Part shown: one piece after another, positions 1 through 64,000 of the stretch | How positions within the stretch are numbered: position 1 is the first letter of the stretch | How the letters are laid out: each line of letters starts with the position of its first letter | From: Pontibacter coccineus | Lineage (GTDB): Bacteria; Bacteroidota; Bacteroidia; Cytophagales; Hymenobacteraceae | Assembly (NCBI RefSeq): GCF_030546575.1 | Contig: NZ_JAUOTN010000002.1 | Span: 310,001 to 374,000 of the forward strand | DNA: 64,000 nucleotides | Direction: 5' to 3' | The notes under the pieces: model-generated | Seen by the model: only the letters and a program-made list of their open reading frames with translations | Told to the model about the DNA's origin: nothing | Database searches by the model: none | Translations under genes and position numbers: made by a program

Positions 1-933
1 CGAGCCGTAAACACCCACCACCGTCACAGTACCCGCGCGTCGTACGGCGTCCATGCATTTCTCGAGTACCTTCATAGTGCCTTTTTCCATCTGCACAACG
101 TTCATGGCTTTTTCCAGCACGGTGCGGTCGGCCTCCATACCTACGGCATCCACGCACACATCAGCCCCGTAGCCCCCGGTCATATCGCGTATCACCTGCA
201 CGGCATCCACTTCTGAAGCATTGATCACCTCCACATTGGCTGATTTGCGGGCTATCTCCAGACGGTAGTGCTCTATATCCACGCCAATCACCCGTTTGGC
301 TCCTTGCAGCCAAGCCGATTTCATGGCCATGATGCCTACCGGTCCGCATCCCCACACCACCACTGTCTCACCTCCTTTCAGCTGCGCCCAGTCAATAGCG
401 GCCCAACCGGTCGGGAAGATGTCTGTCAGGAAAAGCACCTGCTCGTCTGTCAGGTTATCTTGTACTTTGCGTGGACCGTAGTCAGCGTAAGGCACGCGCA
501 CGTACTCTGCCTGCCCGCCATTGTAGCCGCCGTAAATATCGGTATAGCCAAACAAAGCGGCGCCGACGCCCTTCATCATCGGGACTTCCCCTTCAGGTCC
601 GTAGTTATCCGGGTTGGAATTTTCGCAGTGCGTGGGAAGTTGCATGTTGCAGTAATGGCAGGTGCCGCAGGAAATAGGGAAGGGCACTACCACACGGTCG
701 CCTTTCTTAAGGTTTTTCACGCCTGTGCCCACTTCCTCGACAATGCCCATGAACTCGTGGCCCATCACCATGTCGCGGCCCTGGGGCACCATGCCGTTGT
801 AGATGTGCAGGTCGGAGCCGCAAATGGCCGTGGAGGTTACCCGAAGTATACAGTCGCGCGCGTCCTCTATGCTGGGGTCATCGATGGTCTCCACCTGTAT
901 GTCTTTCATTTTGTGGAATACTGCTGCTTTCAT
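1..933 (-). CDS. Zinc-dependent alcohol dehydrogenase, C-terminus cut by window edge
   Basis: Medium-chain dehydrogenase that would oxidise an alcohol or aldehyde substrate with NAD(P). I translated it from the ATG at 931-933; it stays open to base 1, so 311 codons are visible and the C-terminus is missing. Seen: the catalytic-zinc region CGSDLH near residue 38, the GHEFMG block, the structural zinc cluster CGTCHYCN with a fourth Cys eight residues on, and the nucleotide-binding WGCGPVG. The long spacer after the structural zinc site resembles the glutathione-independent formaldehyde dehydrogenase and threonine dehydrogenase-like subgroup, but the substrate cannot be read from sequence. It diverges from the acetyltransferase at 1090 across about 155 bp. 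The family is secure; the substrate is not. Confidence 0.85.
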   Translation of the reverse strand, partial: MKAAVFHKMKDIQVETIDDPSIEDARDCILRVTSTAICGSDLHIYNGMVPQGRDMVMGHEFMGIVEEVGTGVKNLKKGDRVVVPFPISCGTCHYCNMQLPTHCENSNPDNYGPEGEVPMMKGVGAALFGYTDIYGGYNGGQAEYVRVPYADYGPRKVQDNLTDEQVLFLTDIFPTGWAAIDWAQLKGGETVVVWGCGPVGIMAMKSAWLQGAKRVIGVDIEHYRLEIARKSANVEVINASEVDAVQVIRDMTGGYGADVCVDAVGMEADRTVLEKAMNVVQMEKGTMKVLEKCMDAVRRAGTVTVVGVYGS

Positions 934-1089
934 AGTTTATTTTTTAGGTTTCCGTATTAGCTTCTATAAGCTTTTGTATTTTTCAGTACTTCAGTTTAAC
1001 GTAAGCAGTGAAGGCGGGTTATTGCGGGAACCGTGTTATTGGCCCTGGTGCTGGCTGCGTTTAGTTCTTGTGTTTCAAATATTTACATC

Positions 1090-1965
1090 ATGCAAACTCA
1101 GGCTTCTTATACTTTCTCCTTTTTGCGTGAACACGATGTTCCCGCGCTCTACGATACCTATGTGGCGGCTTTTGCCGACTACATCATCCCCATCAAAGTA
1201 AGCAGGGAGGAATTTTCCATGAAGTTCAAGCGGGAAGGAGTAGAACCTACCTTCTGTGTGGGCGCCTTCTACGGCGGGCAATTGGTGGGCTTCATAATGA
1301 CTGGGCTGGGGGAGTGGCAGGGCGTACCCACCGCTTACAACGCGGGCACAGGTGTGATGCCTGAGCATCGGGGGCATCAGTTAACCCAACGGCTCTATAC
1401 GTTCCTGCTACCCAAGCTGCGCGAAAGTGGCATTGAACAATGTTTGCTGGAGGTTATCGAGGGCAATGTGGCCGCCTTTAAGGTATACCGCTCCCTTGGC
1501 TTCGAGGTAAGCCGTTCGCTGGATTGCTACCGGAGCCCCGTTGGCGAATTGCTGCTTTCAGACGAAGAGTCTGAGCCTGTGGCGGAAATCAGGCAGGCTG
1601 GCAAGCCAGACTGGAAAACCTATGATAATTTTTGTGATATAAGGCCGAGCTGGCAAAACACCAAAGAGGCTTTTTGCAAAAACCCCGATCAGAAACTGGT
1701 GCTAGAGGCCTATGCAGAAGAACAACCGGTAGGCTACCTGGCTTTACTCCCGCGTACAGGCGTTATTGCCCAATTGGGGGTGCATCCGGCTAACCGTAAC
1801 CAGGGTATAGCGAAGGCGCTGCTGAAAGAAGCGATAAAACAAACCCCGGCCTCGGCCCTGTTGCTGCTCAACATAGATCATACAAGCACCACCCTGGCTG
1901 CTTTTTTAGAGCGTATGCATCTCAACCGCTTTCTCACACAGCACGAAATGCTCCTGCGCCTGTAG
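1090..1965 (+). CDS. Double GNAT-domain acetyltransferase
   Basis: Two consecutive GNAT folds in one chain of 291 residues. The N-terminal half has the acetyl-CoA-binding pattern around VMPEHRGHQLTQRL and the NVAAFKVYRSLGFEV motif. The C-terminal half repeats it with LGVHPANRNQGIAKALL. These are the motif A and B blocks of the family, which transfers an acetyl group from acetyl-CoA to an amine. The reading frame extends upstream to 1033, but that part encodes a hydrophobic run unlike any GNAT N-terminus, so the ATG at 1090 is preferred. Substrate unknown. The next gene starts about 86 bp downstream on the same strand, so co-transcription is possible. Confidence 0.8.
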   Translation: MQTQASYTFSFLREHDVPALYDTYVAAFADYIIPIKVSREEFSMKFKREGVEPTFCVGAFYGGQLVGFIMTGLGEWQGVPTAYNAGTGVMPEHRGHQLTQRLYTFLLPKLRESGIEQCLLEVIEGNVAAFKVYRSLGFEVSRSLDCYRSPVGELLLSDEESEPVAEIRQAGKPDWKTYDNFCDIRPSWQNTKEAFCKNPDQKLVLEAYAEEQPVGYLALLPRTGVIAQLGVHPANRNQGIAKALLKEAIKQTPASALLLLNIDHTSTTLAAFLERMHLNRFLTQHEMLLRL

Positions 1966-2051
1966 CAGGTATGGCAATCCCCTTTAATCTGCCTAATTTG
2001 CAGCCTGAATTTTTATCACCGGGGCTTCAGTGCTCTTCAAAACTTAATTGT

Positions 2052-2381
2052 ATGAACACTGCGTGGATTTACCTGCTATTGGCAGGTATATGCGAAATTG
2101 GATGGGCCTTTGGTCTGAAGTATAGCGAAGGCTTTTCGAAACCTTTGATCAGCATTGTGACGGTCATCGTAATGATTCTGAGCTTTATCCTGCTGGCGCA
2201 AGCCATGAAAACGCTGCCGCTCGGCACTGCTTATGCCATCTGGACAGGTATAGGCGCCGCGGGTACCGCCATCCTGGGGATGATTTTCCTCAACGAGCCC
2301 AAAGACCTGATGCGGATACTGTGCCTGCTGATGATCGTGGCTGGCGTGGTGGGACTGAAGTACTTTGCCGAAAGCAATTAG
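2052..2381 (+). CDS. SMR-family exporter, Gdx/SugE-like (guanidinium exporter type)
   Basis: Small four-helix membrane transporter of 109 residues, the normal size for the small multidrug resistance family, which works as a dual-topology dimer. Seen: the membrane-embedded Glu in LLLAGICEIGWAFGLKY (about residue 13), the GTAYAIWTGIG loop and a C-terminal hydrophobic helix. In known families the WTGIG form is typical of Gdx/SugE guanidinium exporters, while EmrE-type multidrug pumps carry WSGLG, so guanidinium/proton exchange is the better guess. I chose the ATG at 2052; the upstream in-frame extension is not membrane-like. I see no guanidine riboswitch in the 86 bp ahead of it. Its end overlaps the stop of the convergent gene by four bases. 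Confidence 0.85.
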   Translation: MNTAWIYLLLAGICEIGWAFGLKYSEGFSKPLISIVTVIVMILSFILLAQAMKTLPLGTAYAIWTGIGAAGTAILGMIFLNEPKDLMRILCLLMIVAGVVGLKYFAESN

Positions 2382-3244
2382 CGGCTCAGCTGGAACACGT
2401 CGGCCTGCTCTTTGGTGAACAGGTATAGCGTGTTGTTGCTGATCAGGGCGGAGAGGTAGTTCTTGTCGGCAGGCAGGGGCAAGGTGCGCTCCTGAAGCTT
2501 GTACAGATCGAAGAAGTGCAGCGCGTTGTCTTTCACAAAGTATAGCTCATTCCCCTTGAAAGATATGTAAGTCACCCCCGCAAAAGGCAGCTTCTTTTTG
2601 TAGTTACCCAGGTTGTCGAATACATAGATGCCGCTGTTATAATCGAGCAGGTAGACCATGTTCTGATACTCCCGGATAAAGCGCACATCAAAGCGGGCTT
2701 TGTCGAGGATAAGATTGAGCGGGGTTTCGATGATGGGTTTCTGGTAGCGCAGGTCCAGCTTGCTGAGCGTGAAGTCTGATTCGTTGAAGAGCCAGAAGCT
2801 GTCGTCGGAGGTGAGGGTGGCTGCCTGTACGTTGCCCATGTAGCCCAGGTCGGTCAGGCGGGTGTTGGCGATGGGGCGCATAAAACGGTCGAGTAGGGTG
2901 AGCTCCTGTCGGTCTTCGTAAAAGAGAAAGACTTTCATGGGGTTCCAGGCTTCCACGGCTGTGATGCGTCCCCGGCTGGGAGGCGAAAAAGTGTTGACCG
3001 GCTTGCCCAGTGTGTCGATCACAAACAGGTTCTGGCTCTGGTCCATGAGGTATACGCTGCCGTTTCGGGCTACTGACACCGTAGCCGGAGAGGAGATGGC
3101 AAAGCTGTGGCTGAAGGTGAGCGCAACCGATGAGTCCGGCTGCTGCGCGAATGCAGGTATAGCCAGCACGGCCAGGAGCAGGTATAGGACTGCGCTCAGG
3201 TATAGCCTACTGTTCAAAATACTCCAGTTTAAGGTCTTTGCCAT
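2378..3244 (-). CDS. Exported beta-propeller-like protein
   Basis: 288 residues with an N-terminal signal peptide (hydrophobic run YLSAVLYLLLAVLAIPAFA, cleavage likely after AFA). The rest is short alternating strands with repeated blade-like units such as NGSVYLMDQSQNLFVIDTLG and NMVYLLDYNSGIYVFDNLG, consistent with an NHL- or PQQ-like propeller in the periplasm. No catalytic motif is visible. Its start overlaps the end of lpxH by 38 bases, so the two are translationally coupled and belong to the rsfS-ftsH-LUD-lpxH transcription unit. A TTG a few codons downstream could be an alternative start and would still leave a signal peptide. Function unknown. Confidence 0.7.
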   Translation of the reverse strand: MAKTLNWSILNSRLYLSAVLYLLLAVLAIPAFAQQPDSSVALTFSHSFAISSPATVSVARNGSVYLMDQSQNLFVIDTLGKPVNTFSPPSRGRITAVEAWNPMKVFLFYEDRQELTLLDRFMRPIANTRLTDLGYMGNVQAATLTSDDSFWLFNESDFTLSKLDLRYQKPIIETPLNLILDKARFDVRFIREYQNMVYLLDYNSGIYVFDNLGNYKKKLPFAGVTYISFKGNELYFVKDNALHFFDLYKLQERTLPLPADKNYLSALISNNTLYLFTKEQADVFQLSR

Positions 3245-3977
3245 CGTATACGCCGTAAGAGCAAAAATTGACCCATTCTCCGAGGTTCACATACCGGCTG
3301 CCGCCGTTAATGGGCATGTCGAGGGGCAGGTGGCGGTGACCGAATATGTAGAAGTCGTGGTGCTGCTCGCTTTCCACTTCTTTGCAGTACTGCACCAGCC
3401 ATTCCTCCTCCCCAAAAAACTTCTCGTCTTCCTTGGTGTTGCTGATGCGGCTTCTGCGTGACCACCTGTTGGCAATGCCTATACCTGCGTTGGGGTGAAG
3501 CCAGCCAAACATCCACTGACAGGCTTTGTTATTGAACACCTTCTTGAGCACTTTGTAAGTGTGGTCGCCCGGACCCAGGCCATCGCCGTGCCCGATGTAG
3601 AATTTGTGTCCGCCAAAATTAGTCGAGATGGGCTCCCGGATGATGGGAATGTTGAGCTCTTCCGGGAAGTAGTCGAACATCCACATGTCGTGGTTTCCCG
3701 TGAAAAAGAGCACCGGTATACCTGCATCGGTCAGTTCGGCCAGTTTGCCCTGCAGCCGGATAAAGCCCTTCGGTATGGCGTGGCGGTACTCGAACCAAAA
3801 ATCGAATATGTCGCCCAGCAGCAGGATGGCCGCCGCGTCGTGCTTCACGGAGTCGAGCCAGCGCACAATCTTTTTCTCGCGGGCGCGGCTCTGCTCGGCG
3901 TTGGGCACACCCAAGTGAAAGTCAGAGGCGAAATACACTTTCTGGCCGGGAGCCAGCTGGTCAATTCGGAAGGTCAT
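3207..3977 (-). CDS. lpxH: UDP-2,3-diacylglucosamine diphosphatase (LpxH-type)
   Basis: Calcineurin-like metallophosphoesterase of 256 residues. All metal-binding blocks are present in order: DFHLG (19-23), GDIFDFW (55-61), GNHD (94-97), GHGD (129-132) and GHRH (213-216). The GDIFDFWFEYR form and the conserved tryptophan and histidine spacing match LpxH rather than generic phosphoesterases. It removes UMP from UDP-2,3-diacylglucosamine to give lipid X, the fourth step of lipid A synthesis, at the inner face of the inner membrane. Its start overlaps the upstream LUD gene by 17 bases. Assignment by motif reading; a paralogous Bacteroidota phosphoesterase of the same fold cannot be fully excluded. 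Confidence 0.82.
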   Translation of the reverse strand: MTFRIDQLAPGQKVYFASDFHLGVPNAEQSRAREKKIVRWLDSVKHDAAAILLLGDIFDFWFEYRHAIPKGFIRLQGKLAELTDAGIPVLFFTGNHDMWMFDYFPEELNIPIIREPISTNFGGHKFYIGHGDGLGPGDHTYKVLKKVFNNKACQWMFGWLHPNAGIGIANRWSRRSRISNTKEDEKFFGEEEWLVQYCKEVESEQHHDFYIFGHRHLPLDMPINGGSRYVNLGEWVNFCSYGVYDGKDLKLEYFEQ

Positions 3978-4611
3978 CTATCAGGAAAAGTACGAGCTGT
4001 TTTGGGCCGTGAGCGCCCATTACCAATGTTTTTTCGATATCGGCCGTGCGGCTCGGGCCACTCACTAACGATACCATGGAGGGAAAGTTCTCCTTATACT
4101 TGTCGCGCACCCGCTGCAGACCATCTTTGATGTCGGGCACCAGTTGGCTTGCTTTGGCCACCACCATGTGCGTTTCCGGGTAGATGCTCAGGCGCCGGCC
4201 ACCGGCATTGCCCGAACTTACCAGAATACTGCCGGTGCGTGTCACCAATGCTTCGCAAGTAGTGAGGCTGGCCTGTGCTTTTTGTATGAAATCCTCTTCC
4301 GTGGAGGTGAAATCTATACCTGCCTGGTAGAGGATGTTCTGCAGGTTGGGCTCCCAAACGTGCAGGAACTCGATCTGCTGCTCTCTTTTCAGATTGAAAA
4401 GCTGGTCAAAAAAATCCTCCTCGTCTTCGCAGTATACAAAAAGGCCACTGTTGGCGAGAAAAGTCTGTGCAAAGGCAATGGATTGATCTTCAGCTAGTGG
4501 CAAATGCAGAGGCGAGCTGAAGTCAGGGGTGGGAGGCAGAAAAGGCGCTGACTTAGCCAGCGCCTCTCTTACTCTTCTTAATACAATTTCTTTCGATTTT
4601 GCTTCGTACAT
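3961..4611 (-). CDS. LUD-domain protein (LutC/YkgG family)
   Basis: 216-residue cytosolic protein with the LUD signature: TCEALVTRTGSILVSSG in the middle, the THMVVAKASQLVPDI segment, and a SGPSRTADIEKTLVMGAHGP C-terminal block. LutC-type proteins take part in lactate utilisation complexes with the iron-sulfur proteins LutA and LutB, but neither is present here. The gene lies 12 bp after ftsH in the same unit, a neighbourhood seen in other Bacteroidota, so a role in lactate oxidation is uncertain. It overlaps lpxH by 17 bases. Family secure, function not. Confidence 0.8.
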   Translation of the reverse strand: MYEAKSKEIVLRRVREALAKSAPFLPPTPDFSSPLHLPLAEDQSIAFAQTFLANSGLFVYCEDEEDFFDQLFNLKREQQIEFLHVWEPNLQNILYQAGIDFTSTEEDFIQKAQASLTTCEALVTRTGSILVSSGNAGGRRLSIYPETHMVVAKASQLVPDIKDGLQRVRDKYKENFPSMVSLVSGPSRTADIEKTLVMGAHGPKQLVLFLIDDLPN

Positions 4612-4623
4612 GCTCGGGGTTTA

Positions 4624-6759
4624 TCAAGCAGTTCTGCTGTTAATGGTATCGTTCGGGTTAGCAGGCGCATCGTTCTGAATAGGTGTGCCCGGCACGCTGC
4701 CTTGGCCATTCTGCTCCGGGTGCTCTGTCTGGCCAACCTCTACCGGATGCTGCTCGTGGATCACTTCGCTCTTTGTTTTGCTGCGATCCGTACCGGCTGT
4801 GTGTGCCTGGTAAGTCGTGAGCTCATCAAAAGGACGTTTGCCAACCAGTCGCTCCAGATCACTCTGGAACAGGATTTCTTTCTGCAGCAACTCCTGCGCC
4901 ACTATTTCCAGTTCCCTTGCCTTATCCGTCAGCAATTGCTTGGTGCGGAGATAAGCGGTCTCGATGATGTTGCGTACCTCGTTATCGATGGTTTCGGCGG
5001 TGGCTTCAGAATATGGCTTGTTGAACGTCATGTCCGTCTGCTTCGAGTCGTAGAACGACACATTACCAATCTTCGCGTTCATACCATACATCGTCACGAT
5101 GCTGTAAGCCATTTTGGTGATACGCTCCAGGTCACTCAAAGCGCCTGTCGAGATCTTTCCAAATACCAGCTCCTCGGCGGCACGTCCACCCAGGGCCATG
5201 CACATTTCGTCGATCAGCTGCTCGGTGGTATACAGGAACTGCTCTTTCGGTAAGTACTGCGCGTACCCCAGCGCGGCAACGCCACGTGGAACAATGCTCA
5301 CTTTCACCAACGGATCGGCGTGCTCCAGGAACCAACCTGCAATGGCGTGACCCGCTTCGTGGTAAGCCACGATCTTCTTCTCTCCGGGAGAGATGATCTT
5401 GTTCTTCTTCTCCAGACCACCGATCACACGGTCGATGGCGTCGTTGAAGTCCTGCTGGTCAACTGCCTTCTTGTTACGGCGGGCAGCGATCAGCGCGGCC
5501 TCGTTACACACGTTGGCAATCTCGGCGCCGGCAAAGCCTGGCGTCTGGGCTGCCAATTTACGGGCATCCACATCAGCAGCCAAAGTGAGCGGCTTCAAAT
5601 GCACATCAAATATCTCAGTACGGCCGTTGATGTCCGGCTTGTCGATGCTGATCTGACGGTCAAAACGACCCGGACGAAGCAGTGCGGAGTCCAGGGTGTC
5701 AGGGCGGTTGGTCGCTGCCAGGATGATGACACCCGAGTCAGTTGCAAAACCGTCCATTTCCACCAGCAGGGAGTTCAGTGTGTTCTCGCGCTCGTCGTTG
5801 CCACCTGGCGTAGCGCCACGGCTACGGTGACGGCCAATGGCGTCAATCTCGTCAATGAAGATGATACACGGCGCCTTGGCTTTCGCCTGCTTGAACAGGT
5901 CACGCACACGGGCCGCACCCACACCTACGAACATCTCCACAAAGTCAGAACCTGAAAGCGAGAAGAACGGCACGTCGGCTTCACCGGCCACTGCTTTGGC
6001 CAGCAAGGTCTTACCCGTGCCCGGAGGGCCTACCAGGAGCGCACCTTTCGGGATTTTACCACCCAGGATCGTGAATTTGCTTGGGTTCTTGAGGAACTCC
6101 ACAATCTCCTGAATCTCTTCTTTCGCCTCTTCCAGGCCAGCCACGTCCTTAAACGTGATCTTTACCTTGTTCTCAGCGTCGAAAAGGGCTGCTTTAGACT
6201 TGCCGATGTTGAAGATCTGACCACCTGCGCCACCCGCTGTTACGCGGCGCATCAGGAACCAGAAACCAAACAGCAACAGGATCAGGAAGCCCCACTGGAA
6301 GAAGAAATCAGCGAAGCCGGTGCGGGTCTCAATGGTGTAAGGCACACGGTTCTCACGCGGGATGTTCTCCTGCAGTTTTTCATAGTCCTCTTTAAAAGAC
6401 TCTGCTGTGATGATGGTGAAGTGGTAGTGCGGACCCTGGTCCATATTGCCCAGAGTGCCGCGGCTTGACAGCTCGCGGCTGTACTTTTCATTCTTCAGGG
6501 CATCATCCTTCAGGTATATCTCCACGATTTTGCCGTTCACGATGGTTAGTTTCTTCACATCGTTACTGAGCAGCATCTCTTCAAAGTTCTGCTGGGTGGT
6601 TTCTACAGAGGCGTTGCTCTTGTTAAGCCAGGTGAGTCCGAAAATAAGTAGGATGAGTACCGCCAGCATCCACAGCTGCATAGTAGGCCGTGGGGGCGTC
6701 TGGGGTATCATCGGCTTTTTCTTTTTGTTATTATTTCCTTTATTATTCTTTTCAGCCAT
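4624..6759 (-). CDS. ftsH: ATP-dependent zinc metalloprotease FtsH
   Basis: Membrane-anchored AAA+ protease of 711 residues that extracts and degrades unstable membrane and cytosolic proteins. Seen in order: first membrane helix about 28-45, periplasmic domain, second helix about 151-170, Walker A GPPGTGKT (244-251), Walker B IIFIDEID (299-306), arginine-finger region RPGRFDR, and zinc site HEAGH (467-471). The C-terminus carries an extra acidic, Pro/Asn-rich tail of about 70 residues, common in Bacteroidota FtsH. It follows rsfS and precedes the LUD gene. Length and motifs are normal, with no sign of damage. Confidence 0.98.
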
Positions 6760-6790
6760 GAATGTGTTGTTTCAGATACATGAAATACAG

Positions 6791-6821
6791 GAAGGAATCC
6801 CTCTTTGTTCAGGATTCCTTC
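6791..6821 (-). other. Intergenic hairpin between rsfS and ftsH
   Basis: A perfect 10-bp stem, GAAGGAATCC pairing with GGATTCCTTC around an 11-nt loop, sits between the rsfS stop and the ftsH start. On the minus strand it is not followed by a run of T, so it is unlikely to be a complete terminator. It could be a processing or mRNA-stability element that sets different levels for the two genes. Confidence 0.4.
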
Positions 6822-6827
6822 TTTGGG

Positions 6828-7202
6828 TTAAGCATCTTCTATACGTTTGATGCCGGCATCACCCCATAGTTCCTCAAGCGCATAGAATTCGCGCTTGTCT
6901 TTCAGAAACACGTGCGCCACTACGTCTACGTAGTCCAGCAGCACCCACTCCTTGTTGGTGCGGCCTTCGCTCTGCCAGGGATTCTGGCGTACGGCTTTAA
7001 ATATTTCCTCTTCTATGGAAGACGCAATAGCGTCAAGCTGCGAGTCTGATGATGCGGATGCGATCACAAAGTAATCAGACACGGCATTTTTGAGTGACTT
7101 CAGGTTAAGAACGACAATATTGCTGGCTTTCTTTTCCTGCATGCCTTTTACTACAAGCTCTGCCAATATGTCTGAATTGGCCTCAGCCTTGGTTTCTTTC
7201 AT
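6828..7202 (-). CDS. rsfS: Ribosomal silencing factor RsfS
   Basis: 124-residue Iojap-family protein that binds ribosomal protein uL14 on the large subunit and blocks subunit joining during starvation. Seen: the VSDYFVIASASSDSQLDAIA block, EWVLLDYVDVVAHVF and the C-terminal FYALEELWGDA, which are the family's conserved strands. The size is typical. It is the first gene of the minus-strand unit leading into ftsH, and shares a 49-bp divergent promoter region with the biotin ligase at 7252. Confidence 0.95.
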   Translation of the reverse strand: MKETKAEANSDILAELVVKGMQEKKASNIVVLNLKSLKNAVSDYFVIASASSDSQLDAIASSIEEEIFKAVRQNPWQSEGRTNKEWVLLDYVDVVAHVFLKDKREFYALEELWGDAGIKRIEDA

Positions 7203-7225
7203 TTGTACTACTTAAATTTGATTTA

Positions 7226-7233
7226 CAAAAGTA
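7226..7233 (-). promoter_or_regulatory. Candidate -7 box for the rsfS-ftsH unit
   Basis: On the minus strand TACTTTTG matches the Bacteroidota -7 consensus TAnnTTTG, 24 bp before the rsfS ATG. I do not see a TTTG -33 element at the expected 19-21 bp spacing, so the match rests on one box. Confidence 0.4.
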
Positions 7234-7251
7234 CTAAATTCTGTTCAATGT

Positions 7252-8001
7252 ATGGTGCCTAATACGCTGTTTATGGGCCAGCAGCTGTTTTTTCTGCCGG
7301 TTTGTACATCCACCAACTCCGAAGCCCAGCAGCTACTCCTCAAAAATGAAGCCACAGAGGGCTGTGTGGTGCTTACGGACGAGCAGACGCATGGTCGCGG
7401 CCAGCGGGGCAACACGTGGGAGGCAGCTCCCGGGAAGAACATCACACTTTCTGTAATTCTGTCACCTGTTTTTCTGGCTGTCAGGCACCAGTTTCACCTC
7501 AACATGGCTGTTTCGCTGGCAGTGCTTGACCTGTTGCGCGAACAGGGGCTGGAGCAGGCCCGTGTCAAGTGGCCCAACGACCTTTACTTCGAGGACAGGA
7601 AGCTTGGCGGGATTCTGATAGAAAACACAGTTACCGGTCAATCCATACAACACAGTATCGTGGGGATTGGTTTAAACGTAAATCAGCTTCATTTCGGAAT
7701 CGGCACGGCCACTTCGCTGGCAGCCGAGGTAGGTACGCAACTCGACGTGAAAAGATTGGTGAACCGGTTACTCGAACTGCTCGAAAAACGCTACCTGGAG
7801 CTACGCAGCGGAAGAATCGATAAGTTAAAGTACGAATACCTGCAGGCGCTATACCGTTACCAGGAGTCGCATGGGTATCAGATTGGTTCGGAACAGGTGC
7901 AGGGCCGGATTATGGGAGTGGATGAAGTCGGCAGACTGGCGCTTGATGTGGAGGGCGAGCTGCGCTACTTCGCTTTCAAAGAAATCGCTTATATTATCTG
8001 A
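7252..8001 (+). CDS. birA: Biotin--[acetyl-CoA-carboxylase] ligase
   Basis: 249-residue monofunctional biotin protein ligase, which makes biotinyl-AMP and biotinylates the carboxyl-carrier protein. Seen: the substrate-binding CTSTNSEA, the adenylate loop GRGQRGNTW (about residues 47-55), KWPNDLYF and GGILIE, then a small C-terminal SH3-like domain. The N-terminal DNA-binding domain of the E. coli repressor-type BirA is absent, so it should not be a transcription regulator. The last eight bases overlap the 3' end of the convergent YceI gene. Confidence 0.92.
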   Translation: MVPNTLFMGQQLFFLPVCTSTNSEAQQLLLKNEATEGCVVLTDEQTHGRGQRGNTWEAAPGKNITLSVILSPVFLAVRHQFHLNMAVSLAVLDLLREQGLEQARVKWPNDLYFEDRKLGGILIENTVTGQSIQHSIVGIGLNVNQLHFGIGTATSLAAEVGTQLDVKRLVNRLLELLEKRYLELRSGRIDKLKYEYLQALYRYQESHGYQIGSEQVQGRIMGVDEVGRLALDVEGELRYFAFKEIAYII

Positions 8002-8587
8002 AGCTGAACTTTTTGATGGCCACAATCTGCTGCGGCTCTGGCTCAGTGGGGGTAAGCGGCATTTTGAGCGAAACGTGCATGGTGCTGGCGCCATAGCCTG
8101 AACTTAGCTTGGGTGCCTGGATGTGGTGATCGGCCAGTTTGACCGGAAAGTCAGTTATAAGTTGCCAGGAGTTTCCCTTCTGTACGATCGTACCCGTAAT
8201 CGTTCTCTTTTTAGAAACGCCGTGAATGGTTAGTATACCTGCAGCGGTCACTTTCGCCTCCCCCTTCGCGGAAAACGGACTTTTTTCTGTGATCTTGCCT
8301 ACAAAGGTCGCTTTTTGAAAGCGGCCGCTTTGCATGTACTTGTCGTTGAAGCGCTCCTGCATGAGCGAATTCAGGAACTGGAAAGAGGTAATGGGAACAT
8401 CGAATCTGAATTTGCCAGTCTCCAGGTCAACCAGCCCGTTGGCGGACTCGGAGGTGCCCTTGATCAGGCTGAGCGGGGCGCCGGCCTCAAACACGATAGT
8501 GCCGATGCCCTTATAGGAGCCTGTCTGGGCCTGTGCCTGCGGGAGTAGCCAGCAAAGGCTGCATACAACTAGGAGTAGCTTTTTCAT
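7994..8587 (-). CDS. YceI-family periplasmic lipocalin-like protein
   Basis: 197 residues with a signal peptide (KKLLLVVCSLCWLLPQAQA). The mature part carries the YceI pattern: GIGTIVFEAGAPLSLIKGTS, a FRFDVPITSFQFLNSLMQER strand pair, and the LTIHGVSKKRTITGTI block. YceI proteins form an extended lipocalin barrel that binds isoprenoid lipids, often in the periplasm. No partner such as cytochrome b561 is adjacent. Convergent with birA, with overlapping ends. Confidence 0.85.
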   Translation of the reverse strand: MKKLLLVVCSLCWLLPQAQAQTGSYKGIGTIVFEAGAPLSLIKGTSESANGLVDLETGKFRFDVPITSFQFLNSLMQERFNDKYMQSGRFQKATFVGKITEKSPFSAKGEAKVTAAGILTIHGVSKKRTITGTIVQKGNSWQLITDFPVKLADHHIQAPKLSSGYGASTMHVSLKMPLTPTEPEPQQIVAIKKFSFR

Positions 8588-9390
8588 ACATTCTTGTCTT
8601 CTCTTCTTGTTCAGCTTTCCTTCTTTTTATTTAACTAATCTGAGCTGAGATAGTTAAGCCCGTTTACTAAAAATAACCCGTCACTGAGGATGTTTTTGTT
8701 GTTTAGCCTCCCCTGTCGCTGCTTGCGCATCTGTTCTTTTCTTTCTTTCCGGCACGCCAAGTATAGGAGATCGACTTGACCCAGAGCCCAAACCTGGCTG
8801 CTTCAAACTATTTTTTCAAAATTATTGGTCTAAGCCATACGATGTGGCACAAATGAATTAGTGCAATGATTCGTTTGTTTTTGATGTAACGGGGCGTCTG
8901 CTGCTGAGTTGCACATTTTATATGTATAGCCCTATAGTTCAATCAGATTCTTTTTATCTTTATAAATGTACTTTAGGCCTCTTTAGGGTTTATGTTGCTT
9001 GATTCCGGAAATAAGATAACGGCTTAACGTTATGTGAGGGAGTTAGATTTGGATAGTATAATATTAATAATAGTGGCGGATTTAAAATGTATGAGCTGTG
9101 ACAGGTGAGTCCAATTTGTATTATCATAACACAGGACCTGATGTAGATGATTTTGCTGAATGCGATGCAACCTCAGGTATAGGTATGGGGTCATGGTGGT
9201 GCAAAGGGTATTGAAAGGCATGGTTCTTGATAATGTCCCTGCGATGCCAAATCATGAAAAATCTCAGGTATAGCTATTTCTATAGTATCCTGTATTTTTA
9301 ATTAGATTTTTTCTATTTACTATATTTTGGTATATCTTTGACAGCCTGCCAGCTCGTGGCCAGGACCTTTAGAAAAGCGAGGTGTGATAT
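8588..9390. other. 803-bp intergenic region
   Basis: AT-rich stretch between the YceI gene and a T9SS-tailed protein. I found no convincing gene on either strand; the longest frame (9030-9221 minus) has no signal, domain or plausible composition. It holds several copies of the GGTATAG word (for example 9173-9182 and 9267-9274) and the promoter candidate at 9333. Confidence 0.5.
9333..9340 (+). promoter_or_regulatory. Candidate -7 box
   Basis: TATCTTTG fits TAnnTTTG and lies 50 bp before the ATG at 9391. The -33 region is a T-rich tract without a clear TTTG, so this is tentative. Confidence 0.35.
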
Positions 9391-9969
9391 ATGAGAACTT
9401 TTACAAAAATGATAATAACGGCTGTCTTTGCGGTTTCGCATCTGGCAGCATACAGTGTAACGGCCGATGGCCGCTTAAAGGAGGCCGGCGTACTCTCCGC
9501 TAACGAAGGGGGTAGCTCCGCCTGGAAAGCCGTTCCTGAAAAGAAAGCCGAAGCCAACGTGCGCGCTGAGAATGCCCGCACTGCTTCCTGGGTTAAGGAT
9601 TACACTAAAAACAAGAGCAAAAGCCTGTACCTGACCGAGACGGCCTACGCCAGCTCTTCCAGGTTTGTGATCAACTCTTACATGGCCTTTATGCCGGCGC
9701 CAGAGCGCCAGACGCCTTCGATCAATGCCTACCCGAACCCTTCGCGTGGCATTACCCGCGTGCAGCTGTCGCAGGTAGGTATGAGTGAGAACTACAAGCT
9801 GAAGATCTCGAACACGATCGGTAAGGTGATGGAAACGCACGAGCTGCCGGTGACGCACTCCAACGTTTTCGTACTCGATATGACAGGATACCCTGCCGGG
9901 GTGTACTTTTACAGCCTGCTCGTGAACGATAAGACCGTGGAAACGAAGCGTTTGATCCTTCAGAAATAA
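9391..9969 (+). CDS. Short secreted protein with T9SS type A sorting domain
   Basis: 192 residues: a signal peptide (MIITAVFAVSHLAAYSVTA), a low-complexity linker of roughly 90 residues, then a C-terminal type IX secretion sorting domain. That domain is recognised by INAYPNPSRGITRVQLSQ, the YPAGVYFYSLLVN strand and the KRLILQK end. Sorting-domain proteins cross the outer membrane by the Por system and are usually cleaved and anchored. Here almost nothing precedes the tail, so no passenger domain can be named. A strong terminator follows 27 bp after the stop. Confidence 0.8.
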   Translation: MRTFTKMIITAVFAVSHLAAYSVTADGRLKEAGVLSANEGGSSAWKAVPEKKAEANVRAENARTASWVKDYTKNKSKSLYLTETAYASSSRFVINSYMAFMPAPERQTPSINAYPNPSRGITRVQLSQVGMSENYKLKISNTIGKVMETHELPVTHSNVFVLDMTGYPAGVYFYSLLVNDKTVETKRLILQK

Positions 9970-9995
9970 AAGGGAGCTATACCCGTTCATTAGCG

Positions 9996-10024
9996 AAAGC
10001 CAGTTGAGAGACTGGCTTTTTTTT
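9996..10024 (+). terminator. Intrinsic terminator
   Basis: A 9-bp stem AAAGCCAGT/ACTGGCTTT with a six-base loop, followed by eight T. Closes the T9SS-tail gene. Confidence 0.85.
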
Positions 10025-10097
10025 ATTGCCAAATCGCCAAAGGTGCGCAGACACCGATTTATTTAGTATTTTCGACGCTGAATATTTGTAAGTTGCT

Positions 10098-13052
10098 ATG
10101 ACGGATTATCGCAAGATAAACAACCTCGTAGGCTGGCTCGTGTTTTTGATCGCGACCGCCGTGTATGTATTGACGCTGGAACCTACTGCCAGTTTTTGGG
10201 ACGCGGGCGAATTCATCGCCTGTTCTTACAAGCTCTTAGTGCCGCACCCTCCGGGGGCACCGTTCTACTTGCTGGTAGGCCGTATGTTCTCCATGTTCGC
10301 CAGTGACCCGACCCAGGTGGCCTGGTGGGTGAACCTGCTCTCCGCCCTTTGTAGCTCATTTACCGTGCTGTTCCTGTTCTGGTCCATCACCATCCTGTCG
10401 CGCCGCCTGCTGGTGAAGGAGGAGGGAGTGGCGCCTGCTAAAGGACAGACTGTGCTAATCATGGGAGCCGGTGCCGTGGGTGCGCTTGCCTATACCTTTA
10501 CAGACTCAGCCTGGTTCTCTGCTGTAGAGGCGGAGGTATACGCCATGTCGTCTTTCTTTACCGCCATTGTATTCTGGGCCATGTTGCGCTGGGAGTCCAA
10601 GGTAGGGGAGTCGCTCTCCGACAAGTGGTTGATTCTGATCGCCTACCTCATCGGCCTTTCGATCGGGGCGCACTTGCTGAACCTGGTGGCTATACCTGCA
10701 CTGGCCTTCATCTACTATTTCCGTCTGTACAAACCAAGCTGGAAAGGCGGCCTGATCGCGTTTCTGATCAGTGCTGTGATCGTGGTTGCCATTCTGTGGG
10801 GCATTATTCCTGGCCTGCCGTCGCTGGCCGGCAATGTGGAGGTGTTCTTTGTCAACTCACTGAGCCTGCCTTTCGGTTCGGGCATCATATTCTTTGTGAT
10901 TTTGCTGGTGGCGGCCATCATCTACGGTATCCGCTACTCTATCCAGCGCAATCTTCGTGTGCTGAACACTGCCATCCTGTGCTTCACCTTCATCCTGATC
11001 GGCTACTCGTCTTACATGATCATCCCGATCCGCTCATCTTATGACCCAACCATCGACGAAAACGACCCGGAGGACATTCTGAGCTTTGTGTCATACCTGA
11101 AGCGTGAGCAGTACGGTGACCGTCCGCTGCTTTACGGGCCGCAGTACAATGCGCAGCCTGTGGCGCAGGAAGAGGGAGCACCACGCTATGTAAAGGGCAA
11201 AGACAAATACGTGATGGCAGGACGTAAGCTCGAAACCATTTATGACAGCAAAGACAAAACCCTGTTGCCGCGCATTTACAGCGACAATCCGCAGCACCTG
11301 CAGGAGTATAAAAAATGGATAGACCTACAAGAGGGACAGGCGCCGACCTTTGGCCAGAACCTGAGCTTCCTGTTCCGCTACCAGTTAGGCCACATGTACT
11401 GGCGCTATTTCCTCTGGAACTTTGTGGGCCGCGAAAGTGACGTGCAGCAGGCGGGCGTGCTGTGGTTCGGCAAGCCAACCGACGGCGTGCCCGACCGGGT
11501 GGCCAACAGCAAGGCGCGCAACACCTTCTACCTGCTGCCGCTTATCTTCGGTATCGTCGGTTTGATCTACCAGATACGCAAGAACGAGCGCGATGCCTTT
11601 ATTGTGGGCCTGCTCTTCTTCTTCACAGGTATAGCCATTGCCCTATACCTGAACCAGCCGCCCATAGAGCCGCGCGAGCGCGACTATACCTTCGCGGGTT
11701 CCTTCTACGCCTTCTCCATCTGGATCGGTCTGGGGGTGCTGGGTATAGCCGAGCTGCTCAACCGTGGCCTGCGCAATGTCACGACCAGCGGGGCCATCGC
11801 CACCGTTATTGGTCTGGCAGTGCCAGGTATACTGGCCGCCGAAGGCTGGAACGACCACGACCGCTCTGACCGCTACCATTCTGTTGACTCTGCTAAAAAC
11901 CTGCTGGACTCAGTAGCGCCAAACGGCATCCTGTTCACCAACGGCGACAACGATACCTTCCCGCTGTGGTATGCGCAGGAGGTGGAAGGCTACCGTACCG
12001 ATGTGCGTGTGGCCGTGCTCAGCTACCTGAACACCGACTGGTACATCAACCAGATGAAGCGCCAGGCCTACGAGTCCGATCCATGGCCGCTGACGCTGGA
12101 GAATGAAAACTACCGCCAGGGCACCAACGACTACCTGCCTTACGTAGAGCGGCAGCAGGTGGCAGCAGGTATAGATCTGAAGCAATTTATCAGTCTGGTG
12201 CGTCAGAACCATCCGGCGCTGCAGGTACAGGCAGGCAGCGGCACTTCGCTGCTGAGCTTCCCGACCAAGAACTTCTTCCTGGATGTGGACCAGGGCAAAG
12301 TAGCAAAGGCGGGCTTTGTCGCCAAAGATTTCCAGGACCAGATCGCGGGCCGTATGCAGTGGACCATCAACAAGTCGCTGCTTGAGAAGAAGCACCTGAT
12401 CATACTCGACCTGTTGGCCACCAACGAGTGGGACCGTCCGGTGTACTTTTCCACGACCGTGAACAGTGCCGATTTTATGGGCTTGTCGGAATACTTCCAG
12501 CTCGAGGGCCTTGCCTACCGCGTAGTGCCGGTTAAGGTGAGCAGCGAGGAAGCGCCAGGTTTCCTCAACAAGGAGCTCATGTATAAGAACATGATGAACT
12601 TCAGCTTCCGCAACTTCAATGATCCGAGCATCTTCTACGATGAGAACTACTTCCGTTTCGCCGCCAATGCCCGCGACAAGTTTGGTAAGCTCGCCGCCGA
12701 GTACCTGATGAGCGGCGACAATGCCCGCGCCAAGGAGCTGGTGGACCACTGCTTTGAGCAGCTGCCGCCAAGCACTGTGCCTTACGACTACTATACGCCG
12801 CAGTTTATTTCCATTATGGCGGACTTAGGGGAAGAGGAGCGTGCGAAGAGCCTGTGGGAAGACATGGCCAAAAACTCACGTGAGTCAGTGGACTATTACC
12901 TCGAAAAAGGCGCCCTGTTCGATATGGAGATACAAACCAACCTGTTCATCATGCAGCAGCTAATAGGCGAGGCGCAGGCCATCGGCGAAGAGCAGAAAGC
13001 AAAAGAACTGCAGGATGTGTTTGTGCAATATCTGCAGCGCATGCGGCGTTAA
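10098..13052 (+). CDS. DUF2723 multi-pass membrane protein (GT117-type)
   Basis: 984-residue inner-membrane protein. The N-terminus matches the DUF2723 domain, with LEPTASFWDAGEFIACSYKL and PHPPGAPFYLLVGRMFSMFA carrying the acidic D/E pair typical of C-type lipid-linked glycosyltransferases. About 11-13 hydrophobic helices follow up to residue 590, including PPIEPRERDYTFAGSFYAFS. The last 400 residues form a soluble domain with a helical-repeat-like end. Family members are annotated as glycosyltransferase family 117 or protein O-mannosyl-transferase-like; the sugar and acceptor are unknown. Begins 74 bp after the preceding terminator and ends 25 bp before its own. Confidence 0.88.
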   Translation: MTDYRKINNLVGWLVFLIATAVYVLTLEPTASFWDAGEFIACSYKLLVPHPPGAPFYLLVGRMFSMFASDPTQVAWWVNLLSALCSSFTVLFLFWSITILSRRLLVKEEGVAPAKGQTVLIMGAGAVGALAYTFTDSAWFSAVEAEVYAMSSFFTAIVFWAMLRWESKVGESLSDKWLILIAYLIGLSIGAHLLNLVAIPALAFIYYFRLYKPSWKGGLIAFLISAVIVVAILWGIIPGLPSLAGNVEVFFVNSLSLPFGSGIIFFVILLVAAIIYGIRYSIQRNLRVLNTAILCFTFILIGYSSYMIIPIRSSYDPTIDENDPEDILSFVSYLKREQYGDRPLLYGPQYNAQPVAQEEGAPRYVKGKDKYVMAGRKLETIYDSKDKTLLPRIYSDNPQHLQEYKKWIDLQEGQAPTFGQNLSFLFRYQLGHMYWRYFLWNFVGRESDVQQAGVLWFGKPTDGVPDRVANSKARNTFYLLPLIFGIVGLIYQIRKNERDAFIVGLLFFFTGIAIALYLNQPPIEPRERDYTFAGSFYAFSIWIGLGVLGIAELLNRGLRNVTTSGAIATVIGLAVPGILAAEGWNDHDRSDRYHSVDSAKNLLDSVAPNGILFTNGDNDTFPLWYAQEVEGYRTDVRVAVLSYLNTDWYINQMKRQAYESDPWPLTLENENYRQGTNDYLPYVERQQVAAGIDLKQFISLVRQNHPALQVQAGSGTSLLSFPTKNFFLDVDQGKVAKAGFVAKDFQDQIAGRMQWTINKSLLEKKHLIILDLLATNEWDRPVYFSTTVNSADFMGLSEYFQLEGLAYRVVPVKVSSEEAPGFLNKELMYKNMMNFSFRNFNDPSIFYDENYFRFAANARDKFGKLAAEYLMSGDNARAKELVDHCFEQLPPSTVPYDYYTPQFISIMADLGEEERAKSLWEDMAKNSRESVDYYLEKGALFDMEIQTNLFIMQQLIGEAQAIGEEQKAKELQDVFVQYLQRMRR

Positions 13053-13076
13053 ACAAAATAGAGAGTTAAACAGTAC

Positions 13077-13108
13077 AAAAGCCGAACCCGTTTGTGTGTT
13101 CGGCTTTT
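13077..13108 (+). terminator. Intrinsic terminator after DUF2723 gene
   Basis: An 11-bp perfect stem AAAAGCCGAAC/GTTCGGCTTTT around a 10-nt loop; the T tract is within the 3' arm. It overlaps the longest possible upstream extension of the next frame, which argues for the later start at 13143. Confidence 0.8.
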
Positions 13109-13142
13109 GCTATTTTCGGGTGCCTGCTTTATCTTCAAGCTA

Positions 13143-14405
13143 ATGAAACAGATAAGTCTTCTTACCTGCCTGTCCGTGCTGCTACTGCTCTCCTCATGCG
13201 GCAGTTCGGACATTGCCTATGCGCCGATGTACCGCGACACTGCGCCCGTTGCCTCCAGATCAGAGCAGCCCGAGGTCGTCTTGCAGCACGGCTATTACAG
13301 CACAACCGACAGCCTGCACCTGATCCTCCGCTTTGAAGAGCTCCGGCAATTGCTCGACCTGACGCAGACCGCTGACCGTGTGGACTTCACGATCCGATCC
13401 GGCAGTACCGAACGGGACATGCTCCTGCTGCGCGACACGGTGCAGGTACTGCCTCAGTACAGGGTGGCGTCGAACGGGACCCTGGAAGTGCCGGTGACGG
13501 TGCCTGCCAAATATGTAGCGGCGGGCAACACCATGCAGGTAAGGCTCTGGATAAAACTGGCCGGCCAGGAGCGCCTCGGCGTGTCCCACCGACTGGCGCT
13601 AAACCCCAACATGCTGCGGAAAGACTTTATGCTCCTGCACGTGCGTACGAATGCGCCGGTACTGCGTGGCTTTGCCACCACTACAGATAGCCTATACCTG
13701 TGGCAGCCAAGCGATACCAGCGGTTCTGCCACTTTCAGGGTGCAGCAAGTGGATTATACCTTGCAGCCTGCCTTGCCCCCGATGTCAACGCGGCAGGAGA
13801 GTTTGCCTGAAGTGCCGCGAGCTGCCGGAGACACGCTTCCGCTGGCCGTTCTGGATACCTTTCGTTTAGAGCAGGAGGGGCTATACCTGTTGCGCACAAC
13901 ATCAGGCGCTACGCAGGGCCTAATGATGCAGGCCGGTACCTACCCACTCATCACCCGCGTGCAGGACATGATCACTCCGCTCATCTACCTGACCACCTCA
14001 GCTGAGCGGGAGGCGCTCTACAGTACCCAGGATAAGAAAGCGGCCGTGGATAGCTTCTGGCTGAAAATTGCCAAAGACAAGAAGCTGGCGCGTGAGTTGA
14101 TCCGGGGCTACTACACCCGCGTCGAGACGGCGAACAAGCTCTATACCTCATTCAAGCCCGGCTGGGCGACCGATCGCGGCATGATCTACATCATCTATGG
14201 CAAGCCGCACAATGTGAGCGTCAGCCCCGATGCCGAGACCTGGATCTACCGCGAATCGGAGGCGACGCCCTACGTCAAGTTCGTATTTACGAAAAAAGAG
14301 AATACCTTTACCGAAAATCACTTTGAGCTGGTACGGAACCGTGAATACGAGGAGAACTGGTACAGCACTGTAGCAAGATGGAGAGCAGGAATAATAAATT
14401 TGTAG
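13143..14405 (+). CDS. GWxTD-domain lipoprotein
   Basis: 420 residues beginning at the ATG at 13143 with a lipoprotein signal (LSVLLLLSSCGSS, lipid-modified Cys at about residue 20). The C-terminal third contains the GWxTD domain: FKPGWATDRGMIYIIYGKPH followed by ETWIYRE, and ends with FELVRNREYEENWYS. GWxTD proteins are widespread in Bacteroidota and Acidobacteriota; their role is not established. The N-terminal two thirds look like beta-sandwich repeats. An upstream in-frame start at 13092 would place a terminator inside the gene and spoil the signal peptide. Its last 28 bases overlap rlmB. Confidence 0.85.
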   Translation: MKQISLLTCLSVLLLLSSCGSSDIAYAPMYRDTAPVASRSEQPEVVLQHGYYSTTDSLHLILRFEELRQLLDLTQTADRVDFTIRSGSTERDMLLLRDTVQVLPQYRVASNGTLEVPVTVPAKYVAAGNTMQVRLWIKLAGQERLGVSHRLALNPNMLRKDFMLLHVRTNAPVLRGFATTTDSLYLWQPSDTSGSATFRVQQVDYTLQPALPPMSTRQESLPEVPRAAGDTLPLAVLDTFRLEQEGLYLLRTTSGATQGLMMQAGTYPLITRVQDMITPLIYLTTSAEREALYSTQDKKAAVDSFWLKIAKDKKLARELIRGYYTRVETANKLYTSFKPGWATDRGMIYIIYGKPHNVSVSPDAETWIYRESEATPYVKFVFTKKENTFTENHFELVRNREYEENWYSTVARWRAGIINL

Positions 14406-15223
14406 GTGGAAACCGCTATGGCGGCCCCAGAACTCCGAAGGAGGATAAAATGGAAATGATCTTTGGCCTCCGGCCGATCATAGAGGCAATGCTGGCCGGC
14501 AAGGTGCTGGAGAAGATCTTTGTACAGAAGGGCGCCCGGAATGCCAACACAGATGAGCTGCTTGACCTGGCCAAAAAGCACGATATACCGGTTGCCAGCG
14601 TACCGATCGAAAAGCTCAATAACCTGACCCGCAAAAATCACCAGGGAGCGGTTGCCTTGATCTCAGCGATCACGTACATGCCGCTGGATGAGATCGTCAC
14701 GTCACTTTTTGAGAAAGGCAAAAGCCCGCTGCTGCTGATACTGGATCGCATCACGGACGTGCGAAACTTCGGTTCCATTGCCCGTAACGCTGAGTGCATG
14801 GGCGTGGACGCGATCGTGATACCGAGCAGGGGAGGCGCCCAGATCAATGCGGATGCGATTAAAACTTCGGCCGGTGCCCTGCACCTGGTGCCTGTCTGCC
14901 GCGAGCAGAACCTGAAACACACGATCGACTACCTGAAGGACTACGGCGTGCAGATCGTAGCCTGTACCGAAAAGACGGAGCATAACCTGACTGATAACAC
15001 CGTGGACTTCGTCGGCCCAACTGCTATTATCATGGGCAGTGAGGAAGACGGCATATCACCGGAGTACCTCAAGCGTGCTGATGCCAAGCTGCGTATTCCG
15101 CTCATAGGCCAGATCGGGTCACTCAACGTGTCGGTTGCCACGGGCATCATCCTGTATGAAGCCATGAGCCACCGCCTGCGCGAGAGCGGTTACTCCAGCC
15201 AGAACACATTTGAGCCGAGATAA
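14378..15223 (+). CDS. rlmB: 23S rRNA 2'-O-methyltransferase, TrmH/RlmB family
   Basis: 281-residue SPOUT methyltransferase. An N-terminal substrate-binding domain (MIFGLRPIIEAMLAGK onward) is followed by the knotted catalytic domain with its three motifs: VRNFGSIARNAE, IIMGSEEDGIS, and IGSLNVSVATGIILYEAM. The full RlmB layout suggests 2'-O-methylation of guanosine 2251 in the 23S rRNA, with S-adenosylmethionine as donor; other TrmH-family targets remain possible. It starts inside the end of the GWxTD gene (28-base overlap), indicating co-transcription. Confidence 0.9.
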   Translation: MESRNNKFVGGNRYGGPRTPKEDKMEMIFGLRPIIEAMLAGKVLEKIFVQKGARNANTDELLDLAKKHDIPVASVPIEKLNNLTRKNHQGAVALISAITYMPLDEIVTSLFEKGKSPLLLILDRITDVRNFGSIARNAECMGVDAIVIPSRGGAQINADAIKTSAGALHLVPVCREQNLKHTIDYLKDYGVQIVACTEKTEHNLTDNTVDFVGPTAIIMGSEEDGISPEYLKRADAKLRIPLIGQIGSLNVSVATGIILYEAMSHRLRESGYSSQNTFEPR

Positions 15224-15273
15224 GCAGGTATAGCCTCACCGATTGAAGGTATAGCTATCGGGAATAGATAAAG

Positions 15274-15307
15274 AAAAGGGGAACGCTGCCAGCAGCGTTC
15301 CCCTTTT
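15274..15307. terminator. Bidirectional intrinsic terminator
   Basis: A 15-bp perfect stem from AAAAGGGGAACGCTG with a four-base loop, flanked by A and T tracts. It lies between convergent rlmB and the GDP-mannose pyrophosphorylase gene and should serve both. Confidence 0.9.
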
Positions 15308-15349
15308 TCGTTCTGAACTATACCTCAGCAGGTATAGAAGTTCGGTATG

Positions 15350-16426
15350 CTAGATATATTCGGCGCCTTTTTTAGACTTGGCATCCGACATGAATTCTTT
15401 CACTTTCTGTTCTTCGCTCAGGCGGCAGATCATCAGCACATTGTCGTGCTCGGCCACAATATAGCCTTCCAGCCCCTCTACGACCACTAAGCGGCCTTTC
15501 GGAGTTTTGATGATGCAGTTTTTGGTATCGTAAAGCAGTACATCACCGCCTACCACGTTGCCCGCTTCGTCTTTCTCGTTGATGGTATAGAGCGAGTTCC
15601 AGGTGCCTAGGTCGGACCAACCAATGTCGGCCAGCACCACATACACATTGTCCACCTTCTCCATAATGCCATAGTCAATGGAAATGTTGCGGCAGTGGGA
15701 GTAAGCCTTCACTATGAAGTTGGCTTCTTTGGGCGTGTGCAGGTTCGCGGCGCCTTCTTCAAAAATCTCACTTATCTCAGGCAGGTACTGTCTGAAGGCC
15801 CTCATGATGCTCTGCACATTCCAGATGAAAATGCCGGAGTTCCACACAAAGTCGCCGCTGTTGAGGAACATCTGCGCCAGTTCCAGGTTCGGCTTCTCAG
15901 TGAAGGTCTTTACCTTCTTGATGGTCTGCGACTCGTCGTCGATGTACTGGATATACCCGTAGCCCGTGTCAGGTCGGCTTGGCGTGATGCCGAGCGTGAT
16001 GAGCACGTCGTCGCTGTCGGCAGCCTCCACCGCTTTTTTGATGACCTGGGTAAAGGCGTCCTGCTTCAGTACCACGTGGTCCGAAGGTGTCACGATCAGG
16101 TTGGCGTTGGGGTTGACCTGCGCAATTTTGTACGAAGCGTAGGCAATGCAGGGAGCGGTGTTGCGTCCGATCGGCTCAAGCAGTATCTGGTTGTCGCTCA
16201 GTTCCGGCAGCTGCTCCTTCACCAGGTTTTCATAGTCGCGGTTGGTCACCACGTATATGTTTTCGGGTGGGCAGATATCCTTAAACCGGCTCATGGTCAT
16301 CTGGAGCATGCTTTCGCCTACGCCCAGAACATCGTGAAACTGCTTTGGGAAATCGGTACGGCTAAAAGGCCAGAAGCGGCTTCCAATGCCGCCTGCCATG
16401 ATAACCACATAAGTGTTTTCGTTCAT
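15350..16426 (-). CDS. manC: Mannose-1-phosphate guanylyltransferase
   Basis: 358-residue nucleotidyltransferase making GDP-mannose from mannose-1-phosphate and GTP, the precursor for mannosylated and fucosylated surface glycans. Seen: the pyrophosphorylase signature MAGGIGSRFWPFSRTDFPKQ at the N-terminus, the EPIGRNTAPCIAYAS block, VTPSDHVV, and FTEKPNLELA with the catalytic lysine. The C-terminal phosphomannose isomerase domain of bifunctional ManC/AlgA enzymes is absent, as usual for the short form. It is two bases downstream of the arabinose-5-phosphate isomerase gene, so the two form an envelope-sugar operon. Confidence 0.92.
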   Translation of the reverse strand: MNENTYVVIMAGGIGSRFWPFSRTDFPKQFHDVLGVGESMLQMTMSRFKDICPPENIYVVTNRDYENLVKEQLPELSDNQILLEPIGRNTAPCIAYASYKIAQVNPNANLIVTPSDHVVLKQDAFTQVIKKAVEAADSDDVLITLGITPSRPDTGYGYIQYIDDESQTIKKVKTFTEKPNLELAQMFLNSGDFVWNSGIFIWNVQSIMRAFRQYLPEISEIFEEGAANLHTPKEANFIVKAYSHCRNISIDYGIMEKVDNVYVVLADIGWSDLGTWNSLYTINEKDEAGNVVGGDVLLYDTKNCIIKTPKGRLVVVEGLEGYIVAEHDNVLMICRLSEEQKVKEFMSDAKSKKGAEYI

Positions 16427-16428
16427 GT

Positions 16429-17400
16429 CTATATGAGTCCTTCTTTCAGCAAATCGTGGAGGTGTACGAATCCCTCGAATTTACCTGCTTTAGTGACAAT
16501 GAGTTGTGTGATATTTTTTTCCTGCATGATAGCAAGGGCTTCTGCGGCATAGGTCTCAGGCTCTATGGAAAGAGGGGAGGCTGTCATGATATCTGATGCG
16601 CGTATACCTTCTATCGAATCATATTTGTTGAGCATACGGCGTAAATCGCCATCAGTTATAATTCCCACCAATTCTGCCGTTCCGTCCTTTACAACGGCGG
16701 TGGCACCCAGTCTTTTAGAGGAGATTTCGATGATAATATCCTTCAGCGCGGCATTCTCTGAAACCTGTGGGGCCATGTTCTGGCGGAAGATATCGTCCAC
16801 CTTCAGGTAGAGGCGCTTGCCCAGTGAGCCGCCCGGATGCAGGGTGGCAAAGTCGGCGCTGCTAAAGCCGCGGGCTTCCAGCAGGCTGACGGCCAGCGCA
16901 TCGCCAAGCGCCAGCGCAGCCGTGGTGCTGGTGGTGGGGGCCAGGTTGTGCGGGCAGGCTTCACGCTCCACGGAGGCATTCAGCACAAAGTCTGCGCTCT
17001 GGGCCAGGTATGAGTCCGTGCTCGAAACCAGGGCCGCCAGCTGCGCGCCTTTGCGTTTGAGCAAAGGAACAAGTACCTTTATCTCAGGCGTGTTGCCACT
17101 CTTAGAGATGCAAATCACAAAATCATCGGGTTGGATCATACCGAGGTCGCCGTGAATGGCATCAGCCGCGTGCATAAAGAGCGCAGGCGTTCCCGTCGAG
17201 TTGAGGGTGGCGACAATTTTGGTGGCGATGTTGGCACTCTTGCCTATACCTGTCACCACAACGCGGCCTTTGATGTTCAAAATGGCTTTGACACAATCTT
17301 CGAAGCTTTCGTCGATAAAATCCGCCAGTCTGGCGATTGCCTCGGCTTCGTCGGTCAATACTTTTTTTGCTGTGAGGGCTATATTATTAAGAAGATTCAA
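16429..17400 (-). CDS. kdsD: D-arabinose 5-phosphate isomerase, KpsF/KdsD family
   Basis: 323 residues: an N-terminal SIS sugar-isomerase domain (GRVVVTGIGKSANIATKI, then CISKSGNTPEIKVL) to about residue 185, then two CBS domains. The TSTTAALALGDALAV segment with its downstream LHPGGSLGKRL is characteristic of this family. The enzyme interconverts ribulose-5-phosphate and arabinose-5-phosphate, the first step to Kdo for lipopolysaccharide. It is the first gene of a two-gene unit with manC and shares 68 bp of divergent upstream sequence with recQ. Confidence 0.92.
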   Translation of the reverse strand: MNLLNNIALTAKKVLTDEAEAIARLADFIDESFEDCVKAILNIKGRVVVTGIGKSANIATKIVATLNSTGTPALFMHAADAIHGDLGMIQPDDFVICISKSGNTPEIKVLVPLLKRKGAQLAALVSSTDSYLAQSADFVLNASVEREACPHNLAPTTSTTAALALGDALAVSLLEARGFSSADFATLHPGGSLGKRLYLKVDDIFRQNMAPQVSENAALKDIIIEISSKRLGATAVVKDGTAELVGIITDGDLRRMLNKYDSIEGIRASDIMTASPLSIEPETYAAEALAIMQEKNITQLIVTKAGKFEGFVHLHDLLKEGLI

Positions 17401-17468
17401 TTTAAATTTGTGTTAAAGGTATCCTACACGGGATACGTTGCTTTACAGTTAAATTTCTGATTTATTAC

Positions 17469-19649
17469 ATGTCTACCAAACAGGAGATCAATCTCAAGAA
17501 CAAATTAAAGGAAGTTTTTGGGTATAATCAATTTAGGGGGAATCAGGAGTTGATAATAAACAACATTATCAACGGAAAGAACACCTTTGTGATTATGCCG
17601 ACCGGAGCTGGCAAGTCGTTGTGCTACCAACTGCCTGCCCTATCGCTGCCGGGAACTGCCATCGTTATTTCGCCGCTTATCGCCCTGATGAAAAATCAGG
17701 TGGATCAACTGAACGCTTTCGGGGTGAACGCCCAATTCCTGAACTCCACGCTTTCTAAGTCGGAGATCAACAAAGTGAAGAAGGAAACCCTGGCCGGTGA
17801 GGTGAAGCTACTCTACGTGGCGCCGGAATCACTGACCAAAGAAGAAACGGTTGAGTTTCTGCGCGCGTCTAACATCTCCTTCGTAGCCATCGACGAGGCA
17901 CACTGTATCTCGGAGTGGGGCCATGACTTCCGTCCGGAGTACCGTCGCATCCGCGGCATCATCGACCAGATCGGTAACCTGCCGATCATCGCCCTGACGG
18001 CCACGGCCACGCCTAAAGTACAGCTCGACATCCAGCGCAACCTGCAGATGGACGAGGCTTCGGTGTTCAAATCGTCCTTTAACCGTACGAACCTGTACTA
18101 CGAGGTGCGCCCCAAGCACAACACCAAGAAGCAGGTGATCCAGTATGTAAAGAAGCACAAAGGCAAGAGCGGCGTTATCTACTGCCTGAGCCGCAAAAAA
18201 GTAGAAGAGATCGCGGAGCTGCTCCGCGTGAACGATATCAAAGCACTGCCCTACCATGCCGGTCTGGACTCCCACATCCGCATGGCCAACCAGGACGCTT
18301 TCCTGAACGAAGACGCCGACGTGATCGTGGCGACCATCGCCTTCGGTATGGGCATTGATAAACCGGACGTGCGTTTTGTGATCCACTACGACACGCCGAA
18401 GTCCATTGAGGGTTACTACCAGGAAACCGGCCGCGCTGGTCGCGATGGCATGGAAGGCAACTGCATCATGTTCTACAGCTACGACGACATCATCAAGCTG
18501 GAGAAATTCAACAAAGACAAGCCGGTAACAGAGCGCGACAACTCCAAACTGCTGTTGCAGGAAATGGCCGCCTACGCTGACTCGGCCGTTTGCCGCCGCA
18601 AGCAGCTGCTGCACTACTTCGGGGAGGCTTACGAGAAAGACTGCGGCTTCTGCGACAACTGCCTGCACCCGAAAGAGCGTTTCGAGGCGCAGAACGAAGC
18701 GTTGCTGGCCCTCAAAACAATTCAGCAGACAGGGGAGCGCTTCAGCATCGAGCACAACACAGCCGTGCTGACGGGCCTGCGCAACCAATACGTGACCAGC
18801 TACGACCACGATAAACTGGAAGTATTTGGGGCCGGCAAGGAGCAAGACGCCCAGTTCTGGAGCTCCGTGCTGCGCCAGGTGTTGCTGTCAGAGTACCTGG
18901 AGAAGGATATCGAGCAGTTTGGCATCGTGAAGCTCACCCAGAAAGGGCTTGACTTTATCGCCAACCCGCACCCGATCCAGCTGACCAAAGACCACGATTA
19001 TGAGCAGGAGGTAAAAGAGGACGAGGAGAAAGAGGAAACGCAGGCCGCCGCCGGCCACGACGAGGTACTCTTCGATCTGCTCAAAAACCTGCGCAAAAAA
19101 CTGGCCAAGGAGAAAAACCTGCCCCCTTATGTGCTGTTCCAGGATCCATCCCTGAAGGAGATGGCAACCGTGTACCCTACTTCCCGCGACGAGCTGGCGT
19201 ATATAGCCGGTGTAGGAATGGGCAAGGTGCAGAAGTTCGGTAAGCCTTTCCTGGACCTGATCAGCAAGTATGTAGAGGAGAATGACATTGTGACGGCCGC
19301 TGATGTGGTGGTAAAGACCACTGTCAACAAGTCCAAGATCAAGATCTACATCATTCAGCAGATAGACAAGAAAGTAGATTTGGAGGAGATCGCCTCTTCT
19401 AAAGACCTGACCATGCAGGAGCTGATCGAGGAGATAGAGCACATCTGCTACTCAGGCACCAAGCTGAACCTGAACTACTACATCGACAATATTCTGGATG
19501 ATGAGCGCCAGGATGAGATATCCGACTACTTCATGAGCGCCAGCACCGACAACATAGCGGTGGCCCTCAAGGAGCTTGGCACAGATGACTACAGCGAAGA
19601 GGATGTGCGCCTGATGCGGATCAAGTTCCTGTCGGAGTATGCGAACTAA
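17469..19649 (+). CDS. recQ: ATP-dependent DNA helicase RecQ
   Basis: 726-residue superfamily 2 helicase of recombination and repair. Seen in order: the Q-motif region FGYNQFRGNQ, Walker A MPTGAGKSLCYQLP, the DEAH box in AIDEAHCISEWGHDFRPEYR, motif VI GYYQETGRAGRDG, the zinc cluster CRRKQLLHYF...CGFCDNC, the RQC winged helix, and an HRDC domain around residues 530-610. About 100 residues follow the HRDC domain, a usual extension in Bacteroidota RecQ. No damage seen. Confidence 0.97.
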   Translation: MSTKQEINLKNKLKEVFGYNQFRGNQELIINNIINGKNTFVIMPTGAGKSLCYQLPALSLPGTAIVISPLIALMKNQVDQLNAFGVNAQFLNSTLSKSEINKVKKETLAGEVKLLYVAPESLTKEETVEFLRASNISFVAIDEAHCISEWGHDFRPEYRRIRGIIDQIGNLPIIALTATATPKVQLDIQRNLQMDEASVFKSSFNRTNLYYEVRPKHNTKKQVIQYVKKHKGKSGVIYCLSRKKVEEIAELLRVNDIKALPYHAGLDSHIRMANQDAFLNEDADVIVATIAFGMGIDKPDVRFVIHYDTPKSIEGYYQETGRAGRDGMEGNCIMFYSYDDIIKLEKFNKDKPVTERDNSKLLLQEMAAYADSAVCRRKQLLHYFGEAYEKDCGFCDNCLHPKERFEAQNEALLALKTIQQTGERFSIEHNTAVLTGLRNQYVTSYDHDKLEVFGAGKEQDAQFWSSVLRQVLLSEYLEKDIEQFGIVKLTQKGLDFIANPHPIQLTKDHDYEQEVKEDEEKEETQAAAGHDEVLFDLLKNLRKKLAKEKNLPPYVLFQDPSLKEMATVYPTSRDELAYIAGVGMGKVQKFGKPFLDLISKYVEENDIVTAADVVVKTTVNKSKIKIYIIQQIDKKVDLEEIASSKDLTMQELIEEIEHICYSGTKLNLNYYIDNILDDERQDEISDYFMSASTDNIAVALKELGTDDYSEEDVRLMRIKFLSEYAN

Positions 19650-19713
19650 ATTGTTGCTTGCTGATTGATGATTGTTTGGTGACGATCAGCAGTGAGAAGA
19701 ATAATAAGCAGGG

Positions 19714-19747
19714 AGAGGCCGTTGCAGTAGTGCAGCGGTCTCTTTTT
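19714..19747 (+). terminator. Intrinsic terminator after recQ
   Basis: Stem AGAGGCCGTTGCA/TGCAGCGGTCTCT (one G-T pair, one mismatch) with a four-base loop and five trailing T. Confidence 0.75.
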
Positions 19748-19877
19748 GTTTGATGCTATACTTGGCGGGGAAAGTAAAAACCATGATTTTTGCTGTACTG
19801 CGGCTTATAAATTTATAACTTCGCGACGACGCTTTTGGTAAGGCTGAGAGCACCGAATAACAACTAGCAATTAGATT

Positions 19878-21167
19878 ATGAACGTACTGATAATAGGTTC
19901 CGGAGCGAGAGAGCATGCGCTTGCCTGGAAACTGAGCCAGAGCCCATACGCCGAGCAGATATTTGTCGCACCCGGAAACGCAGGCACTGACGAGTTTCAT
20001 ACGAGCTGCGCCATCGACATCCACAACTTCGATGAGGTTGCCAAGTTCGTGACCGATTTCAATATCATGATGGTGGTGGTAGGTCCTGAGAACACCTTGG
20101 TGGAAGGTATACACGATTACTTCCAGGAGAAGGATTTTCTGCGTGATGTGCTGGTAGTAGGCCCTAAAAAGCTGGGTGCGATGCTGGAGGGCAGCAAAGA
20201 TTTCTGTAAGGCCTTTCTGCAAAAGTACGACATCCCGACGGCACGCTACGAAACATTCACCGAAGCGAACTACCGCGAAGCCGTAGAGTACCTGCGCTCA
20301 CACAGTTACCCCGTGGTGCTCAAAGCCGACGGCCTGGCTGCCGGCAAAGGCGTCATCATCGCGCAGAGCTTCGAGGAAGCCATTGACAGCCTGGAGGCCA
20401 TGCTGCGCAACCATAAGTTTGGCAAGGCAGGTAGCAAGGTAGTGATCGAGGAGTACCTGCAAGGTATAGAGGTGTCGGTGTTTATTTTGACGGACGGCAA
20501 AGAGTATGTGCTGCTGCCCGAGGCAAAAGACTACAAGCGCATCGGAGAAGGCGATGCAGGCCTGAACACAGGAGGTATGGGCGCTGTTTCGCCTGTTCCG
20601 TTTGCCGACGACGCCTTTATGCAGAAGGTACGCGAGCGTGTCATCGAGCCAACCATCCACGGCATGCAGGCCGATAACCTGGACTACACCGGCTTTCTGT
20701 TCATTGGCCTGATGAACGTGAACGGCGACCCCTACGTGATCGAGTTCAATGTGCGTTTGGGCGACCCGGAAACAGAGGCTATCCTGCCGCGCATCAAGTC
20801 GGATCTGTTTGAGCTTTTCCTGGCCCTGCACGACCACAAACTTGGCGATTTCAAACTGGAGATAGACCCACGCACAGCTGCCACAGTATTCCTGGTGTCC
20901 GGCGGTTATCCCGAAGGCTTTGACAAAGGCAAGGAGATCTCAGGGTTGGGGCAGGTGAACCCTGATACGTTGGTGTTCCATGCCGGCACAAAGCGTATAA
21001 ATGATAAGATCGTGAATAACGGGGGCCGTGTGATTGCGGTAACCGGACTAGGCGATACCATGGAAGAGGCACTGGCCAAAGCCAACCAGGCAGCCGAAGC
21101 AATTACCTGGACCGACCGCTACTACCGCCGTGACATCGGCTTCGACCTGCAGCAGCCAACCCGCTAG
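19878..21167 (+). CDS. purD: Phosphoribosylamine--glycine ligase
   Basis: 429-residue ATP-grasp enzyme catalysing the second step of purine synthesis, joining glycine to 5-phosphoribosylamine. Seen: N-terminal MNVLIIGSGAREHALAWKL, the PVVLKADGLAAGKGVIIA nucleotide-binding strand, GMGAVSP, the metal-binding EFNVRLGDPETEAILPR, and the C-terminal GRVIAVTGLGDTMEEALAKA. Length is standard. It stands alone between recQ and the bacilliredoxin gene, closed by a strong terminator. Confidence 0.97.
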   Translation: MNVLIIGSGAREHALAWKLSQSPYAEQIFVAPGNAGTDEFHTSCAIDIHNFDEVAKFVTDFNIMMVVVGPENTLVEGIHDYFQEKDFLRDVLVVGPKKLGAMLEGSKDFCKAFLQKYDIPTARYETFTEANYREAVEYLRSHSYPVVLKADGLAAGKGVIIAQSFEEAIDSLEAMLRNHKFGKAGSKVVIEEYLQGIEVSVFILTDGKEYVLLPEAKDYKRIGEGDAGLNTGGMGAVSPVPFADDAFMQKVRERVIEPTIHGMQADNLDYTGFLFIGLMNVNGDPYVIEFNVRLGDPETEAILPRIKSDLFELFLALHDHKLGDFKLEIDPRTAATVFLVSGGYPEGFDKGKEISGLGQVNPDTLVFHAGTKRINDKIVNNGGRVIAVTGLGDTMEEALAKANQAAEAITWTDRYYRRDIGFDLQQPTR

Positions 21168-21190
21168 GCAGGCTATACCTTAATAAAAAC

Positions 21191-21224
21191 AAAGGCCGGT
21201 GTTTTGCGAAACACCGGCCTTTTT
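21191..21224. terminator. Bidirectional intrinsic terminator
   Basis: A 14-bp perfect stem AAAGGCCGGTGTTT with a TGCG loop and five T, between convergent purD and the bacilliredoxin gene. Confidence 0.9.
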
Positions 21225-21243
21225 GTTGAGATAAGCTCTTAGC

Positions 21244-21666
21244 TTAGCAGTAAGCTTCGAAAGCGCCCTGCAGGTTGTCTACAATACGGTTAAGCTCGTT
21301 GCCCTCAATGTGGTAACGCTCGATCATGTGCACCAGCTCACCATCTTTGAACAAAGCAATAGAAGGAGAGGATGGCGGGTAGGGCAGCATAAACTCACGC
21401 GCCTTGGCCACAGCGTCCTGTTCCATACCTGCAAAGACAGTGATCATTTTGGTTGGGCGCTTCTCAGAAGAGGCCACGGCCATCTTCAGAGCAGGGCGCG
21501 CCTTAGAAGCGGCGCAGCCGCAAACAGAGTTTACCGCTACCAGCACAGTGCCTTCTTTAGTCGAAAGTGCCTGCTCTACTTCTTCTGCGGTCATCAGTTG
21601 TTCGAAACCTGCAGAGGTCAGGTCTTCGCGGATCGGGGCGACCATATATTCAGGATACATTCCCAT
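21244..21666 (-). CDS. BrxA/BrxB-family bacilliredoxin
   Basis: 140 residues from the ATG at 21664-21666 (an in-frame start 39 bases earlier adds an unlikely N-terminus). Seen: MYPEYMVAPIREDL, the redox motif CGC (residues 49-51) within VNSVCGCAASKARPAL, and the PPSSPSIALFKDGELVHMIE thioredoxin-like strand. In Firmicutes these enzymes remove bacillithiol from proteins; many Bacteroidota encode the family too. A TAATTTTG box lies upstream at 21703-21710 on the same strand. Confidence 0.9.
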   Translation of the reverse strand: MGMYPEYMVAPIREDLTSAGFEQLMTAEEVEQALSTKEGTVLVAVNSVCGCAASKARPALKMAVASSEKRPTKMITVFAGMEQDAVAKAREFMLPYPPSSPSIALFKDGELVHMIERYHIEGNELNRIVDNLQGAFEAYC

Positions 21667-21702
21667 GATTATCAGCTTTAAATTAAAAGATAATTGACAC
21701 TG

Positions 21703-21710
21703 CAAAATTA
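21703..21710 (-). promoter_or_regulatory. Candidate -7 box for bacilliredoxin gene
   Basis: TAATTTTG on the minus strand fits TAnnTTTG, 37 bp from the chosen ATG. No TTTG at standard -33 spacing. Confidence 0.35.
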
Positions 21711-21926
21711 ATCATAATTCTGCAAAAAGGCTAAAAATCAAATGCATAACACTGGCTAGGGAATTTAAAATATATCTTTTTGTATAGTTTTGAGAATATG
21801 CATTTTAGCTAAACACAAGGTAAAGAAACAGGGTATACACCCTTATCTCGTTATGCTGTGTTCAGGGCCTGCTCAGCGCACATGGCAATCGGGACTTTTA
21901 CGCGATTCCTGGCTTAAGACCTGACT

Positions 21927-22283
21927 ATGCAACCTCACTCTTACCCACATCCTTTTGGCATGAAAGGGCTCCATCAGGTGGCTTACTTTTACATGCCCGC
22001 TAATGATGGGCGGCCTGCCGAGCTTATCCAGATCCTGAATTGCGACTGCACCTACATTCATGTGCCCATGCGGGAAGAGGACGTCACGCTGGATGCCTTT
22101 TTTGTGCGTGATATGACAGAGGCTGAGATACAGAATTTTAGCGGCAATCAGACCTGGCAGATATTCGTGCATTGGGATGAACTCCACGAGGAACATATGC
22201 GCTACAAAGTGAGCGGGAAAGTGATCAAGCAAATGGAGCAGTTCAGACAGCGTTTTCCGTTATCTGAAAGTATAGCAGCCTAG
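21927..22283 (+). CDS. Hypothetical protein, 118 aa
   Basis: A cytosolic-looking protein without signal peptide or membrane segment, rich in aromatic residues and Met (GLHQVAYFYMPANDGRPAEL, TWQIFVHWDELHEEHMRYKV). The composition and the amphipathic strand and helix pattern look like a real small protein, and a TAGTTTTG box occurs about 135 bp upstream (21785-21792). I do not recognise the family. The overlapping minus-strand frame is compositionally poorer. Followed by the terminator at 22367. Confidence 0.6.
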   Translation: MQPHSYPHPFGMKGLHQVAYFYMPANDGRPAELIQILNCDCTYIHVPMREEDVTLDAFFVRDMTEAEIQNFSGNQTWQIFVHWDELHEEHMRYKVSGKVIKQMEQFRQRFPLSESIAA

Positions 22284-22366
22284 GGGCGATTAACAGCAAA
22301 ACCGAGTAATAGCAAAACTTGGGACAGGTATAGATAGCTACTTATAACGATTAAGGTAACACCATA

Positions 22367-22402
22367 CGAAAAGCCTCTCAGAGAAATCTGGGAGGCTTTT
22401 CG
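22367..22402. terminator. Bidirectional intrinsic terminator
   Basis: A long stem CGAAAAGCCTC.../...GAGGCTTTTCG between the hypothetical gene at 21927 and the convergent SDR gene. Confidence 0.8.
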
Positions 22403-22405
22403 TTA

Positions 22406-23170
22406 TCACATCGCGGTATAACCACCATCCACAGCATAAACCGCACCTGTTACAAAGGAAGAATCATCGGAAGCCAACCAAAGATTGGCCTGGGCTACTT
22501 CTTCAGCTTTTGCAAAACGCCCGAGCATACTTAGCTGTTTAGCGTATTCCTCCGCATTTAACCCAAACTGTTCCAGCGCACCTCTTAGCATCGGCGTATC
22601 AATTGCTCCCGGCGCTACGGAATTGATCCGGATGCCATGGGGAGAATAGTCCATGGCTGCACTCTTTGTTAACCCGATGACAGCGTGCTTCGCAGCAATA
22701 TAAGCGGGGGTTCCGGGCTGTGGACGAATACCACTTACAGAAGAAGTACAAATAATGGAACCGCCGTCACCCTGTGCCATCATCTGCTGCACTTCATATT
22801 TAAGACACAGCGCGACACCCTTTAGGTCGATTGACATTAACCGGTCCCAGTACGCTTCATCAAAATCGGCAATCGGTTTGTCATCAGGCGTGATAGCTGC
22901 GTTGTTCAGGGCAATGTCGAGTCTTCCATAAGTTTCAACCGTAAATTTTACCATTTTCTGAACGTCATCGGACTTTGAGACATCCGTTTTCACGAAGGCG
23001 CATTCGCCACCTGCAGCCTTTATCTTATCTGTCTGCTCCTGTCCTTTCTCTTCGTTGAAATCAGCGATAACCACTTTCGCCCCCTCTCTTGCAAAAAGTT
23101 CAGCCGTTACTGCGCCCATGCCCTGCGCTCCACCAGTGATGATGGCGACTTTGTTTTCCAGCTTTTTCAT
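22406..23170 (-). CDS. SDR-family oxidoreductase
   Basis: 254-residue classical short-chain dehydrogenase. Seen: the cofactor loop TGGAQGMGAVTAELFAREGA (TGxxxGxG), the acidic residue after strand 2 (VVIADFNEE) that favours NAD(H), NNAA, the catalytic Ser in ICTSSVSG, and YIAAK (Tyr and Lys) followed by the usual NSVAPGAIDTPM. The substrate cannot be inferred; 3-oxoacyl reductases, glucose dehydrogenases and cyclic-alcohol dehydrogenases share this layout. Single-gene unit. Confidence 0.9.
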   Translation of the reverse strand: MKKLENKVAIITGGAQGMGAVTAELFAREGAKVVIADFNEEKGQEQTDKIKAAGGECAFVKTDVSKSDDVQKMVKFTVETYGRLDIALNNAAITPDDKPIADFDEAYWDRLMSIDLKGVALCLKYEVQQMMAQGDGGSIICTSSVSGIRPQPGTPAYIAAKHAVIGLTKSAAMDYSPHGIRINSVAPGAIDTPMLRGALEQFGLNAEEYAKQLSMLGRFAKAEEVAQANLWLASDDSSFVTGAVYAVDGGYTAM

Positions 23171-23340
23171 AGTGTTGATTTTAATCGGTTATGCTTATTT
23201 AAGTTCCTTATCAGTAATTGCCATACCTGCAGGATAACAGAGATCTCCTACCAGCTGAGGCAAGCTTAGTCGTGTACCTTTACATTCAGCCTCTTGGTCT
23301 GCGGATAATCTTCAGATACTGATCTGTTATACATAACACA

Positions 23341-23604
23341 ATGAATACTTGGTTATGTCCTGTATGTAAATCAAACGAGGAAACAGTTCAGGGGTTGTTC
23401 AACCGTTTTTCTATGGCTGGCATTGGAAATGGTGATCAAATTTACGCGGTGGCTAAAACGACTCACAGCCGTGGCGCGGCAGCAGGCCGCTTTCCTTCGC
23501 CACAAACAGAGATTTTCTTAAATCAGCAATTTGGGCTAAACCTCCAGAAAGCAGTAACCCCACGCCGTGACCTGCGCATGGTTACTGCTTTTTCATTTGG
23601 CTGA
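23341..23604 (+). CDS. Doubtful small ORF or short transcript, 87 aa
   Basis: Starts with NTWLCPVCKSNEE, a possible CxxC pair, but the rest has no recognisable pattern. The terminator at 23548-23594 lies inside its 3' end, which argues that this full frame is not the product. The 670-bp gap from 23171 to 23843 otherwise shows nothing I can name. A short RNA ending at the terminator is an alternative. Confidence 0.25.
   Translation: MNTWLCPVCKSNEETVQGLFNRFSMAGIGNGDQIYAVAKTTHSRGAAAGRFPSPQTEIFLNQQFGLNLQKAVTPRRDLRMVTAFSFG
23548..23594 (+). terminator. Intrinsic terminator without an obvious gene
   Basis: Stem AAAGCAGTAACC/GGTTACTGCTTT with an inner loop of about 23 nt followed by TTTTTC on the plus strand. 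The minus strand has no T run, so it should end a plus-strand transcript starting somewhere in 23171-23540. Confidence 0.6.
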
Positions 23605-23843
23605 ATACTAGCCAAATGGAGAGTTGCTGACAAAGCAGTGCGCCCTCAGCCTGCCCGGAAAGTAATGGATCAGAAAATGCCCCGCTTTCTATACCTTGAA
23701 AAACCCTTCTGCACAATTCTGAGCCTGTTTTTATAAGCAGAGCCAAATTTTTGGGTGTTATATTAAAACATTCATATAAATAAATGCGTTTATTTGTCTA
23801 CTCTTATATCATTCACGCATAAAGACTTAAAAGAAATCCGCTT

Positions 23844-26582
23844 ATGAAAACACCTTTACTCACCCTCTTCCTATCGCTGGCGCTGCTCCTGAACGGGATG
23901 GCCCAAAACGCTCCCAAGCGGGAGTTCCGGGGCGCCTGGATCGCCACGTACGCCAATATAGACTGGCCAAACCGGAGCCAGACGCCGGCCCAGCAGCGTG
24001 CGGCTCTCATCTCGATCCTGGACCACCACAAGGCCACCGGCATCAACGCCATATTCCTGCAGGTGCGCAGCCAGTGCGATGCGCTATACCCTAGCCCTAT
24101 TGAACCCTGGTCGGCCGACCTGACCGGTTTGCAGGGAAGAGCGCCCAGTACGCCTTGGGACCCGATGGCCTTCGCGATCGAGGAGTGCCGCAAGCGGGGT
24201 ATGGAATTCCATGCCTGGATCAACCCTTACCGTGCCATCGCCAACTACAACAACATTGGCACCTTCGACCCGAACCACGTGGCCCGACGCAAGCCAGAGT
24301 GGCTGCTGGCGGCAGGTAACCAGCGCATCCTCAATCCAGCCCTGTCGGAGGTGCGCGACTATGTAACTTCGGTGATTGAAGACATTGTGACGCGCTATGA
24401 TGTGGACGGCATCCACTTCGATGACTACTTTTACCCGAACGCGGCCTTCAACGACGACGCCAGCTACCTGGCTGACCCGAGAGGCTTCACAGACCGCGGC
24501 GACTGGAGAAGGGATAACGTGAACATGCTGGTACAGCAAGTGAGCGAGAACATCAAGGCGGCAAAGCCCTGGGTGAAGTTCGGCATTTCCCCTTCCGGCA
24601 TTTACCGCAACAGCACTAACCCGGCCATTGGCACTGCCACCAGCGGGCTGCAGCACTATGTGACGCTCTATGCTGATTCCCGCAAATGGCTGCAGGAAGG
24701 CTGGATCGATTACCTGGCACCGCAGGTATACTGGTACATGGGTCAGCCCGGCGCCAACTACAGCGTGATAATCCCCTGGTGGAACAACAATTCCTACGGC
24801 CGACACATCTACATTGGGATGGCGGGCTACAAAGTGAACGACCCGGCTCAGGGTACGCATTGGGCCAACCCGTCGCAGATACCGAATCAGGTGCGAATGA
24901 ACCGCGATGCTGCCCACAGCAACATCTACGGGCAGGCCGTCTACAATACCAGCAGCCTGCGCAGCGCCACCAAACTGGGCTTCCGCGACTCGCTGCGCTA
25001 CGACTTCTACAGCAAGCCTGCCCTACTGCCCAACATGCCCTGGCGTGACAGTGTCGCACCTACAGCCCCGACAGACCTCATCGCACAGCGCCACGGCAGG
25101 GACTCTGTGGTCATCACCTGGACCAAACCTGCCGATAGCGGCAACGAACTTGACAGGGTGAGGCAGTTTGCCGTGTACCGCTCCCTCAGCCCGATGATGG
25201 ATCCGGAGAACACCGACAACCTGCTGGCCATCACCAATACCGCCACCGGCGGGTATACCGACAAGACGCTGGCATCCGACGCGCCTTACTACTACTTTGT
25301 GACGGCGCTGGACCGCTTCCATAACGAGAGTGCGCCTTCTAATGTGAGTGACTACGCGGCGCCAATCATAGCTGGTGTGAGCACCCAGGAAATCTCATTG
25401 GATGCCGACAACTGCTCTGCTACCTTGCCTGACTATACCAAGCTGCTGACGGTAAGTGATGACGTCTCTTTCCCGGACCAGATCACGCTGACGCAGTCAC
25501 CGGCCGCCGGTACCGTCATCAGTGGTGCCGGAACCATGCAGATCACGTTCACGGCGACCGATGCCTCGGGCAAGTCCAGCTCCGACAGTTTCACCCTCAC
25601 CAAGAAAGACGTTACAGCACCGGTTATCCTGGTTCAGAACATCACGCGCACGCTCAGCAACGGTATCGTCAACATCACAGCAGCTGACCTTGACCAGGGT
25701 ACCTGGGACAACTGCGGTCTGGATGTAAATTCACTTCAGATATCTCAGAGTAGCTTCGATTGCAGCAACATCGGCGAGAACACCGTGACCCTGACAGCCC
25801 GCGACCTGAGCGGCAACGAAGCTTCGGCTACAGCGGTGGTAACGATCAAGGGCGTGGTGCCACAGGCTGCCATCAGCGCCAGTAGAACGGATAACACCTA
25901 TACCGGTCTGCCTGACAATACCATCGCACTGGGGTATGGTGCGCAAACGCTGACACTCACAGCAGCCGACGTAACTTCAGCCGATGCAGCCACCCGCTAT
26001 ACCTGGACGCCGTCAACCGGCCTGAGCAGCACGACGGGCGCAGTGACCGAGTTCTCTCCTCAGGCGGCAGGTACCTATACCTTCGCCGTGGAAGCGACTA
26101 ACACGTACGGCTGCACCTCCACTGCCACGATTACGGTAGAGGTGATCGATGTGCGCTGCGGCGAGAACAATGACAAGGTGCTTGTATACCACAAGACAGG
26201 CAGCGCTACGAATCCGGGCAACGGCATCTGCATAGCGCCTGAGGCTGTGGCCGCGCACCTGAGCAAGGGTAGCGCACTGGGCGGCGATGCTCCGGCTGCA
26301 GTGGCCGGCAAAGGCCTTGCTCCTGTCCTGAGTGCTTATCCAAACCCATTCACCAGCGAAACGACGGTGCAGTTCACCCTGGGCCAGGCGGAGGAACAAG
26401 CAGTGCTGGAGGTATATGACCTAAACGGCAACAGAGTAGCGCGTCTGTTTGAAGGGCGTGCAGCTGCTCAAAAAGCTTATACCTTCACGCTGAATGGCAG
26501 CAGCCTGCGAAACAACGTGTACATCGTGCGCCTGGTAACTTCCGGTGAGGTGCAGACCTTCCGCCTGATGAAGAACAGGTAA
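23844..26582 (+). CDS. Family 10-like glycosyl hydrolase with T9SS sorting domain
   Basis: 912 residues. A signal peptide (LLTLFLSLALLLNGMAQ) precedes a GHL10/DUF187 barrel of about 370 residues: EFRGAWIATYANIDWPN, INAIFLQVRSQCDALYPS, DGIHFDDYFYPNAAF, and the IDYLAPQVYWYMGQPGANYS block. Then come a fibronectin III-like domain (about 405-500), HYR/Ig-like repeats (505-770) and a type IX sorting tail with LSAYPNPFTSETTVQF ending FRLMKNR. GHL10 enzymes are thought to act on glycans, possibly peptidoglycan-like substrates, but the substrate is unproven. The product should be exported and surface-attached or released. Confidence 0.88.
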   Translation: MKTPLLTLFLSLALLLNGMAQNAPKREFRGAWIATYANIDWPNRSQTPAQQRAALISILDHHKATGINAIFLQVRSQCDALYPSPIEPWSADLTGLQGRAPSTPWDPMAFAIEECRKRGMEFHAWINPYRAIANYNNIGTFDPNHVARRKPEWLLAAGNQRILNPALSEVRDYVTSVIEDIVTRYDVDGIHFDDYFYPNAAFNDDASYLADPRGFTDRGDWRRDNVNMLVQQVSENIKAAKPWVKFGISPSGIYRNSTNPAIGTATSGLQHYVTLYADSRKWLQEGWIDYLAPQVYWYMGQPGANYSVIIPWWNNNSYGRHIYIGMAGYKVNDPAQGTHWANPSQIPNQVRMNRDAAHSNIYGQAVYNTSSLRSATKLGFRDSLRYDFYSKPALLPNMPWRDSVAPTAPTDLIAQRHGRDSVVITWTKPADSGNELDRVRQFAVYRSLSPMMDPENTDNLLAITNTATGGYTDKTLASDAPYYYFVTALDRFHNESAPSNVSDYAAPIIAGVSTQEISLDADNCSATLPDYTKLLTVSDDVSFPDQITLTQSPAAGTVISGAGTMQITFTATDASGKSSSDSFTLTKKDVTAPVILVQNITRTLSNGIVNITAADLDQGTWDNCGLDVNSLQISQSSFDCSNIGENTVTLTARDLSGNEASATAVVTIKGVVPQAAISASRTDNTYTGLPDNTIALGYGAQTLTLTAADVTSADAATRYTWTPSTGLSSTTGAVTEFSPQAAGTYTFAVEATNTYGCTSTATITVEVIDVRCGENNDKVLVYHKTGSATNPGNGICIAPEAVAAHLSKGSALGGDAPAAVAGKGLAPVLSAYPNPFTSETTVQFTLGQAEEQAVLEVYDLNGNRVARLFEGRAAAQKAYTFTLNGSSLRNNVYIVRLVTSGEVQTFRLMKNR

Positions 26583-26604
26583 GCCTACACTGGTTTTAAT
26601 TTGG

Positions 26605-26643
26605 AAAAGCACCTGCCGGGAAACCGGCAGGTGCTTTTTTTTT
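26605..26643 (+). terminator. Intrinsic terminator
   Basis: Perfect stem AAGCACCTGCCGG/CCGGCAGGTGCTT, GAAA-type loop and nine T. Confidence 0.92.
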
Positions 26644-26999
26644 GAGGCATTGCACTGCTTTTTGGTATAGAGCGGGCCAGGCTATATACCAGGTTCTGCA
26701 GTGCATCATTTTCTTGTGCCGTATTTCGGATAGGCAACCGGATGCAATTCTACCATTTCCTCAGCTGCCAGGACTTTACATTTCCTCCCGACGATTCAAA
26801 GGGTCGGTGCTTGTGCCTTTTCAAAGTCTGTCACACTACCGTGCCCAGGTAAAAAACGTATCTAAAACTAAAGCAGGCGGATTGAGAATCTAGATGGCAG
26901 TATCACACAGCGCCGGGAACCTTGTCATCTGAAGAATAAAATCAACGGAATCACAGGCTATACCTGTCTTTACACACATCACACTTAAAACCCTAACGA
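26644..26999. other. 356-bp intergenic region
   Basis: No gene, hairpin or promoter that I can support. A copy of CTATACCTG occurs at about 26958-26966, close to the next start. Confidence 0.5.
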
Positions 27000-28361
27000 A
27001 TGGCAAAACCGATAGAGCCGCATTACGACAACCTGATCATTGGTTTTGGGAAGGGAGGCAAAACACTGGCTGCCTGGTTGGCTAATAGGGGGGAACAAGT
27101 GGCCCTTGTCGAAAAGTCGGATAAGATGTATGGCGGGGCCTGTATCAATGTTGCCTGCATTCCCACAAAAGCGTTGATAAAAAAGGCCGAAGAAAAAATG
27201 CCTTATCAAAAAGCACACTCTCTGAAAAATGATCTGACTTCTTTTCTCAGAGAGCTCAATTACGATAAGATTGAAGAGTTGCCTGCAGCAACCGTTATAA
27301 CAGGCGAGGCCACCTTTGTTTCACCCAACGAAGTGCTGGTAAGAACGGGCAAGGATAAGGAAGAAAAACGAATCACGGCCAACCGGATCTTCATTAACAC
27401 GGGCTCGCAACCCTTTGTGCCGCCCATACCAGGTATAGAATCTACCAGGCATGTTTACACGAGTATTTCGTTGCTGGAACAATCCATGCTTCCTGAAAAG
27501 CTGGTCATCATCGGCGGGGGATTTATCGGGCTGGAGTTTGCCGACATGTATGCCAAATTCGGAGCGGAAGTAACGGTGCTGGACAGTGCGGAAGAATTTT
27601 TACCCAAGGAAGATGAGGATGTGGCAGATGAAGTATATAAAGTGCTAACAGGCAAGAAAATAAAAATCGTGACGGCGGCAACTGTTCAGAAAGTTGAGAA
27701 TACGGAAGACGACAAAGTAAGAGTTGAGTATAAAAATAAAACCGGCGAAACGGTCTTTTTGCAGGCCTCAGCACTCCTGATCGCCACTGGCCGGAAACCC
27801 ATGACGGAGGGCCTGAATCTGGAAACCGCGGGCATCCGGACAGACAAAAAGGGTTACATCGAGGTGGATGCGTCTTTGAAAACAAATGTACCTAACATCT
27901 GGGCCATAGGCGATATCAATGGCGGGCCCCAGTTCACCTATATTTCCCTGGATGATTTCCGGATCATACGGGATCAATTGTCGGGCGCTGAGTATACCTC
28001 TGTTAAACAGCGACAGCAGGTTGCTGCTTCGGTTTTTATTACGCCCCCTTTAGCGCACATCGGCTTGCGGGAGCGGGAGGCCGCTGAGAAAGGGTATGAG
28101 GTGAAGGTAGCCAAGCTACCGGCGACCAGTGTTGTAAGGGCAAGGATAGATGGCGACACCAATGGTTTCTTAAAAACGGTAGTGGACTCAAAGACTAATA
28201 AGATACTGGGTTGCACCCTGTTCTGTACCGGTGCGAATGAAATGATCAATACGATTCAGGTGGCCATCAATTGCGGATTGGATTACCGGGAGGTCAGGGA
28301 CACCATTTACACTCACCCGTCCATGACAGAGGCTTTCAATGAGCTGTACGCTCAGATTTAA
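27000..28361 (+). CDS. Class I pyridine nucleotide-disulfide oxidoreductase, RclA/MerA-like
   Basis: 453-residue FAD and NAD(P)H flavoenzyme. Seen: an N-terminal FAD loop with unusual GFGKGGKTLAAWLANRG, the redox-active pair in GGACINVACIPTKALI (CxxxxC), the second dinucleotide fold IIGGGFIGLEFADMYAKFG, the FAD-contacting NIWAIGDINGG, and the C-terminal interface with THPSMTEAFNEL carrying the HP pair. The GFGKxGKTLA form matches RclA (reactive chlorine and copper stress enzyme) better than lipoamide dehydrogenase. No mer genes or HMA domain are present, so mercuric reductase is less likely. Single-gene unit. Confidence 0.8.
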   Translation: MAKPIEPHYDNLIIGFGKGGKTLAAWLANRGEQVALVEKSDKMYGGACINVACIPTKALIKKAEEKMPYQKAHSLKNDLTSFLRELNYDKIEELPAATVITGEATFVSPNEVLVRTGKDKEEKRITANRIFINTGSQPFVPPIPGIESTRHVYTSISLLEQSMLPEKLVIIGGGFIGLEFADMYAKFGAEVTVLDSAEEFLPKEDEDVADEVYKVLTGKKIKIVTAATVQKVENTEDDKVRVEYKNKTGETVFLQASALLIATGRKPMTEGLNLETAGIRTDKKGYIEVDASLKTNVPNIWAIGDINGGPQFTYISLDDFRIIRDQLSGAEYTSVKQRQQVAASVFITPPLAHIGLREREAAEKGYEVKVAKLPATSVVRARIDGDTNGFLKTVVDSKTNKILGCTLFCTGANEMINTIQVAINCGLDYREVRDTIYTHPSMTEAFNELYAQI

Positions 28362-28782
28362 AGTCAGCTGTCAATTCATTTCAGGCGCCAGCGCACAGTA
28401 AACCAGGCTTGAGCGGGGCAGCCAGCAAACGAGTGGCGAAGGGTGGTAGCTACGCTGAAAGTTTCTGAAAGCTTTAGGATAGTTCGTTTTATGATAGTAC
28501 GTATTAATACTTAATGCCTGAGGTAAATCTGTATTTAGGCGTACAAACCCTGTAATTCGCCTGCCAGAGCCTTCTCCCTTCAAAGCTCCCCGCCCGAATA
28601 CCCGTATAAGACTAGGGTATTTGTTCCAGGGAAGGTGACATGCCACGCAGCACCGGAATGGGATATCCCTTTATAGACTGCATACAATCCAGCCTAAGGC
28701 AGCACATTCGTATACAGCATTAATAGTTGTCGTATAGCACTCACTCTGAACACCTTTATTTTCACCCGCATATAGCAAACCT
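28362..28782. other. 421-bp intergenic region
   Basis: Upstream region of the response regulator gene. I see no convincing ORF (the minus-strand frame 28371-28646 lacks any protein-like pattern) and no clear promoter pair. Confidence 0.5.
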
Positions 28783-29457
28783 ATGGAAGAGCACAAGCCT
28801 GTTAAAGTTATTATAACAGAAGATCACATCATTTTGCGGCAGGGCCTGAAGGCACTGCTGTGCGAGGACAAGGAAATAGAGGTGGTGGGAGAGGCAAGCA
28901 ACGGGGTGGAGCTATTGGAACTGCTTGCTCAAGTGCCTGCCGATGTGGTACTGATGGACATTAACATGCCTGAGATGGATGGGTTTGAGGCTACTGAGCG
29001 TGTTGTAGTGGAGTATCCTGAAACAAAGGTTATTACGCTTTCGATGCTCAACAGCTTGCCTTATGTACAGAAAATGATGAATTGCGGCGCTTCAGGATAT
29101 ATCTTAAAAACAACGGGCAAGGATGAACTGCGCTCGGCCATAAAGCTGGTAGCAGGCGGCACAAATTACATCTGTAGCGAACTCTCTATCAAGATGCTTT
29201 CCAATTCTATGTCGCCGGTGGCTACCAAGAACGAAAAAGTGGAGCAGGTAGGGCTTTCGAAGCGGGAAGTGGAGGTTTTGACTTTAATTGCCGAGGGATT
29301 CACCAATGCCGAGATAGCAGATAAGCTCTTTACCAGCAAGCGAACCATCGAAACGCACCGGCAGAACATACTGGAGAAAACGGGTGCCAAAAACACGGCC
29401 AACCTAATCAAGTTTGCCATCGGCCATAAGATCATTGACGTGGATATCCTGGAATAG
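28783..29457 (+). CDS. NarL/LuxR-family response regulator
   Basis: 224 residues: a receiver domain with the acidic pair EDH near residue 14, the phosphorylation site in VVLMDINMPEMDGFEA, and Lys in YILKTTGKDEL; then a LuxR helix-turn-helix, LSKREVEVLTLIAEGFTNAE followed by IADKLFTSKRTIETHRQNIL. It is a DNA-binding output protein. The histidine kinase at 30041-34036 has a HisKA_3-type (NarX/DesK) core, the class that pairs with this regulator family, so they are probable partners though not in one operon. Confidence 0.92.
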   Translation: MEEHKPVKVIITEDHIILRQGLKALLCEDKEIEVVGEASNGVELLELLAQVPADVVLMDINMPEMDGFEATERVVVEYPETKVITLSMLNSLPYVQKMMNCGASGYILKTTGKDELRSAIKLVAGGTNYICSELSIKMLSNSMSPVATKNEKVEQVGLSKREVEVLTLIAEGFTNAEIADKLFTSKRTIETHRQNILEKTGAKNTANLIKFAIGHKIIDVDILE

Positions 29458-29471
29458 CCACGCCGGCTCTT

Positions 29472-29822
29472 TTATTTATTTTTTGAATGGTCCGTTTTGT
29501 GGGCCATGCGCTCCAGGGTTGCATGTGCATTGAGTAGGCTTTTCAGCATCTTGTAATCAGGGGAGTTGGAGGTAATCCCATCAATATCAGAGAAGAAAAT
29601 TTGCAGGGTATGGTACAGCTCAGTTGTAAGCTCTACTTCTTTTGTTTCGCCCGCCTCAGCAGGGTGTGGTTGTATAACTAACCCGTCGGGCACCACCTTC
29701 ACTTCGAAGAACTCGAGCTTCCCTGTGGTCTGTTGATCCTCAAATTCCTGAAGCAAAGCATGCACCTTTTCAATCATCGTACCTTCAAATTTGCATGACG
29801 AAGTGCTGATAGCTACTCTCAT
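29472..29822 (-). CDS. Hypothetical protein, 116 aa
   Basis: Small soluble protein with an amphipathic, charge-rich sequence (EKVHALLQEFEDQQTTGKLE, DYKMLKSLLNAHATLERMAH). No signal peptide or known motif. A shorter form starting at the internal Met (MIEKVH, 29777) is possible. It converges with the response regulator and lies between it and the CheB-CheR-kinase, so a link to that signalling system is plausible but unproven. Confidence 0.6.
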   Translation of the reverse strand: MRVAISTSSCKFEGTMIEKVHALLQEFEDQQTTGKLEFFEVKVVPDGLVIQPHPAEAGETKEVELTTELYHTLQIFFSDIDGITSNSPDYKMLKSLLNAHATLERMAHKTDHSKNK

Positions 29823-29973
29823 GTAAACGTTTCTTAAAGGTAGGGTTATTAAAAAGCATTTACACCAGTAGAAGTACTCAGGAACGCCGTTATAAATGCT
29901 TAATTATTAAGCTTACTTTGTTTAAAATCAGAGTTTTAGATAATTCTATTACTGAAACGCAATATACAGCACG

Positions 29974-30016
29974 AAAAAAAGCATCGAAGGGAAACCGGAT
30001 TCGACTTCCCTTCGAT
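29974..30016 (-). terminator. Intrinsic terminator of the CheB-CheR-kinase gene
   Basis: Stem ATCGAAGGGAA/TTCCCTTCGAT (11 bp, 12-nt loop); on the minus strand it is followed by a seven-T run, 25 bp after the kinase stop. Confidence 0.85.
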
Positions 30017-30040
30017 CTCCTTAAACACCCACCCAATATA

Positions 30041-33000
30041 TCAATGGGGCTTCTTCATATGATCTTTGCTGAATGTAATTTCGATCAGACAGCCCTTGCC
30101 AGCCTCCGTAACTATTTCAAAATCGCCATCCAGCAGGTTTATCCTGTTTTTGATACTCTTCAGGCCTACCCCCTTCTTCGTTTGCATGTTTTTTTGGTCT
30201 ATGCCTTTGCCATTATCACGCACACGCAGGTGAATCGTGCTGTCAGCTACAGTTAGCGCTACGTCCGCCTTTGTTGCGCCCGAGTGCTTGACCACATTAT
30301 TCAGAAGCTCCTGTGCAATTCTGTATACAGGCAGTGAGACGGCGTAATCCAGGCTGTTGTCCGGTACGATGAGGGTAGATGTAATCCGCAATTGAGGACT
30401 CTTAAACCTGTTTATCATCTCCTGGATGGCTGTTTTAAGCCCAAATTCCTTCAGAATGGCGGGCGTTAGCTCAAAAGAAATATTACGGGTGATTTGAATG
30501 CCCTCTTTCAGAAACTGATCTACGCTTTCCTTCGTCTTTTTTTGCTGCGGAGTGCTTGTTGCCAGGTTATCCAGGCTGAGTTTGGCAGCATACAGAATTT
30601 GCCCGAGGCCATTATGCAGCGCTTCCGAAATACGACTGCGCTCTTCCTCCTGTGTCTGTAGCATCGTATTGATGGTTTCGAGCTGTTGCGATAACTTCAG
30701 TTTTATGGTAGCTTGTTCGGCGTCTTTCTGGTCCTGTATGTCCGTGGCGGTTCCGATCCAGAGCGTAATATCGCCGCGGTCATTTTTAACAGGCACATTC
30801 TTGATCAGGTGCCACCGGTACGTACGATCCGCTTTGCGGAGAATGCGGGCCTCGGTATTGTGTATTTCCCCTGTTTTCAGGCAGCGTTCGTACTCCGGGA
30901 TGATGATTTTCAGATCGTCCGGGTGAAAGGCTTTCTTCCATCCCCAGCCTTCCGACTCCTCTTCTGTAAACCCTGTATACTCGTACCAGAACCTGTTGAA
31001 GGTATTGTTTTCACCGTTTGGTTTATTTGTCCAGGTAATGTGCGGCACGGCTTCCAGCAGGTTTTTAAACTTGTCGGCGTTTTGCCGTAGCTCTTCCTGT
31101 TGCCTCAGCACGGCCTGTTCATTCAGTTTCCGTTCCGTTATGTTCTGCAGCGTGAGCACCAGGCCGTCGTCAAACTTCACCGCCACCACGTGCAGCCAAA
31201 CCTCTTTCCGGTTTATCTCCTGCATCAGTTCAGTATCAAGCGACTTGCCGGTTTCCACCACCTGCACCATCAGCTCAAACATACCCTGCTCCATTAATTT
31301 AGGATAAGTGTTCCAGAGCGTTCTGTCTATCAGTCTGCTTTCCGGCTTGTCGAACAGGTCCTGCGCCCTCTGGTTAACGGTGCTGATGCTGAAATCTGTG
31401 ATCACGTTTGCGACAGATCTGACCGCTTTTAAGGCAAGTATGGCGTTTGGAGAGCTGTGGAGGATGCCTGCGTGCAGCAGGTGCATGATCTTCAGCTCGT
31501 TGATCTGGATAAAGATGATAATGGCCCCATCGATTTTCCTGTCTTGCGTGATGTAGGGCAGCAGGCGCATCTGGTACCACACGCCATTCCTGTCCTGCAG
31601 CTCCTTCTCCACGACTTGGTTGCTGTCTATAACATGCTTTATATCTTCGGTCAGCTTATCGTAGCGCAGGTTGTTGGAGATATGGTCTATCGAGCGGCCA
31701 ATGTCACTTTCAATAAGGTTTATCAGACGCGTGGCCGAGGGCGTATACTTGCGGATGATCAGCTTGCGGTCCACAAAGATCTGCCCGATGTCGGTGCTTC
31801 TGAAGTAATTGTTCAGGTCATCGTCGAGCTCGATAAGGGCTTTTATTTTATACTGGTGCTCGGCATTGATGGTATGCAGCTCCTCGTTCAGCGACTGTAG
31901 CTCCTCATTGGTACTCTGCAGTTCTTCGTTCGATGACAGCAGCTCCTCATTGGTGCTTTGCAGCTCTTCGTTAGCGGTTTCCAGTTCTTCTACCACTGCC
32001 TGCAGGTCGTCTTTGGTATACTGCAGTTCCTGTTCCAGTTCATCCACCCGGCCCTTATACTGGCTTTCGCTCACGACCATTACCTGGTCCGGTTTAAGCG
32101 GAATAGGCGGCTGCTCTTCTGAGAAGAGAACGAGTATATAGTGCTGGAGCTGCTTTTTGTCGGGTGGGTATGGCTTAACAACCACATTGATATAGCGCAG
32201 ATGGTCTCCTTCGTGTACCTGTACATTATGCGCCACCACTTTCTCGTTTTCTACAGTTGCCTTGCGTAGCATGGCACCCAGGCTAACGGCCAGGTCCTGC
32301 GGCACCAGTTTCAGGAGGTTAATGGTAAAGCTCTGCTCAGGCAGGTCCAGGAATTTCTTGAACTTACCAGCCCCATGCAGCACATCGTAGTTCTCATCCA
32401 CATACACAGCCACAAAGCCATACTCTTCCAGCACGGTGCTACTCAGCAGCTCGTTAAAGCTGTGCTGCAGTACCTGTTTGGCTGTCAGGTCACGGGGCAT
32501 AGTGGCGAGCGGGGTAATAACGGGGCGTTTACTCAGGTTTCCGGAGAACGTCTCCGTTATGCCGAGGGAACGGGCGGGTGTCGTGTTCCGGAATATCTTC
32601 CACTTTTTGTTTACCTCCTCGAAGCCCCTCTGGTCGCCTAAACTTTCGCTGGACCCCAGGAACAGGTACCCTTGCAACGCCAGTGCATAGTGAAATTTAT
32701 CGATCACTTTTTTCTGCAGCATCGGGTTCAGGTATATGAGCATATTGCGGCAGCTCACCATGTCTATCCTGCTGAAAGGGGGATCGTTGGTCACGTTGTG
32801 CGGGGAGAAGATGACCATGCGGCGCACGCGCTGCGACACCCTTAATTTTCCTTCCTCTCGTACAAAAAAATCGTGCAGCTTGCTCTCCGATACTTCAGAC
32901 AGACTGGCCTGGGTATACAGGCCCTTGCTCGCAAAGTCCAGGGCTCCGCGGTCTATATCAGATGCAAAGATTTTAACCTCGAGCTCCTTTTTTATTTTGT

Positions 33001-34036
33001 CCAGGTATTCCCGCACCAATATGGCAATAGAGTAGGCCTCTTCGCCGGTGGAGCAGCCTGCCACCCATATCCGGAGCTGCTCATGACTCTTCTTTCTGTC
33101 TATTATGTCAGGTATAACATTGCTTTCCAGGAACCTATAGGCCTCCTCATCGCGAAAGAATTTGGTGACCCCGATCAGGAACTCCTTACCCAGCATCTCT
33201 ACCTCGTCTGCGTTCATGTTCAGGTGGTCGAGGTAGTCTGTAAAATTGCTGATGCCCTTAATGTTCATGCGCCTGCTGATGCGCCGGATAATGGTTGGTA
33301 GTTTATAGATGCTGAAATCGATGCCCGTCTGGCGGTTGATCATATCCAGGATCTGGAAGAAAGTAGCTTCCATCTCACCGTCAGCAAGCGCTAAGAGGTC
33401 CGCATTTACGGGGCCTAATTTGATGTAATCCAGTATTTCGGCAGACATCAGTTCAGGGGGGAGAACAAAGTCCGCACACCCTGAGTTGATGGCGCTGCGC
33501 GGCATGGCATCGAACCGGGCAGTAGTAGGGTCCTGCACCAGAACCAGCCCGCCTTCTTTTTTAATGGCTTCTATACCTTTGGTACCATCGGTGCCGGTGC
33601 CAGATAAGATAACCCCGATCGCACGCTGCTTTTTATCCTGGGCCAGGGAAGTAAAAAACGTATCGATGGTTTGCGAGCGGTTTAGATTCGTTTTGTTGCT
33701 AAGCCTGAACCGGTTGTTCTGGATGGTAAGCTCCTTCGTGCTGGGTATCACGTACACCCGGTTGGCCAGAACGGATGCGCCATCCTCTGCTTCCTGCACT
33801 TTAAGGGCCGAGTATTGTTCCAGTATCTCTGTTAGCAGGCTGCGGTATTCCGACGAAATGTGCTGCACAATAACGTAGGCCACGTTGTCCTGCGGTATGG
33901 TGCTGAACATAGCTTCCAGGGCCTGCAAGCCGCCGGCAGAGGCGCCGATTCCGATCACATACACATCCTGCTCCCTGTTTCTTGCCATTCTGGAGTCCAA
34001 ACCACCGCTTTTGCCGTCCTTCGCTGCCTTTGCCAT
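30041..34036 (-). CDS. CheB-CheR-PAS-histidine kinase fusion protein
   Basis: 1331 residues, no membrane segment. Order: CheB methylesterase (about 25-205) with catalytic Ser33 in GIGASAGG, His in VQHISSEYR and Asp in GTGTDGTKG; CheR methyltransferase (about 220-485) with WVAGCSTGEEAYSIA and FSRIDMVSCRNMLIYL; a linker, then a coiled coil (about 665-735) of near-heptads built on NEELQSTNEELLSSNEELQS; three PAS domains; then a HisKA_3 dimerisation helix with EERSRISEALHNGLGQ and a HATPase_c domain (NNVVKHSG, RDNGKGID, GVGLKSI). Such fusions do not need chemotaxis receptors and are thought to act as cytosolic sensors. The probable output is the NarL-type regulator at 28783. Confidence 0.93.
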   Translation of the reverse strand: MAKAAKDGKSGGLDSRMARNREQDVYVIGIGASAGGLQALEAMFSTIPQDNVAYVIVQHISSEYRSLLTEILEQYSALKVQEAEDGASVLANRVYVIPSTKELTIQNNRFRLSNKTNLNRSQTIDTFFTSLAQDKKQRAIGVILSGTGTDGTKGIEAIKKEGGLVLVQDPTTARFDAMPRSAINSGCADFVLPPELMSAEILDYIKLGPVNADLLALADGEMEATFFQILDMINRQTGIDFSIYKLPTIIRRISRRMNIKGISNFTDYLDHLNMNADEVEMLGKEFLIGVTKFFRDEEAYRFLESNVIPDIIDRKKSHEQLRIWVAGCSTGEEAYSIAILVREYLDKIKKELEVKIFASDIDRGALDFASKGLYTQASLSEVSESKLHDFFVREEGKLRVSQRVRRMVIFSPHNVTNDPPFSRIDMVSCRNMLIYLNPMLQKKVIDKFHYALALQGYLFLGSSESLGDQRGFEEVNKKWKIFRNTTPARSLGITETFSGNLSKRPVITPLATMPRDLTAKQVLQHSFNELLSSTVLEEYGFVAVYVDENYDVLHGAGKFKKFLDLPEQSFTINLLKLVPQDLAVSLGAMLRKATVENEKVVAHNVQVHEGDHLRYINVVVKPYPPDKKQLQHYILVLFSEEQPPIPLKPDQVMVVSESQYKGRVDELEQELQYTKDDLQAVVEELETANEELQSTNEELLSSNEELQSTNEELQSLNEELHTINAEHQYKIKALIELDDDLNNYFRSTDIGQIFVDRKLIIRKYTPSATRLINLIESDIGRSIDHISNNLRYDKLTEDIKHVIDSNQVVEKELQDRNGVWYQMRLLPYITQDRKIDGAIIIFIQINELKIMHLLHAGILHSSPNAILALKAVRSVANVITDFSISTVNQRAQDLFDKPESRLIDRTLWNTYPKLMEQGMFELMVQVVETGKSLDTELMQEINRKEVWLHVVAVKFDDGLVLTLQNITERKLNEQAVLRQQEELRQNADKFKNLLEAVPHITWTNKPNGENNTFNRFWYEYTGFTEEESEGWGWKKAFHPDDLKIIIPEYERCLKTGEIHNTEARILRKADRTYRWHLIKNVPVKNDRGDITLWIGTATDIQDQKDAEQATIKLKLSQQLETINTMLQTQEEERSRISEALHNGLGQILYAAKLSLDNLATSTPQQKKTKESVDQFLKEGIQITRNISFELTPAILKEFGLKTAIQEMINRFKSPQLRITSTLIVPDNSLDYAVSLPVYRIAQELLNNVVKHSGATKADVALTVADSTIHLRVRDNGKGIDQKNMQTKKGVGLKSIKNRINLLDGDFEIVTEAGKGCLIEITFSKDHMKKPH

Positions 34037-34276
34037 ACCTGTTTCTTTAGCCTCTGTATCGGGCTGATTCTTTTTAACACGCCAATTTACCTAATAATAC
34101 TATAACATATCGATCGCAAGCCAGGTGCTGCCGATTAGTAAATAGTAGGCCGCCACAGTATAATTCGTTTCACGGTATGCGCGTATAATTTAACGCATCG
34201 CTTAGGTGCCCGTACAAACTTATACCATGTCCCTGGACTATAGTTAGTTGCTCCGGATGAAAAATAACGCCACTTT

Positions 34277-35317
34277 ATGACTGAGAACATACCTAAAATA
34301 ATTGTTATCGGAACATCGGCAGGAGGGATGCAGGCACTAACGACGCTGCTGTCGCGGTTGCCCGAAAAGCTGCCTGCTTCCATTTTGATTGTGCAGCACC
34401 TGAGCCCCGATTCGTCCGCCACTTTTCTGGTAGACCGCCTGAACAAGCATACCAGGCTCGTGTGCAAAGTAGCGGAGCATGGGCTCGGGTTTGAGCCTGG
34501 TACCGTTTATTTTTCTCCTGCGGACATGCACCTGCTGGTGAGCGGCAATAAAATGCTGGTGGTAAAAGGACCACGCGAGAACCAGTTCAGGCCGTCCATT
34601 GACCCCTTGTTCCGGTCGGCAGCGGCTTACCATGGCGGCAATGCTGCGGGCATCATCCTGACCGGCTTTATGAGCGACGGCGTGATTGGAATGGAGTGCA
34701 TTAAAAGAAGTGGCGGTATAACCATAGTACAACACCCGGACGATGCAGAGTTTCCTGCCCTGCCCGAGAACGTTTTAAGAAAGGTGGACCTGGATTATGT
34801 AGTGCCGTTAAGTGAAATGAGCACCTTATTGGAAGAGCTGATGCAACGGCCTGCTCAGCAATCGTTAACCATTCCGGCTGATATCCGGCAGGAAGCCTTA
34901 ATTGCAGAACGTGTTATGAGCAACAGTACACAGACCAGCATCGAAGATTTGGAAAAGGCAGGCACCCGCACCGCCTATAGCTGCCCGGATTGCGGCGGCG
35001 GATTGTGGGAGCTGAGCCAGGAGGGGACTATAAAGCGATTTCGATGCCACTCCGGGCATGCCTTTTCGCAGGACTCGCTGTTACTGGGCATGTCCAACTC
35101 GCTGGAGGAAACGCTTTGGGTAGCACTGCGCACGCTCGAGGAGCGACGCAACATCTTACTGAACATGTTTCAGGACGAGACTATCAAGGGAAACCACAGG
35201 TGGGCCAACATGCAGGAAGAACGGGTAGAAGAAATGAAAGTGCACATTGAGCGGCTACGGGAGCTCCTGTCCAAATCTTCTGCAGCAGATGGCGAGCACA
35301 TAGGAGAGCTGGGATAA
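34277..35317 (+). CDS. Stand-alone CheB-type methylesterase with C-terminal zinc-ribbon-like domain
   Basis: 346 residues without a receiver domain. The CheB triad is visible: GTSAGGMQAL (Ser about 13), VQHLSPDSSATF (His about 40), and TGFMSDGVIGM (Asp). The C-terminal part has YSCPDCGGGLWELSQEG followed by RFRCHSGHAFS, a CxxC...CxxGH pattern that looks metal-binding, and then a long helix. No receptors, CheW or CheA are nearby, so its substrate is unclear. Divergent from the fusion kinase across 240 bp, so the two may share regulation. Confidence 0.88.
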   Translation: MTENIPKIIVIGTSAGGMQALTTLLSRLPEKLPASILIVQHLSPDSSATFLVDRLNKHTRLVCKVAEHGLGFEPGTVYFSPADMHLLVSGNKMLVVKGPRENQFRPSIDPLFRSAAAYHGGNAAGIILTGFMSDGVIGMECIKRSGGITIVQHPDDAEFPALPENVLRKVDLDYVVPLSEMSTLLEELMQRPAQQSLTIPADIRQEALIAERVMSNSTQTSIEDLEKAGTRTAYSCPDCGGGLWELSQEGTIKRFRCHSGHAFSQDSLLLGMSNSLEETLWVALRTLEERRNILLNMFQDETIKGNHRWANMQEERVEEMKVHIERLRELLSKSSAADGEHIGELG

Positions 35318-35637
35318 CAACAGATGGGGTTGGGTAGAGTTCACAGGTATACCTGCCATTACTCAAAATACGGTTGCTATCTGTGGTGCCGTAAAGATGC
35401 GTAGGGCACTGCGTGAAACCCTGATTGTGCTGCCTAAAGACGGTATTTATATTCAATTCCTTGTTCGTGCAGCATATCGGGGCGTATACCTGAATTGTAC
35501 TTGTTTCTTTAGGAGCGTGTGCCTCTGAGCTTTGAATGGTGAAGCAGATTTTCTCCATCATCTGGCCTACCAAGGTGCTTCCTGAGCAACATTTGAACCG
35601 TATCCCGGCAACACGGCATATGGGAAAATAACTAAAG
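35318..35637. other. 320-bp intergenic region
   Basis: Nothing recognisable beyond one CAGGTATAC word near 35344. The minus-strand frame crossing it (35184-35573) overlaps the CheB gene and does not look coding. Confidence 0.45.
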
Positions 35638-35979
35638 ATGAATACTTCCCACGTCCGGCTTGTAGAGGAACTTCAGGCGCTTTCTCTCGGCTTGCCCACC
35701 AGCAGCACCCTTACACTCAAACACATAAACGGTTCTATGTTATGTCAGTTTCTGTCGCATGGTCTAGCGAATCATGTCGTTACGGTTACAAATCAACAGC
35801 TGGCCACAGCTCTCTGGCAGGTGAGCAGTTCGGGAATTATAGATGGCTCCGACTTTGTGGTCTTCAAAAACGTCTTCAGCAAATTCTCCTTACACGTAAA
35901 AACCAGGCTACTGTACGCCGAACTCGGGGTGCAGCAGCCTGATCTGGATATTGAACTGCAGAACCTGTTGGTAGCCTAG
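35638..35979 (+). CDS. Hypothetical protein, 113 aa
   Basis: Soluble, Leu-rich sequence of alternating short helices and strands (VRLVEELQALSLGLPTSST, GLANHVVTVTNQQLATALWQ). I do not recognise it. It is the last chromosomal gene before the integrated element and reads toward it. Coding potential is moderate. Confidence 0.5.
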   Translation: MNTSHVRLVEELQALSLGLPTSSTLTLKHINGSMLCQFLSHGLANHVVTVTNQQLATALWQVSSSGIIDGSDFVVFKNVFSKFSLHVKTRLLYAELGVQQPDLDIELQNLLVA

Positions 35980-36043
35980 CTTATTTGGAGACTATGGTTG
36001 CCGCCCCTTGGGTGATTGTAGTTGGTGTGTAATTCACAATTCT

Positions 36044-36155
36044 GTGTGTAAATTGTAGGAACATAAAAAAAGCCACTTGACGATTTTACTCGTAAGTGGC
36101 TTTTTTCAAGTGGTCGCGAAGGGAGTCGAACCCCTAACCTTCTGATTCGTAGTCA
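36044..36155. repeat. Left copy of the attachment-site duplication
   Basis: About 112 bp that recur, imperfectly, at 49764-49876. The last 53 bp (36103-36155) are identical to 49824-49876 and equal the 3' half of tRNA-Arg from the anticodon loop to beyond the discriminator base. The first 59 bp hold a copy of the tRNA terminator and a GTGTGTAAATTG word, each with a few substitutions relative to the right copy. This is the left attachment site of the element. Confidence 0.9.
36065..36106. terminator. tRNA-type terminator hairpin, left copy
   Basis: AGCCACTT.../...AAGTGGCT with A-rich and T-rich flanks on both sides, so it can act in both directions. It now stands next to a truncated tRNA fragment and may end the gene at 35638. 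Confidence 0.75.
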
Positions 36156-36269
36156 TGACAATAGACTTTATTGCTAGTTAGATATATTAGTAAAAGTTGC
36201 ATTTTTAACCAAATTAAGCGGTTTTTGTTTATCCTTGTGTAGCGATATTACTTGACTTTTTGATGGTTT

Positions 36270-36306
36270 GTGTGCAAATTGTGTGTGCAGAAAATTATTT
36301 GCACAC
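36270..36306. repeat. Inverted repeat at the integrase start
   Basis: GTGTGCAAAT (36270-36279) faces ATTTGCACAC (36297-36306) just ahead of the ATG at 36309. The same word GTGTGCAAATTG recurs at 49764-49775 inside the right end, and as GTGTGTAAATTG at 36044-36055. The distribution suits integrase arm-type or autoregulatory binding sites. Confidence 0.5.
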
Positions 36307-36308
36307 AC

Positions 36309-37613
36309 ATGATACCCGTACTTACTTCCGTCATGCTGGATACCAGAAGGGCCTTAAAAGCTGGCTCCTTTCCGGTAAGGCTAAGGCTTACCCACCAAAG
36401 GCAACGCAAATACTATAATACGGGCTACTCTTTGAGCGAGGCAGAATTTTCAAAAGTCCAAGCGGAAAAGCCGAAAGGGAAATTTAAGGAGCTTCAAATA
36501 GCTTTTCAGGCAATAGAGCAGAAGGCCATCAGTATTATCCGTGACCTAGAAGTCTTCACCTTTGAGCATTTCGAAAAGAAGTATCTGAACGCTGCCGTCA
36601 AGAACGACGTCTTTGCAGCCTTCGAGCAGCAAGTCAAAAGGCTGGTTGAGGAAGGCAGGGTAGGAACGGCCAGTAGCTATGAGAGCGCGAGCCTCTCGCT
36701 GGTGGCTTACTTGCAGAAGGAGCCTTTATCCAGAAATAAGGGCTTGTCTAGAGCTAAAGCAATCGAGAAAAAGGAAAACCTATTGAAGAAACGCAGGCCC
36801 CTAGCTTATGCCGCTATAACTGTTGATTTCCTGATGGGGTACGAGAAATGGATGCTTCAGAACGGCAGTTCTATCACCACCATCGGCATTTACCTGCGGG
36901 CGCTTCGCGCTATCTACAACAACGCAATCGCGGCAGGGGAGGTGAACGCTGACCTGTACCCGTTCGGGAAAAGAAAATACCAGATACCTTCAGGACGCAA
37001 TGTGAAGAAAGCCCTGGCACTGGTAGACATTGAAAAGATATTCTCCTATAAGCCTGCCACCGAAAACGAAGGGCGTGCGCGAGACCTGTGGATCTTCTCT
37101 TATCTGTGCAACGGGATAAATGTGAAGGACATCGCCCGTCTGAAGTACAAGCAACTTGACCAGGAGAGGATAAGCTTTGTCAGGGCCAAGACGGAGCGAA
37201 CCAGCCGCCAGAATATTAAGGCTATCACGGCCATGCGAACACCGGAGATTGATGAGATCATCGAGAGATGGGGCAACAAACCCGCTTACAGCGAGGCCTA
37301 TGTGTTTCCTTTGCTTGAGCCAGGGTTATCAGCGGAAAGAGAACGGGCAAAGATTCAGCATGCCACCAAGACCATAAATAAACACATCAAGCGTGTTGCC
37401 TCCGCAGTTGGCATTGAGAAAAACGTAAGCACCTACACAGCCCGGCATTCCTTCTCTACGGTCCTGAAACGCGCTGGAGCACCGATAGAGCTTATATCTG
37501 AATCTCTGGGGCACTCTAACCTGAAGACAACCGAAAACTACTTGGACAGCTTTGAGGATAAAGTGAAGAAGCAGTACGCGGCACGACTGACAGCATTTAA
37601 AGTGGCTGACTAA
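36309..37613 (+). CDS. Tyrosine-type site-specific integrase
   Basis: 434 residues from the ATG at 36309; the longer frame from 36270 would be translated through an inverted repeat. An N-terminal Arm-DNA-binding segment (VMLDTRRALKAGSFPVRLRL) and a SAM-like core-binding domain lead to the catalytic domain. Seen there: FSYLCNGINVKDIARLKYKQ, TARHSFST with Arg at about 379, LGHSNLKTTENYLD with His402 and nucleophile Tyr411. In the first arginine block an Asn stands in the CNGIN stretch, a form I associate with Bacteroidota integrases. It should catalyse integration at and excision from the tRNA-Arg repeats flanking the element. Confidence 0.93.
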   Translation: MIPVLTSVMLDTRRALKAGSFPVRLRLTHQRQRKYYNTGYSLSEAEFSKVQAEKPKGKFKELQIAFQAIEQKAISIIRDLEVFTFEHFEKKYLNAAVKNDVFAAFEQQVKRLVEEGRVGTASSYESASLSLVAYLQKEPLSRNKGLSRAKAIEKKENLLKKRRPLAYAAITVDFLMGYEKWMLQNGSSITTIGIYLRALRAIYNNAIAAGEVNADLYPFGKRKYQIPSGRNVKKALALVDIEKIFSYKPATENEGRARDLWIFSYLCNGINVKDIARLKYKQLDQERISFVRAKTERTSRQNIKAITAMRTPEIDEIIERWGNKPAYSEAYVFPLLEPGLSAERERAKIQHATKTINKHIKRVASAVGIEKNVSTYTARHSFSTVLKRAGAPIELISESLGHSNLKTTENYLDSFEDKVKKQYAARLTAFKVAD

Positions 37614-37877
37614 TGAGTCTCCTCTACTGGCTTATAGGAGAAGTAAGGTCACAATGGTACTACTTAGGGAGCTGTACAAATCACATTACTTTATGAATTG
37701 TAAAAAGTAGGCTGCCTCGCGTTCTATTCATGGTTTTTGAAAAAAACTATCAGCGGCTAATAGATGAGCACTAGCGGATTAATTCTAATGTGTCCTCATT
37801 GATAGAGATAAAATGAATGCGAAGTACTCTCTTCAGTTCAGGAGCCACTATTGGTCATACATAATACCTTAGAACTA
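37614..37877. other. 264-bp intergenic region in the element
   Basis: AT-rich and without a recognisable gene or hairpin. Confidence 0.4.
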
Positions 37878-38420
37878 TTAATCATTAATTTTAGTATGGA
37901 ACCTCTCGTTCGTAAACCTGATGGTGTCGGGTGCGGTGGGATCATTTCTGTTATCGAGTTGGTCAAATACCAACGTTACTTGAAACTCTCCTTTCACTTC
38001 TCTGGTTTTTTCGTTAAATGAGGTAATGGTCACGTAGTTGTCCACCGCTTTTCCATACACCTTAAAAATATCACCCAGCACATCCCCGTCGTCAACAAGG
38101 GTAGAGTAGCTAGAACCAGTCACGATTGTATCAACATCGACTTTGATGGTGTCTATAAGGTTTCTCTGCTCTTTGTATGGAATTTTAAACAAGGCAAGGG
38201 CCTCCCTCCGGAACTCCCTTTCGTTATAAACATGTATCATAATTGTAAATCCATAATCAAAAGGATTATTAGGCTGTGCATATATTTCCCCGCCCCAAGC
38301 TTCCCCATTTTTGGTAGCTGTTATCTTACCCCAGTAAACATCTGGAATTACGCTTTGCTCCTTCTTACAGGATTACAGGCTTATAAAAACAATCAAAAGA
38401 ATTGAAATTCTGTATAGCAT
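37878..38420 (-). pseudogene. Lipoprotein gene interrupted by a stop codon in the lipobox
   Basis: Translating from the ATG at 38418-38420 gives MLYRISILLIVFISL, then TAA (38373-38375), then SCKKEQSVIPDVYWG and an open frame to 37878. The pieces are in one frame and together make a normal lipoprotein signal (hydrophobic core, LxSC lipobox, KKEQ) followed by about 160 residues of mature protein. The downstream ATG at 38240 would give only the C-terminal 120 residues without a signal. The mature part (KITATKNGEAWGGEIYA ... PDTIRFTNERFHTKI) resembles small Bacteroidota lipoproteins of the DUF6252 kind, an attribution from memory. Either a recent nonsense mutation or a sequence error. Confidence 0.75.
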
Positions 38421-38426
38421 AGTTTT

Positions 38427-38606
38427 CTATTTAGATATTAACAGCCTTCTTGTCTCTGCGCTTTCCCCTTTTTGAATTTTCATGATGAAAACACCTGGGT
38501 GCAGCTCTGCAACATCAATATTTGCCGTATGAATACCTTGCTGCAGTGTACCAAGGTGTTTAGCGAGGACCACAGGCCTGTGATTTTAATTTCAAGACGT
38601 GTCTTA
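38427..38606 (-). pseudogene. Remnant of a T9SS sorting tail, frameshifted
   Basis: Minus-strand translation gives VSKTRLEIKITGL in one frame, then from about 38565 VVLAKHLGTLQQGIHTANID and VAELHPGVFIMKIQKGESAE followed by TRRLLISK and a stop at 38427-38429 in another. This is the second half of a type IX secretion sorting domain without its YPNP start, broken by a small deletion. It begins two bases after the stop of the outer-membrane barrel gene and ends seven bases before the broken lipoprotein gene. Confidence 0.6.
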
Positions 38607-38607
38607 C

Positions 38608-39303
38608 TTACAGCTTATAATTCACACCAAAAGCTAATGATTTGAAAAGGCGACGCCCCCATGGAGAATACGCTTCCCAGTCATAATCAAAGGAGTTATC
38701 GCCTGTCAGATTTCTTTTAAAGAGAAACAGCTCCGTATAACCGCTGAAGCGTTTGCTGATTTTGTAATTTGTTCCCAAGCCAGCCATCAGGAAAACATTC
38801 ACTCCCTTATCCTTTGTGTAAGCTGTGCTGGGCACTTCGTGCAGTGTTTCTGTCATGCTGCTTTTGGTGCTCCCATAGGCTGTTATAGCTGATACTGTAC
38901 CATATAAAGGAATGCGCCCGAAAGCTTTGAATAGGTCTACCTGTACTGTAGCAGGTATAGAGAACACATTAGTGCGGGAACCCGCTTTATACTTTACTGT
39001 ATCTGTAGCCTGATGATTAGGCGACCACTCAGCTTTATCGCTGCTGCCTCCATAACCTATACCTGTCTGTGCTCGCACCCTGTCATTTATTTTATACCCG
39101 ACAAGCAAGAAAACAGGAGTGAAATAGCCCGAAGTTAGGTGTCCCGCTGGTGAGGGATCTTTGTAATAGCTGTGGTAGGTGATGGTGGTTAACTCTATAC
39201 CTAGATAAAATTTTCTATCTGATAATTTCAGTGTATCCTGCTGCTCAGCATTAACAGTAAAAGAGTAGAAAAAAAGAAGCACTAGAGCGACTTTTTTTTT
39301 CAT
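38608..39303 (-). CDS. Outer-membrane beta-barrel protein
   Basis: 231 residues from the ATG at 39301-39303 with signal peptide KKKVALVLLFFYSFTVNA. Alternating amphipathic strands (KFYLGIELTTITYHSYY, RVRAQTGIGYGGS, GVNVFLMAGLGTNYKIS, RFSGYTELFLFKRNLTG) and a C-terminal strand ending FGVNYKL are typical of a small porin-like barrel. Function unknown. It carries several copies of the chromosomal CTATACC/GGTATAG word, unlike the mobilization genes, suggesting it was picked up from a related host. It is next to the MABP-like lipoprotein (47 bp away, same strand) and may work with it at the outer membrane. Confidence 0.75.
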   Translation of the reverse strand: MKKKVALVLLFFYSFTVNAEQQDTLKLSDRKFYLGIELTTITYHSYYKDPSPAGHLTSGYFTPVFLLVGYKINDRVRAQTGIGYGGSSDKAEWSPNHQATDTVKYKAGSRTNVFSIPATVQVDLFKAFGRIPLYGTVSAITAYGSTKSSMTETLHEVPSTAYTKDKGVNVFLMAGLGTNYKISKRFSGYTELFLFKRNLTGDNSFDYDWEAYSPWGRRLFKSLAFGVNYKL

Positions 39304-39350
39304 GACTTTATTGGTTATTAAAACCAGCTTTTCGGAAAAGATCATGCTAG

Positions 39351-40274
39351 CTACCTTTTAAAACATAAATAAATATAATCCCCACCTGCACCTTCATTTA
39401 GATCTTGATGATATTTTATCCAGCCTGATGGAGGAGTTATGTTACTAGTATTCCCTGAAATTATACCTACCTCTTTAATTGGAGTTCTGCCATTAGATGT
39501 TTCACGGTATACGTGACCAAAAATATATTTACCCCCTACACCATCATTTAAGTCAACTGTTTGACTATAGGTTCCATTAAAAGTAAACATATGCACCCAG
39601 CCATTCCATGGATTTGCATTACAAAGATACCCATTGAATGTGTAGCAAACCTGTGAGTAGCTGACAGCCATTAGATCTGTAATAGGAGTGGTATAGTTGA
39701 CTGGCGATATATAATTTTCATATGCATATTGTGGATCTCTTGTAAAAGTTAGATAAATATACTTACCACCAGCGCCTTTATTTAAATCAGTATTGATCTT
39801 TATGTGGCCTTCTGAAGGTTGAATGGAAGAGGAAGTACCAACAATCAAACGCAGAGCATATATATAACCGGAAGGATAAGAACTAACAGCACCTAGGCCC
39901 TCAGAAGTTAGAAAAACAGGGGGTAAAACACTCCCGCCTCCACCATCACAAGGATCACAAGGCACAACGTTTCTACTACCAATTTCGCCCGCTGTCACAT
40001 CAAATTTTGGCCTTGTCGGGCGTACACTTCCATCATCATAGCCAATTACCTGCACGTCCTTGCTTACGTATTGGCCTGTCTTGTTGCGCTTGTAGTCGTC
40101 GTCTTTTCTGGCGTCTTGTGCTTGAGAAGTGTTTGGCTCAACTACGAAGGGTTGCGCTGTGTCCTTCGACTTCTCGCAACCAGTTAGGGCCAGCGTGAAG
40201 GAGAGGATAAATAAAAAGAGTGGCCTGCTTAGGGCGCTGCGCCACTGGGAGCGGGTAATTGGTTTTGTTTTCAT
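39351..40274 (-). CDS. Lipoprotein with MABP-like repeats
   Basis: 307 residues. A lipoprotein signal (SRPLFLFILSFTLALTGCEK, lipid-modified Cys about 33) and a polar linker precede a Gly-rich turn (CDPCDGGGGS). Then come three copies of a motif: DLNKGAGGKYIYLTFTRD, DLNDGVGGKYIFGHVYRE and DLNEGAGGDYIYLCFKR at the C-terminus. The pattern Gx-I/K-DLNxGAGGxYIYL is the hallmark of the MABP beta-prism (MVB12-associated domain), which binds acidic membranes in eukaryotes and also occurs in bacterial proteins. That fold call is from pattern memory. Likely at the outer membrane with the adjacent barrel. Substrate or partner unknown. Confidence 0.65.
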   Translation of the reverse strand: MKTKPITRSQWRSALSRPLFLFILSFTLALTGCEKSKDTAQPFVVEPNTSQAQDARKDDDYKRNKTGQYVSKDVQVIGYDDGSVRPTRPKFDVTAGEIGSRNVVPCDPCDGGGGSVLPPVFLTSEGLGAVSSYPSGYIYALRLIVGTSSSIQPSEGHIKINTDLNKGAGGKYIYLTFTRDPQYAYENYISPVNYTTPITDLMAVSYSQVCYTFNGYLCNANPWNGWVHMFTFNGTYSQTVDLNDGVGGKYIFGHVYRETSNGRTPIKEVGIISGNTSNITPPSGWIKYHQDLNEGAGGDYIYLCFKR

Positions 40275-40591
40275 AAGAATGTTTTATTGGAATTTAATAT
40301 ATTCTAAATATTATACAATTATTTACAATTCGCAAAGAAAGTTTGCCTTATGAAGTAACATGGATAACTGACTATACTTGAGCTATTTGAGGTGGAAAAT
40401 CACTGGAATTTTAGTTCAGGAAGTATTATTATCAATAGAAAACGTCGAAAAAGTAACACGAACATGAGTCATTCCGGAGTTTAGGAATGGAATAAAAACG
40501 GAAAACCTCCTTTTTTTGGGATAAAGACAATTGTATCATCTGAAGACAGGAGGTTTTTATATGTTCTACCTCTAAAAATGCTGCTTCAGCA
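40275..40591. other. 317-bp gap in the element
   Basis: AT-rich, no gene. Contains a wide inverted repeat, AAAACCTCCT near 40503 and AGGAGGTTTT near 40546, separated by about 33 nt, with T runs on both arms; it could be a weak terminator or a trace of an insertion. Confidence 0.4.
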
Positions 40592-40804
40592 TTGCAGGTT
40601 CTCTCCCGCCGGCAGGAGAATTATCTCTCCCCTTTTCTCACACAATTTGACGTGCTGCTGGACCGCCGCCTAATACTCACTTTCCGGAGCCTGTGCCAGG
40701 CGCTGTTGCGCCACCGCAGCCGCTCCTCCGGCTTACTGAAGACTTGCGGGTTCACTGTTCTTTTACAATCCCTCCATGATCCAGCGAGAGGGGATAAGGG
40801 ATAG
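40592..40804 (+). pseudogene. Transposase N-terminal fragment
   Basis: 70 residues, of which the first about 48 (QNYLSPFLTQFDVLLDRRL and LTFRSLCQALLRHRSRSSGL, written here in part) resemble the N-terminus of Bacteroidota DDE transposases with the LLDKRLVxTFxxLxxxILxxRHxxxGLL pattern. The similarity stops after GLL and no catalytic domain follows. I see no terminal inverted repeats, so the insertion sequence cannot be assigned. Confidence 0.4.
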
Positions 40805-40853
40805 AAAATGTTAAGAGGAAAACGTCAGGTCAGGTAGTGGCCATAACATCTTC

Positions 40854-41393
40854 TTACTTCTGCTGCAATAGAGGAGCGATTGCCTCAGGCTCTCTGTTTT
40901 CAAGCCATGTTTTAGCATCTTCCGAGTTCTGATGAAAAGCCGAGTCAGCCCAATGTACTGCATCCGGATAAGCCTGCCGGACCATTCGGTACTTGATATC
41001 GCTCTCCTCTAGTCTGCTGTTCTCCCGGTACAGGCTGAAGCTCAGCCCGACGGAAATAGCCACCGTCAACAAACACACAATTCCCCCGATCACAAAGCCC
41101 CTGGACCTGTCCTCGAAATAGTGATGGTGCCGGACGGGCAGCACCTTGGGCAGCTTGGTGATCTTTTCCTGAAGTGAAGCGATCAGGGCGTAGATCTGCA
41201 GGGCCTGCACGCTCAGGTCATGCCGCTTGAGGAGCGCCTTCAGCTCCTCAAACTGGCTGTTGCAGTCAGGTGCCTGGGCAATCCGTGTGGGATTAGGCAC
41301 AGTCCCTTCCTCAAGCTTTTCCAGCCGCTTGTCCTGCAGGGCCAGCACGCGCTCCACGTCCAGGATGCGCTCTTCCAGTTCTTCCGTTTTCAT
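40854..41393 (-). CDS. Coiled-coil membrane protein of the mobilization operon
   Basis: 179 residues: an N-terminal coiled coil (EELEERILDVERVLALQDKR), a middle region ending in PVRHHHYFEDRSRG, one membrane helix (FVIGGIVCLLTVAISVGLSF) and a polar C-terminus. No enzymatic motif. Its start overlaps the relaxase stop by four bases (ATGA), so the two are translationally coupled. Similar single-helix proteins follow relaxases in other Bacteroidota mobilizable elements; a coupling or anchoring role is inference. Confidence 0.7.
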   Translation of the reverse strand: MKTEELEERILDVERVLALQDKRLEKLEEGTVPNPTRIAQAPDCNSQFEELKALLKRHDLSVQALQIYALIASLQEKITKLPKVLPVRHHHYFEDRSRGFVIGGIVCLLTVAISVGLSFSLYRENSRLEESDIKYRMVRQAYPDAVHWADSAFHQNSEDAKTWLENREPEAIAPLLQQK

Positions 41394-42328
41394 AAGCGAA
41401 TTCTCTTTTTCTTGCTGCGTTTCTTTTTCCTGAAGGGATAGTCATTGGCGTCCGCTGCCTGCCCTGTGGCAGGAGCCAGCAAGCCCTCAATCAGGCCTGG
41501 CGTGAGGTTTCTGCCCGTGGTAATGCCAGAGAAGGGTGAGGCTGTTTGACTAAGTGGGCTGTGTTGCCTGGAGCCAGGTGACACCAGCTTCTCCTGCTTA
41601 CTGTGCTGTTGGTCCAATTGCCTGCTGATGGCCCCGTAGCTCAGGCTCCTGTCCACGCTGGATCCCTTGAAGCTCAGCTCGCCCATGCGAAAGCTTATCC
41701 CCTGTACCTGCTGGGTTCCCCTCTTGTACTTGTAGTCGATGGAGATGCCCTTGCCCCGGAGCAGGCTCTCGAGCTCCTGCCAGGTCCCGGCCTTCGGCAG
41801 CGCCTGCCGGATCGCGTCGTGCAGTTCGTATTTGGCCTTGTCGGCCCCTTTCAGTCGCTCGAGCTTTACCTGCCCTTTGCCCGGGGCCAGGTAGTAGCCG
41901 TGCCTCTCGGTAAGCTCCCGGCACACCCGGACGTTGCGCCGGTGCTGGAACCTGTCTGGGATCGTCTTGCCTTCATAGTTGACCCGGTTGTAGACGATGT
42001 GCAGGTGCGGGTGCTCCCGGTCCCGGTGCAGGACAATCAGGTATTGTGTGCCGGTGATCTGCATCTTTTCCATGTACTCGCTTGCCCGCTCGACCATTAC
42101 CCGGTCAGAGAGCTTCGCTTTGTCGTGCACGCTCCAGTTCAGGGCGATGTGTCCCACGGCCTTCTCTAGCCCGGGGTTGAGTTTGCGCTGCAGGTTAAAG
42201 TCTGCCACCATCGAGGCGACAGTGTCCGTGCGGACGCCGTCCCAGTCCAGCACCTCCGCTCCGAGTTTCTGGACCACGTAGCGCACGCAGCCTCCAAAGC
42301 TTTTACCTGTCATCACCTTTCCGATCAT
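41390..42328 (-). CDS. mobB: Relaxase / mobilization nuclease (MobB-like)
   Basis: 312 residues. The N-terminal domain carries the relaxase histidine triad, HRDREHPHLHIVYNRV (HxH residues 108 and 110, with His101 and His106 nearby), preceded by GHIALNWSVHDKAKLSD and an N-terminal MIGKVMTGKSFGGCVRYV, the usual start of Bacteroidota MobP-class relaxases. The C-terminus is basic (KKKRSKKKRIRL), suiting DNA binding. It would nick the oriT strand and pilot the element into a recipient. It overlaps mobC by 26 bases and the membrane protein gene by four. Confidence 0.92.
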   Translation of the reverse strand: MIGKVMTGKSFGGCVRYVVQKLGAEVLDWDGVRTDTVASMVADFNLQRKLNPGLEKAVGHIALNWSVHDKAKLSDRVMVERASEYMEKMQITGTQYLIVLHRDREHPHLHIVYNRVNYEGKTIPDRFQHRRNVRVCRELTERHGYYLAPGKGQVKLERLKGADKAKYELHDAIRQALPKAGTWQELESLLRGKGISIDYKYKRGTQQVQGISFRMGELSFKGSSVDRSLSYGAISRQLDQQHSKQEKLVSPGSRQHSPLSQTASPFSGITTGRNLTPGLIEGLLAPATGQAADANDYPFRKKKRSKKKRIRL

Positions 42329-42698
42329 CTCTGCCTAGTTGCTGAAGTATGTGGTGGATGTCATAGAGGAGCTGGCGGCAGCTGCCCTGCAGGGAGAGCA
42401 GCCCCTGGCGGTGGGCCAGCCGGGTGAGCTGGTTGAGGTTGTTGGAGAGACCCGCGAGCATGCGCAGCGAGGCCGCCTCCTCGGGGCGGAGGCGCGCCAC
42501 AACGACTGCCTTCTTGGCCGCCGCCCGAAACCAGGCCGAGACGCTCAGGCCCGCCTCCCGCGCCTTGCCTGCAATCAGGAGCCGCTCCGTGTCGGTCACC
42601 CGCACCACGAGGATGTGGCTCCGCTTCACCCGCTTGAGCGGCCGGCCGCCCTTCTTTCCCTCGTGGCACTGCTGCCGCTGTGCTGTCTCTTTTTCCAT
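42303..42698 (-). CDS. mobC: Mobilization accessory protein MobC-like
   Basis: 131 residues with a ribbon-helix-helix-like N-terminus (RSHILVVRVTDTERLLIAGK) and the MobC helix ANLSNNLNQLTR-type segment seen here as LAGLSNNLNQLTRLAHRQG. These relaxosome proteins bind oriT and help open it for the relaxase. It directly precedes and overlaps the relaxase gene, and starts 69 bp downstream (in transcription sense) of the candidate oriT palindrome. Confidence 0.85.
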   Translation of the reverse strand: MEKETAQRQQCHEGKKGGRPLKRVKRSHILVVRVTDTERLLIAGKAREAGLSVSAWFRAAAKKAVVVARLRPEEAASLRMLAGLSNNLNQLTRLAHRQGLLSLQGSCRQLLYDIHHILQQLGRDDRKGDDR

Positions 42699-42766
42699 GC
42701 GCTCGTTGTTTACTTAGTAAGAAGAATCCCCTGCTGCGACCACCGGGAGCGGAGAGGCCGCCAGGA

Positions 42767-42800
42767 GTTTTTGTATGACAAAAACACAAACTTGCTCCCC
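42767..42800 (-). other. Candidate origin of transfer (oriT)
   Basis: An inverted repeat with 8-bp arms, GTTTTTGT (42767-42774) and ACAAAAAC (42778-42785), three bases apart, followed by ACAAACTTGCTCCCC (42786-42800). It lies in the short gap between the primase stop and the mobC start, where mobilizable elements keep their oriT. A palindrome next to a conserved-looking nic-side sequence is the expected architecture. The nick position is not determined. Confidence 0.5.
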
Positions 42801-42804
42801 ACTT

Positions 42805-43761
42805 TCAGAGGCTCCTTCCCCTGGCTCCCTTCCGGTGTCCGAAGCGGGGCCGAAGCCGCTTTGCCTGCCCCCGCCTGGCCACCAACAGCTCGTTCACGTC
42901 CTTGTGGCCTTGGTAGAGGGAGGAGAGGTCCCGGCAGTTTAGCTCCGATCGGAGCAGACGCTCACTTTCCATTCTGCCCGCCTGATCATGGTCCAGAAAG
43001 AGGAGCACCCGCCGGTGCCGGCCGAGCATATCCAGGCTCTTGCCGACCAGTGCAAGGGAGTTGAGGACAAGAAAGCTGGAGCTGGTCCCGAGGCGGGGCC
43101 GGAGCTCCAGGAGGGAGAGGAAATCCATGAAGCCCTCCACCAGGCAGACGGTGCCTGCGCCGTTGCCCACGAAGGTGATGTCCTTGGGGGAGGAGGAGCC
43201 CTTGAACCAGGCGTTGCGCAGCTCGTAGCCGCCCGAGCGGTTTTGAAACCCGATGGCTTGATAATGCCTGGAGCCGATGGCGAAGCCGACCTCCCGGCAG
43301 TAAGGGCCTGCCGTATGAAGGCTGATGCCCCGCTGTAGCAGGTAGCCTGCCAGCGGGCTATCAGCCTCCAGCGGCTTTGCCGCCAGCACCCTGATACCGG
43401 TGGGAGGTGCTGGTGCAAGAGCTGGAACTTCTCCCTTGGCTTGTTTCCCGGTTGATTGAATACTCAGGTCAGATATTGCTGTTGAAGCAAAAGTCTGTCC
43501 GGAAAGGAGCTGGATGACTTCCCGGATCGAGGCGGTGCGGTGGAGCCGCATGGCCAGGTCGAAGACCTTGCCGCCCTCCCCGCTGCCGTGGTCGTACCAG
43601 CGGTTCAGGCGCGTGTTGACCTTAAAGGAAGGCGTGCGCTCGGCCATCCGCACCGGGGAGATGTACCACCAGTCGCAGCCCCTCTTGTAGGCAGGCTGGA
43701 TGCCCTGGCTGGCCAGGTAATCCGTGATCACGATTTCGCTGTTGATCTGCTGGATGTTCAT
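42805..43761 (-). CDS. Toprim-domain primase-like protein
   Basis: 318 residues. An N-terminal CHC2-like region lacking most zinc cysteines (CDWWYISPVRMAERTPSFKV, then WYDHGSGEGGKVFDLA) is followed by a Toprim domain: VCLVEGFMDFLSLLE (catalytic Glu), VLNSLALVGKSL, and LFLDHDQAGRME (the DxD-like acidic pair). The C-terminus is strongly basic. Primases of this type accompany mobilization modules and would prime the transferred strand in the recipient. The downstream stop borders the candidate oriT. Confidence 0.85.
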   Translation of the reverse strand: MNIQQINSEIVITDYLASQGIQPAYKRGCDWWYISPVRMAERTPSFKVNTRLNRWYDHGSGEGGKVFDLAMRLHRTASIREVIQLLSGQTFASTAISDLSIQSTGKQAKGEVPALAPAPPTGIRVLAAKPLEADSPLAGYLLQRGISLHTAGPYCREVGFAIGSRHYQAIGFQNRSGGYELRNAWFKGSSSPKDITFVGNGAGTVCLVEGFMDFLSLLELRPRLGTSSSFLVLNSLALVGKSLDMLGRHRRVLLFLDHDQAGRMESERLLRSELNCRDLSSLYQGHKDVNELLVARRGQAKRLRPRFGHRKGARGRSL

Positions 43762-43848
43762 CGTTTTCTTCCTTCAGAGGCAAGAGGGAAAATAATTGGG
43801 GCGGGAAGCGCTTTCTCCCGAGGCAGGCGTGATTTTTGCTGGCAGGCA

Positions 43849-44181
43849 CTACTTCTTTTTTTTGCCTGCAGCAAGCTGGACCGCCTCCTCTCGGATCTCG
43901 GAAACGGTCTTCTTGCGGCCCTGGCGGACCCACTCCTCCAGCTCGCCTCGGTGAAAGTAGAGGCGCTTGCCCCGCTTGCTGAAGGGCACCTCCCGGCAGC
44001 TAACCTTGGTGTAGAGCGTGGCCACGGAGAGGTGGAGGAGGGCGGCTGCCTCGTGGATGTTGAGGATGGCCGCTGCCTCCTGCTGGGGGCGTTGTTCGAG
44101 TAGCAGCCGCTCGATGCGGCCCATCTGCTCGTGCAGCAGGCTGACGGCGCGGGGGAGTTGGTCGAAGGTGAGGTTTTCCAT
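43849..44181 (-). CDS. Helix-turn-helix (excisionase/MerR-like) protein
   Basis: 110 residues: an N-terminal helix (SLLHEQMGRIERLLLEQRPQ), then a winged helix-turn-helix of the HTH_17 type, ILNIHEAAALLHLSVATLYT followed by KRGKRLYFHRGELEEWV, and a Lys-rich tail. Bacteroidota mobile elements use such proteins as excisionases or as activators of the mobilization genes. It precedes the primase in the same direction with an 87-bp gap. Confidence 0.85.
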   Translation of the reverse strand: MENLTFDQLPRAVSLLHEQMGRIERLLLEQRPQQEAAAILNIHEAAALLHLSVATLYTKVSCREVPFSKRGKRLYFHRGELEEWVRQGRKKTVSEIREEAVQLAAGKKKK

Positions 44182-44273
44182 GGCAGCGTTCTGTTTGGTT
44201 TGTGCTGCAATGGTAGGGCGTAAGTTTGTAAGGCTGCAAGAGGGCTGCCCTGCATCCTGCCTGTTTCCTACCG

Positions 44274-45227
44274 TTAGTTATATTTTTTCTGCGTGCGGAG
44301 CACCGGGAAGACGGCGTAAGCGCCGCTGGGCTGCCTGCGCACGTCCAGGATGGGGGACTGGCAGGGTTTGGCGTTGGAGGAGATGATGGCGGCAAGGTAG
44401 TTGGGCGGCAGGGTCCGCTGCTGCCTGCGGTAGACATAGGCAAAGTGGGCCGCTATCCACGACTCCAGCTCGCCTTTCAGGCAGCCCACGATCAGGTTGG
44501 CCTCGTAGAGCTGCTTGAAGGCGTCGGCCAGCTGGTTGCCGTTCCCGTGGAAGAGCAGGGGAGTAGCGGGGGGATGGTTTCCCTCGAGGAGGGCCAGCAG
44601 CTGCTGCTGGTCCTCCGGGGTAAAGTAGCCCTTTAGGACTTCGAAGAGCCTCTCCGGCACCCCGTCCACAAACCGGGGATGGCCTGTGACAGGCTTGGAA
44701 GGGGTGGTATTTCCCGTGGCTGTCTCCTGCGGGGCGGGAAGCAGCGCCTGCACGTGCCGGATGAGATTGTCCAGCAAAGATTCCCGCAGCTTGACCGACT
44801 CGCCCAGATCATCCACCAGCTCCTCCCTGACCTCGATGCCGAACTCGATGGGTTGCAGGTTGCGCAGGACAAACAGCTCAGGCAGGCTGAGCTGGTGGAG
44901 GTAGCCGGCCGGGTAGGCTCGCCCGTAGTCCGGGGCGTGGTTGTGGAAGCTGACCCAGAAGGTCCTGAAGCGGTCTTCTATCCCGGTGAGCTGCTCCAGG
45001 ACGAGCTGCAGCTGCGGGTGGCGAAGGGGGAGCAGATCCAGTGCCGCCATCTGGGCAAGGAGCCGGAGCCCGCTCTCGAAGACGGCCGCCTCGTCGTAGG
45101 GCGTCTCGTGCCTCAGGTCGTAACTACTCACTTCCTTCTGGCCAAAAGGGCCCATAGCCTCTTTTCTTTGAATAAGCTTGAGTTCAAAGGTCTGCAGGCG
45201 AGCCAAAAACTCCTTCAAGTGCTTCAT
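44274..45227 (-). CDS. RteC-like or replication-associated hypothetical protein
   Basis: 317 residues from the ATG at 45225-45227; a longer frame begins with TTG at 45332 and would translate the tandem repeats, so it is rejected. Helical, soluble, with conserved-looking blocks TFWVSFHNHAPDYGRAYPAG, PLLFHGNGNQLADAFKQLYE and PNYLAAIISSNAKPCQSPIL. The arrangement resembles RteC-type regulators of Bacteroides conjugative elements, but I am not sure. The 11-bp tandem repeats lie 29-102 bp upstream of its start, as an autoregulatory or origin-binding site would. Confidence 0.6.
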   Translation of the reverse strand: MKHLKEFLARLQTFELKLIQRKEAMGPFGQKEVSSYDLRHETPYDEAAVFESGLRLLAQMAALDLLPLRHPQLQLVLEQLTGIEDRFRTFWVSFHNHAPDYGRAYPAGYLHQLSLPELFVLRNLQPIEFGIEVREELVDDLGESVKLRESLLDNLIRHVQALLPAPQETATGNTTPSKPVTGHPRFVDGVPERLFEVLKGYFTPEDQQQLLALLEGNHPPATPLLFHGNGNQLADAFKQLYEANLIVGCLKGELESWIAAHFAYVYRRQQRTLPPNYLAAIISSNAKPCQSPILDVRRQPSGAYAVFPVLRTQKKYN

Positions 45228-45255
45228 GCTTAAACTTTTTAGTTGGTTAGTTTCT

Positions 45256-45330
45256 GGCCACAACTCGGCCACAACTTGGCCACAACTTGGCCACAACTCG
45301 GCCACAACTCGGCCACAACTTGGCCACGGC
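45256..45330. repeat. 11-bp tandem repeats (iteron-like)
   Basis: Six full copies of GGCCACAACTY (45256-45321) and a seventh partial copy. The copies differ only at the last base (C or T). The period is close to one turn of the DNA helix, so a bound protein would sit on one face. Directly upstream of the gene at 44274-45227. Confidence 0.85.
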
Positions 45331-45343
45331 AAAGGGGTAAATG

Positions 45344-46795
45344 TTAGTGTGTGCTCTTCACTAGCTCATAAAAACCAAAAGAGTCTGACTGTCGAATTAC
45401 ACCGGCTTTTATCAGGGCTGCGAAGTCCCTTCTAATTGTACGGGGACTAAATCCAGTTAAACTAGACATTTTACTAACAGATAGAGCTTGATTGTTCATG
45501 AAAATTGATAATTCCTTGAGCAGGCGCTCTCTGACTGGTTCCTGTATAGGCAGGCTATTAACAACCTTTCCTAATTCTTTAGCAAGTGGCCCATTTACAT
45601 CAGGACCTGAAATACTCTTACCAAGACCAGGGACAGGGACAATTGCCCTAAAGACATCTTCTTCTATAAATTGGGCTGTTTGATTAGGAGCATAGAATCG
45701 GACTAGCCTGGTCACATTGCGGATGCCTGATCCCAGCTCTTCCACACGCCCTAGCTGTACAAAGAACTTAGCGAGAGTAGGGTTTTTAGGATACGGAGAA
45801 AATCTTTCTGGATCTATTGGGCCGAAGCCTTTTGGCTTATTAGCATTTTCTGTTTCTACTCTGTCAGAGTAGATTATGAACTTAGCCGGAGTGGCATTAC
45901 TGTATTCCCTATGGACAATAAGGTTAGCAACGATTTCCCTAAAAATGATGTTCCGAAGATCTACGCGCTGACTTCCTTCAAGGAAAAATTTATCGGGGAG
46001 ATGCTTATCTACAAAGGCCATAAGCAGATCATAAGCATCAATCAAATTAGTTCTAATATCAATCCTGTCATCATACCTGTCTGTATCTACCCTCCGTAAG
46101 ATGGCATCGATTCGGTAGTGAGGAAGTATGCTCTGAATTACATCATCTTTCCCAAGTAGTAGAGCAGCTGCAAGCGTATATCCTTCTTCACCGGTCTGAA
46201 AATCTTTTCGGTAGAGGCCAGCACTTTGAAGAAGTTCGGTGTCTGTCAATGTAAGCCACAGATGGCTTGCAGAACGGCTACGTATAAGCTGGCGCACTCT
46301 TTCAATAATTCCTGGCCTGAAGTCTGTGATAGCTAAATGCGAATAAATACGGCTTTCTGAATAAAGGCCACTTTTACGGGTATAAATCTGTCTTATGTTG
46401 GCATCATCTGACACTTTGAAGTCTCCTTCGTGGCTACGGTCATATACTATATTATTGCATCGGTGCACTTGGGAGCTTTCAGGGACATAAGCATAAAGTA
46501 CGATCTTTTCATCTAAAGCAACCTCTGTGAACTCTAACAGGAAGGGAGGGTTTAATTTATTTGCATTATTGGAGAGAGTTGTAAATTCTCGCTTCAAACG
46601 GTCTGCATGCTCTGGGGATACGCCAACTATAGTACCATTGTCCTTTACTCCTAAAAGTATATGTCCACCGGCTCTGTTAAGAAATGCACAGACAGTTTCG
46701 AAAAGATCAGAAGGCAAGTCATTTTTAGCCTTCTTGAATTCAATATCCAGACCTTCGCCTTGTTGAATTAGCCGTTCAATGTCTCTGGGAATCAT
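45344..46795 (-). CDS. AlbA_2-domain ATP-binding protein with C-terminal winged helix
   Basis: 483 residues. N-terminal AlbA_2/Schlafen-like domain (GLDIEFKKAKNDLPSDLFET, then GGHILLGVKDNGTIVGV), a middle region with YDRSHEGDF and RKSGLYSESR, a HATPase_c_4-like domain (FREIVANLIVHREYSNA), and a C-terminal DeoR-like winged helix (SVSKMSSLTGFSPRTIRRDF). Such proteins are annotated as transcription regulators or ATP-dependent DNA helicase RecG-like; some sit in defence loci. Markedly AT-richer than the mobilization operon, so it was probably acquired separately. Confidence 0.8.
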   Translation of the reverse strand: MIPRDIERLIQQGEGLDIEFKKAKNDLPSDLFETVCAFLNRAGGHILLGVKDNGTIVGVSPEHADRLKREFTTLSNNANKLNPPFLLEFTEVALDEKIVLYAYVPESSQVHRCNNIVYDRSHEGDFKVSDDANIRQIYTRKSGLYSESRIYSHLAITDFRPGIIERVRQLIRSRSASHLWLTLTDTELLQSAGLYRKDFQTGEEGYTLAAALLLGKDDVIQSILPHYRIDAILRRVDTDRYDDRIDIRTNLIDAYDLLMAFVDKHLPDKFFLEGSQRVDLRNIIFREIVANLIVHREYSNATPAKFIIYSDRVETENANKPKGFGPIDPERFSPYPKNPTLAKFFVQLGRVEELGSGIRNVTRLVRFYAPNQTAQFIEEDVFRAIVPVPGLGKSISGPDVNGPLAKELGKVVNSLPIQEPVRERLLKELSIFMNNQALSVSKMSSLTGFSPRTIRRDFAALIKAGVIRQSDSFGFYELVKSTH

Positions 46796-47119
46796 AAATG
46801 CAAGTTATATACTTATTGCACAAGTGTTATTACTCCGCAATTACAAACGATGCGGTGTGTGCTTTCATGTGTGCTTTCAAATACACATGAAAGATATGAC
46901 AATTGTGTAAGATATGCCCTTATGTAAGGGGTGTAAACAACATTTTATTATGTTTCGTCAGCAAGATGAATAACAAAATTAAGTCGCTCTGTAATACTGT
47001 AATAGTAAGGGATACCTATTTGACATCAATAACAAATGACTTATCCATAAAGGAAAGATAATATTAGTGTTAATAAACAATAGTATTGAGCACTTTATTG
47101 GGGAGCAGGTTCAAATCCG
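46796..47119. other. 324-bp intergenic region in the element
   Basis: Very AT-rich. Upstream region of the AlbA_2 gene and of the toxin-like gene. The frame of the latter is open back to 47090 (TGA at 47087-47089), adding ALYWGAGSNP ahead of its first ATG. Confidence 0.45.
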
Positions 47120-47482
47120 ATGGTTCCGGGCTCACCTCCAATAGATGTGTTTTCTGAGTTCTCTATTACAGAAAATAAAAAAGCAGGGACTTTGTCCATA
47201 TCAGGAAAAATTACGGGCGATAACTTCCCGTCAACTGAAGCATTTATATCTGACCCTAGCGGACAAAATGTATTTCTCGGTATTGGCTTCTATGAAGGAG
47301 ATCCTTTTTCTAGTTTGGATGGCGAGAATAAACGAGATATTACCAGTTTTAATTTAACACTTACCACTGATAAATATGGTAATTTCACAGGAGTAAGAGT
47401 AGGAGACAGGACATATAAGGTTAATGAATGGAATAAATTGTTTGAGAAAGAGGATCCACATAAAAACAATAATAAAAAATGA
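47120..47482 (+). CDS. Possible toxin C-terminal domain (polymorphic toxin remnant or orphan cassette)
   Basis: 120 residues, no signal peptide. Beta-rich sequence with TLSISGKITGDNFPSTEAFI, VFLGIGFYEGDPFSSLDGEN and VRVGDRTYKVNEWNKLFEKE. It reads like the end of a larger modular protein: the frame runs 11 codons upstream of the ATG into GAGSNP-type linker sequence before a stop. It resembles C-terminal regions of Rhs-like proteins, by memory only. It overlaps the next gene by four bases, the tight coupling expected for a toxin and its immunity gene. No catalytic residues recognised. Confidence 0.5.
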   Translation: MVPGSPPIDVFSEFSITENKKAGTLSISGKITGDNFPSTEAFISDPSGQNVFLGIGFYEGDPFSSLDGENKRDITSFNLTLTTDKYGNFTGVRVGDRTYKVNEWNKLFEKEDPHKNNNKK

Positions 47483-47748
47483 AAAGAGCTCTGATTTACT
47501 TGTTTTTAGGTTTTTGTATTATGATTCTTTCTACCTATACAATGGGTATATTTGATGATGCACTTGAGAGGACCTATTATACCGGTGTATGGTATAAAGA
47601 TATTATTGGGTCATTTAAATATTATATATTTTGGGTATTGCCTTATTGGTGGGTTATTATTGTTGGCGGGGCTATATTTTTGGCTTTAATTTTTTATGGC
47701 ATTGTTACTGGAATAGAGAAAGCAAAGTCGTTGAATCAAGGTAGCTGA
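47479..47748 (+). CDS. Small two-helix membrane protein, possible immunity protein
   Basis: 89 residues: first membrane helix ALIYLFLGFCIMILSTYT, an aromatic loop (TYYTGVWYKDIIGSFKYY), then a long second hydrophobic stretch (WVIIVGGAIFLALIFYG) and a short charged tail. It starts within the stop codon of the preceding gene (ATGA). Small integral membrane proteins often protect against membrane-acting or periplasmic toxins. The pairing is inference from gene layout. AT-rich like its partner. Confidence 0.55.
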   Translation: MKRALIYLFLGFCIMILSTYTMGIFDDALERTYYTGVWYKDIIGSFKYYIFWVLPYWWVIIVGGAIFLALIFYGIVTGIEKAKSLNQGS

Positions 47749-48396
47749 CAGCTATGCATCTGGAGAACAATTGTTACTTATACTTGAAAGGCCATTACTT
47801 GGAGAAGCGGGGTTCGTGCGTGTCCTCGCTCACGCTCCCTTCGGCACACCATGGTCTACTCGCTACGCTGCGTTCCACCATGGCTTTGCCTTTCGGTCGG
47901 CTCGTTGTGGTACTCCTCACGGCTGTTGCTATTTTGTTTTTGAGTTTATAAATATGCCTCCGGCAGGGAGGTGAAAAAACAAAACCCACAGCCCACGTTA
48001 TGCTCGCCTGCGGGTCAGCCGCCGCACAGCCAGCCGCCCTCGTGCCTCGGGCTCTTCCCGGCTGGCTTTTGCTTCCGCTCGCAGCGGCTTCGCGCTTGAA
48101 ATCTTACCCCCAACCCCCGGCATCAACCGGGGGGGGGTATAGTTGCATAGTTACAGCTATACCTTGATGCCAGCGACTGGCCAGCCGCACAAAGGCCAAG
48201 GGGCTTTTCCGGCCTCTTCTACCCCAGGAGCCTTGCCTTGGAAAGTAAAGGCAGAGGAGGCAAACTGTAAATAAGATATCATTTCCAGGCGAGGAAAAGT
48301 GGCTGTATTACTTTATCTTGTAGGAGCAATTTCTGCTCAATAATTGGAAGCGAATTATCTACCTGACAATACTTTATAGAAAAACTATACCACTCT
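47749..48396. other. 648-bp GC-rich block without genes
   Basis: Sharp rise in GC after the AT-rich pair. No frame looks coding; the short frames at 47754-47974 are compositional. It has many short inverted repeats, such as CCATGG at about 47849 and 47878, and CGCTCGCAGCGGCTTCGCGC near 48076, plus a G-run at about 48131-48137. Perhaps a decayed gene or an origin region; I cannot decide. Confidence 0.4.
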
Positions 48397-49572
48397 ATGC
48401 GCTACCTGCTCTCCCCCCTCACGCGGCCTTACTTCCGTCTGCTACCTTTCGTGCTCTTGCTACTGCCTGTCATGGGGGCTGCCCAGCAAACCAAGCAGCA
48501 CCTGCCGACCACAGCCCCGGAGGTGGGGCAGCTGTTGCGGGAGATGATTGTATGGCAGGACAGCCTGCAGGCTATCGACCAGGTGCTGCAGGACTCCTCA
48601 CGACTTGAAGCTCAGATGGACAGTCTGCGGCAGCTGGGTTTGGAAGGGGAAGAGCTGGCCCGAAAAGCGGACAGCCTCTCGCAGGCAGTGCTGGGCCAGT
48701 CGGTAGTGCCCGAGGAGCTCAAGCAGGTACGGGCGCGGTTGGCGCGGCAGCTCGGGGAGGGGAAGGAGGCACTGGCCGCCCAGCTTTTACCCGAGGAGCT
48801 GCAGGCGGCCCTGCGCCAGCTCGAAGAGGCTGGACAGAAGAGTGTTGCCACCAGCTTGCAGCAACCCCCGGGCTTGGGGCAACTGCCCACCTCTGCCGAC
48901 GAGCTAAAGGCAAAGGCCGGGCAGACGGCGCTGAAGGCGGCGGGTCAGCCCTTCACCGAGTCTTTCGACAAGCTGGGGCAGGCGAGAGCGGACATCGACA
49001 AATACAAGGGGCGGGTAAGCAAGGTGGAAAGCATGAAAGACATGCCCAAGGGCTTGCTGGGTCCCAACCCGCTCAAAGGAAAGCACTGGGCGGAAAGGCT
49101 GGTGCTGGGCAGCCTCTGGCAGGCAGGCATGCAGGAACGCTTTTTCCTGTACCTGGGACCAACAGTGGCCTGGCGCTTCACAGAAAGGCTCTCAGCGGGC
49201 TTGGGCGGACAGTACCGCCTGCACCTGAGCGTGAAGGAAAAGCCTTTTATGGGCGGAACAGATAAAGTAGGGGGTTATAGCCTTTTTACCGATTTTCAGA
49301 TCAAAAGCGGTTTCTTTGGCCGTCTGCAGTACGAGGGCTTAAGTGCGCCGGTGACGCATACAGACCCTTTCGCGCAGGAGGAGACGAGCGGACGTGAATG
49401 GGTACCGGGCCTGTCGGCGGGACTGGGCAAGGACTACACGCTCTATAAAAAACTCAGGGGCTATGCGCTGCTGCAGTATAACCTGTGGCACGAGAAGAAT
49501 AAAACGCCCTACCTGCACCCGCTGCAGGCCCGGGTCGGCTTCTTCCTCTTTGGCAGAGACATTGTTAAATGA
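48397..49572 (+). CDS. Exported coiled-coil plus outer-membrane barrel protein
   Basis: 391 residues with signal peptide (LLPFVLLLLPVMGAAQ). Residues about 45-230 are Gln/Leu/Glu-rich helices (DSLQAIDQVLQDSSRLEAQM, and QVRARLARQLGEGKEALAAQ) likely forming coiled coil in the periplasm. The C-terminal 150 residues are beta strands (RFFLYLGPTVAWRFTERLSA, GYALLQYNLWHEKN) ending RVGFFLFGRDIVK, like a membrane barrel. It is the last gene before the right attachment site. Barrel proteins of this type are frequent element cargo; role unknown. Confidence 0.7.
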   Translation: MRYLLSPLTRPYFRLLPFVLLLLPVMGAAQQTKQHLPTTAPEVGQLLREMIVWQDSLQAIDQVLQDSSRLEAQMDSLRQLGLEGEELARKADSLSQAVLGQSVVPEELKQVRARLARQLGEGKEALAAQLLPEELQAALRQLEEAGQKSVATSLQQPPGLGQLPTSADELKAKAGQTALKAAGQPFTESFDKLGQARADIDKYKGRVSKVESMKDMPKGLLGPNPLKGKHWAERLVLGSLWQAGMQERFFLYLGPTVAWRFTERLSAGLGGQYRLHLSVKEKPFMGGTDKVGGYSLFTDFQIKSGFFGRLQYEGLSAPVTHTDPFAQEETSGREWVPGLSAGLGKDYTLYKKLRGYALLQYNLWHEKNKTPYLHPLQARVGFFLFGRDIVK

Positions 49573-49763
49573 TTTTACGCTACAGCATGCACTTGTAATT
49601 TTGTGGGGATCTTATCCTGTGGAAGGCCACAAGCTTGCTTAGCGTTGATAAGCCAAATCACATTTTAAGTTAAAGAGGTTTGTGCGGAATAATTTCTAAG
49701 TATTTTAAGAAAAATTGGAAGAGATAAAAAAAGGGAATAATTAGCTTTAAAAGCGGGAGACTT
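49573..49763. other. Element right-end non-coding region
   Basis: About 190 bp, AT-rich, no gene. Leads into the right arm of the attachment site. Confidence 0.4.
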
Positions 49764-49876
49764 GTGTGCAAATTGTGTGCACATAAAAAAAGCCACTTAA
49801 CGATTTGACTCGTAAGTGGCTGATTTTCAAGTGGTCGCGAAGGGAGTCGAACCCCTAACCTTCTGATTCGTAGTCA
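49764..49876. repeat. Right copy of the attachment-site duplication
   Basis: Matches 36044-36155 with a few substitutions and one extra base in the first 60 bp, and perfectly over 49824-49876. The perfect part is the 3' half of the tRNA gene. The GTGTGCAAATTG word at 49764 has the same distance to the terminator hairpin as its left counterpart. Confidence 0.9.
49785..49821 (-). terminator. Terminator of tRNA-Arg
   Basis: Hairpin AGCCACTT.../...AAGTGGCT; on the minus strand it ends in seven T, 11 bp beyond the tRNA 3' end. Confidence 0.85.
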
Positions 49877-49905
49877 GATGCTCTATCCAGTTGAGCTACG
49901 TGACC
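49832..49905 (-). tRNA. tRNA-Arg (anticodon ACG)
   Basis: 74-nt cloverleaf read on the minus strand: acceptor GGTCACG/CGCGACC, D stem GCTC/GAGC, anticodon stem TCTGA/TCAGA around loop CTACGAA, T arm with TTCGACT, discriminator A, no encoded CCA. The anticodon ACG is read as ICG after deamination and decodes CGN arginine codons. The acceptor stem has an A-C mismatch at the 5-68 pair. Its 3' half from the anticodon loop on is supplied by the integrated element and is duplicated at 36103-36155. Confidence 0.95.
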
Positions 49906-49974
49906 ATTTTCCGTTATGGTGATGCAAAGTAAAGGCCTTTTTTCTTGCGATGCAAGCCCTAAAGCGAATTTTTC

Positions 49975-50694
49975 TCAACTTTTTGCTGTCGCTTTCCGAA
50001 GCGCCCGCTTCAGGGCGTGGTCAAAAATAAAGTATAGCCCGCCTATTGATATGATTACCAGTGCGATCATCAGCAGTTGACTTCCTTTGTTGCTGCCCGG
50101 GTCCTGTAGTAATTTTATGACGTCGCTGGCCTGCGTGCCCACCCAGAAAAAGAAAAGTGTGCGCGGCAGCATCCCCACAATGCTCGCCAGAAAGAACCGG
50201 GTTCTGTCCACCTGCAGCAGCGAGAGTACAAAATTCATAAGCGCAAACGGCAGCACCGGCGAAATACGGGTCAGAAAGATCAGGCTCCAGCTTTGGTCGC
50301 GCAATTCCTGCATCAGGTACTTTGTCTTCTCAAAGCGGTTCAGGAAAGACATCATTTTGCCATGGTCGATGAGGCGGGCCAAGGTATAGCCGATGAGCGA
50401 AGCAATGCCGTACGACACTACTACACCCGCAAAGCCAGGCCACCCCAAATAGAAACCACTCACCAATGCCACAAAGGTAGTCGGGGTGAGGGCCAGCGAC
50501 ATGGTGAAGGAAATCACGACAAAGTAAAGGAGCATCTGCGGCCAACTCAGGTCCTGTAGCAGGGTTTCGTTCTGATAGAGGTATACAGCAGCCGAGGAAC
50601 TGACAACCAGCGGCACCACAACCAGCAGCAGCATGGAAATAAATGAGGGCGCGTTTTCCCGTATAAAAGTCCGCAGCATGGACAGTTTAGGCAT
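49975..50694 (-). CDS. TVP38/TMEM64-family membrane protein
   Basis: 239 residues from the ATG at 50692-50694 (an upstream in-frame start adds 44 unconvincing residues). Five to six hydrophobic helices, with the SNARE-associated/DedA-like core: LTPTTFVALVSGFYLGWPGF, IASLIGYTLARLIDHGKM, and LTRISPVLPFALMNFVLSLL followed by FFLASIVGMLPRTLFFFWVG. These match the re-entrant-loop architecture of VTT-domain proteins implicated in lipid scrambling and membrane homeostasis. Basic C-terminus (KRALRKATAKS). Divergent from the cystathionine enzyme. Confidence 0.88.
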   Translation of the reverse strand: MPKLSMLRTFIRENAPSFISMLLLVVVPLVVSSSAAVYLYQNETLLQDLSWPQMLLYFVVISFTMSLALTPTTFVALVSGFYLGWPGFAGVVVSYGIASLIGYTLARLIDHGKMMSFLNRFEKTKYLMQELRDQSWSLIFLTRISPVLPFALMNFVLSLLQVDRTRFFLASIVGMLPRTLFFFWVGTQASDVIKLLQDPGSNKGSQLLMIALVIISIGGLYFIFDHALKRALRKATAKS

Positions 50695-50870
50695 AGAAGG
50701 CGTTTTAGTCAAAGATAGAGCCTTGCAGGCAAAGATTTGCTGAAGGTATACGTAGATTGCAGTACAGTCATTGAAATTTTGCGATTTGTGCGAAGCCCTT
50801 GCAGTCATTTTACTCCTGAAAGGCAAATTTATTAACTTGCATCAAGCCATTTATCCATAAAATAGATAAT

Positions 50871-52010
50871 ATGAAATTCGGAACAAAAGCTATACATGCC
50901 GGCGTGGAGCCGGACCCAACCACAGGCGCCATCATGACGCCGATTTACCAGACCTCCACCTACGTGCAGCGCTCACCAGGTGATCATAAAGGCTACGAGT
51001 ATTCGCGTACGCACAATCCGACGCGCACAGCCCTGCAAAATGCATTGGCTGAGCTGGAGAACGGGAAGCATGGCCTTTGTTTCTCTTCAGGTATGGCCGC
51101 CATCGATGCCATCATCAAAATGCTGAAGCCGGGCGACGAGGTGATCTCAACCAATGACCTGTATGGTGGCAGCTACCGCATCTTCACGAAGATTTTCGCC
51201 AACTACGGCCTCAAGTTCAACTTCACCGACATGAGCGACCTGAGCAAGGTAGAGGCGTTGGTGAACGAGAACACCCGCATGATCTGGGTAGAGACGCCAA
51301 CTAACCCGCTGCTCAACATCATCGATATCAAGGGCTGCGCCGCCATTGCCAAAAAGCACAACCTGCTGCTGGTAGCTGACAACACCTTCGCTACCCCTTT
51401 CCTGCAAACGCCGCTCGACATGGGAGCCGACATCGTGATGCACTCGCTCACCAAGTATATGGCCGGCCACTCGGACGTGGTGATGGGTGCTGTGATTGTG
51501 AAAGATGACGAACTGCACGAGAAACTGGCCTTTATCCAGAACGCCTGCGGTGGTACGCCTGGTCCGCAGGACTGTTTTCTGGTGCTGCGTGGCCTCAAAA
51601 CGCTGCACATCCGCATGGAGCGCCACTGCGAGAACGGTCGTGCTGTAGCCCAATACCTCAAGAATCATGACAAGGTAGAGAAGGTATACTGGCCAGGCCT
51701 GGAAGATCATCCGGGCCATCGTGTAGCCAAAGAGCAGATGCGCTCGTACGGCGGTATGGTTTCGTTTGTGCTGAAAGGCGACAGGATGGAAGATGCCATC
51801 GCTACGCTGGAGCGCTTTAAGTACTTCGCTTTGGCTGAGTCACTAGGTGGTGTGGAATCGCTTTGCGGACATCCGGCCTCGATGACGCACGCCAGCATTC
51901 CGAGCGCCGAGCGCCTCAAGGCAGGCCTGAGCGATTCGCTGATCCGCCTGAGCGTAGGTATAGAAGACATTGAGGACCTGCTGGCTGACCTGGAGCAGGC
52001 CATTGGCTAA
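50871..52010 (+). CDS. Cystathionine gamma-synthase/lyase (PLP enzyme)
   Basis: 379-residue Cys/Met metabolism PLP-dependent enzyme. Seen: GTKAIHAGVEPDPTTGAIM, YEYSRTHNPTR, FSSGMAAIDA (cofactor phosphate binding), WVETPTNPLLNI, and the Schiff-base lysine 195 in HSLTKYMAGHSD; the C-terminus has LAESLGGVESLCGHPASMTH and LIRLSVGIEDIEDLLADLEQ. Gamma-synthase (MetB) and gamma-lyase (MccB) cannot be separated reliably by eye. It would act in transsulfuration between cysteine and homocysteine. Monocistronic or with the following small membrane protein. Confidence 0.93.
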   Translation: MKFGTKAIHAGVEPDPTTGAIMTPIYQTSTYVQRSPGDHKGYEYSRTHNPTRTALQNALAELENGKHGLCFSSGMAAIDAIIKMLKPGDEVISTNDLYGGSYRIFTKIFANYGLKFNFTDMSDLSKVEALVNENTRMIWVETPTNPLLNIIDIKGCAAIAKKHNLLLVADNTFATPFLQTPLDMGADIVMHSLTKYMAGHSDVVMGAVIVKDDELHEKLAFIQNACGGTPGPQDCFLVLRGLKTLHIRMERHCENGRAVAQYLKNHDKVEKVYWPGLEDHPGHRVAKEQMRSYGGMVSFVLKGDRMEDAIATLERFKYFALAESLGGVESLCGHPASMTHASIPSAERLKAGLSDSLIRLSVGIEDIEDLLADLEQAIG

Positions 52011-52083
52011 TCATTACAAAACTGAAAGGTATAGCCGTTCCGCTCACAAGTGGGGCGGCTATTTTCGTAAGGTATAAGTATAG

Positions 52084-52608
52084 ATGGAAGAGCAAAACAT
52101 CTTGTTCAGGGAAAAGCAACGGTTCACGCAGTTCTGGCTGTGGGCGCTGCTGCTGGGTCTGGCGGCCATCATGCTGGCAGGTTTTGTGTACCAGGTCCTG
52201 CTGGGCGGTACCTTCGGCAACCGGCCCGTGTCGGATGTGCCGCTGAGCATTATGGTGGCCCTGATAGGCTTCGGGCTCCCGTTCTTTTTCTATTGGGTAA
52301 CGCTGACCACAGAGGTAATGCCGGGCGTACTACAGGTGCGTCTGCGGCCTTTCCACCTGAAACCGGTGCGCATACCTTTGCATACCGTGCGTGATTTCGA
52401 GAGGGTGACTTACAACCCAATCGATGAATACGGCGGCTGGGGTATACGCTGGGGTGCAAAAGGAAAGGCGTACAGTACGTCGGGCAGGGAAGGAGTATTG
52501 CTGCGCTTTTACAACCAACAACCTCTCCTGATCGGCTCGCAGCGAGCCAAGGAGCTGTTTCTGGCAATAGAGCAAGCCAAAGCGCTGGGCAAAGGTATAG
52601 CGGACTAA
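52084..52608 (+). CDS. Two-helix membrane protein with PH-like domain (DUF6141-like)
   Basis: 174 residues: two N-terminal membrane helices (LWALLLGLAAIMLAGFVYQV and PLSIMVALIGFGLPFFFYWV), then a soluble domain with RLRPFHLKPVRIPLHTVRDF and NPIDEYGGWGIRWGAKGKAY, ending FLAIEQAKALGKG. The YGGWGIR stretch and beta-rich tail are like small bacterial PH-type membrane domains; I believe this is the DUF6141 group but could not check. Function unknown. It shares the plus strand with the cystathionine enzyme (73-bp gap). Confidence 0.7.
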   Translation: MEEQNILFREKQRFTQFWLWALLLGLAAIMLAGFVYQVLLGGTFGNRPVSDVPLSIMVALIGFGLPFFFYWVTLTTEVMPGVLQVRLRPFHLKPVRIPLHTVRDFERVTYNPIDEYGGWGIRWGAKGKAYSTSGREGVLLRFYNQQPLLIGSQRAKELFLAIEQAKALGKGIAD

Positions 52609-52620
52609 ATTGGCAGGTAT

Positions 52621-52659
52621 AGAAAAGGCCGCTGTTCGATCTGAGCAGCGGCCTTTTCT
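52621..52659. terminator. Bidirectional intrinsic terminator
   Basis: Stem AGAAAAGGCCGCTG/CAGCGGCCTTTTCT with an 11-nt loop between convergent genes. Confidence 0.85.
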
Positions 52660-52678
52660 ATGGTATCAGGTATAGAGA

Positions 52679-53395
52679 CTACTTTATCGACTGAATGCCC
52701 AGTATTTTGTAGATCTCCGTGAAGTCAGGGGTCAGGATGATTTCCGTACGACGGTTCTTGGCTTTGGCAGCAGGCGTACGGCCTGTGTCCACTGGCTGGA
52801 AGAAGGCGCGCCCGGCAGGTGTGATGCGGTCCGGCGACAGGCCGCGCTGTGCCATTAGGCGGGTGATCTCAGTGGCGCGCAATACGCTCAGGTCCCAGTT
52901 GTCGGCGATGTCCTTCGTGCCTGGTCGTACCTCCACGTCATCTGTGTGGCCTTCAACCAATACGCCAACGCTCTGGTTTTTCTTCAGCACGTCTACCAGT
53001 TGGTCGAGGGCCTGCTTGCCCGTGTTGTTCACTTTTGTACTGCCTGTGGCGAACAAAAGCTTGTCGGACATCGACACGTATACCTTGCCGTCTTTGATGT
53101 TCACGCTCAGATCGCCCTGGTTGAAACCAGACAGCGCACCGGTCACCTCGTTGCGAAGGTTATCCAGTATTTTCTTCTGGTCGTTCATGGCGCGCTCCAA
53201 TTCAGTCAGTTTCTGCTCACGTGCCCGCAGCGTATTACTCAGTTCTTTTTCCTTTTCGCGGCTGGCGGCCTGTTCGCGCTCCAGGGCCTCTTTGCTGGCT
53301 TTCAGCTCGTCGTACTTTTTAGAGGAAACGCATGATGACATTAGGACGCCACATAGAAGCAGTGACAATGATGCTTTCGTGAAATTAGATCTCAT
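52679..53395 (-). CDS. OmpA-family lipoprotein
   Basis: 238 residues from the ATG at 53393-53395. Lipoprotein signal SLSLLLCGVLMSSCVSSKKY (lipid-modified Cys about 21), a coiled-coil stalk (KASKEALEREQAASREKEKE) and a C-terminal OmpA peptidoglycan-binding domain: VLVEGHTDDVEV, the NWDLSVLRATEITRLM helix and KAKNRRTEIIL with its conserved Arg and Asp contacts to the peptide stem. It should tether the outer membrane to the cell wall. Single-gene unit ended by its own convergent terminator. Confidence 0.93.
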   Translation of the reverse strand: MRSNFTKASLSLLLCGVLMSSCVSSKKYDELKASKEALEREQAASREKEKELSNTLRAREQKLTELERAMNDQKKILDNLRNEVTGALSGFNQGDLSVNIKDGKVYVSMSDKLLFATGSTKVNNTGKQALDQLVDVLKKNQSVGVLVEGHTDDVEVRPGTKDIADNWDLSVLRATEITRLMAQRGLSPDRITPAGRAFFQPVDTGRTPAAKAKNRRTEIILTPDFTEIYKILGIQSIK

Positions 53396-53712
53396 GTGTA
53401 AGGGTGTTAATTGATCAGATTGTTTGTAATTGATTTTTACTGGCAACTATGGAACAAAACGCAAAACGAGGCCTGTAAGTATAAGCTAATTCAGTTTCGC
53501 TCCCTGATTGCCCCGGTTACCGAGCAAATATTGTGCTACAACTATATTTCAGGTATAGCCGAAGGTATAAATATTTCTGGTATCGTAACAGGTTATCCGT
53601 GGGAAAAGGCTGATCAGGAATCAATAACCGGAGAAGGCGGCGTGGTTTGACGGGCGGAAGGACTACTGCAGAATATAGCAGGTGCTGGAATACTGTGGTT
53701 GCGCTTGATCTT
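53396..53712. other. 317-bp intergenic region
   Basis: Contains an unlikely plus-strand frame (53411-53650) and two GGTATA words near 53550-53568. Nothing I can name. Confidence 0.4.
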
Positions 53713-54099
53713 TTACTCGTCGTCTCTCCGAACCCATTCCAATGCTTTGTCGCGGTCGGTGGGTTCAAAGTACTTTACCTTGGCCGTGGTGAAGGGAGTT
53801 GCCATGACGGTAAACCAGTCCAGCCACTTTTGGTTGCCGACGAGCGCCACTTTTCTGAAGTCGCCTGCGTGCCGGAAGTCAAACCTCAGGTCTTCCCAAA
53901 GCGCCTGCAACGATATTTCTTCAGCCTCCTGCAACTCTGCATACACCCGTATCTTACCGTACTGTTTGATTTTCTCCTCCAGTATCGGTAACATCACCTC
54001 GTAGTCATGGCGGTCTACGCTGCCTGCCAGTCGAAAAGCAACCAGCTCTTCCCGCGACTCTTCAAGTAACTGTAGCATTGGGATCAGGTTTGTCGTCAT
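53713..54099 (-). CDS. STAS/SpoIIAA-like (SEC14-type) protein
   Basis: 128 residues. Pattern of the SpoIIAA-like domain: ELVAFRLAGSVDRHDYEVML, then YGKIRVYAELQEAEEISLQA, FRKVALVGNQKWLDWFTVMA and YFEPTDRDKALEWVR at the C-terminus. These small alpha/beta proteins occur widely; some relate to anti-sigma-antagonist or lipid-binding folds, but no activity is established for this subgroup. No partner is adjacent. Confidence 0.8.
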   Translation of the reverse strand: MTTNLIPMLQLLEESREELVAFRLAGSVDRHDYEVMLPILEEKIKQYGKIRVYAELQEAEEISLQALWEDLRFDFRHAGDFRKVALVGNQKWLDWFTVMATPFTTAKVKYFEPTDRDKALEWVRRDDE

Positions 54100-54182
54100 A
54101 GATACGTAACGACGATGACCACGTTCAAGTATAGTATTCGGCTACAGCTATACTTATGCCTGTTATTGTACCATATTCTGAC

Positions 54183-54575
54183 CTATTGGGCAGCCAACGT
54201 GCTCAGCTGGCGAAGTAGTATGTCGCGGGTGGTACTGGTGGTGCCGTCAGCGAACCGGATGCTGTAAGGCGTGCCAGACGAAGACTGCGTAGCCAGTTCT
54301 GTGACAAACCCTTCCGCCGTTTTAATTTTTGAGGCATGCTTGTTCCATTTTGAATACAGGTGCTCCGCAGCCTTTTCAGGTGCAAATTCGCTGTTGTCGC
54401 GTATAAAGGTGGCGCCCTGGAGGGTGCGTATGTATTCGATCAGCTGCTTCACTTTCTGATCTTCTGACATTGTTTCGGAAGAACCGCTGAGTTCGTAAGA
54501 GCCCTGTGCAGCAGCAAGTTGCGTTGCACTTTGGGCTAACAGGATGGCCACCGCCACGAATAGTACTCTGAACAT
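54183..54575 (-). CDS. DUF5329-like exported protein
   Basis: 130 residues with signal peptide (LFVAVAILLAQSATQLAAA). The mature part fits the DUF5329 pattern as I recall it: LIEYIRTLQGATFIRDNSEF, AAEHLYSKWNKHASKIKTAE, and SSSGTPYSIRFADG near the C-terminus. Function unknown; probably periplasmic. Separate from its neighbours by about 85 and 145 bp. Confidence 0.7.
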   Translation of the reverse strand: MFRVLFVAVAILLAQSATQLAAAQGSYELSGSSETMSEDQKVKQLIEYIRTLQGATFIRDNSEFAPEKAAEHLYSKWNKHASKIKTAEGFVTELATQSSSGTPYSIRFADGTTSTTRDILLRQLSTLAAQ

Positions 54576-54720
54576 GGTTTTTGTACTCGTTTATTTTAAA
54601 AAAATCTGTTCGGATCATTAATTTTGCAATCCGGTAAGGCACTTAATTTCAAGTCTTAACGTTAGGTTCAGAAGCAAAAGCTATACCTGAATCTGCCGTT
54701 GTAACGGCTATACGTATTTT

Positions 54721-56649
54721 ATGAAGAAAATTTTCTCCCTTTTTGCGGTGGCCTTTTTGCTAGGCCAGCAGGCCTTTGCCCAACAAAACATCGAAACCAG
54801 ATTGGGCTACAGTTACAACGATAAATTTGAATTTTCGGACGAGTGGCAATACCTCTCCACTGACATTTACCTCTTCAACGGTGGCCAGTTTAACCGTGTG
54901 CTCAACGAGTTGGAGTCAGGGGTAAAAAAGAAAAGCAAGAAGAATTACGCTTACGAACTGGAGTACCTGTTCATCACGGCGCAGCTCAAAAACCTGAAGC
55001 TCTTCGGCAACGACCAAATCGTATACCCGCTCTTCAACTTCCACATCAACACCGACAAGAAGGAATACCACACCCAGGTAAGTGACCACCTGGAAGTGGT
55101 GCGCATTATAGACAAAATGCCGCTGACTTCTGCCCAGAACAGCATCGATGCCGCCATCAACGCCAAGGCAGTTACCAACCAGGACGGTGATCAGGTGTTC
55201 AACCTGGTGGCCAGCCAATTGGTAAGCCTTTCGAACCTGACCAACCCATCGGTGGCGGTCATGTCGCTGGTAGGGGAGTTTGGCAACTTGCTCAATTCGC
55301 GCGCCAAGAAGAAAGAGTACAAATTCAGCTCCACCATCCGCCTTTACGAAGGCCAGGATTTTGACACACGGCTGCACTCAGTGAAGGTATACGTGTTCGT
55401 GCCTGGCAATGTGAAGACCGTTACTTTAAAGCCCGCCAAACTTGCCGATTACCTCAGCAAGAACTCCAGCAAACTCGATCGCAAGCAGATAGAAGATGCC
55501 ATCGGGTACAAGGAGTATCCCTACATTGTGGTGGCCAACTATAAGTCGCTCTACAAAGTGGATGTGCTGACCGGCGACGAAGTGACCATGGACCTGATCG
55601 AGAAGCGCAAACAGAAGATCCAGACGGCCTACGACACGAAGCTGATGAACGACGAGACCTATCGCCAGGAAAAGCTGTATGTAGAGTTTCTGCGCATTTT
55701 CGCCGAGATGAAGCAAAACCTGAACGCTTACCGACTCAACTACCGCAACAACTCCCCGGAGATCAACGCCAAGAACCTGTTCGGCATCATGCAGGAGTAC
55801 AAGCGTATGAAAACCGCCTTCGAGGCACGGGAGAAAGAGTTTGACAAGAACTCTACCTATAAGAACATCTTCCGGTCGGAGTACGAGTCTATACTGGCTA
55901 ATGCCGACCTATACCTGGACGCCGACCATAACCTGAAAAACGCCAAGGTGCTGGTGAACACGCTGCAGGAGCTGGAGAACAACCCGAAAGCCTGGGATAC
56001 GCCGGCCAAGCGCGAGGCCGCGCTGGCCAAGCTGTCGTCTGTGGAGTTGCCGCGCGCCGATTACCTGTCTGCCTCAGTAGAAGGGGAGGCCATCGTGCGC
56101 CTGACCAAAAGGTTGGAAGACATGCAGTACCGCGAGGTGTTTGAAAAGGAAGTGAAGCAGCTGGCGGAAGCGCAAGCCTCTGATGAGTCAGTGTCGATGC
56201 GCAATGCCCTGCAGGACAAAGCCAACACGAGCAACTGCCTGAGCTGCCGCGACAAGGTGCGTGATGCGGTGAACGAGTACAACAAACGCCACGAAAGCTC
56301 CCGACTGAAAGAAGAGACCAAAGAGATGGGCAAGCTGCAGAGCGCCGCCGAACAACAGGTGCTGCGCCACCTGCGCTGGCAGCTGTGCTTCGACAATAAC
56401 CTGCAGGCGGTGGCCGTAGCCAGTTCCGACAATGGCATGGACCAGTACTACGCGAAGCTGGGTGAGAGAAGCAGTGCCTTTGCCGCCACGATCAAAGAAC
56501 TCGACACGCTGGCCAAAAACATACCTGAGAACCCGCGTCTGCAACAAGTGCAGGCCTATAACAAACAGCTCACCAACCTGATGAAAGAAGTAGAGCAGCA
56601 CTATACCTTGCTTTGCGAGTTAGACAAAAAGCTCTGCGAGTGTCAGTAA
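54721..56649 (+). CDS. Large exported protein of unknown function, 642 aa
   Basis: Signal peptide IFSLFAVAFLLGQQAFA. The mature protein is charged and mixed alpha/beta to about residue 290 (VYPLFNFHINTDKKEYHTQ, FSSTIRLYEGQDFDTRLHSV), then mostly helical with probable coiled coil (AFEAREKEFDKNSTYK, HESSRLKEETKEMGKLQSAA). It contains a CLSCRDK pair at about 506-510 and ends with paired cysteines (LLCELDKKLCECQ), perhaps disulfides in the periplasm. No membrane helix, lipobox or T9SS tail. I do not recognise a family. Confidence 0.75.
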   Translation: MKKIFSLFAVAFLLGQQAFAQQNIETRLGYSYNDKFEFSDEWQYLSTDIYLFNGGQFNRVLNELESGVKKKSKKNYAYELEYLFITAQLKNLKLFGNDQIVYPLFNFHINTDKKEYHTQVSDHLEVVRIIDKMPLTSAQNSIDAAINAKAVTNQDGDQVFNLVASQLVSLSNLTNPSVAVMSLVGEFGNLLNSRAKKKEYKFSSTIRLYEGQDFDTRLHSVKVYVFVPGNVKTVTLKPAKLADYLSKNSSKLDRKQIEDAIGYKEYPYIVVANYKSLYKVDVLTGDEVTMDLIEKRKQKIQTAYDTKLMNDETYRQEKLYVEFLRIFAEMKQNLNAYRLNYRNNSPEINAKNLFGIMQEYKRMKTAFEAREKEFDKNSTYKNIFRSEYESILANADLYLDADHNLKNAKVLVNTLQELENNPKAWDTPAKREAALAKLSSVELPRADYLSASVEGEAIVRLTKRLEDMQYREVFEKEVKQLAEAQASDESVSMRNALQDKANTSNCLSCRDKVRDAVNEYNKRHESSRLKEETKEMGKLQSAAEQQVLRHLRWQLCFDNNLQAVAVASSDNGMDQYYAKLGERSSAFAATIKELDTLAKNIPENPRLQQVQAYNKQLTNLMKEVEQHYTLLCELDKKLCECQ

Positions 56650-56690
56650 GGCGCCAATAACATTCCCGCGATTTTACCCGTTGGGACTGT

Positions 56691-57188
56691 ATGGTTGATT
56701 TTCTGGATACGCTCTTAGGTATAGACTCCGATTCACTCACATGGTGGCAAATGTCCATCCGGGCGGTGGTGGTATTCATTGTCGCCCTAATTATCATGCG
56801 AATCGGCAACAAGCGCATCTTTGGCAAACAAACCGCCTTCGATATCGTGCTGGGAATCATCTATGGTTCAATTCTTAGCCGCGCAATTACCGGCAATTCT
56901 CCCTTCTGGCCTACACTGGCCGCCGCCCTCATACTGGTTCTCCTTCACCGCTTTCTGGCTTTTCTGGCCTATAATACCGAGGGCTTTATCGGGCCCTTTA
57001 TCAAAGGAAATCCTGTTTGCCTGATCAGAGACGGGCAACTTCAGGAGGACAAACTTAAAAAGCACAACCTGACCGACAATGATTTGCAGGAAGCCCTGCG
57101 AAGTGGTGGCGTTTCCTCCATAAAGGAGGTAGAGTCGGCCTACCTGGAGCGGAGCGGGGATATCAGCATCGTGAAGAAAGCTACATAA
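56691..57188 (+). CDS. DUF421/YetF-family membrane protein
   Basis: 165 residues: three membrane helices (RAVVVFIVALIIMRIGNKRI, FDIVLGIIYGSILSRAITG, PTLAAALILVLLHRFLAFLA) followed by the YetF C-terminal domain with GNPVCLIRDGQLQEDKLKKH and the conserved LTDNDLQEALRSGGVSSI. Members are small membrane proteins with a cytosolic dimeric domain; physiological role uncertain. It ends at a strong terminator shared with convergent trxA. Confidence 0.88.
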   Translation: MVDFLDTLLGIDSDSLTWWQMSIRAVVVFIVALIIMRIGNKRIFGKQTAFDIVLGIIYGSILSRAITGNSPFWPTLAAALILVLLHRFLAFLAYNTEGFIGPFIKGNPVCLIRDGQLQEDKLKKHNLTDNDLQEALRSGGVSSIKEVESAYLERSGDISIVKKAT

Positions 57189-57228
57189 ACACGAAAGCCT
57201 TTCCAAAACTGGAAAGGCTTTCGTGTTT
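57187..57228. terminator. Bidirectional intrinsic terminator
   Basis: A perfect 18-bp stem (AAACACGAAAGCCTTTCC) with a six-base loop, between the DUF421 gene and trxA. Confidence 0.9.
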
Positions 57229-57247
57229 AAATTTTGTTAGACAGTGC

Positions 57248-57574
57248 TTAGGCCATCTGTGCGTCCAGCTTGCCAGCCAGTACGTTTTTAGGCACAGCGC
57301 CTACCTGCTTGTCCACAACCTGTCCGTTTTTGAAAACGAGCAGTGTTGGGATGCTGCGGATACCGAACTTGGCAGAAGTCTGCGGGTTTGCGTCTACGTC
57401 AACTTTACCGATCACGGCTTTACCTTCGTACTCGCCAGCCAGCTCCTCTACAATTGGGCCTACCATGCGGCACGGACCGCACCACTCTGCCCAAAAGTCT
57501 ACCAATACGGGTTTATCTGAATTGATGATCTCATCAAAATTAGCGTCAGTGATTTCTAATGCTTTGTTAGCCAT
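57248..57574 (-). CDS. trxA: Thioredoxin
   Basis: 108 residues, the standard size. Active site WCGPC (31-35) in [20 protein letters not shown], the cis-proline in [14 protein letters not shown] and the ending [13 protein letters not shown] cytosolic dithiol reductant for ribonucleotide reductase, peroxiredoxins and other proteins. A promoter with both Bacteroidota boxes at 19-bp spacing lies just upstream (57609-57639). Confidence 0.97.
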
Positions 57575-57608
57575 AACTTTAACGATTTGTTGGTTAAATT
57601 CTGTGTTT

Positions 57609-57639
57609 TAAATATAGTAACATTTTATAGCTTGTCAAA
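57609..57639 (-). promoter_or_regulatory. Promoter of trxA
   Basis: On the minus strand a TTTG (-33; 57636-57639) is followed after exactly 19 bp by TATATTTA (-7; 57609-57616), one base off TAnnTTTG. The implied start site leaves a leader of about 28 nt before the trxA ATG. Confidence 0.65.
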
Positions 57640-57859
57640 TTTAAGCCCAAAGTGCTTCTGCCTGACAAGCTGTCCTGTTCCCGGGCAATTCCCGCTGCAA
57701 ATTTAGAACTTATACATACGACTATTGCAAGCGGAGGGTATATTTATTTGTATAAACAAATGTTGCGGGATTAAGTTTCATTGGCGAGGGGGTGGTAGAG
57801 GAGTGTTAACTTAATCTGGATGCTTAGTTGGTAGTAAGCTAGGAAAGTTACGGTAGGCT
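57640..57859. other. Intergenic region before the REP cluster
   Basis: About 220 bp with no gene; AT-rich and without a clear hairpin. Confidence 0.35.
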
Positions 57860-57987
57860 CTTTCGGATTTATCAATCCGAAAGTTAACTGTAGCGGATTT
57901 CTTAATCCGCGTATACAAACTTCATTTATTAATGCACGCGGATCTGGAGATGCGCAACAGTTATTCTTCGGATTGATAAATCCGAAG
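57860..57987. repeat. REP-like palindromes, left cluster
   Basis: Three short hairpins: CTTTCGGATT-TATC-AATCCGAAAG (57860-57883), GCGGATT-TCTT-AATCCGC (57893-57910) and CTTCGGATT-GATA-AATCCGAAG (57966-57987). The first two are joined by a TTAACTGTA linker. They precede the transposase gene. Confidence 0.85.
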
Positions 57988-58007
57988 CAGCATTAAGGGA
58001 AGCATTA

Positions 58008-58572
58008 ATGTTTCAGGAAATTGCGATGGGACTCAAAAACAGGATAGCAACAGGGAATTTATACTTCTTAACCTTAACAGTGGTGGATTGGGTAGACCTT
58101 TTCATGAGATCGATTTACAAGCACATTATAGTCAATTCCCTTAAGTTCTGTCAGGAAAAGAAAGGACTCCAGTTGTATGCCTGGGTGTTGATGACAAACC
58201 ATCTGCATATAATTGCGGCAGCAGATGAAGGCAAATAATTTATCTGACATCCTGCGCGATTTCAAGAAATTTACAAGTCGACAGCTGGTGGAAGCTATTC
58301 AGCAAGGAAATGAAAGTAGAAAAGAGTGGCTATTGTATCGCTTTCATTTAGCGGGCAAGTACGATCCAAAAATCACGCATTACAAACTTTGGCAAGACGG
58401 CAATGAAGCCAAAGAAATACACAGCAACACTTTTATGGAGCAGAAGCTGGAGTATATTCATCAGAACCCAGTTCGAGCGGAGTGGGTTGATGAACCCGAG
58501 CATTACAGGTATAGCTCAGCGGCTAATTATGCCGGGTTGGCTGGCTTGCTTCATGTGGAGTTTCTGGATTGA
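58008..58572 (+). pseudogene. REP-associated tyrosine transposase (Y1/HUH, RAYT-like), frameshifted
   Basis: Two overlapping frames make one protein. Frame 1 (58008-58238) gives LYFLTLTVVDWVDLFMRSIY and QLYAWVLMTNHLHIIAAADE, with the HUH motif HLH. Frame 2 (to 58572) gives NNLSDILRDFKKFTSRQLVE and the catalytic-tyrosine region QKLEYIHQNPVRAEWVDE, then HYRYSSAANYAG. The switch is at about 58230-58236, where GGCAAATAATTT appears to have one extra A. RAYTs are single-copy transposases thought to spread REP palindromes. As written the gene is broken, unless the AAA TAA site is read by a +1 shift. Confidence 0.8.
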
Positions 58573-58609
58573 TATTAGAATTTACTAGTTGCTACTTCAG
58601 AACCTGCTA

Positions 58610-58728
58610 CTTCGGATTTATCAATCCGAAGTTTAACTGTTTCGGGTCTCCAGACCCGCGTGTACCACCTTTTGGAATACGGGGATTAGGAAATCCACTA
58701 CAGTTAACTTTCGGATTGATAAATCCGA
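58610..58728. repeat. REP-like palindromes, right cluster
   Basis: CTTCGGATT-TATC-AATCCGAAG (58610-58631), CGGGTCT-CC-AGACCCG (58643-58658) and TCGGATT-GATA-AATCCGA (58711-58728), with the TTAACTGT linker after the first and its reverse complement before the last. The ends of the module are therefore in inverted orientation around the transposase gene. Confidence 0.85.
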
Positions 58729-58771
58729 GAGAGCAGTTTGCGATTCGGGCAGTGGTGTCCGAATGAGCAAC

Positions 58772-58804
58772 AAAAAAGGTATGCCACTTACGCAGCATAC
58801 CTTT
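58772..58804 (-). terminator. Intrinsic terminator of dnaE
   Basis: Stem AAAGGTATGC/GCATACCTTT with a 10-nt loop; on the minus strand it ends in six T, about 55 bp after the dnaE stop. Confidence 0.8.
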
Positions 58805-58857
58805 CCTATACCTGAAAAGTGGAGACTGTCACGCCAATCTCCAAAACTCCAAATCCT

Positions 58858-61800
58858 TTACAGCAGCTTACACTCTCCCAGTCCCAGGTCCTTGATCTGG
58901 CCCAGGAATACTTTCGGGTCAACGCGGTATTTGCGGGAGTAAGTGGGTAGCACCAGTTTTTCGTCTGGAACGTGGAGTGTGATTTCCAGTCGCTTCTGGC
59001 CCGGGCTGGTGGCGATGGCTTCTTCCAGGGCTTCAGCCAGGTTAGGGGTCAGGAGTTGCAGGTTTACGTTAACTTGCACGCCTTGTGCCATTTTGTCCAT
59101 CACGTCGCCCAAAAGCTGGATATTGGTAGGCTTAAGCTCCCACTGGTCCTCCGTTTTATAGCGCAGCTGCACCTTACCCCGGATGAACAGGTATAGCCCT
59201 TGCCGCAGGTAGGGCTGGAACTTCATGTAGTCCTCTCCGAACAGCGCCATTTGCAGCGTGGTATCATAGTCTTCGATCGAGAACAGCGCAAACGGGTTGC
59301 CGTTCTTGGCAGTACGGATCACCACTTCTGACACCATACCCGCCACATTGATGTCCTTGTTTTTGTGGTTGGCAATATCGGCTAATGCGGAGGTACAGTA
59401 TGAGTCGATCTCCATCTTGAACTGGTCGAGCGGGTGACCTGAGATGTAAAAGCCTACCACGTCTTTCTCACGGCGAAGCATTTCGGCCTGCGTCCATACC
59501 TGTACCTCGGGTATTTTTGGTAGCGGCGAGGCCACAGCGGCACTGCCCCCGAACAGCGACTGTTGCGCTGCCTGTTGCTCTGCCTGGTAGTTGTTGCCGT
59601 AGCGAACCGCTTTCTCCAGCAAACTGATGTTCTCGCCTTCTGGCACTTCCATTAACTGGGCGCGGTGATAGAGTCCCCAAGAGTCAAATGCTCCGGCCAA
59701 GGCCATGCTTTCAAAGGTCTTTTTGTTCACGGCACGCAGGTTGATGCGCTTCGAAAAGTCAAAGATATCCTGGTATGGACCGTTCTTTTCTCTTTCCGAA
59801 ATGATGGCGTCTACCGCGGCTTCGCCGGTGCCTTTTATCGCGGCCAGTCCGAAACGGATCTGCCCCTGTTCGTTCACGTTGAACTTCAGCAAAGATTCGT
59901 TCACGTCCGGACCAAGCACGGCAACACCTTGTTTGCGGGCCTCCTCAATAAAGAACGTCACCTTCTTGATGTCGTTCATGTTGTTGGTGAGTACCGCCGC
60001 CATGTACTCGGCAGGATAGTGCGCCTTCAGGTAACCGGTCTGGTAGGCCACCACGGAGTAAGCAGCAGAGTGCGAGCGGTTGAAGCCGTACTGGGCGAAC
60101 TTCTCCATCACGTCGAACACCTCCGAAGCTTTTTTCGCCGGGATCTTGTGCATTTCTGCGGCACCGGCGATGAACTTCTCACGCTCCTCGGCCATCTTCT
60201 TCATGTCTTTCTTACCCATGGCACGGCGAAGCAAGTCGGCGCCGCCCAGTGAGTAACCGGCCAGGATCTGGGCCGTCTGCATGATCTGCTCCTGGTACAC
60301 CATGATCCCGTAAGAGTAGTTCAGGATCGGCTCGAGCAGCTCGTGCGGGTATTCCACTTCCTCTTTGCCGTGCTTGCGGTTAATGAAGTTCGGGATGAAC
60401 TGCATCGGGCCCGGCCGGTAAAGGGCGTTCATGGCGATCAAATCTTCAATGTTGGTCGGCTGCAGGTCCTTGAGGTACATGCGCATACCTTCCGACTCGA
60501 ACTGGAACGTACCGATCGTATCGCCACGCTGGTATAGTTCGTACGTCTTCTCGTCATCTATCGGAATGTTGTCAATGTCGATCTCTACGCCGTGGTTCTT
60601 TTTGATCAGCTCCATGGCATCTTTGATGACGGTCAGGGTTTTCAGGCCCAAAAAGTCCATCTTCAGCATACCGGCACTCTCGATCACTTTGCCATCGAAC
60701 TGTGTCACGAGCAGGTCCGAGTCTTTGGAGGTCGAAACTGGTATGTAATTGGTGATGTCGTCCGGCGCGATGATCACACCGGCGGCGTGTATACCTGTGT
60801 TGCGGACCGAACCTTCCAGCTTTTCGGCCAGCTTGAGCACAGCAGCGCGCGCATCGTCTCCTTCGCGGATGGCGGCCAGCTCCAGGTTCTCCATGAAAGC
60901 CTTGGCCAGCGTAGTGCCCGGTGTGTCTGGTACCATTTTAGCCAGTTCGTTGGCCTCGGCCAATGGCAGTGAGGTAGAGCGAGCCACGTCTTTGATTGAC
61001 GATTTAGCGGCCATGGTGCCGAAGGTGATGATCTGGGCTACCTGCGTTTTGCCGTATTTGTCCACCACGTAATCGATCACGCGCTGGCGGTTCACGTCGT
61101 CGAAGTCGATGTCAATATCGGGCATCGACACACGCTCCGGGTTGAGGAATCGTTCGAAGAGCAGGTTATACTTGATCGGGTCGATGTTGGTAATACCGAC
61201 ACAGTAAGCCACAGCCGAACCGGCAGCAGAACCACGACCCGGACCCACGAACACACCCATATCACGGCCCCGGTTGATGAAGTCCTGCACGATCAAAAAG
61301 TAGCCGGCAAAACCCATCGTCTTGATCACGTGCAGCTCAAAATCGAGGCGCTCGGTCACTTCCGGGGTAATTTCAGAGTAGCGCTTGGCAGCCCCCTCGT
61401 AAGTCAGGTGGCGCAGGAAATCGTCGGCATTGGCATGCTCCGGCGGAATTGGGAAGTTCGGCAACAGGATGTCGCGCTTCAGAACGGGCGGTGTGATTTT
61501 GTCAACGATCTCGTTGGTGTTGTCCACGGCCTCCGGCACGTCCTTGAACAGCTGGTTCATCTCGGCCTGCGTTTTGAAGTAGAACTGGTCGTTCGGGAAA
61601 CCAAAACGGGTCTTCGGGCCGGCCTCGTCGATGCGCTGCAGCATCTGGCGCACGTTCATGTGGTTGCTATACTTGCTGCGCACGTTCTCAACGGTGTCAT
61701 AGATTACCTTCTGGTCGTCGCTCAGGAAGCGGTAATACTTGGTGGCAAAGTCGCCCACCGGTGTGCTCTGGTCTTCGCCGGTGTTCACGCATAGCAGAAT

Positions 61801-62481
61801 GTCGTGGGCGTTCCAGTCTTCCTGATCCACGTAGTGGGAGTCGTTGGTGCAGATCACCTTGCAGTTATACTTCTTCGCCCACTTCAGCAGCACCTGGTTA
61901 ATGTCCTCCTGGCTCTTGCCGGTGCCGTCGATGTTCATCAGGCCGTGGCGCTGTATCTCAATGTAGTAATCTTCACCGAACACATCCAGCCACCACTTGA
62001 ATATCTCCTCGGCCTCTTCTTCGCTTTTCCACAAAATGGCCTGTGGTACCTCGGCACCAATGCAGCAGCTAGTCGCGATCAGGCCCTTGCTATACTTGAG
62101 TAGCAGTTCCTTGTCGATGCGCGGCCACTTGCTGTATACCCCCTCAATGTAAGAAAGCGAGCAAAGCTTAGCCAAATTCTGGTAACCCTCCTGATCTTTA
62201 GCGAGCAGCAACTGGTGGTGGCGCACGTCTTTCTGTTCCTTGGTGAAGGTCTTCAGGTGGCGGTCTTTCACCAGATAGAACTCACAGCCCACGATCGGCT
62301 TCACGTTATATTTGTTGGCCTCGTTCACGAAGTTGAAGGCGGCGAACATGTTGCCGTGGTCGGTCATGGCAACGGCGGGCATGCCATCGGCCTGCGCCTT
62401 TTTCATGAGCGCGCTGATGCTGGCCTGACCGTCGAGCAGGGAGTACTGGGTATGGGTGTGTAAGTGCGAAAAAACTGGCAA
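58858..62481 (-). CDS. dnaE: DNA polymerase III subunit alpha
   Basis: 1207-residue replicative polymerase of the DnaE1 type. N-terminal PHP domain (SHLHTHTQYSLLDG, TDHGNMFA), palm with the GPGRGSAAGS block and catalytic aspartates in MPDIDIDFDD, finger and tau-contact region (GTFQFESEGMR, IAMNALYRPGP), the YGFNRSHSAAYSVVAYQTGY helix, helix-hairpin-helix near VNKKTFESMALAGAFDSWG, and an OB-fold (DINVAGMVSEVVIRTAKNG). Length is normal for Bacteroidota. Start at 62479-62481 gives the expected N-terminus. Confidence 0.98.
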   Translation of the reverse strand: MPVFSHLHTHTQYSLLDGQASISALMKKAQADGMPAVAMTDHGNMFAAFNFVNEANKYNVKPIVGCEFYLVKDRHLKTFTKEQKDVRHHQLLLAKDQEGYQNLAKLCSLSYIEGVYSKWPRIDKELLLKYSKGLIATSCCIGAEVPQAILWKSEEEAEEIFKWWLDVFGEDYYIEIQRHGLMNIDGTGKSQEDINQVLLKWAKKYNCKVICTNDSHYVDQEDWNAHDILLCVNTGEDQSTPVGDFATKYYRFLSDDQKVIYDTVENVRSKYSNHMNVRQMLQRIDEAGPKTRFGFPNDQFYFKTQAEMNQLFKDVPEAVDNTNEIVDKITPPVLKRDILLPNFPIPPEHANADDFLRHLTYEGAAKRYSEITPEVTERLDFELHVIKTMGFAGYFLIVQDFINRGRDMGVFVGPGRGSAAGSAVAYCVGITNIDPIKYNLLFERFLNPERVSMPDIDIDFDDVNRQRVIDYVVDKYGKTQVAQIITFGTMAAKSSIKDVARSTSLPLAEANELAKMVPDTPGTTLAKAFMENLELAAIREGDDARAAVLKLAEKLEGSVRNTGIHAAGVIIAPDDITNYIPVSTSKDSDLLVTQFDGKVIESAGMLKMDFLGLKTLTVIKDAMELIKKNHGVEIDIDNIPIDDEKTYELYQRGDTIGTFQFESEGMRMYLKDLQPTNIEDLIAMNALYRPGPMQFIPNFINRKHGKEEVEYPHELLEPILNYSYGIMVYQEQIMQTAQILAGYSLGGADLLRRAMGKKDMKKMAEEREKFIAGAAEMHKIPAKKASEVFDVMEKFAQYGFNRSHSAAYSVVAYQTGYLKAHYPAEYMAAVLTNNMNDIKKVTFFIEEARKQGVAVLGPDVNESLLKFNVNEQGQIRFGLAAIKGTGEAAVDAIISEREKNGPYQDIFDFSKRINLRAVNKKTFESMALAGAFDSWGLYHRAQLMEVPEGENISLLEKAVRYGNNYQAEQQAAQQSLFGGSAAVASPLPKIPEVQVWTQAEMLRREKDVVGFYISGHPLDQFKMEIDSYCTSALADIANHKNKDINVAGMVSEVVIRTAKNGNPFALFSIEDYDTTLQMALFGEDYMKFQPYLRQGLYLFIRGKVQLRYKTEDQWELKPTNIQLLGDVMDKMAQGVQVNVNLQLLTPNLAEALEEAIATSPGQKRLEITLHVPDEKLVLPTYSRKYRVDPKVFLGQIKDLGLGECKLL

Positions 62482-62770
62482 GACTATAGAGAATTAATAA
62501 TGACGAATGATGAATTAAGAATGACACGGAGGTATAGAACCAGCTATACCCCGAGCATTTTCCGGGATGTTAAAATTACGGAAAATCGGTCGGCTGCCCA
62601 AACCAAAAACAGCCCTGCAGCAAAACAAACGTATGGGCGTAATCATCCCCTGCACATCAGGGAATTTACCGATAGGTATTCCCAAATAAAGTGTATAATT
62701 ATAACTCAAGCAGCATCACGCACCGTAAGATAAAGCCTGTGCCGAAACAGGTATAGCAACAGGGAACAGC
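62482..62770. other. 289-bp divergent intergenic region
   Basis: Upstream of both dnaE and the MFS gene. Has three copies of the GGTATAG/CTATACC word (about 62533, 62545 and 62749). No ORF or hairpin that I can support. Confidence 0.45.
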
Positions 62771-64000
62771 ATGGCAGAAACAATTGATTCAGGGAAGATA
62801 GGAGGTATGTTCCGGGCTTTGCGCTCGCGCAACTACCGGGTCTTTTTCATGGGGCAGGGAATTTCGCTCATCGGCACCTGGATGCAGCAGATCGCCATCA
62901 GCTGGCTCGTATACCGTCTCACCGACTCCGTGTTCCTGCTGGGCGCCGTTACGTTTGCCAACCAGATTCCTTCTTTTTTACTTGGGCCCTTTGCCGGAGT
63001 GCTGGCCGATAAGTTTAACCGCCACCATGTATTGCTGGTCACGCAGTTCCTGTCGATGCTGCAGGCGGGCACATTGGCAGCCCTGGTGCTAACGGGTACG
63101 GTGCAGGTATGGCATGTGATGACGCTTATGGTGGTGCTCGGTACGATCAACGCTTTTGATGTCGCCACCCGCCAGGCCTTTGTGGTGCAATTGGTCGACA
63201 AGCGCGAAGACATCAGCAACGCCATCGCGCTCAACTCCTCGATGTTCAACATGGCCCGACTGGTAGGGCCATCCATAGCAGGCGTGCTGATTGCCTGGGT
63301 AGGGGAGGGCGTCTGCATCCTGATCAACGCGGTGAGCTACATCGCGGTGCTTGCCTCGCTCCTGACGCTCCGGCTTAACCCCTTTGTGCGCGAAATTCGC
63401 CAGGAAAATGTATGGGCCTCTCTCAAGCAGGGCTTTTCCTATGCCTTTGGTTTTCCGCCCATCCGCACCCTTATCCTGATCGTGGGATTGATCAGCATGT
63501 TCGGCATGCCTTTCAGTGTGATGCTGCCGGTGTTCGCCCGCGACATTCTGCACGGTGGTGCCAACACGCTGGGCTACCTGATGGGAGCTTCCGGGCTGGG
63601 GGCTTTGTCGGGGGCCCTGTTCCTGGCGCAGCGTAAATCGGTAATAGGGCTTGGTAAGGTGATCATTTTCACGATGACGTTGTTCGGTACAGCGCTGATG
63701 GCTTTCTCTTTTTCCACTGTACTGTGGCTGTCGCTGGTGCTGATGCTCTTCACCGGTTTTGGGATGATCGTAACGATGGCCTCCTGCAACACGCTGTTGC
63801 AAACGCTGGTAGATGAGGACAAGCGGGGCCGTGTGATGAGCCTGTACGCCACTGCCTTTATGGGCATGGCACCGCTTGGCAGTATGCTGGCGAGCAGTAT
63901 AGCCGAGCAGATCGGGGTGGCCTATACTTTGCTGGGTTGCGGCTTCCTTTGTGCTGTTAGCGTTATCCCTTTTGCCCTGCGCCTGAAACGCCTGCGTGTG
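62771..64000 (+). CDS. MFS transporter, EntS-like; C-terminus beyond window
   Basis: 410 codons visible from the ATG at 62771, open to the right edge. Major facilitator with about 11-12 membrane helices. The N-terminus MFRALRSRNYRVFFMGQGIS and GTWMQQIAISWLVYRLTDS match the MFS_3 (enterobactin exporter EntS-like) group; LADKFNRHHVLL is the loop 2-3 signature, and RQAFVVQLVDKREDISNAIA follows. Substrate unknown; no siderophore genes are in view. Likely only a few residues are missing. Confidence 0.88.
   Translation, partial: MAETIDSGKIGGMFRALRSRNYRVFFMGQGISLIGTWMQQIAISWLVYRLTDSVFLLGAVTFANQIPSFLLGPFAGVLADKFNRHHVLLVTQFLSMLQAGTLAALVLTGTVQVWHVMTLMVVLGTINAFDVATRQAFVVQLVDKREDISNAIALNSSMFNMARLVGPSIAGVLIAWVGEGVCILINAVSYIAVLASLLTLRLNPFVREIRQENVWASLKQGFSYAFGFPPIRTLILIVGLISMFGMPFSVMLPVFARDILHGGANTLGYLMGASGLGALSGALFLAQRKSVIGLGKVIIFTMTLFGTALMAFSFSTVLWLSLVLMLFTGFGMIVTMASCNTLLQTLVDEDKRGRVMSLYATAFMGMAPLGSMLASSIAEQIGVAYTLLGCGFLCAVSVIPFALRLKRLRV

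Follow-up and report, generated by a model that had tools for sequence, protein, structure and literature searches.

Anatomy of the dnaE-trxA locus

The interval between trxA and dnaE in a 64-kb stretch of the Pontibacter coccineus genome, referred to here as the window, contains two clusters of hairpins, at positions 57857-57992 and 58605-58735, with a Y1 transposase gene on the forward strand between them. An initial annotation had described six palindromes built on CGGATT...AATCCG on either side of the transposase, and these are present as five exact copies and one copy with 2 mismatches between 57864 and 58727. When the whole 64 kb was shuffled 100 times and searched for CGGATT-N4-AATCCG with up to 2 mismatches, the mean count was 2.0 and 1 shuffle reached 6. 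The number six holds for the CGGATT type, while the full number of hairpins is eight: four A and four B hairpins that form four half-units in two inverted pairs, each pair being a REPIN. The transposase does lie between the clusters as annotated, yet its gene is frameshifted by one base. The features are as follows.

57248..57574, reverse strand: trxA, one fixed neighbour of the module; protein 100% identical to that of P. amylolyticus
57857..57992, no strand: trxA-side REPIN, two half-units in inverted orientation
57857..57920, forward strand: half-unit 1, 79.4 bits with the covariance model; GCT, hairpin A at 57860-57883 (tip TT, loop TATC), linker TTAACTGTA, hairpin B at 57893-57910 (loop TCTT, foot of B GTAG)
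57928..57991, reverse strand: half-unit 2, 67.6 bits; hairpin A at 57965-57988, hairpin B at 57938-57955 with one mismatch
58008..58238, forward strand: 5' part of the RAYT gene up to the premature stop; HUH motif NHLH (H-L-H at 58200-58208), profile positions 7-68
58236..58236, forward strand: inserted base T58236, which shifts the RAYT frame; the only internal indel relative to three homologues
58237..58572, forward strand: 3' part of the RAYT gene in the shifted frame; W-Q and Y-I-H-Q-N-P (catalytic Tyr at 58453-58455), profile positions 68-146
58267..58269, forward strand: codon of residue x of RDFKxFTSR, which tracks the hairpin tip; it encodes Lys, the residue expected beside TT tips
58605..58735, no strand: dnaE-side REPIN, on the same side as the REPINs of relatives
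58606..58669, forward strand: half-unit 3, 69.5 bits; hairpin A at 58609-58632, hairpin B at 58642-58659 (TCGGGTC-TCCA-GACCCGC)
58671..58734, reverse strand: half-unit 4, 69.6 bits; hairpin A at 58708-58731, hairpin B at 58681-58698 (foot of B GTAG)
58858..62481, reverse strand: dnaE, the other fixed neighbour; last 300 amino acids 99.3% identical to P. amylolyticus

The half-units share one plan: GCT, hairpin A with a 10-bp stem, a linker that ends in CTGNN, hairpin B with a 7-bp stem, and then mostly GT; both loops have 4 nt. The B hairpins of the window vary (GCGGATT-TCTT, GCGCATC-TCCA with one mismatch, TCGGGTC-TCCA and GTGGATT-TCCT), and the inverted repeats within the two clusters span 63 nt at 90% and 58 nt at 88% identity. 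In an alignment of 60 half-units (A1) the foot of hairpin B reads G-N-N-G in 57, while GCT precedes hairpin A. The 5' GT[AG]G tetranucleotide by which REPs are defined is not conserved in these 60 half-units, being found at the foot of hairpin B in 4, including two of the four in the window. The motif GGGGWSAS of the flanking repeats of TIRYTs (terminal-repeat RAYTs) occurs in 0 of the 60; in the part of PMC3733652 covered it is reported for some TIRs only.

The N-terminal frame of the transposase gene carries NHLH, and the C-terminal frame carries WQ and YIHQNP. These agree with the motifs NH[LIV]H, WQ and YIH[QN]NP given for TnpAY1 subclass 2.6 (RAYT group 5), a subclass of Bacteroidetes whose genes are flanked by "atypical secondary structures" that lack a GT[AG]G consensus and have copies elsewhere in the genome (PMC6006769, sections used here). 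The window shares its motifs, host phylum, atypical flanks and dispersed copies with this subclass, so the kind of element is already known. As subclass 2.6 is described as lacking GT[AG]G, the family can be counted among REPs in that atypical class only. With the NCBIfam REP_Tyr_transpos equivalog NF047646 (cut-off 80) two intact homologues score 108 and 112 bits, and the two halves of the window gene score 47 and 50 bits over adjoining parts of the profile that meet at position 68; because of the frameshift each half alone falls below the cut-off. A search of the genome with a C-terminal query (E<=0.01) places RAYT sequence at one site. A longer query at E<=1e-20 gives 2 matches, one place being listed; within the window it matches 58068-58235 and 58228-58569, the two frames of the RAYT gene, and the second genome match is what we take to be the N-terminal part of this same gene.

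The profile scores, the fold of a homologue (see below) and the dispersed, mostly intergenic copies bear out the initial reading of the locus as a REP-RAYT module, and its motifs place it provisionally in subclass 2.6. We consider it probable that the locus represents a REPtron of the Bacteroidota in which the transposase gene died recently.

A dispersed family of paired half-units

The CGGATT-N4-AATCCG hairpin, for which a genome-wide count had been proposed, occurs 17 times in exact form in the 4.66-Mb genome, against 0 occurrences of the pattern read backwards. To cover the whole family a covariance model was built from the 60 half-units, and 150 of 1,368 genome candidates were scored, which gave 127 matches with E<=1. 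We define the half-unit set as the 101 matches spanning model positions 1-64 at E<0.01 and leave out two short matches below 0.01. The genome thus contains at least 101 half-units at 46 sites, mostly intergenic. A facing pair, or inverted doublet, is present at 33 of the 46 sites, compared with a mean of 13.5 and a maximum of 24 in 10,000 orientation shuffles. The expected clustering between genes is also seen: open stretches of at least 200 codons span 6 of 97 half-units but 70% of 1,000 random window positions used as control. At a threshold of 300 codons the values are 0 of 97 and 58.5%, and at 100 codons 39 of 97 and 84% (n=97, the four half-units of the window locus lying outside the analysed regions).

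The stem arms of the hairpins covary. When nothing but the left arm and the invariant CC core of the right arm is demanded, which 70 of 96 left-arm anchors satisfy, the tip positions pair in 67 of these 70 units, against a mean of 31.9 and a maximum of 45 in shuffles. In alignment A1 98.6% of cells are paired and changes on both sides number 183 against 56.7 cells, but the finder behind A1 itself requires pairing and we therefore rely on the left-arm/core test. The tips of hairpins A and B fall into several sub-types (GGATT/GGATT, GGACA/GGATG, GGACA/GGACA, GGATT or GGATA with GGGTC, and forms with a 3-nt loop), and the sub-types of the window genome are common to P. amylolyticus. The idea that both hairpins of a half-unit always share one tip was dropped, as GGACA occurs with GGATG (alpha) and GGATT with GGGTC (delta). 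Several half-units (at L157, L164, L161 and L195) have a GAGGGCCCCTACCCCC-like stretch in place of the A-B linker. Groups of three half-units ordered + - -, each about 200 bp long, recur in P. amylolyticus and in the window genome (G000 C6:511695-511894, C5:260841-261046, C7:584898-585098 and C8:318917-319116).

Of 42 compared regions of the window genome that hold a unit, 22 align on both sides to an occupied P. amylolyticus site; this count omits L180, a region whose match runs through repeats only. Among the other 20, the P. amylolyticus site lies outside the compared stretches except at L169 and L191. At L169 (C5:131.6 kb) approximately 670 bp with three half-units are absent from P. amylolyticus and P. 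indicus. This composite stretch lies, together with other repeats, within an AGGTATA tract and so does not demonstrate a REPIN transposing alone. At L191 both relatives lack the REPIN, although the intergenic regions are of very different length (326 bp here and 46 and 588 bp there). The covariance model found no unit at the relatives' four sites for L169 and L191, the best of 3 weak matches having E 0.16. A AGGTATAAGGTATA-like tract is present at the L169 sites of the two relatives that lack the stretch. L169 (660-1420) and L180 (907-1479) each contain a composite of about 560-570 bp with inverted terminal repeats of about 54 bp around a triple half-unit cluster, and these terminal repeats also occur as close pairs in the genomes of three relatives. 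The intergenic regions at L180 were not comparable, and no clean REPIN insertion is claimed for any of the three sites.

Across 50 genomes of the genus the median number of half-units is 39 in the 25 with a close RAYT (E<1e-40), 5.5 in the 18 with distant RAYTs only and 8 in the 7 with none, where counts near 100 are lower bounds, scoring having covered at most 106 candidates per genome. Those with a close RAYT exceed the rest (one-sided Mann-Whitney 1.4e-6). The initial annotation had taken hairpins in genomes that lack any RAYT as evidence against a REP-RAYT module, and in part these exist: the seven genomes with no detected RAYT carry 1, 5, 8, 8, 10, 20 and 36 half-units. They are no poorer in half-units than the genomes with distant RAYTs (p 0.43), which counts against a strict link. 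As half-units are more numerous where a close RAYT is present, we infer that the orphans are relics. Two genomes, G081 and G105, hold orphan populations of many half-units (36 and 60), with a RAYT not found or only a distant one.

Three other accounts of the element bear on this reading. The module could be an ordinary IS200/IS605 insertion sequence with hairpin ends, such as IS608 or ISDra2, which have the same HUH-Y1 catalytic fold and hairpins beside the gene, and the two homologues do show weak matches to the IS200/IS605 model (23.7 and 20.2 bits). These scores are below the cut-off of 55 while the same proteins exceed the RAYT cut-off, and the module, in place of several near-identical copies, is a single one by the C-terminal query (E<=0.01), at a chromosomal site conserved in two genera, which makes an insertion sequence highly improbable. 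Nor do we find it at all likely that the hairpins are mainly transcription terminators or mRNA-end structures with the RAYT as an incidental neighbour. Their intergenic placement and the 7 of 50 genomes that keep them with no detected RAYT would suit such a function, but inverted pairing beyond that of the shuffles, their occurrence beside RAYT genes in Pontibacter, Rufibacter and beyond, their abundance where a close RAYT is present and the association of tip and residue described below would not; a side role in transcription could still accompany the main one. The frameshift, being a single base with no other lesion, could also be a sequencing error or a programmed shift in an active RAYT. 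The inserted base lies outside any long homopolymer, and three other RAYT genes at the same site (L032, L035 and L022) carry stops, so inactivation is not rare and we judge an active gene unlikely.

Probable replacement of the transposase at a conserved site

Comparison of orthologous RAYT loci, which had been proposed as a check, shows that the site is conserved. Of the 30 best-matching RAYT loci (L016-L045), 26 adjoin dnaE and/or trxA, 21 in Pontibacter and 5 in Rufibacter as assigned by genus code, and the window copy is inverted. Relative to dnaE, 21 loci are codirectional and 5 opposite, including the window; one of the five (L043) is ambiguous since it has two convergent RAYTs. This Rufibacter locus holds both genes between dnaE and trxA, with the tip classes Lys/TT and Gln/GT. 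A further locus (L295, G019 C45), in a genome of the same family, has three RAYT genes within 7 kb, two of them flanked by hairpins ending GCCAATC. Opposite orientation goes with a trxA-side REPIN, found at 3 of 4 opposite loci and 1 of 21 codirectional ones (p 0.0067, a post hoc test on few loci that excludes L043; adding L043 to the opposite group gives p 0.0016).

Across 23 loci RAYT distance rises with DnaE distance (Mantel r 0.80, p 1e-4), as it does among the 19 Pontibacter loci (r 0.44, p 0.001). The window is an outlier, with the smallest DnaE distance (0.7% to P. amylolyticus) and a RAYT distance of 23.8%, whereas P. amylolyticus and P. indicus differ by 3.3% in DnaE and 12.2% in RAYT. 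At the DNA level the flanks of the window are 90% identical to P. amylolyticus and the RAYT 69.8%, reversed, and homology of the flank to two relatives stops approximately at the start of the trxA-side REPIN. In two RAYT trees P. amylolyticus and P. indicus form a pair (99/95 and 99/94) with the window placed elsewhere: it groups with L019 at 90/87 in one tree, and its position is open in the other. Judged from these distances and trees, a divergent RAYT probably replaced the resident one at the window locus, the copy being borrowed.

The alternative is that the gene is a vertical orthologue, inverted between its flanking REPINs and quickly diverged after inactivation. It occupies the same site, REPINs on both sides could invert a gene, and the co-occurrence of opposite orientation with a trxA-side REPIN is in keeping with this. 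A protein difference of 24% with a single lesion and no further stop hardly fits neutral decay, however, and the trees separate the window from the P. amylolyticus and P. indicus pair, while the two-RAYT locus is a plausible intermediate of replacement. We thus regard simple inversion as improbable. If replacement did occur, the class of the incoming RAYT was not new to the lineage: P. amylolyticus has 3 units of the delta class (GGATT or GGATA with GGGTC), and for this reason we dropped the proposal that this class arrived together with the new RAYT. Many of the window genome's hairpins belong to the GGACA class, the class that flanks the P. amylolyticus RAYT. An older half-unit of the T type is present in P. 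amylolyticus outside its CA REPIN, which may thus have been added there instead of being an orthologue that changed.

A transposase residue that tracks the hairpin tip

To compare proteins and hairpins we classed 26 loci according to the tips of the hairpins adjoining the RAYT, 9 as CA and 17 as T-type (TT or CT); at L018 an outer T-type half-unit is also present and the label was set by the gene-side REPIN. In a scan of 182 alignment columns the residue x of RDFKxFTSR stands out: all 9 CA loci have Gly there, as against 1 of the 17 T loci (Fisher 3.2e-6). Gln at x comes second with p 0.0039, and the best of the other columns reaches 0.008; the 1% quantile of the minimum p over 200 label permutations is 4e-4. 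Both the RAYT tree and the DnaE tree show 7 changes of the tip label. Independent pairs on well-supported branches number 3 in a RAYT tree built without column x and the positions next to it and 2 in the DnaE tree; each whole best tree has 7. The 3 supported pairs all point the same way in most of 200 pairings, with none opposite, although 3 pairs cannot reach 0.05.

For a wider set, 155 RAYT genes (duplicates included) and the window were reduced to 119 after removal of duplicates and fragments. Of these, 74 with G[GA][AG]NN hairpins were kept and 45 dropped, and 5 with other tips were left out, giving 69. Gly occurs with CA in 10 and TT/CT in 1, Lys with TT in 40, Gln with TT/CT in 10 and GT in 1, Arg with GT in 5 and TT in 1, and Ser with TT/CT in 1. 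CA tips are therefore found beside 10 of 11 Gly RAYTs and 0 of 58 others (p 3e-11; the next column reaches 7e-6). Outside the discovery set, 43 loci show Lys with TT in 34 of 34, Arg with GT in 5 of 6, Gly with CA in 1 of 1, Gln with GT in 1 and Ser with TT/CT in 1, so the Gly-CA half of the code has a single fresh case. For GT tips in these 43 loci another column ranks first (6e-6) and x second (3.7e-5).

When hairpins are instead counted over whole genomes, column x comes first in 21 genomes through Gln (0.0027) and Gly gives 0.017, equal to the next column, a modest effect overall. The one exception among the Gly RAYTs, L034, has CT/TT flanks in a genome with 0 CGGACA and 10 CGGAYT hairpins. 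The window genome, with its Lys-type RAYT, holds a mixture of 26 CGGACA and 20 CGGAYT hairpins, an excess of CA that is as expected if an old class has been orphaned. Both traits also differ between P. amylolyticus and P. indicus, although their RAYTs are sister proteins with 88% identity: the former has Gly and GGACA/GGACG tips, the latter Gln and GGACT/GGATT tips. The initial suggestion that this family may have a distinct recognition code is supported in a sharper form, namely that the hairpin tip tracks one RAYT residue.

The position of x in the protein is consistent with a role in recognition. In a model of the P. amylolyticus RAYT (not the window gene; pLDDT 85.5) x is residue 81, in a helix of residues 72-93 that follows the HUH strand. 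The nearest structure to this model is 4ER8, E. coli TnpAREP (Z 14.4, rmsd 2.8 over 139 residues), and in a sequence alignment x falls on Q83, next to K82; there is a gap of one residue close by, and the register is uncertain by about 1 residue. K82 lies on the conserved DNA-binding helix alpha3 and contacts C27 of the REP stem (PMC8266576, portion covered).

The link between x and tip could also reflect shared ancestry, the RAYT and its flanking REPIN being inherited as one block with x playing no part in recognition. This is possible, though we are inclined to doubt it. The small number of independent switches on supported branches (3), the correlation of RAYT and DnaE distances, the association of other columns in the wider set and the failure of Gly alone to do better than another column's best against genome-wide hairpins would all be expected from common descent. 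All columns share the same tree, yet the lead of x over any other amounts to three orders of magnitude for the discovery loci and five for the 69 RAYTs; it also ranks first through Gln against genome-wide hairpins, aligns beside a known hairpin-contacting residue and differs together with the tip in the P. amylolyticus and P. indicus sisters. On balance we lean towards x being a natural specificity switch of Bacteroidota RAYTs, with Gly, Gln, Lys and Arg selecting CA, CT/TT, TT and GT, and with changes of x or swaps of the whole cassette at dnaE-trxA recoding the REPINs and leaving the old class as orphans.

The E. coli REPtron is the nearest well-described system, with the closest fold, REPs in inverted pairs and a hairpin contacted by helix alpha3. 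In the parts of PMC8266576 covered, the E. coli REP has a GTAG foot and a bulged stem and its enzyme reads the foot and mid-stem, whereas the family described here has a G-N-N-G foot on hairpin B, near-perfect stems and variable tip pairs that track the protein. Discrimination of own REPs was tested there for three enzymes, which belong to two other groups, and SELEX was applied to the E. coli enzyme. The same parts of PMC8266576, and those of PMC6006769, call the Bacteroidota class at most "atypical", and the literature covered reports no activity of subclass 2.6 enzymes. The sections of PMC6006769 used here do not resolve the subclass 2.6 structures into tandem double-hairpin half-units in inverted pairs or describe a link between a residue and the hairpin tip, and the part of PMC3733652 covered has no description of a Bacteroidota double-hairpin element. 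Within this scope our literature search found no account of the double-hairpin anatomy or of a tip-tracking residue. What is new is the dnaE/trxA site with its probable swap, a frameshifted RAYT that is the only one found in a genome where many hairpins belong to the GGACA class, and the tip-tracking residue x.

We propose that intact relatives of the window RAYT would bind single-stranded REPIN DNA as folded hairpins, and that their HUH/Tyr centre would cut and rejoin it, by which REPINs would spread. The helix after the HUH strand would read the hairpin, and x would set, or help set, the two base pairs accepted at the tip (CA for Gly, TT for Lys, GT for Arg, CT and TT for Gln). Where a RAYT is replaced or its residue changed, REPINs of the old class would stay as orphans. 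In the window genome the RAYT of the P. amylolyticus lineage, which is Gly-type there, appears to have given way to a Lys-type RAYT that has TT-type REPINs and lies in the opposite orientation, and this incoming gene to have been inactivated afterwards.

The Bacteroidota class now has a defined anatomy and a covariance model. Natural pairs are available, the best being P. amylolyticus and P. indicus, in which the one residue and all four gene-side REPIN hairpins differ, and these make a recognition code directly testable by point substitution in vitro. The locus also suggests a way in which a host-bound transposase could give way to another and leave its old REPs behind.
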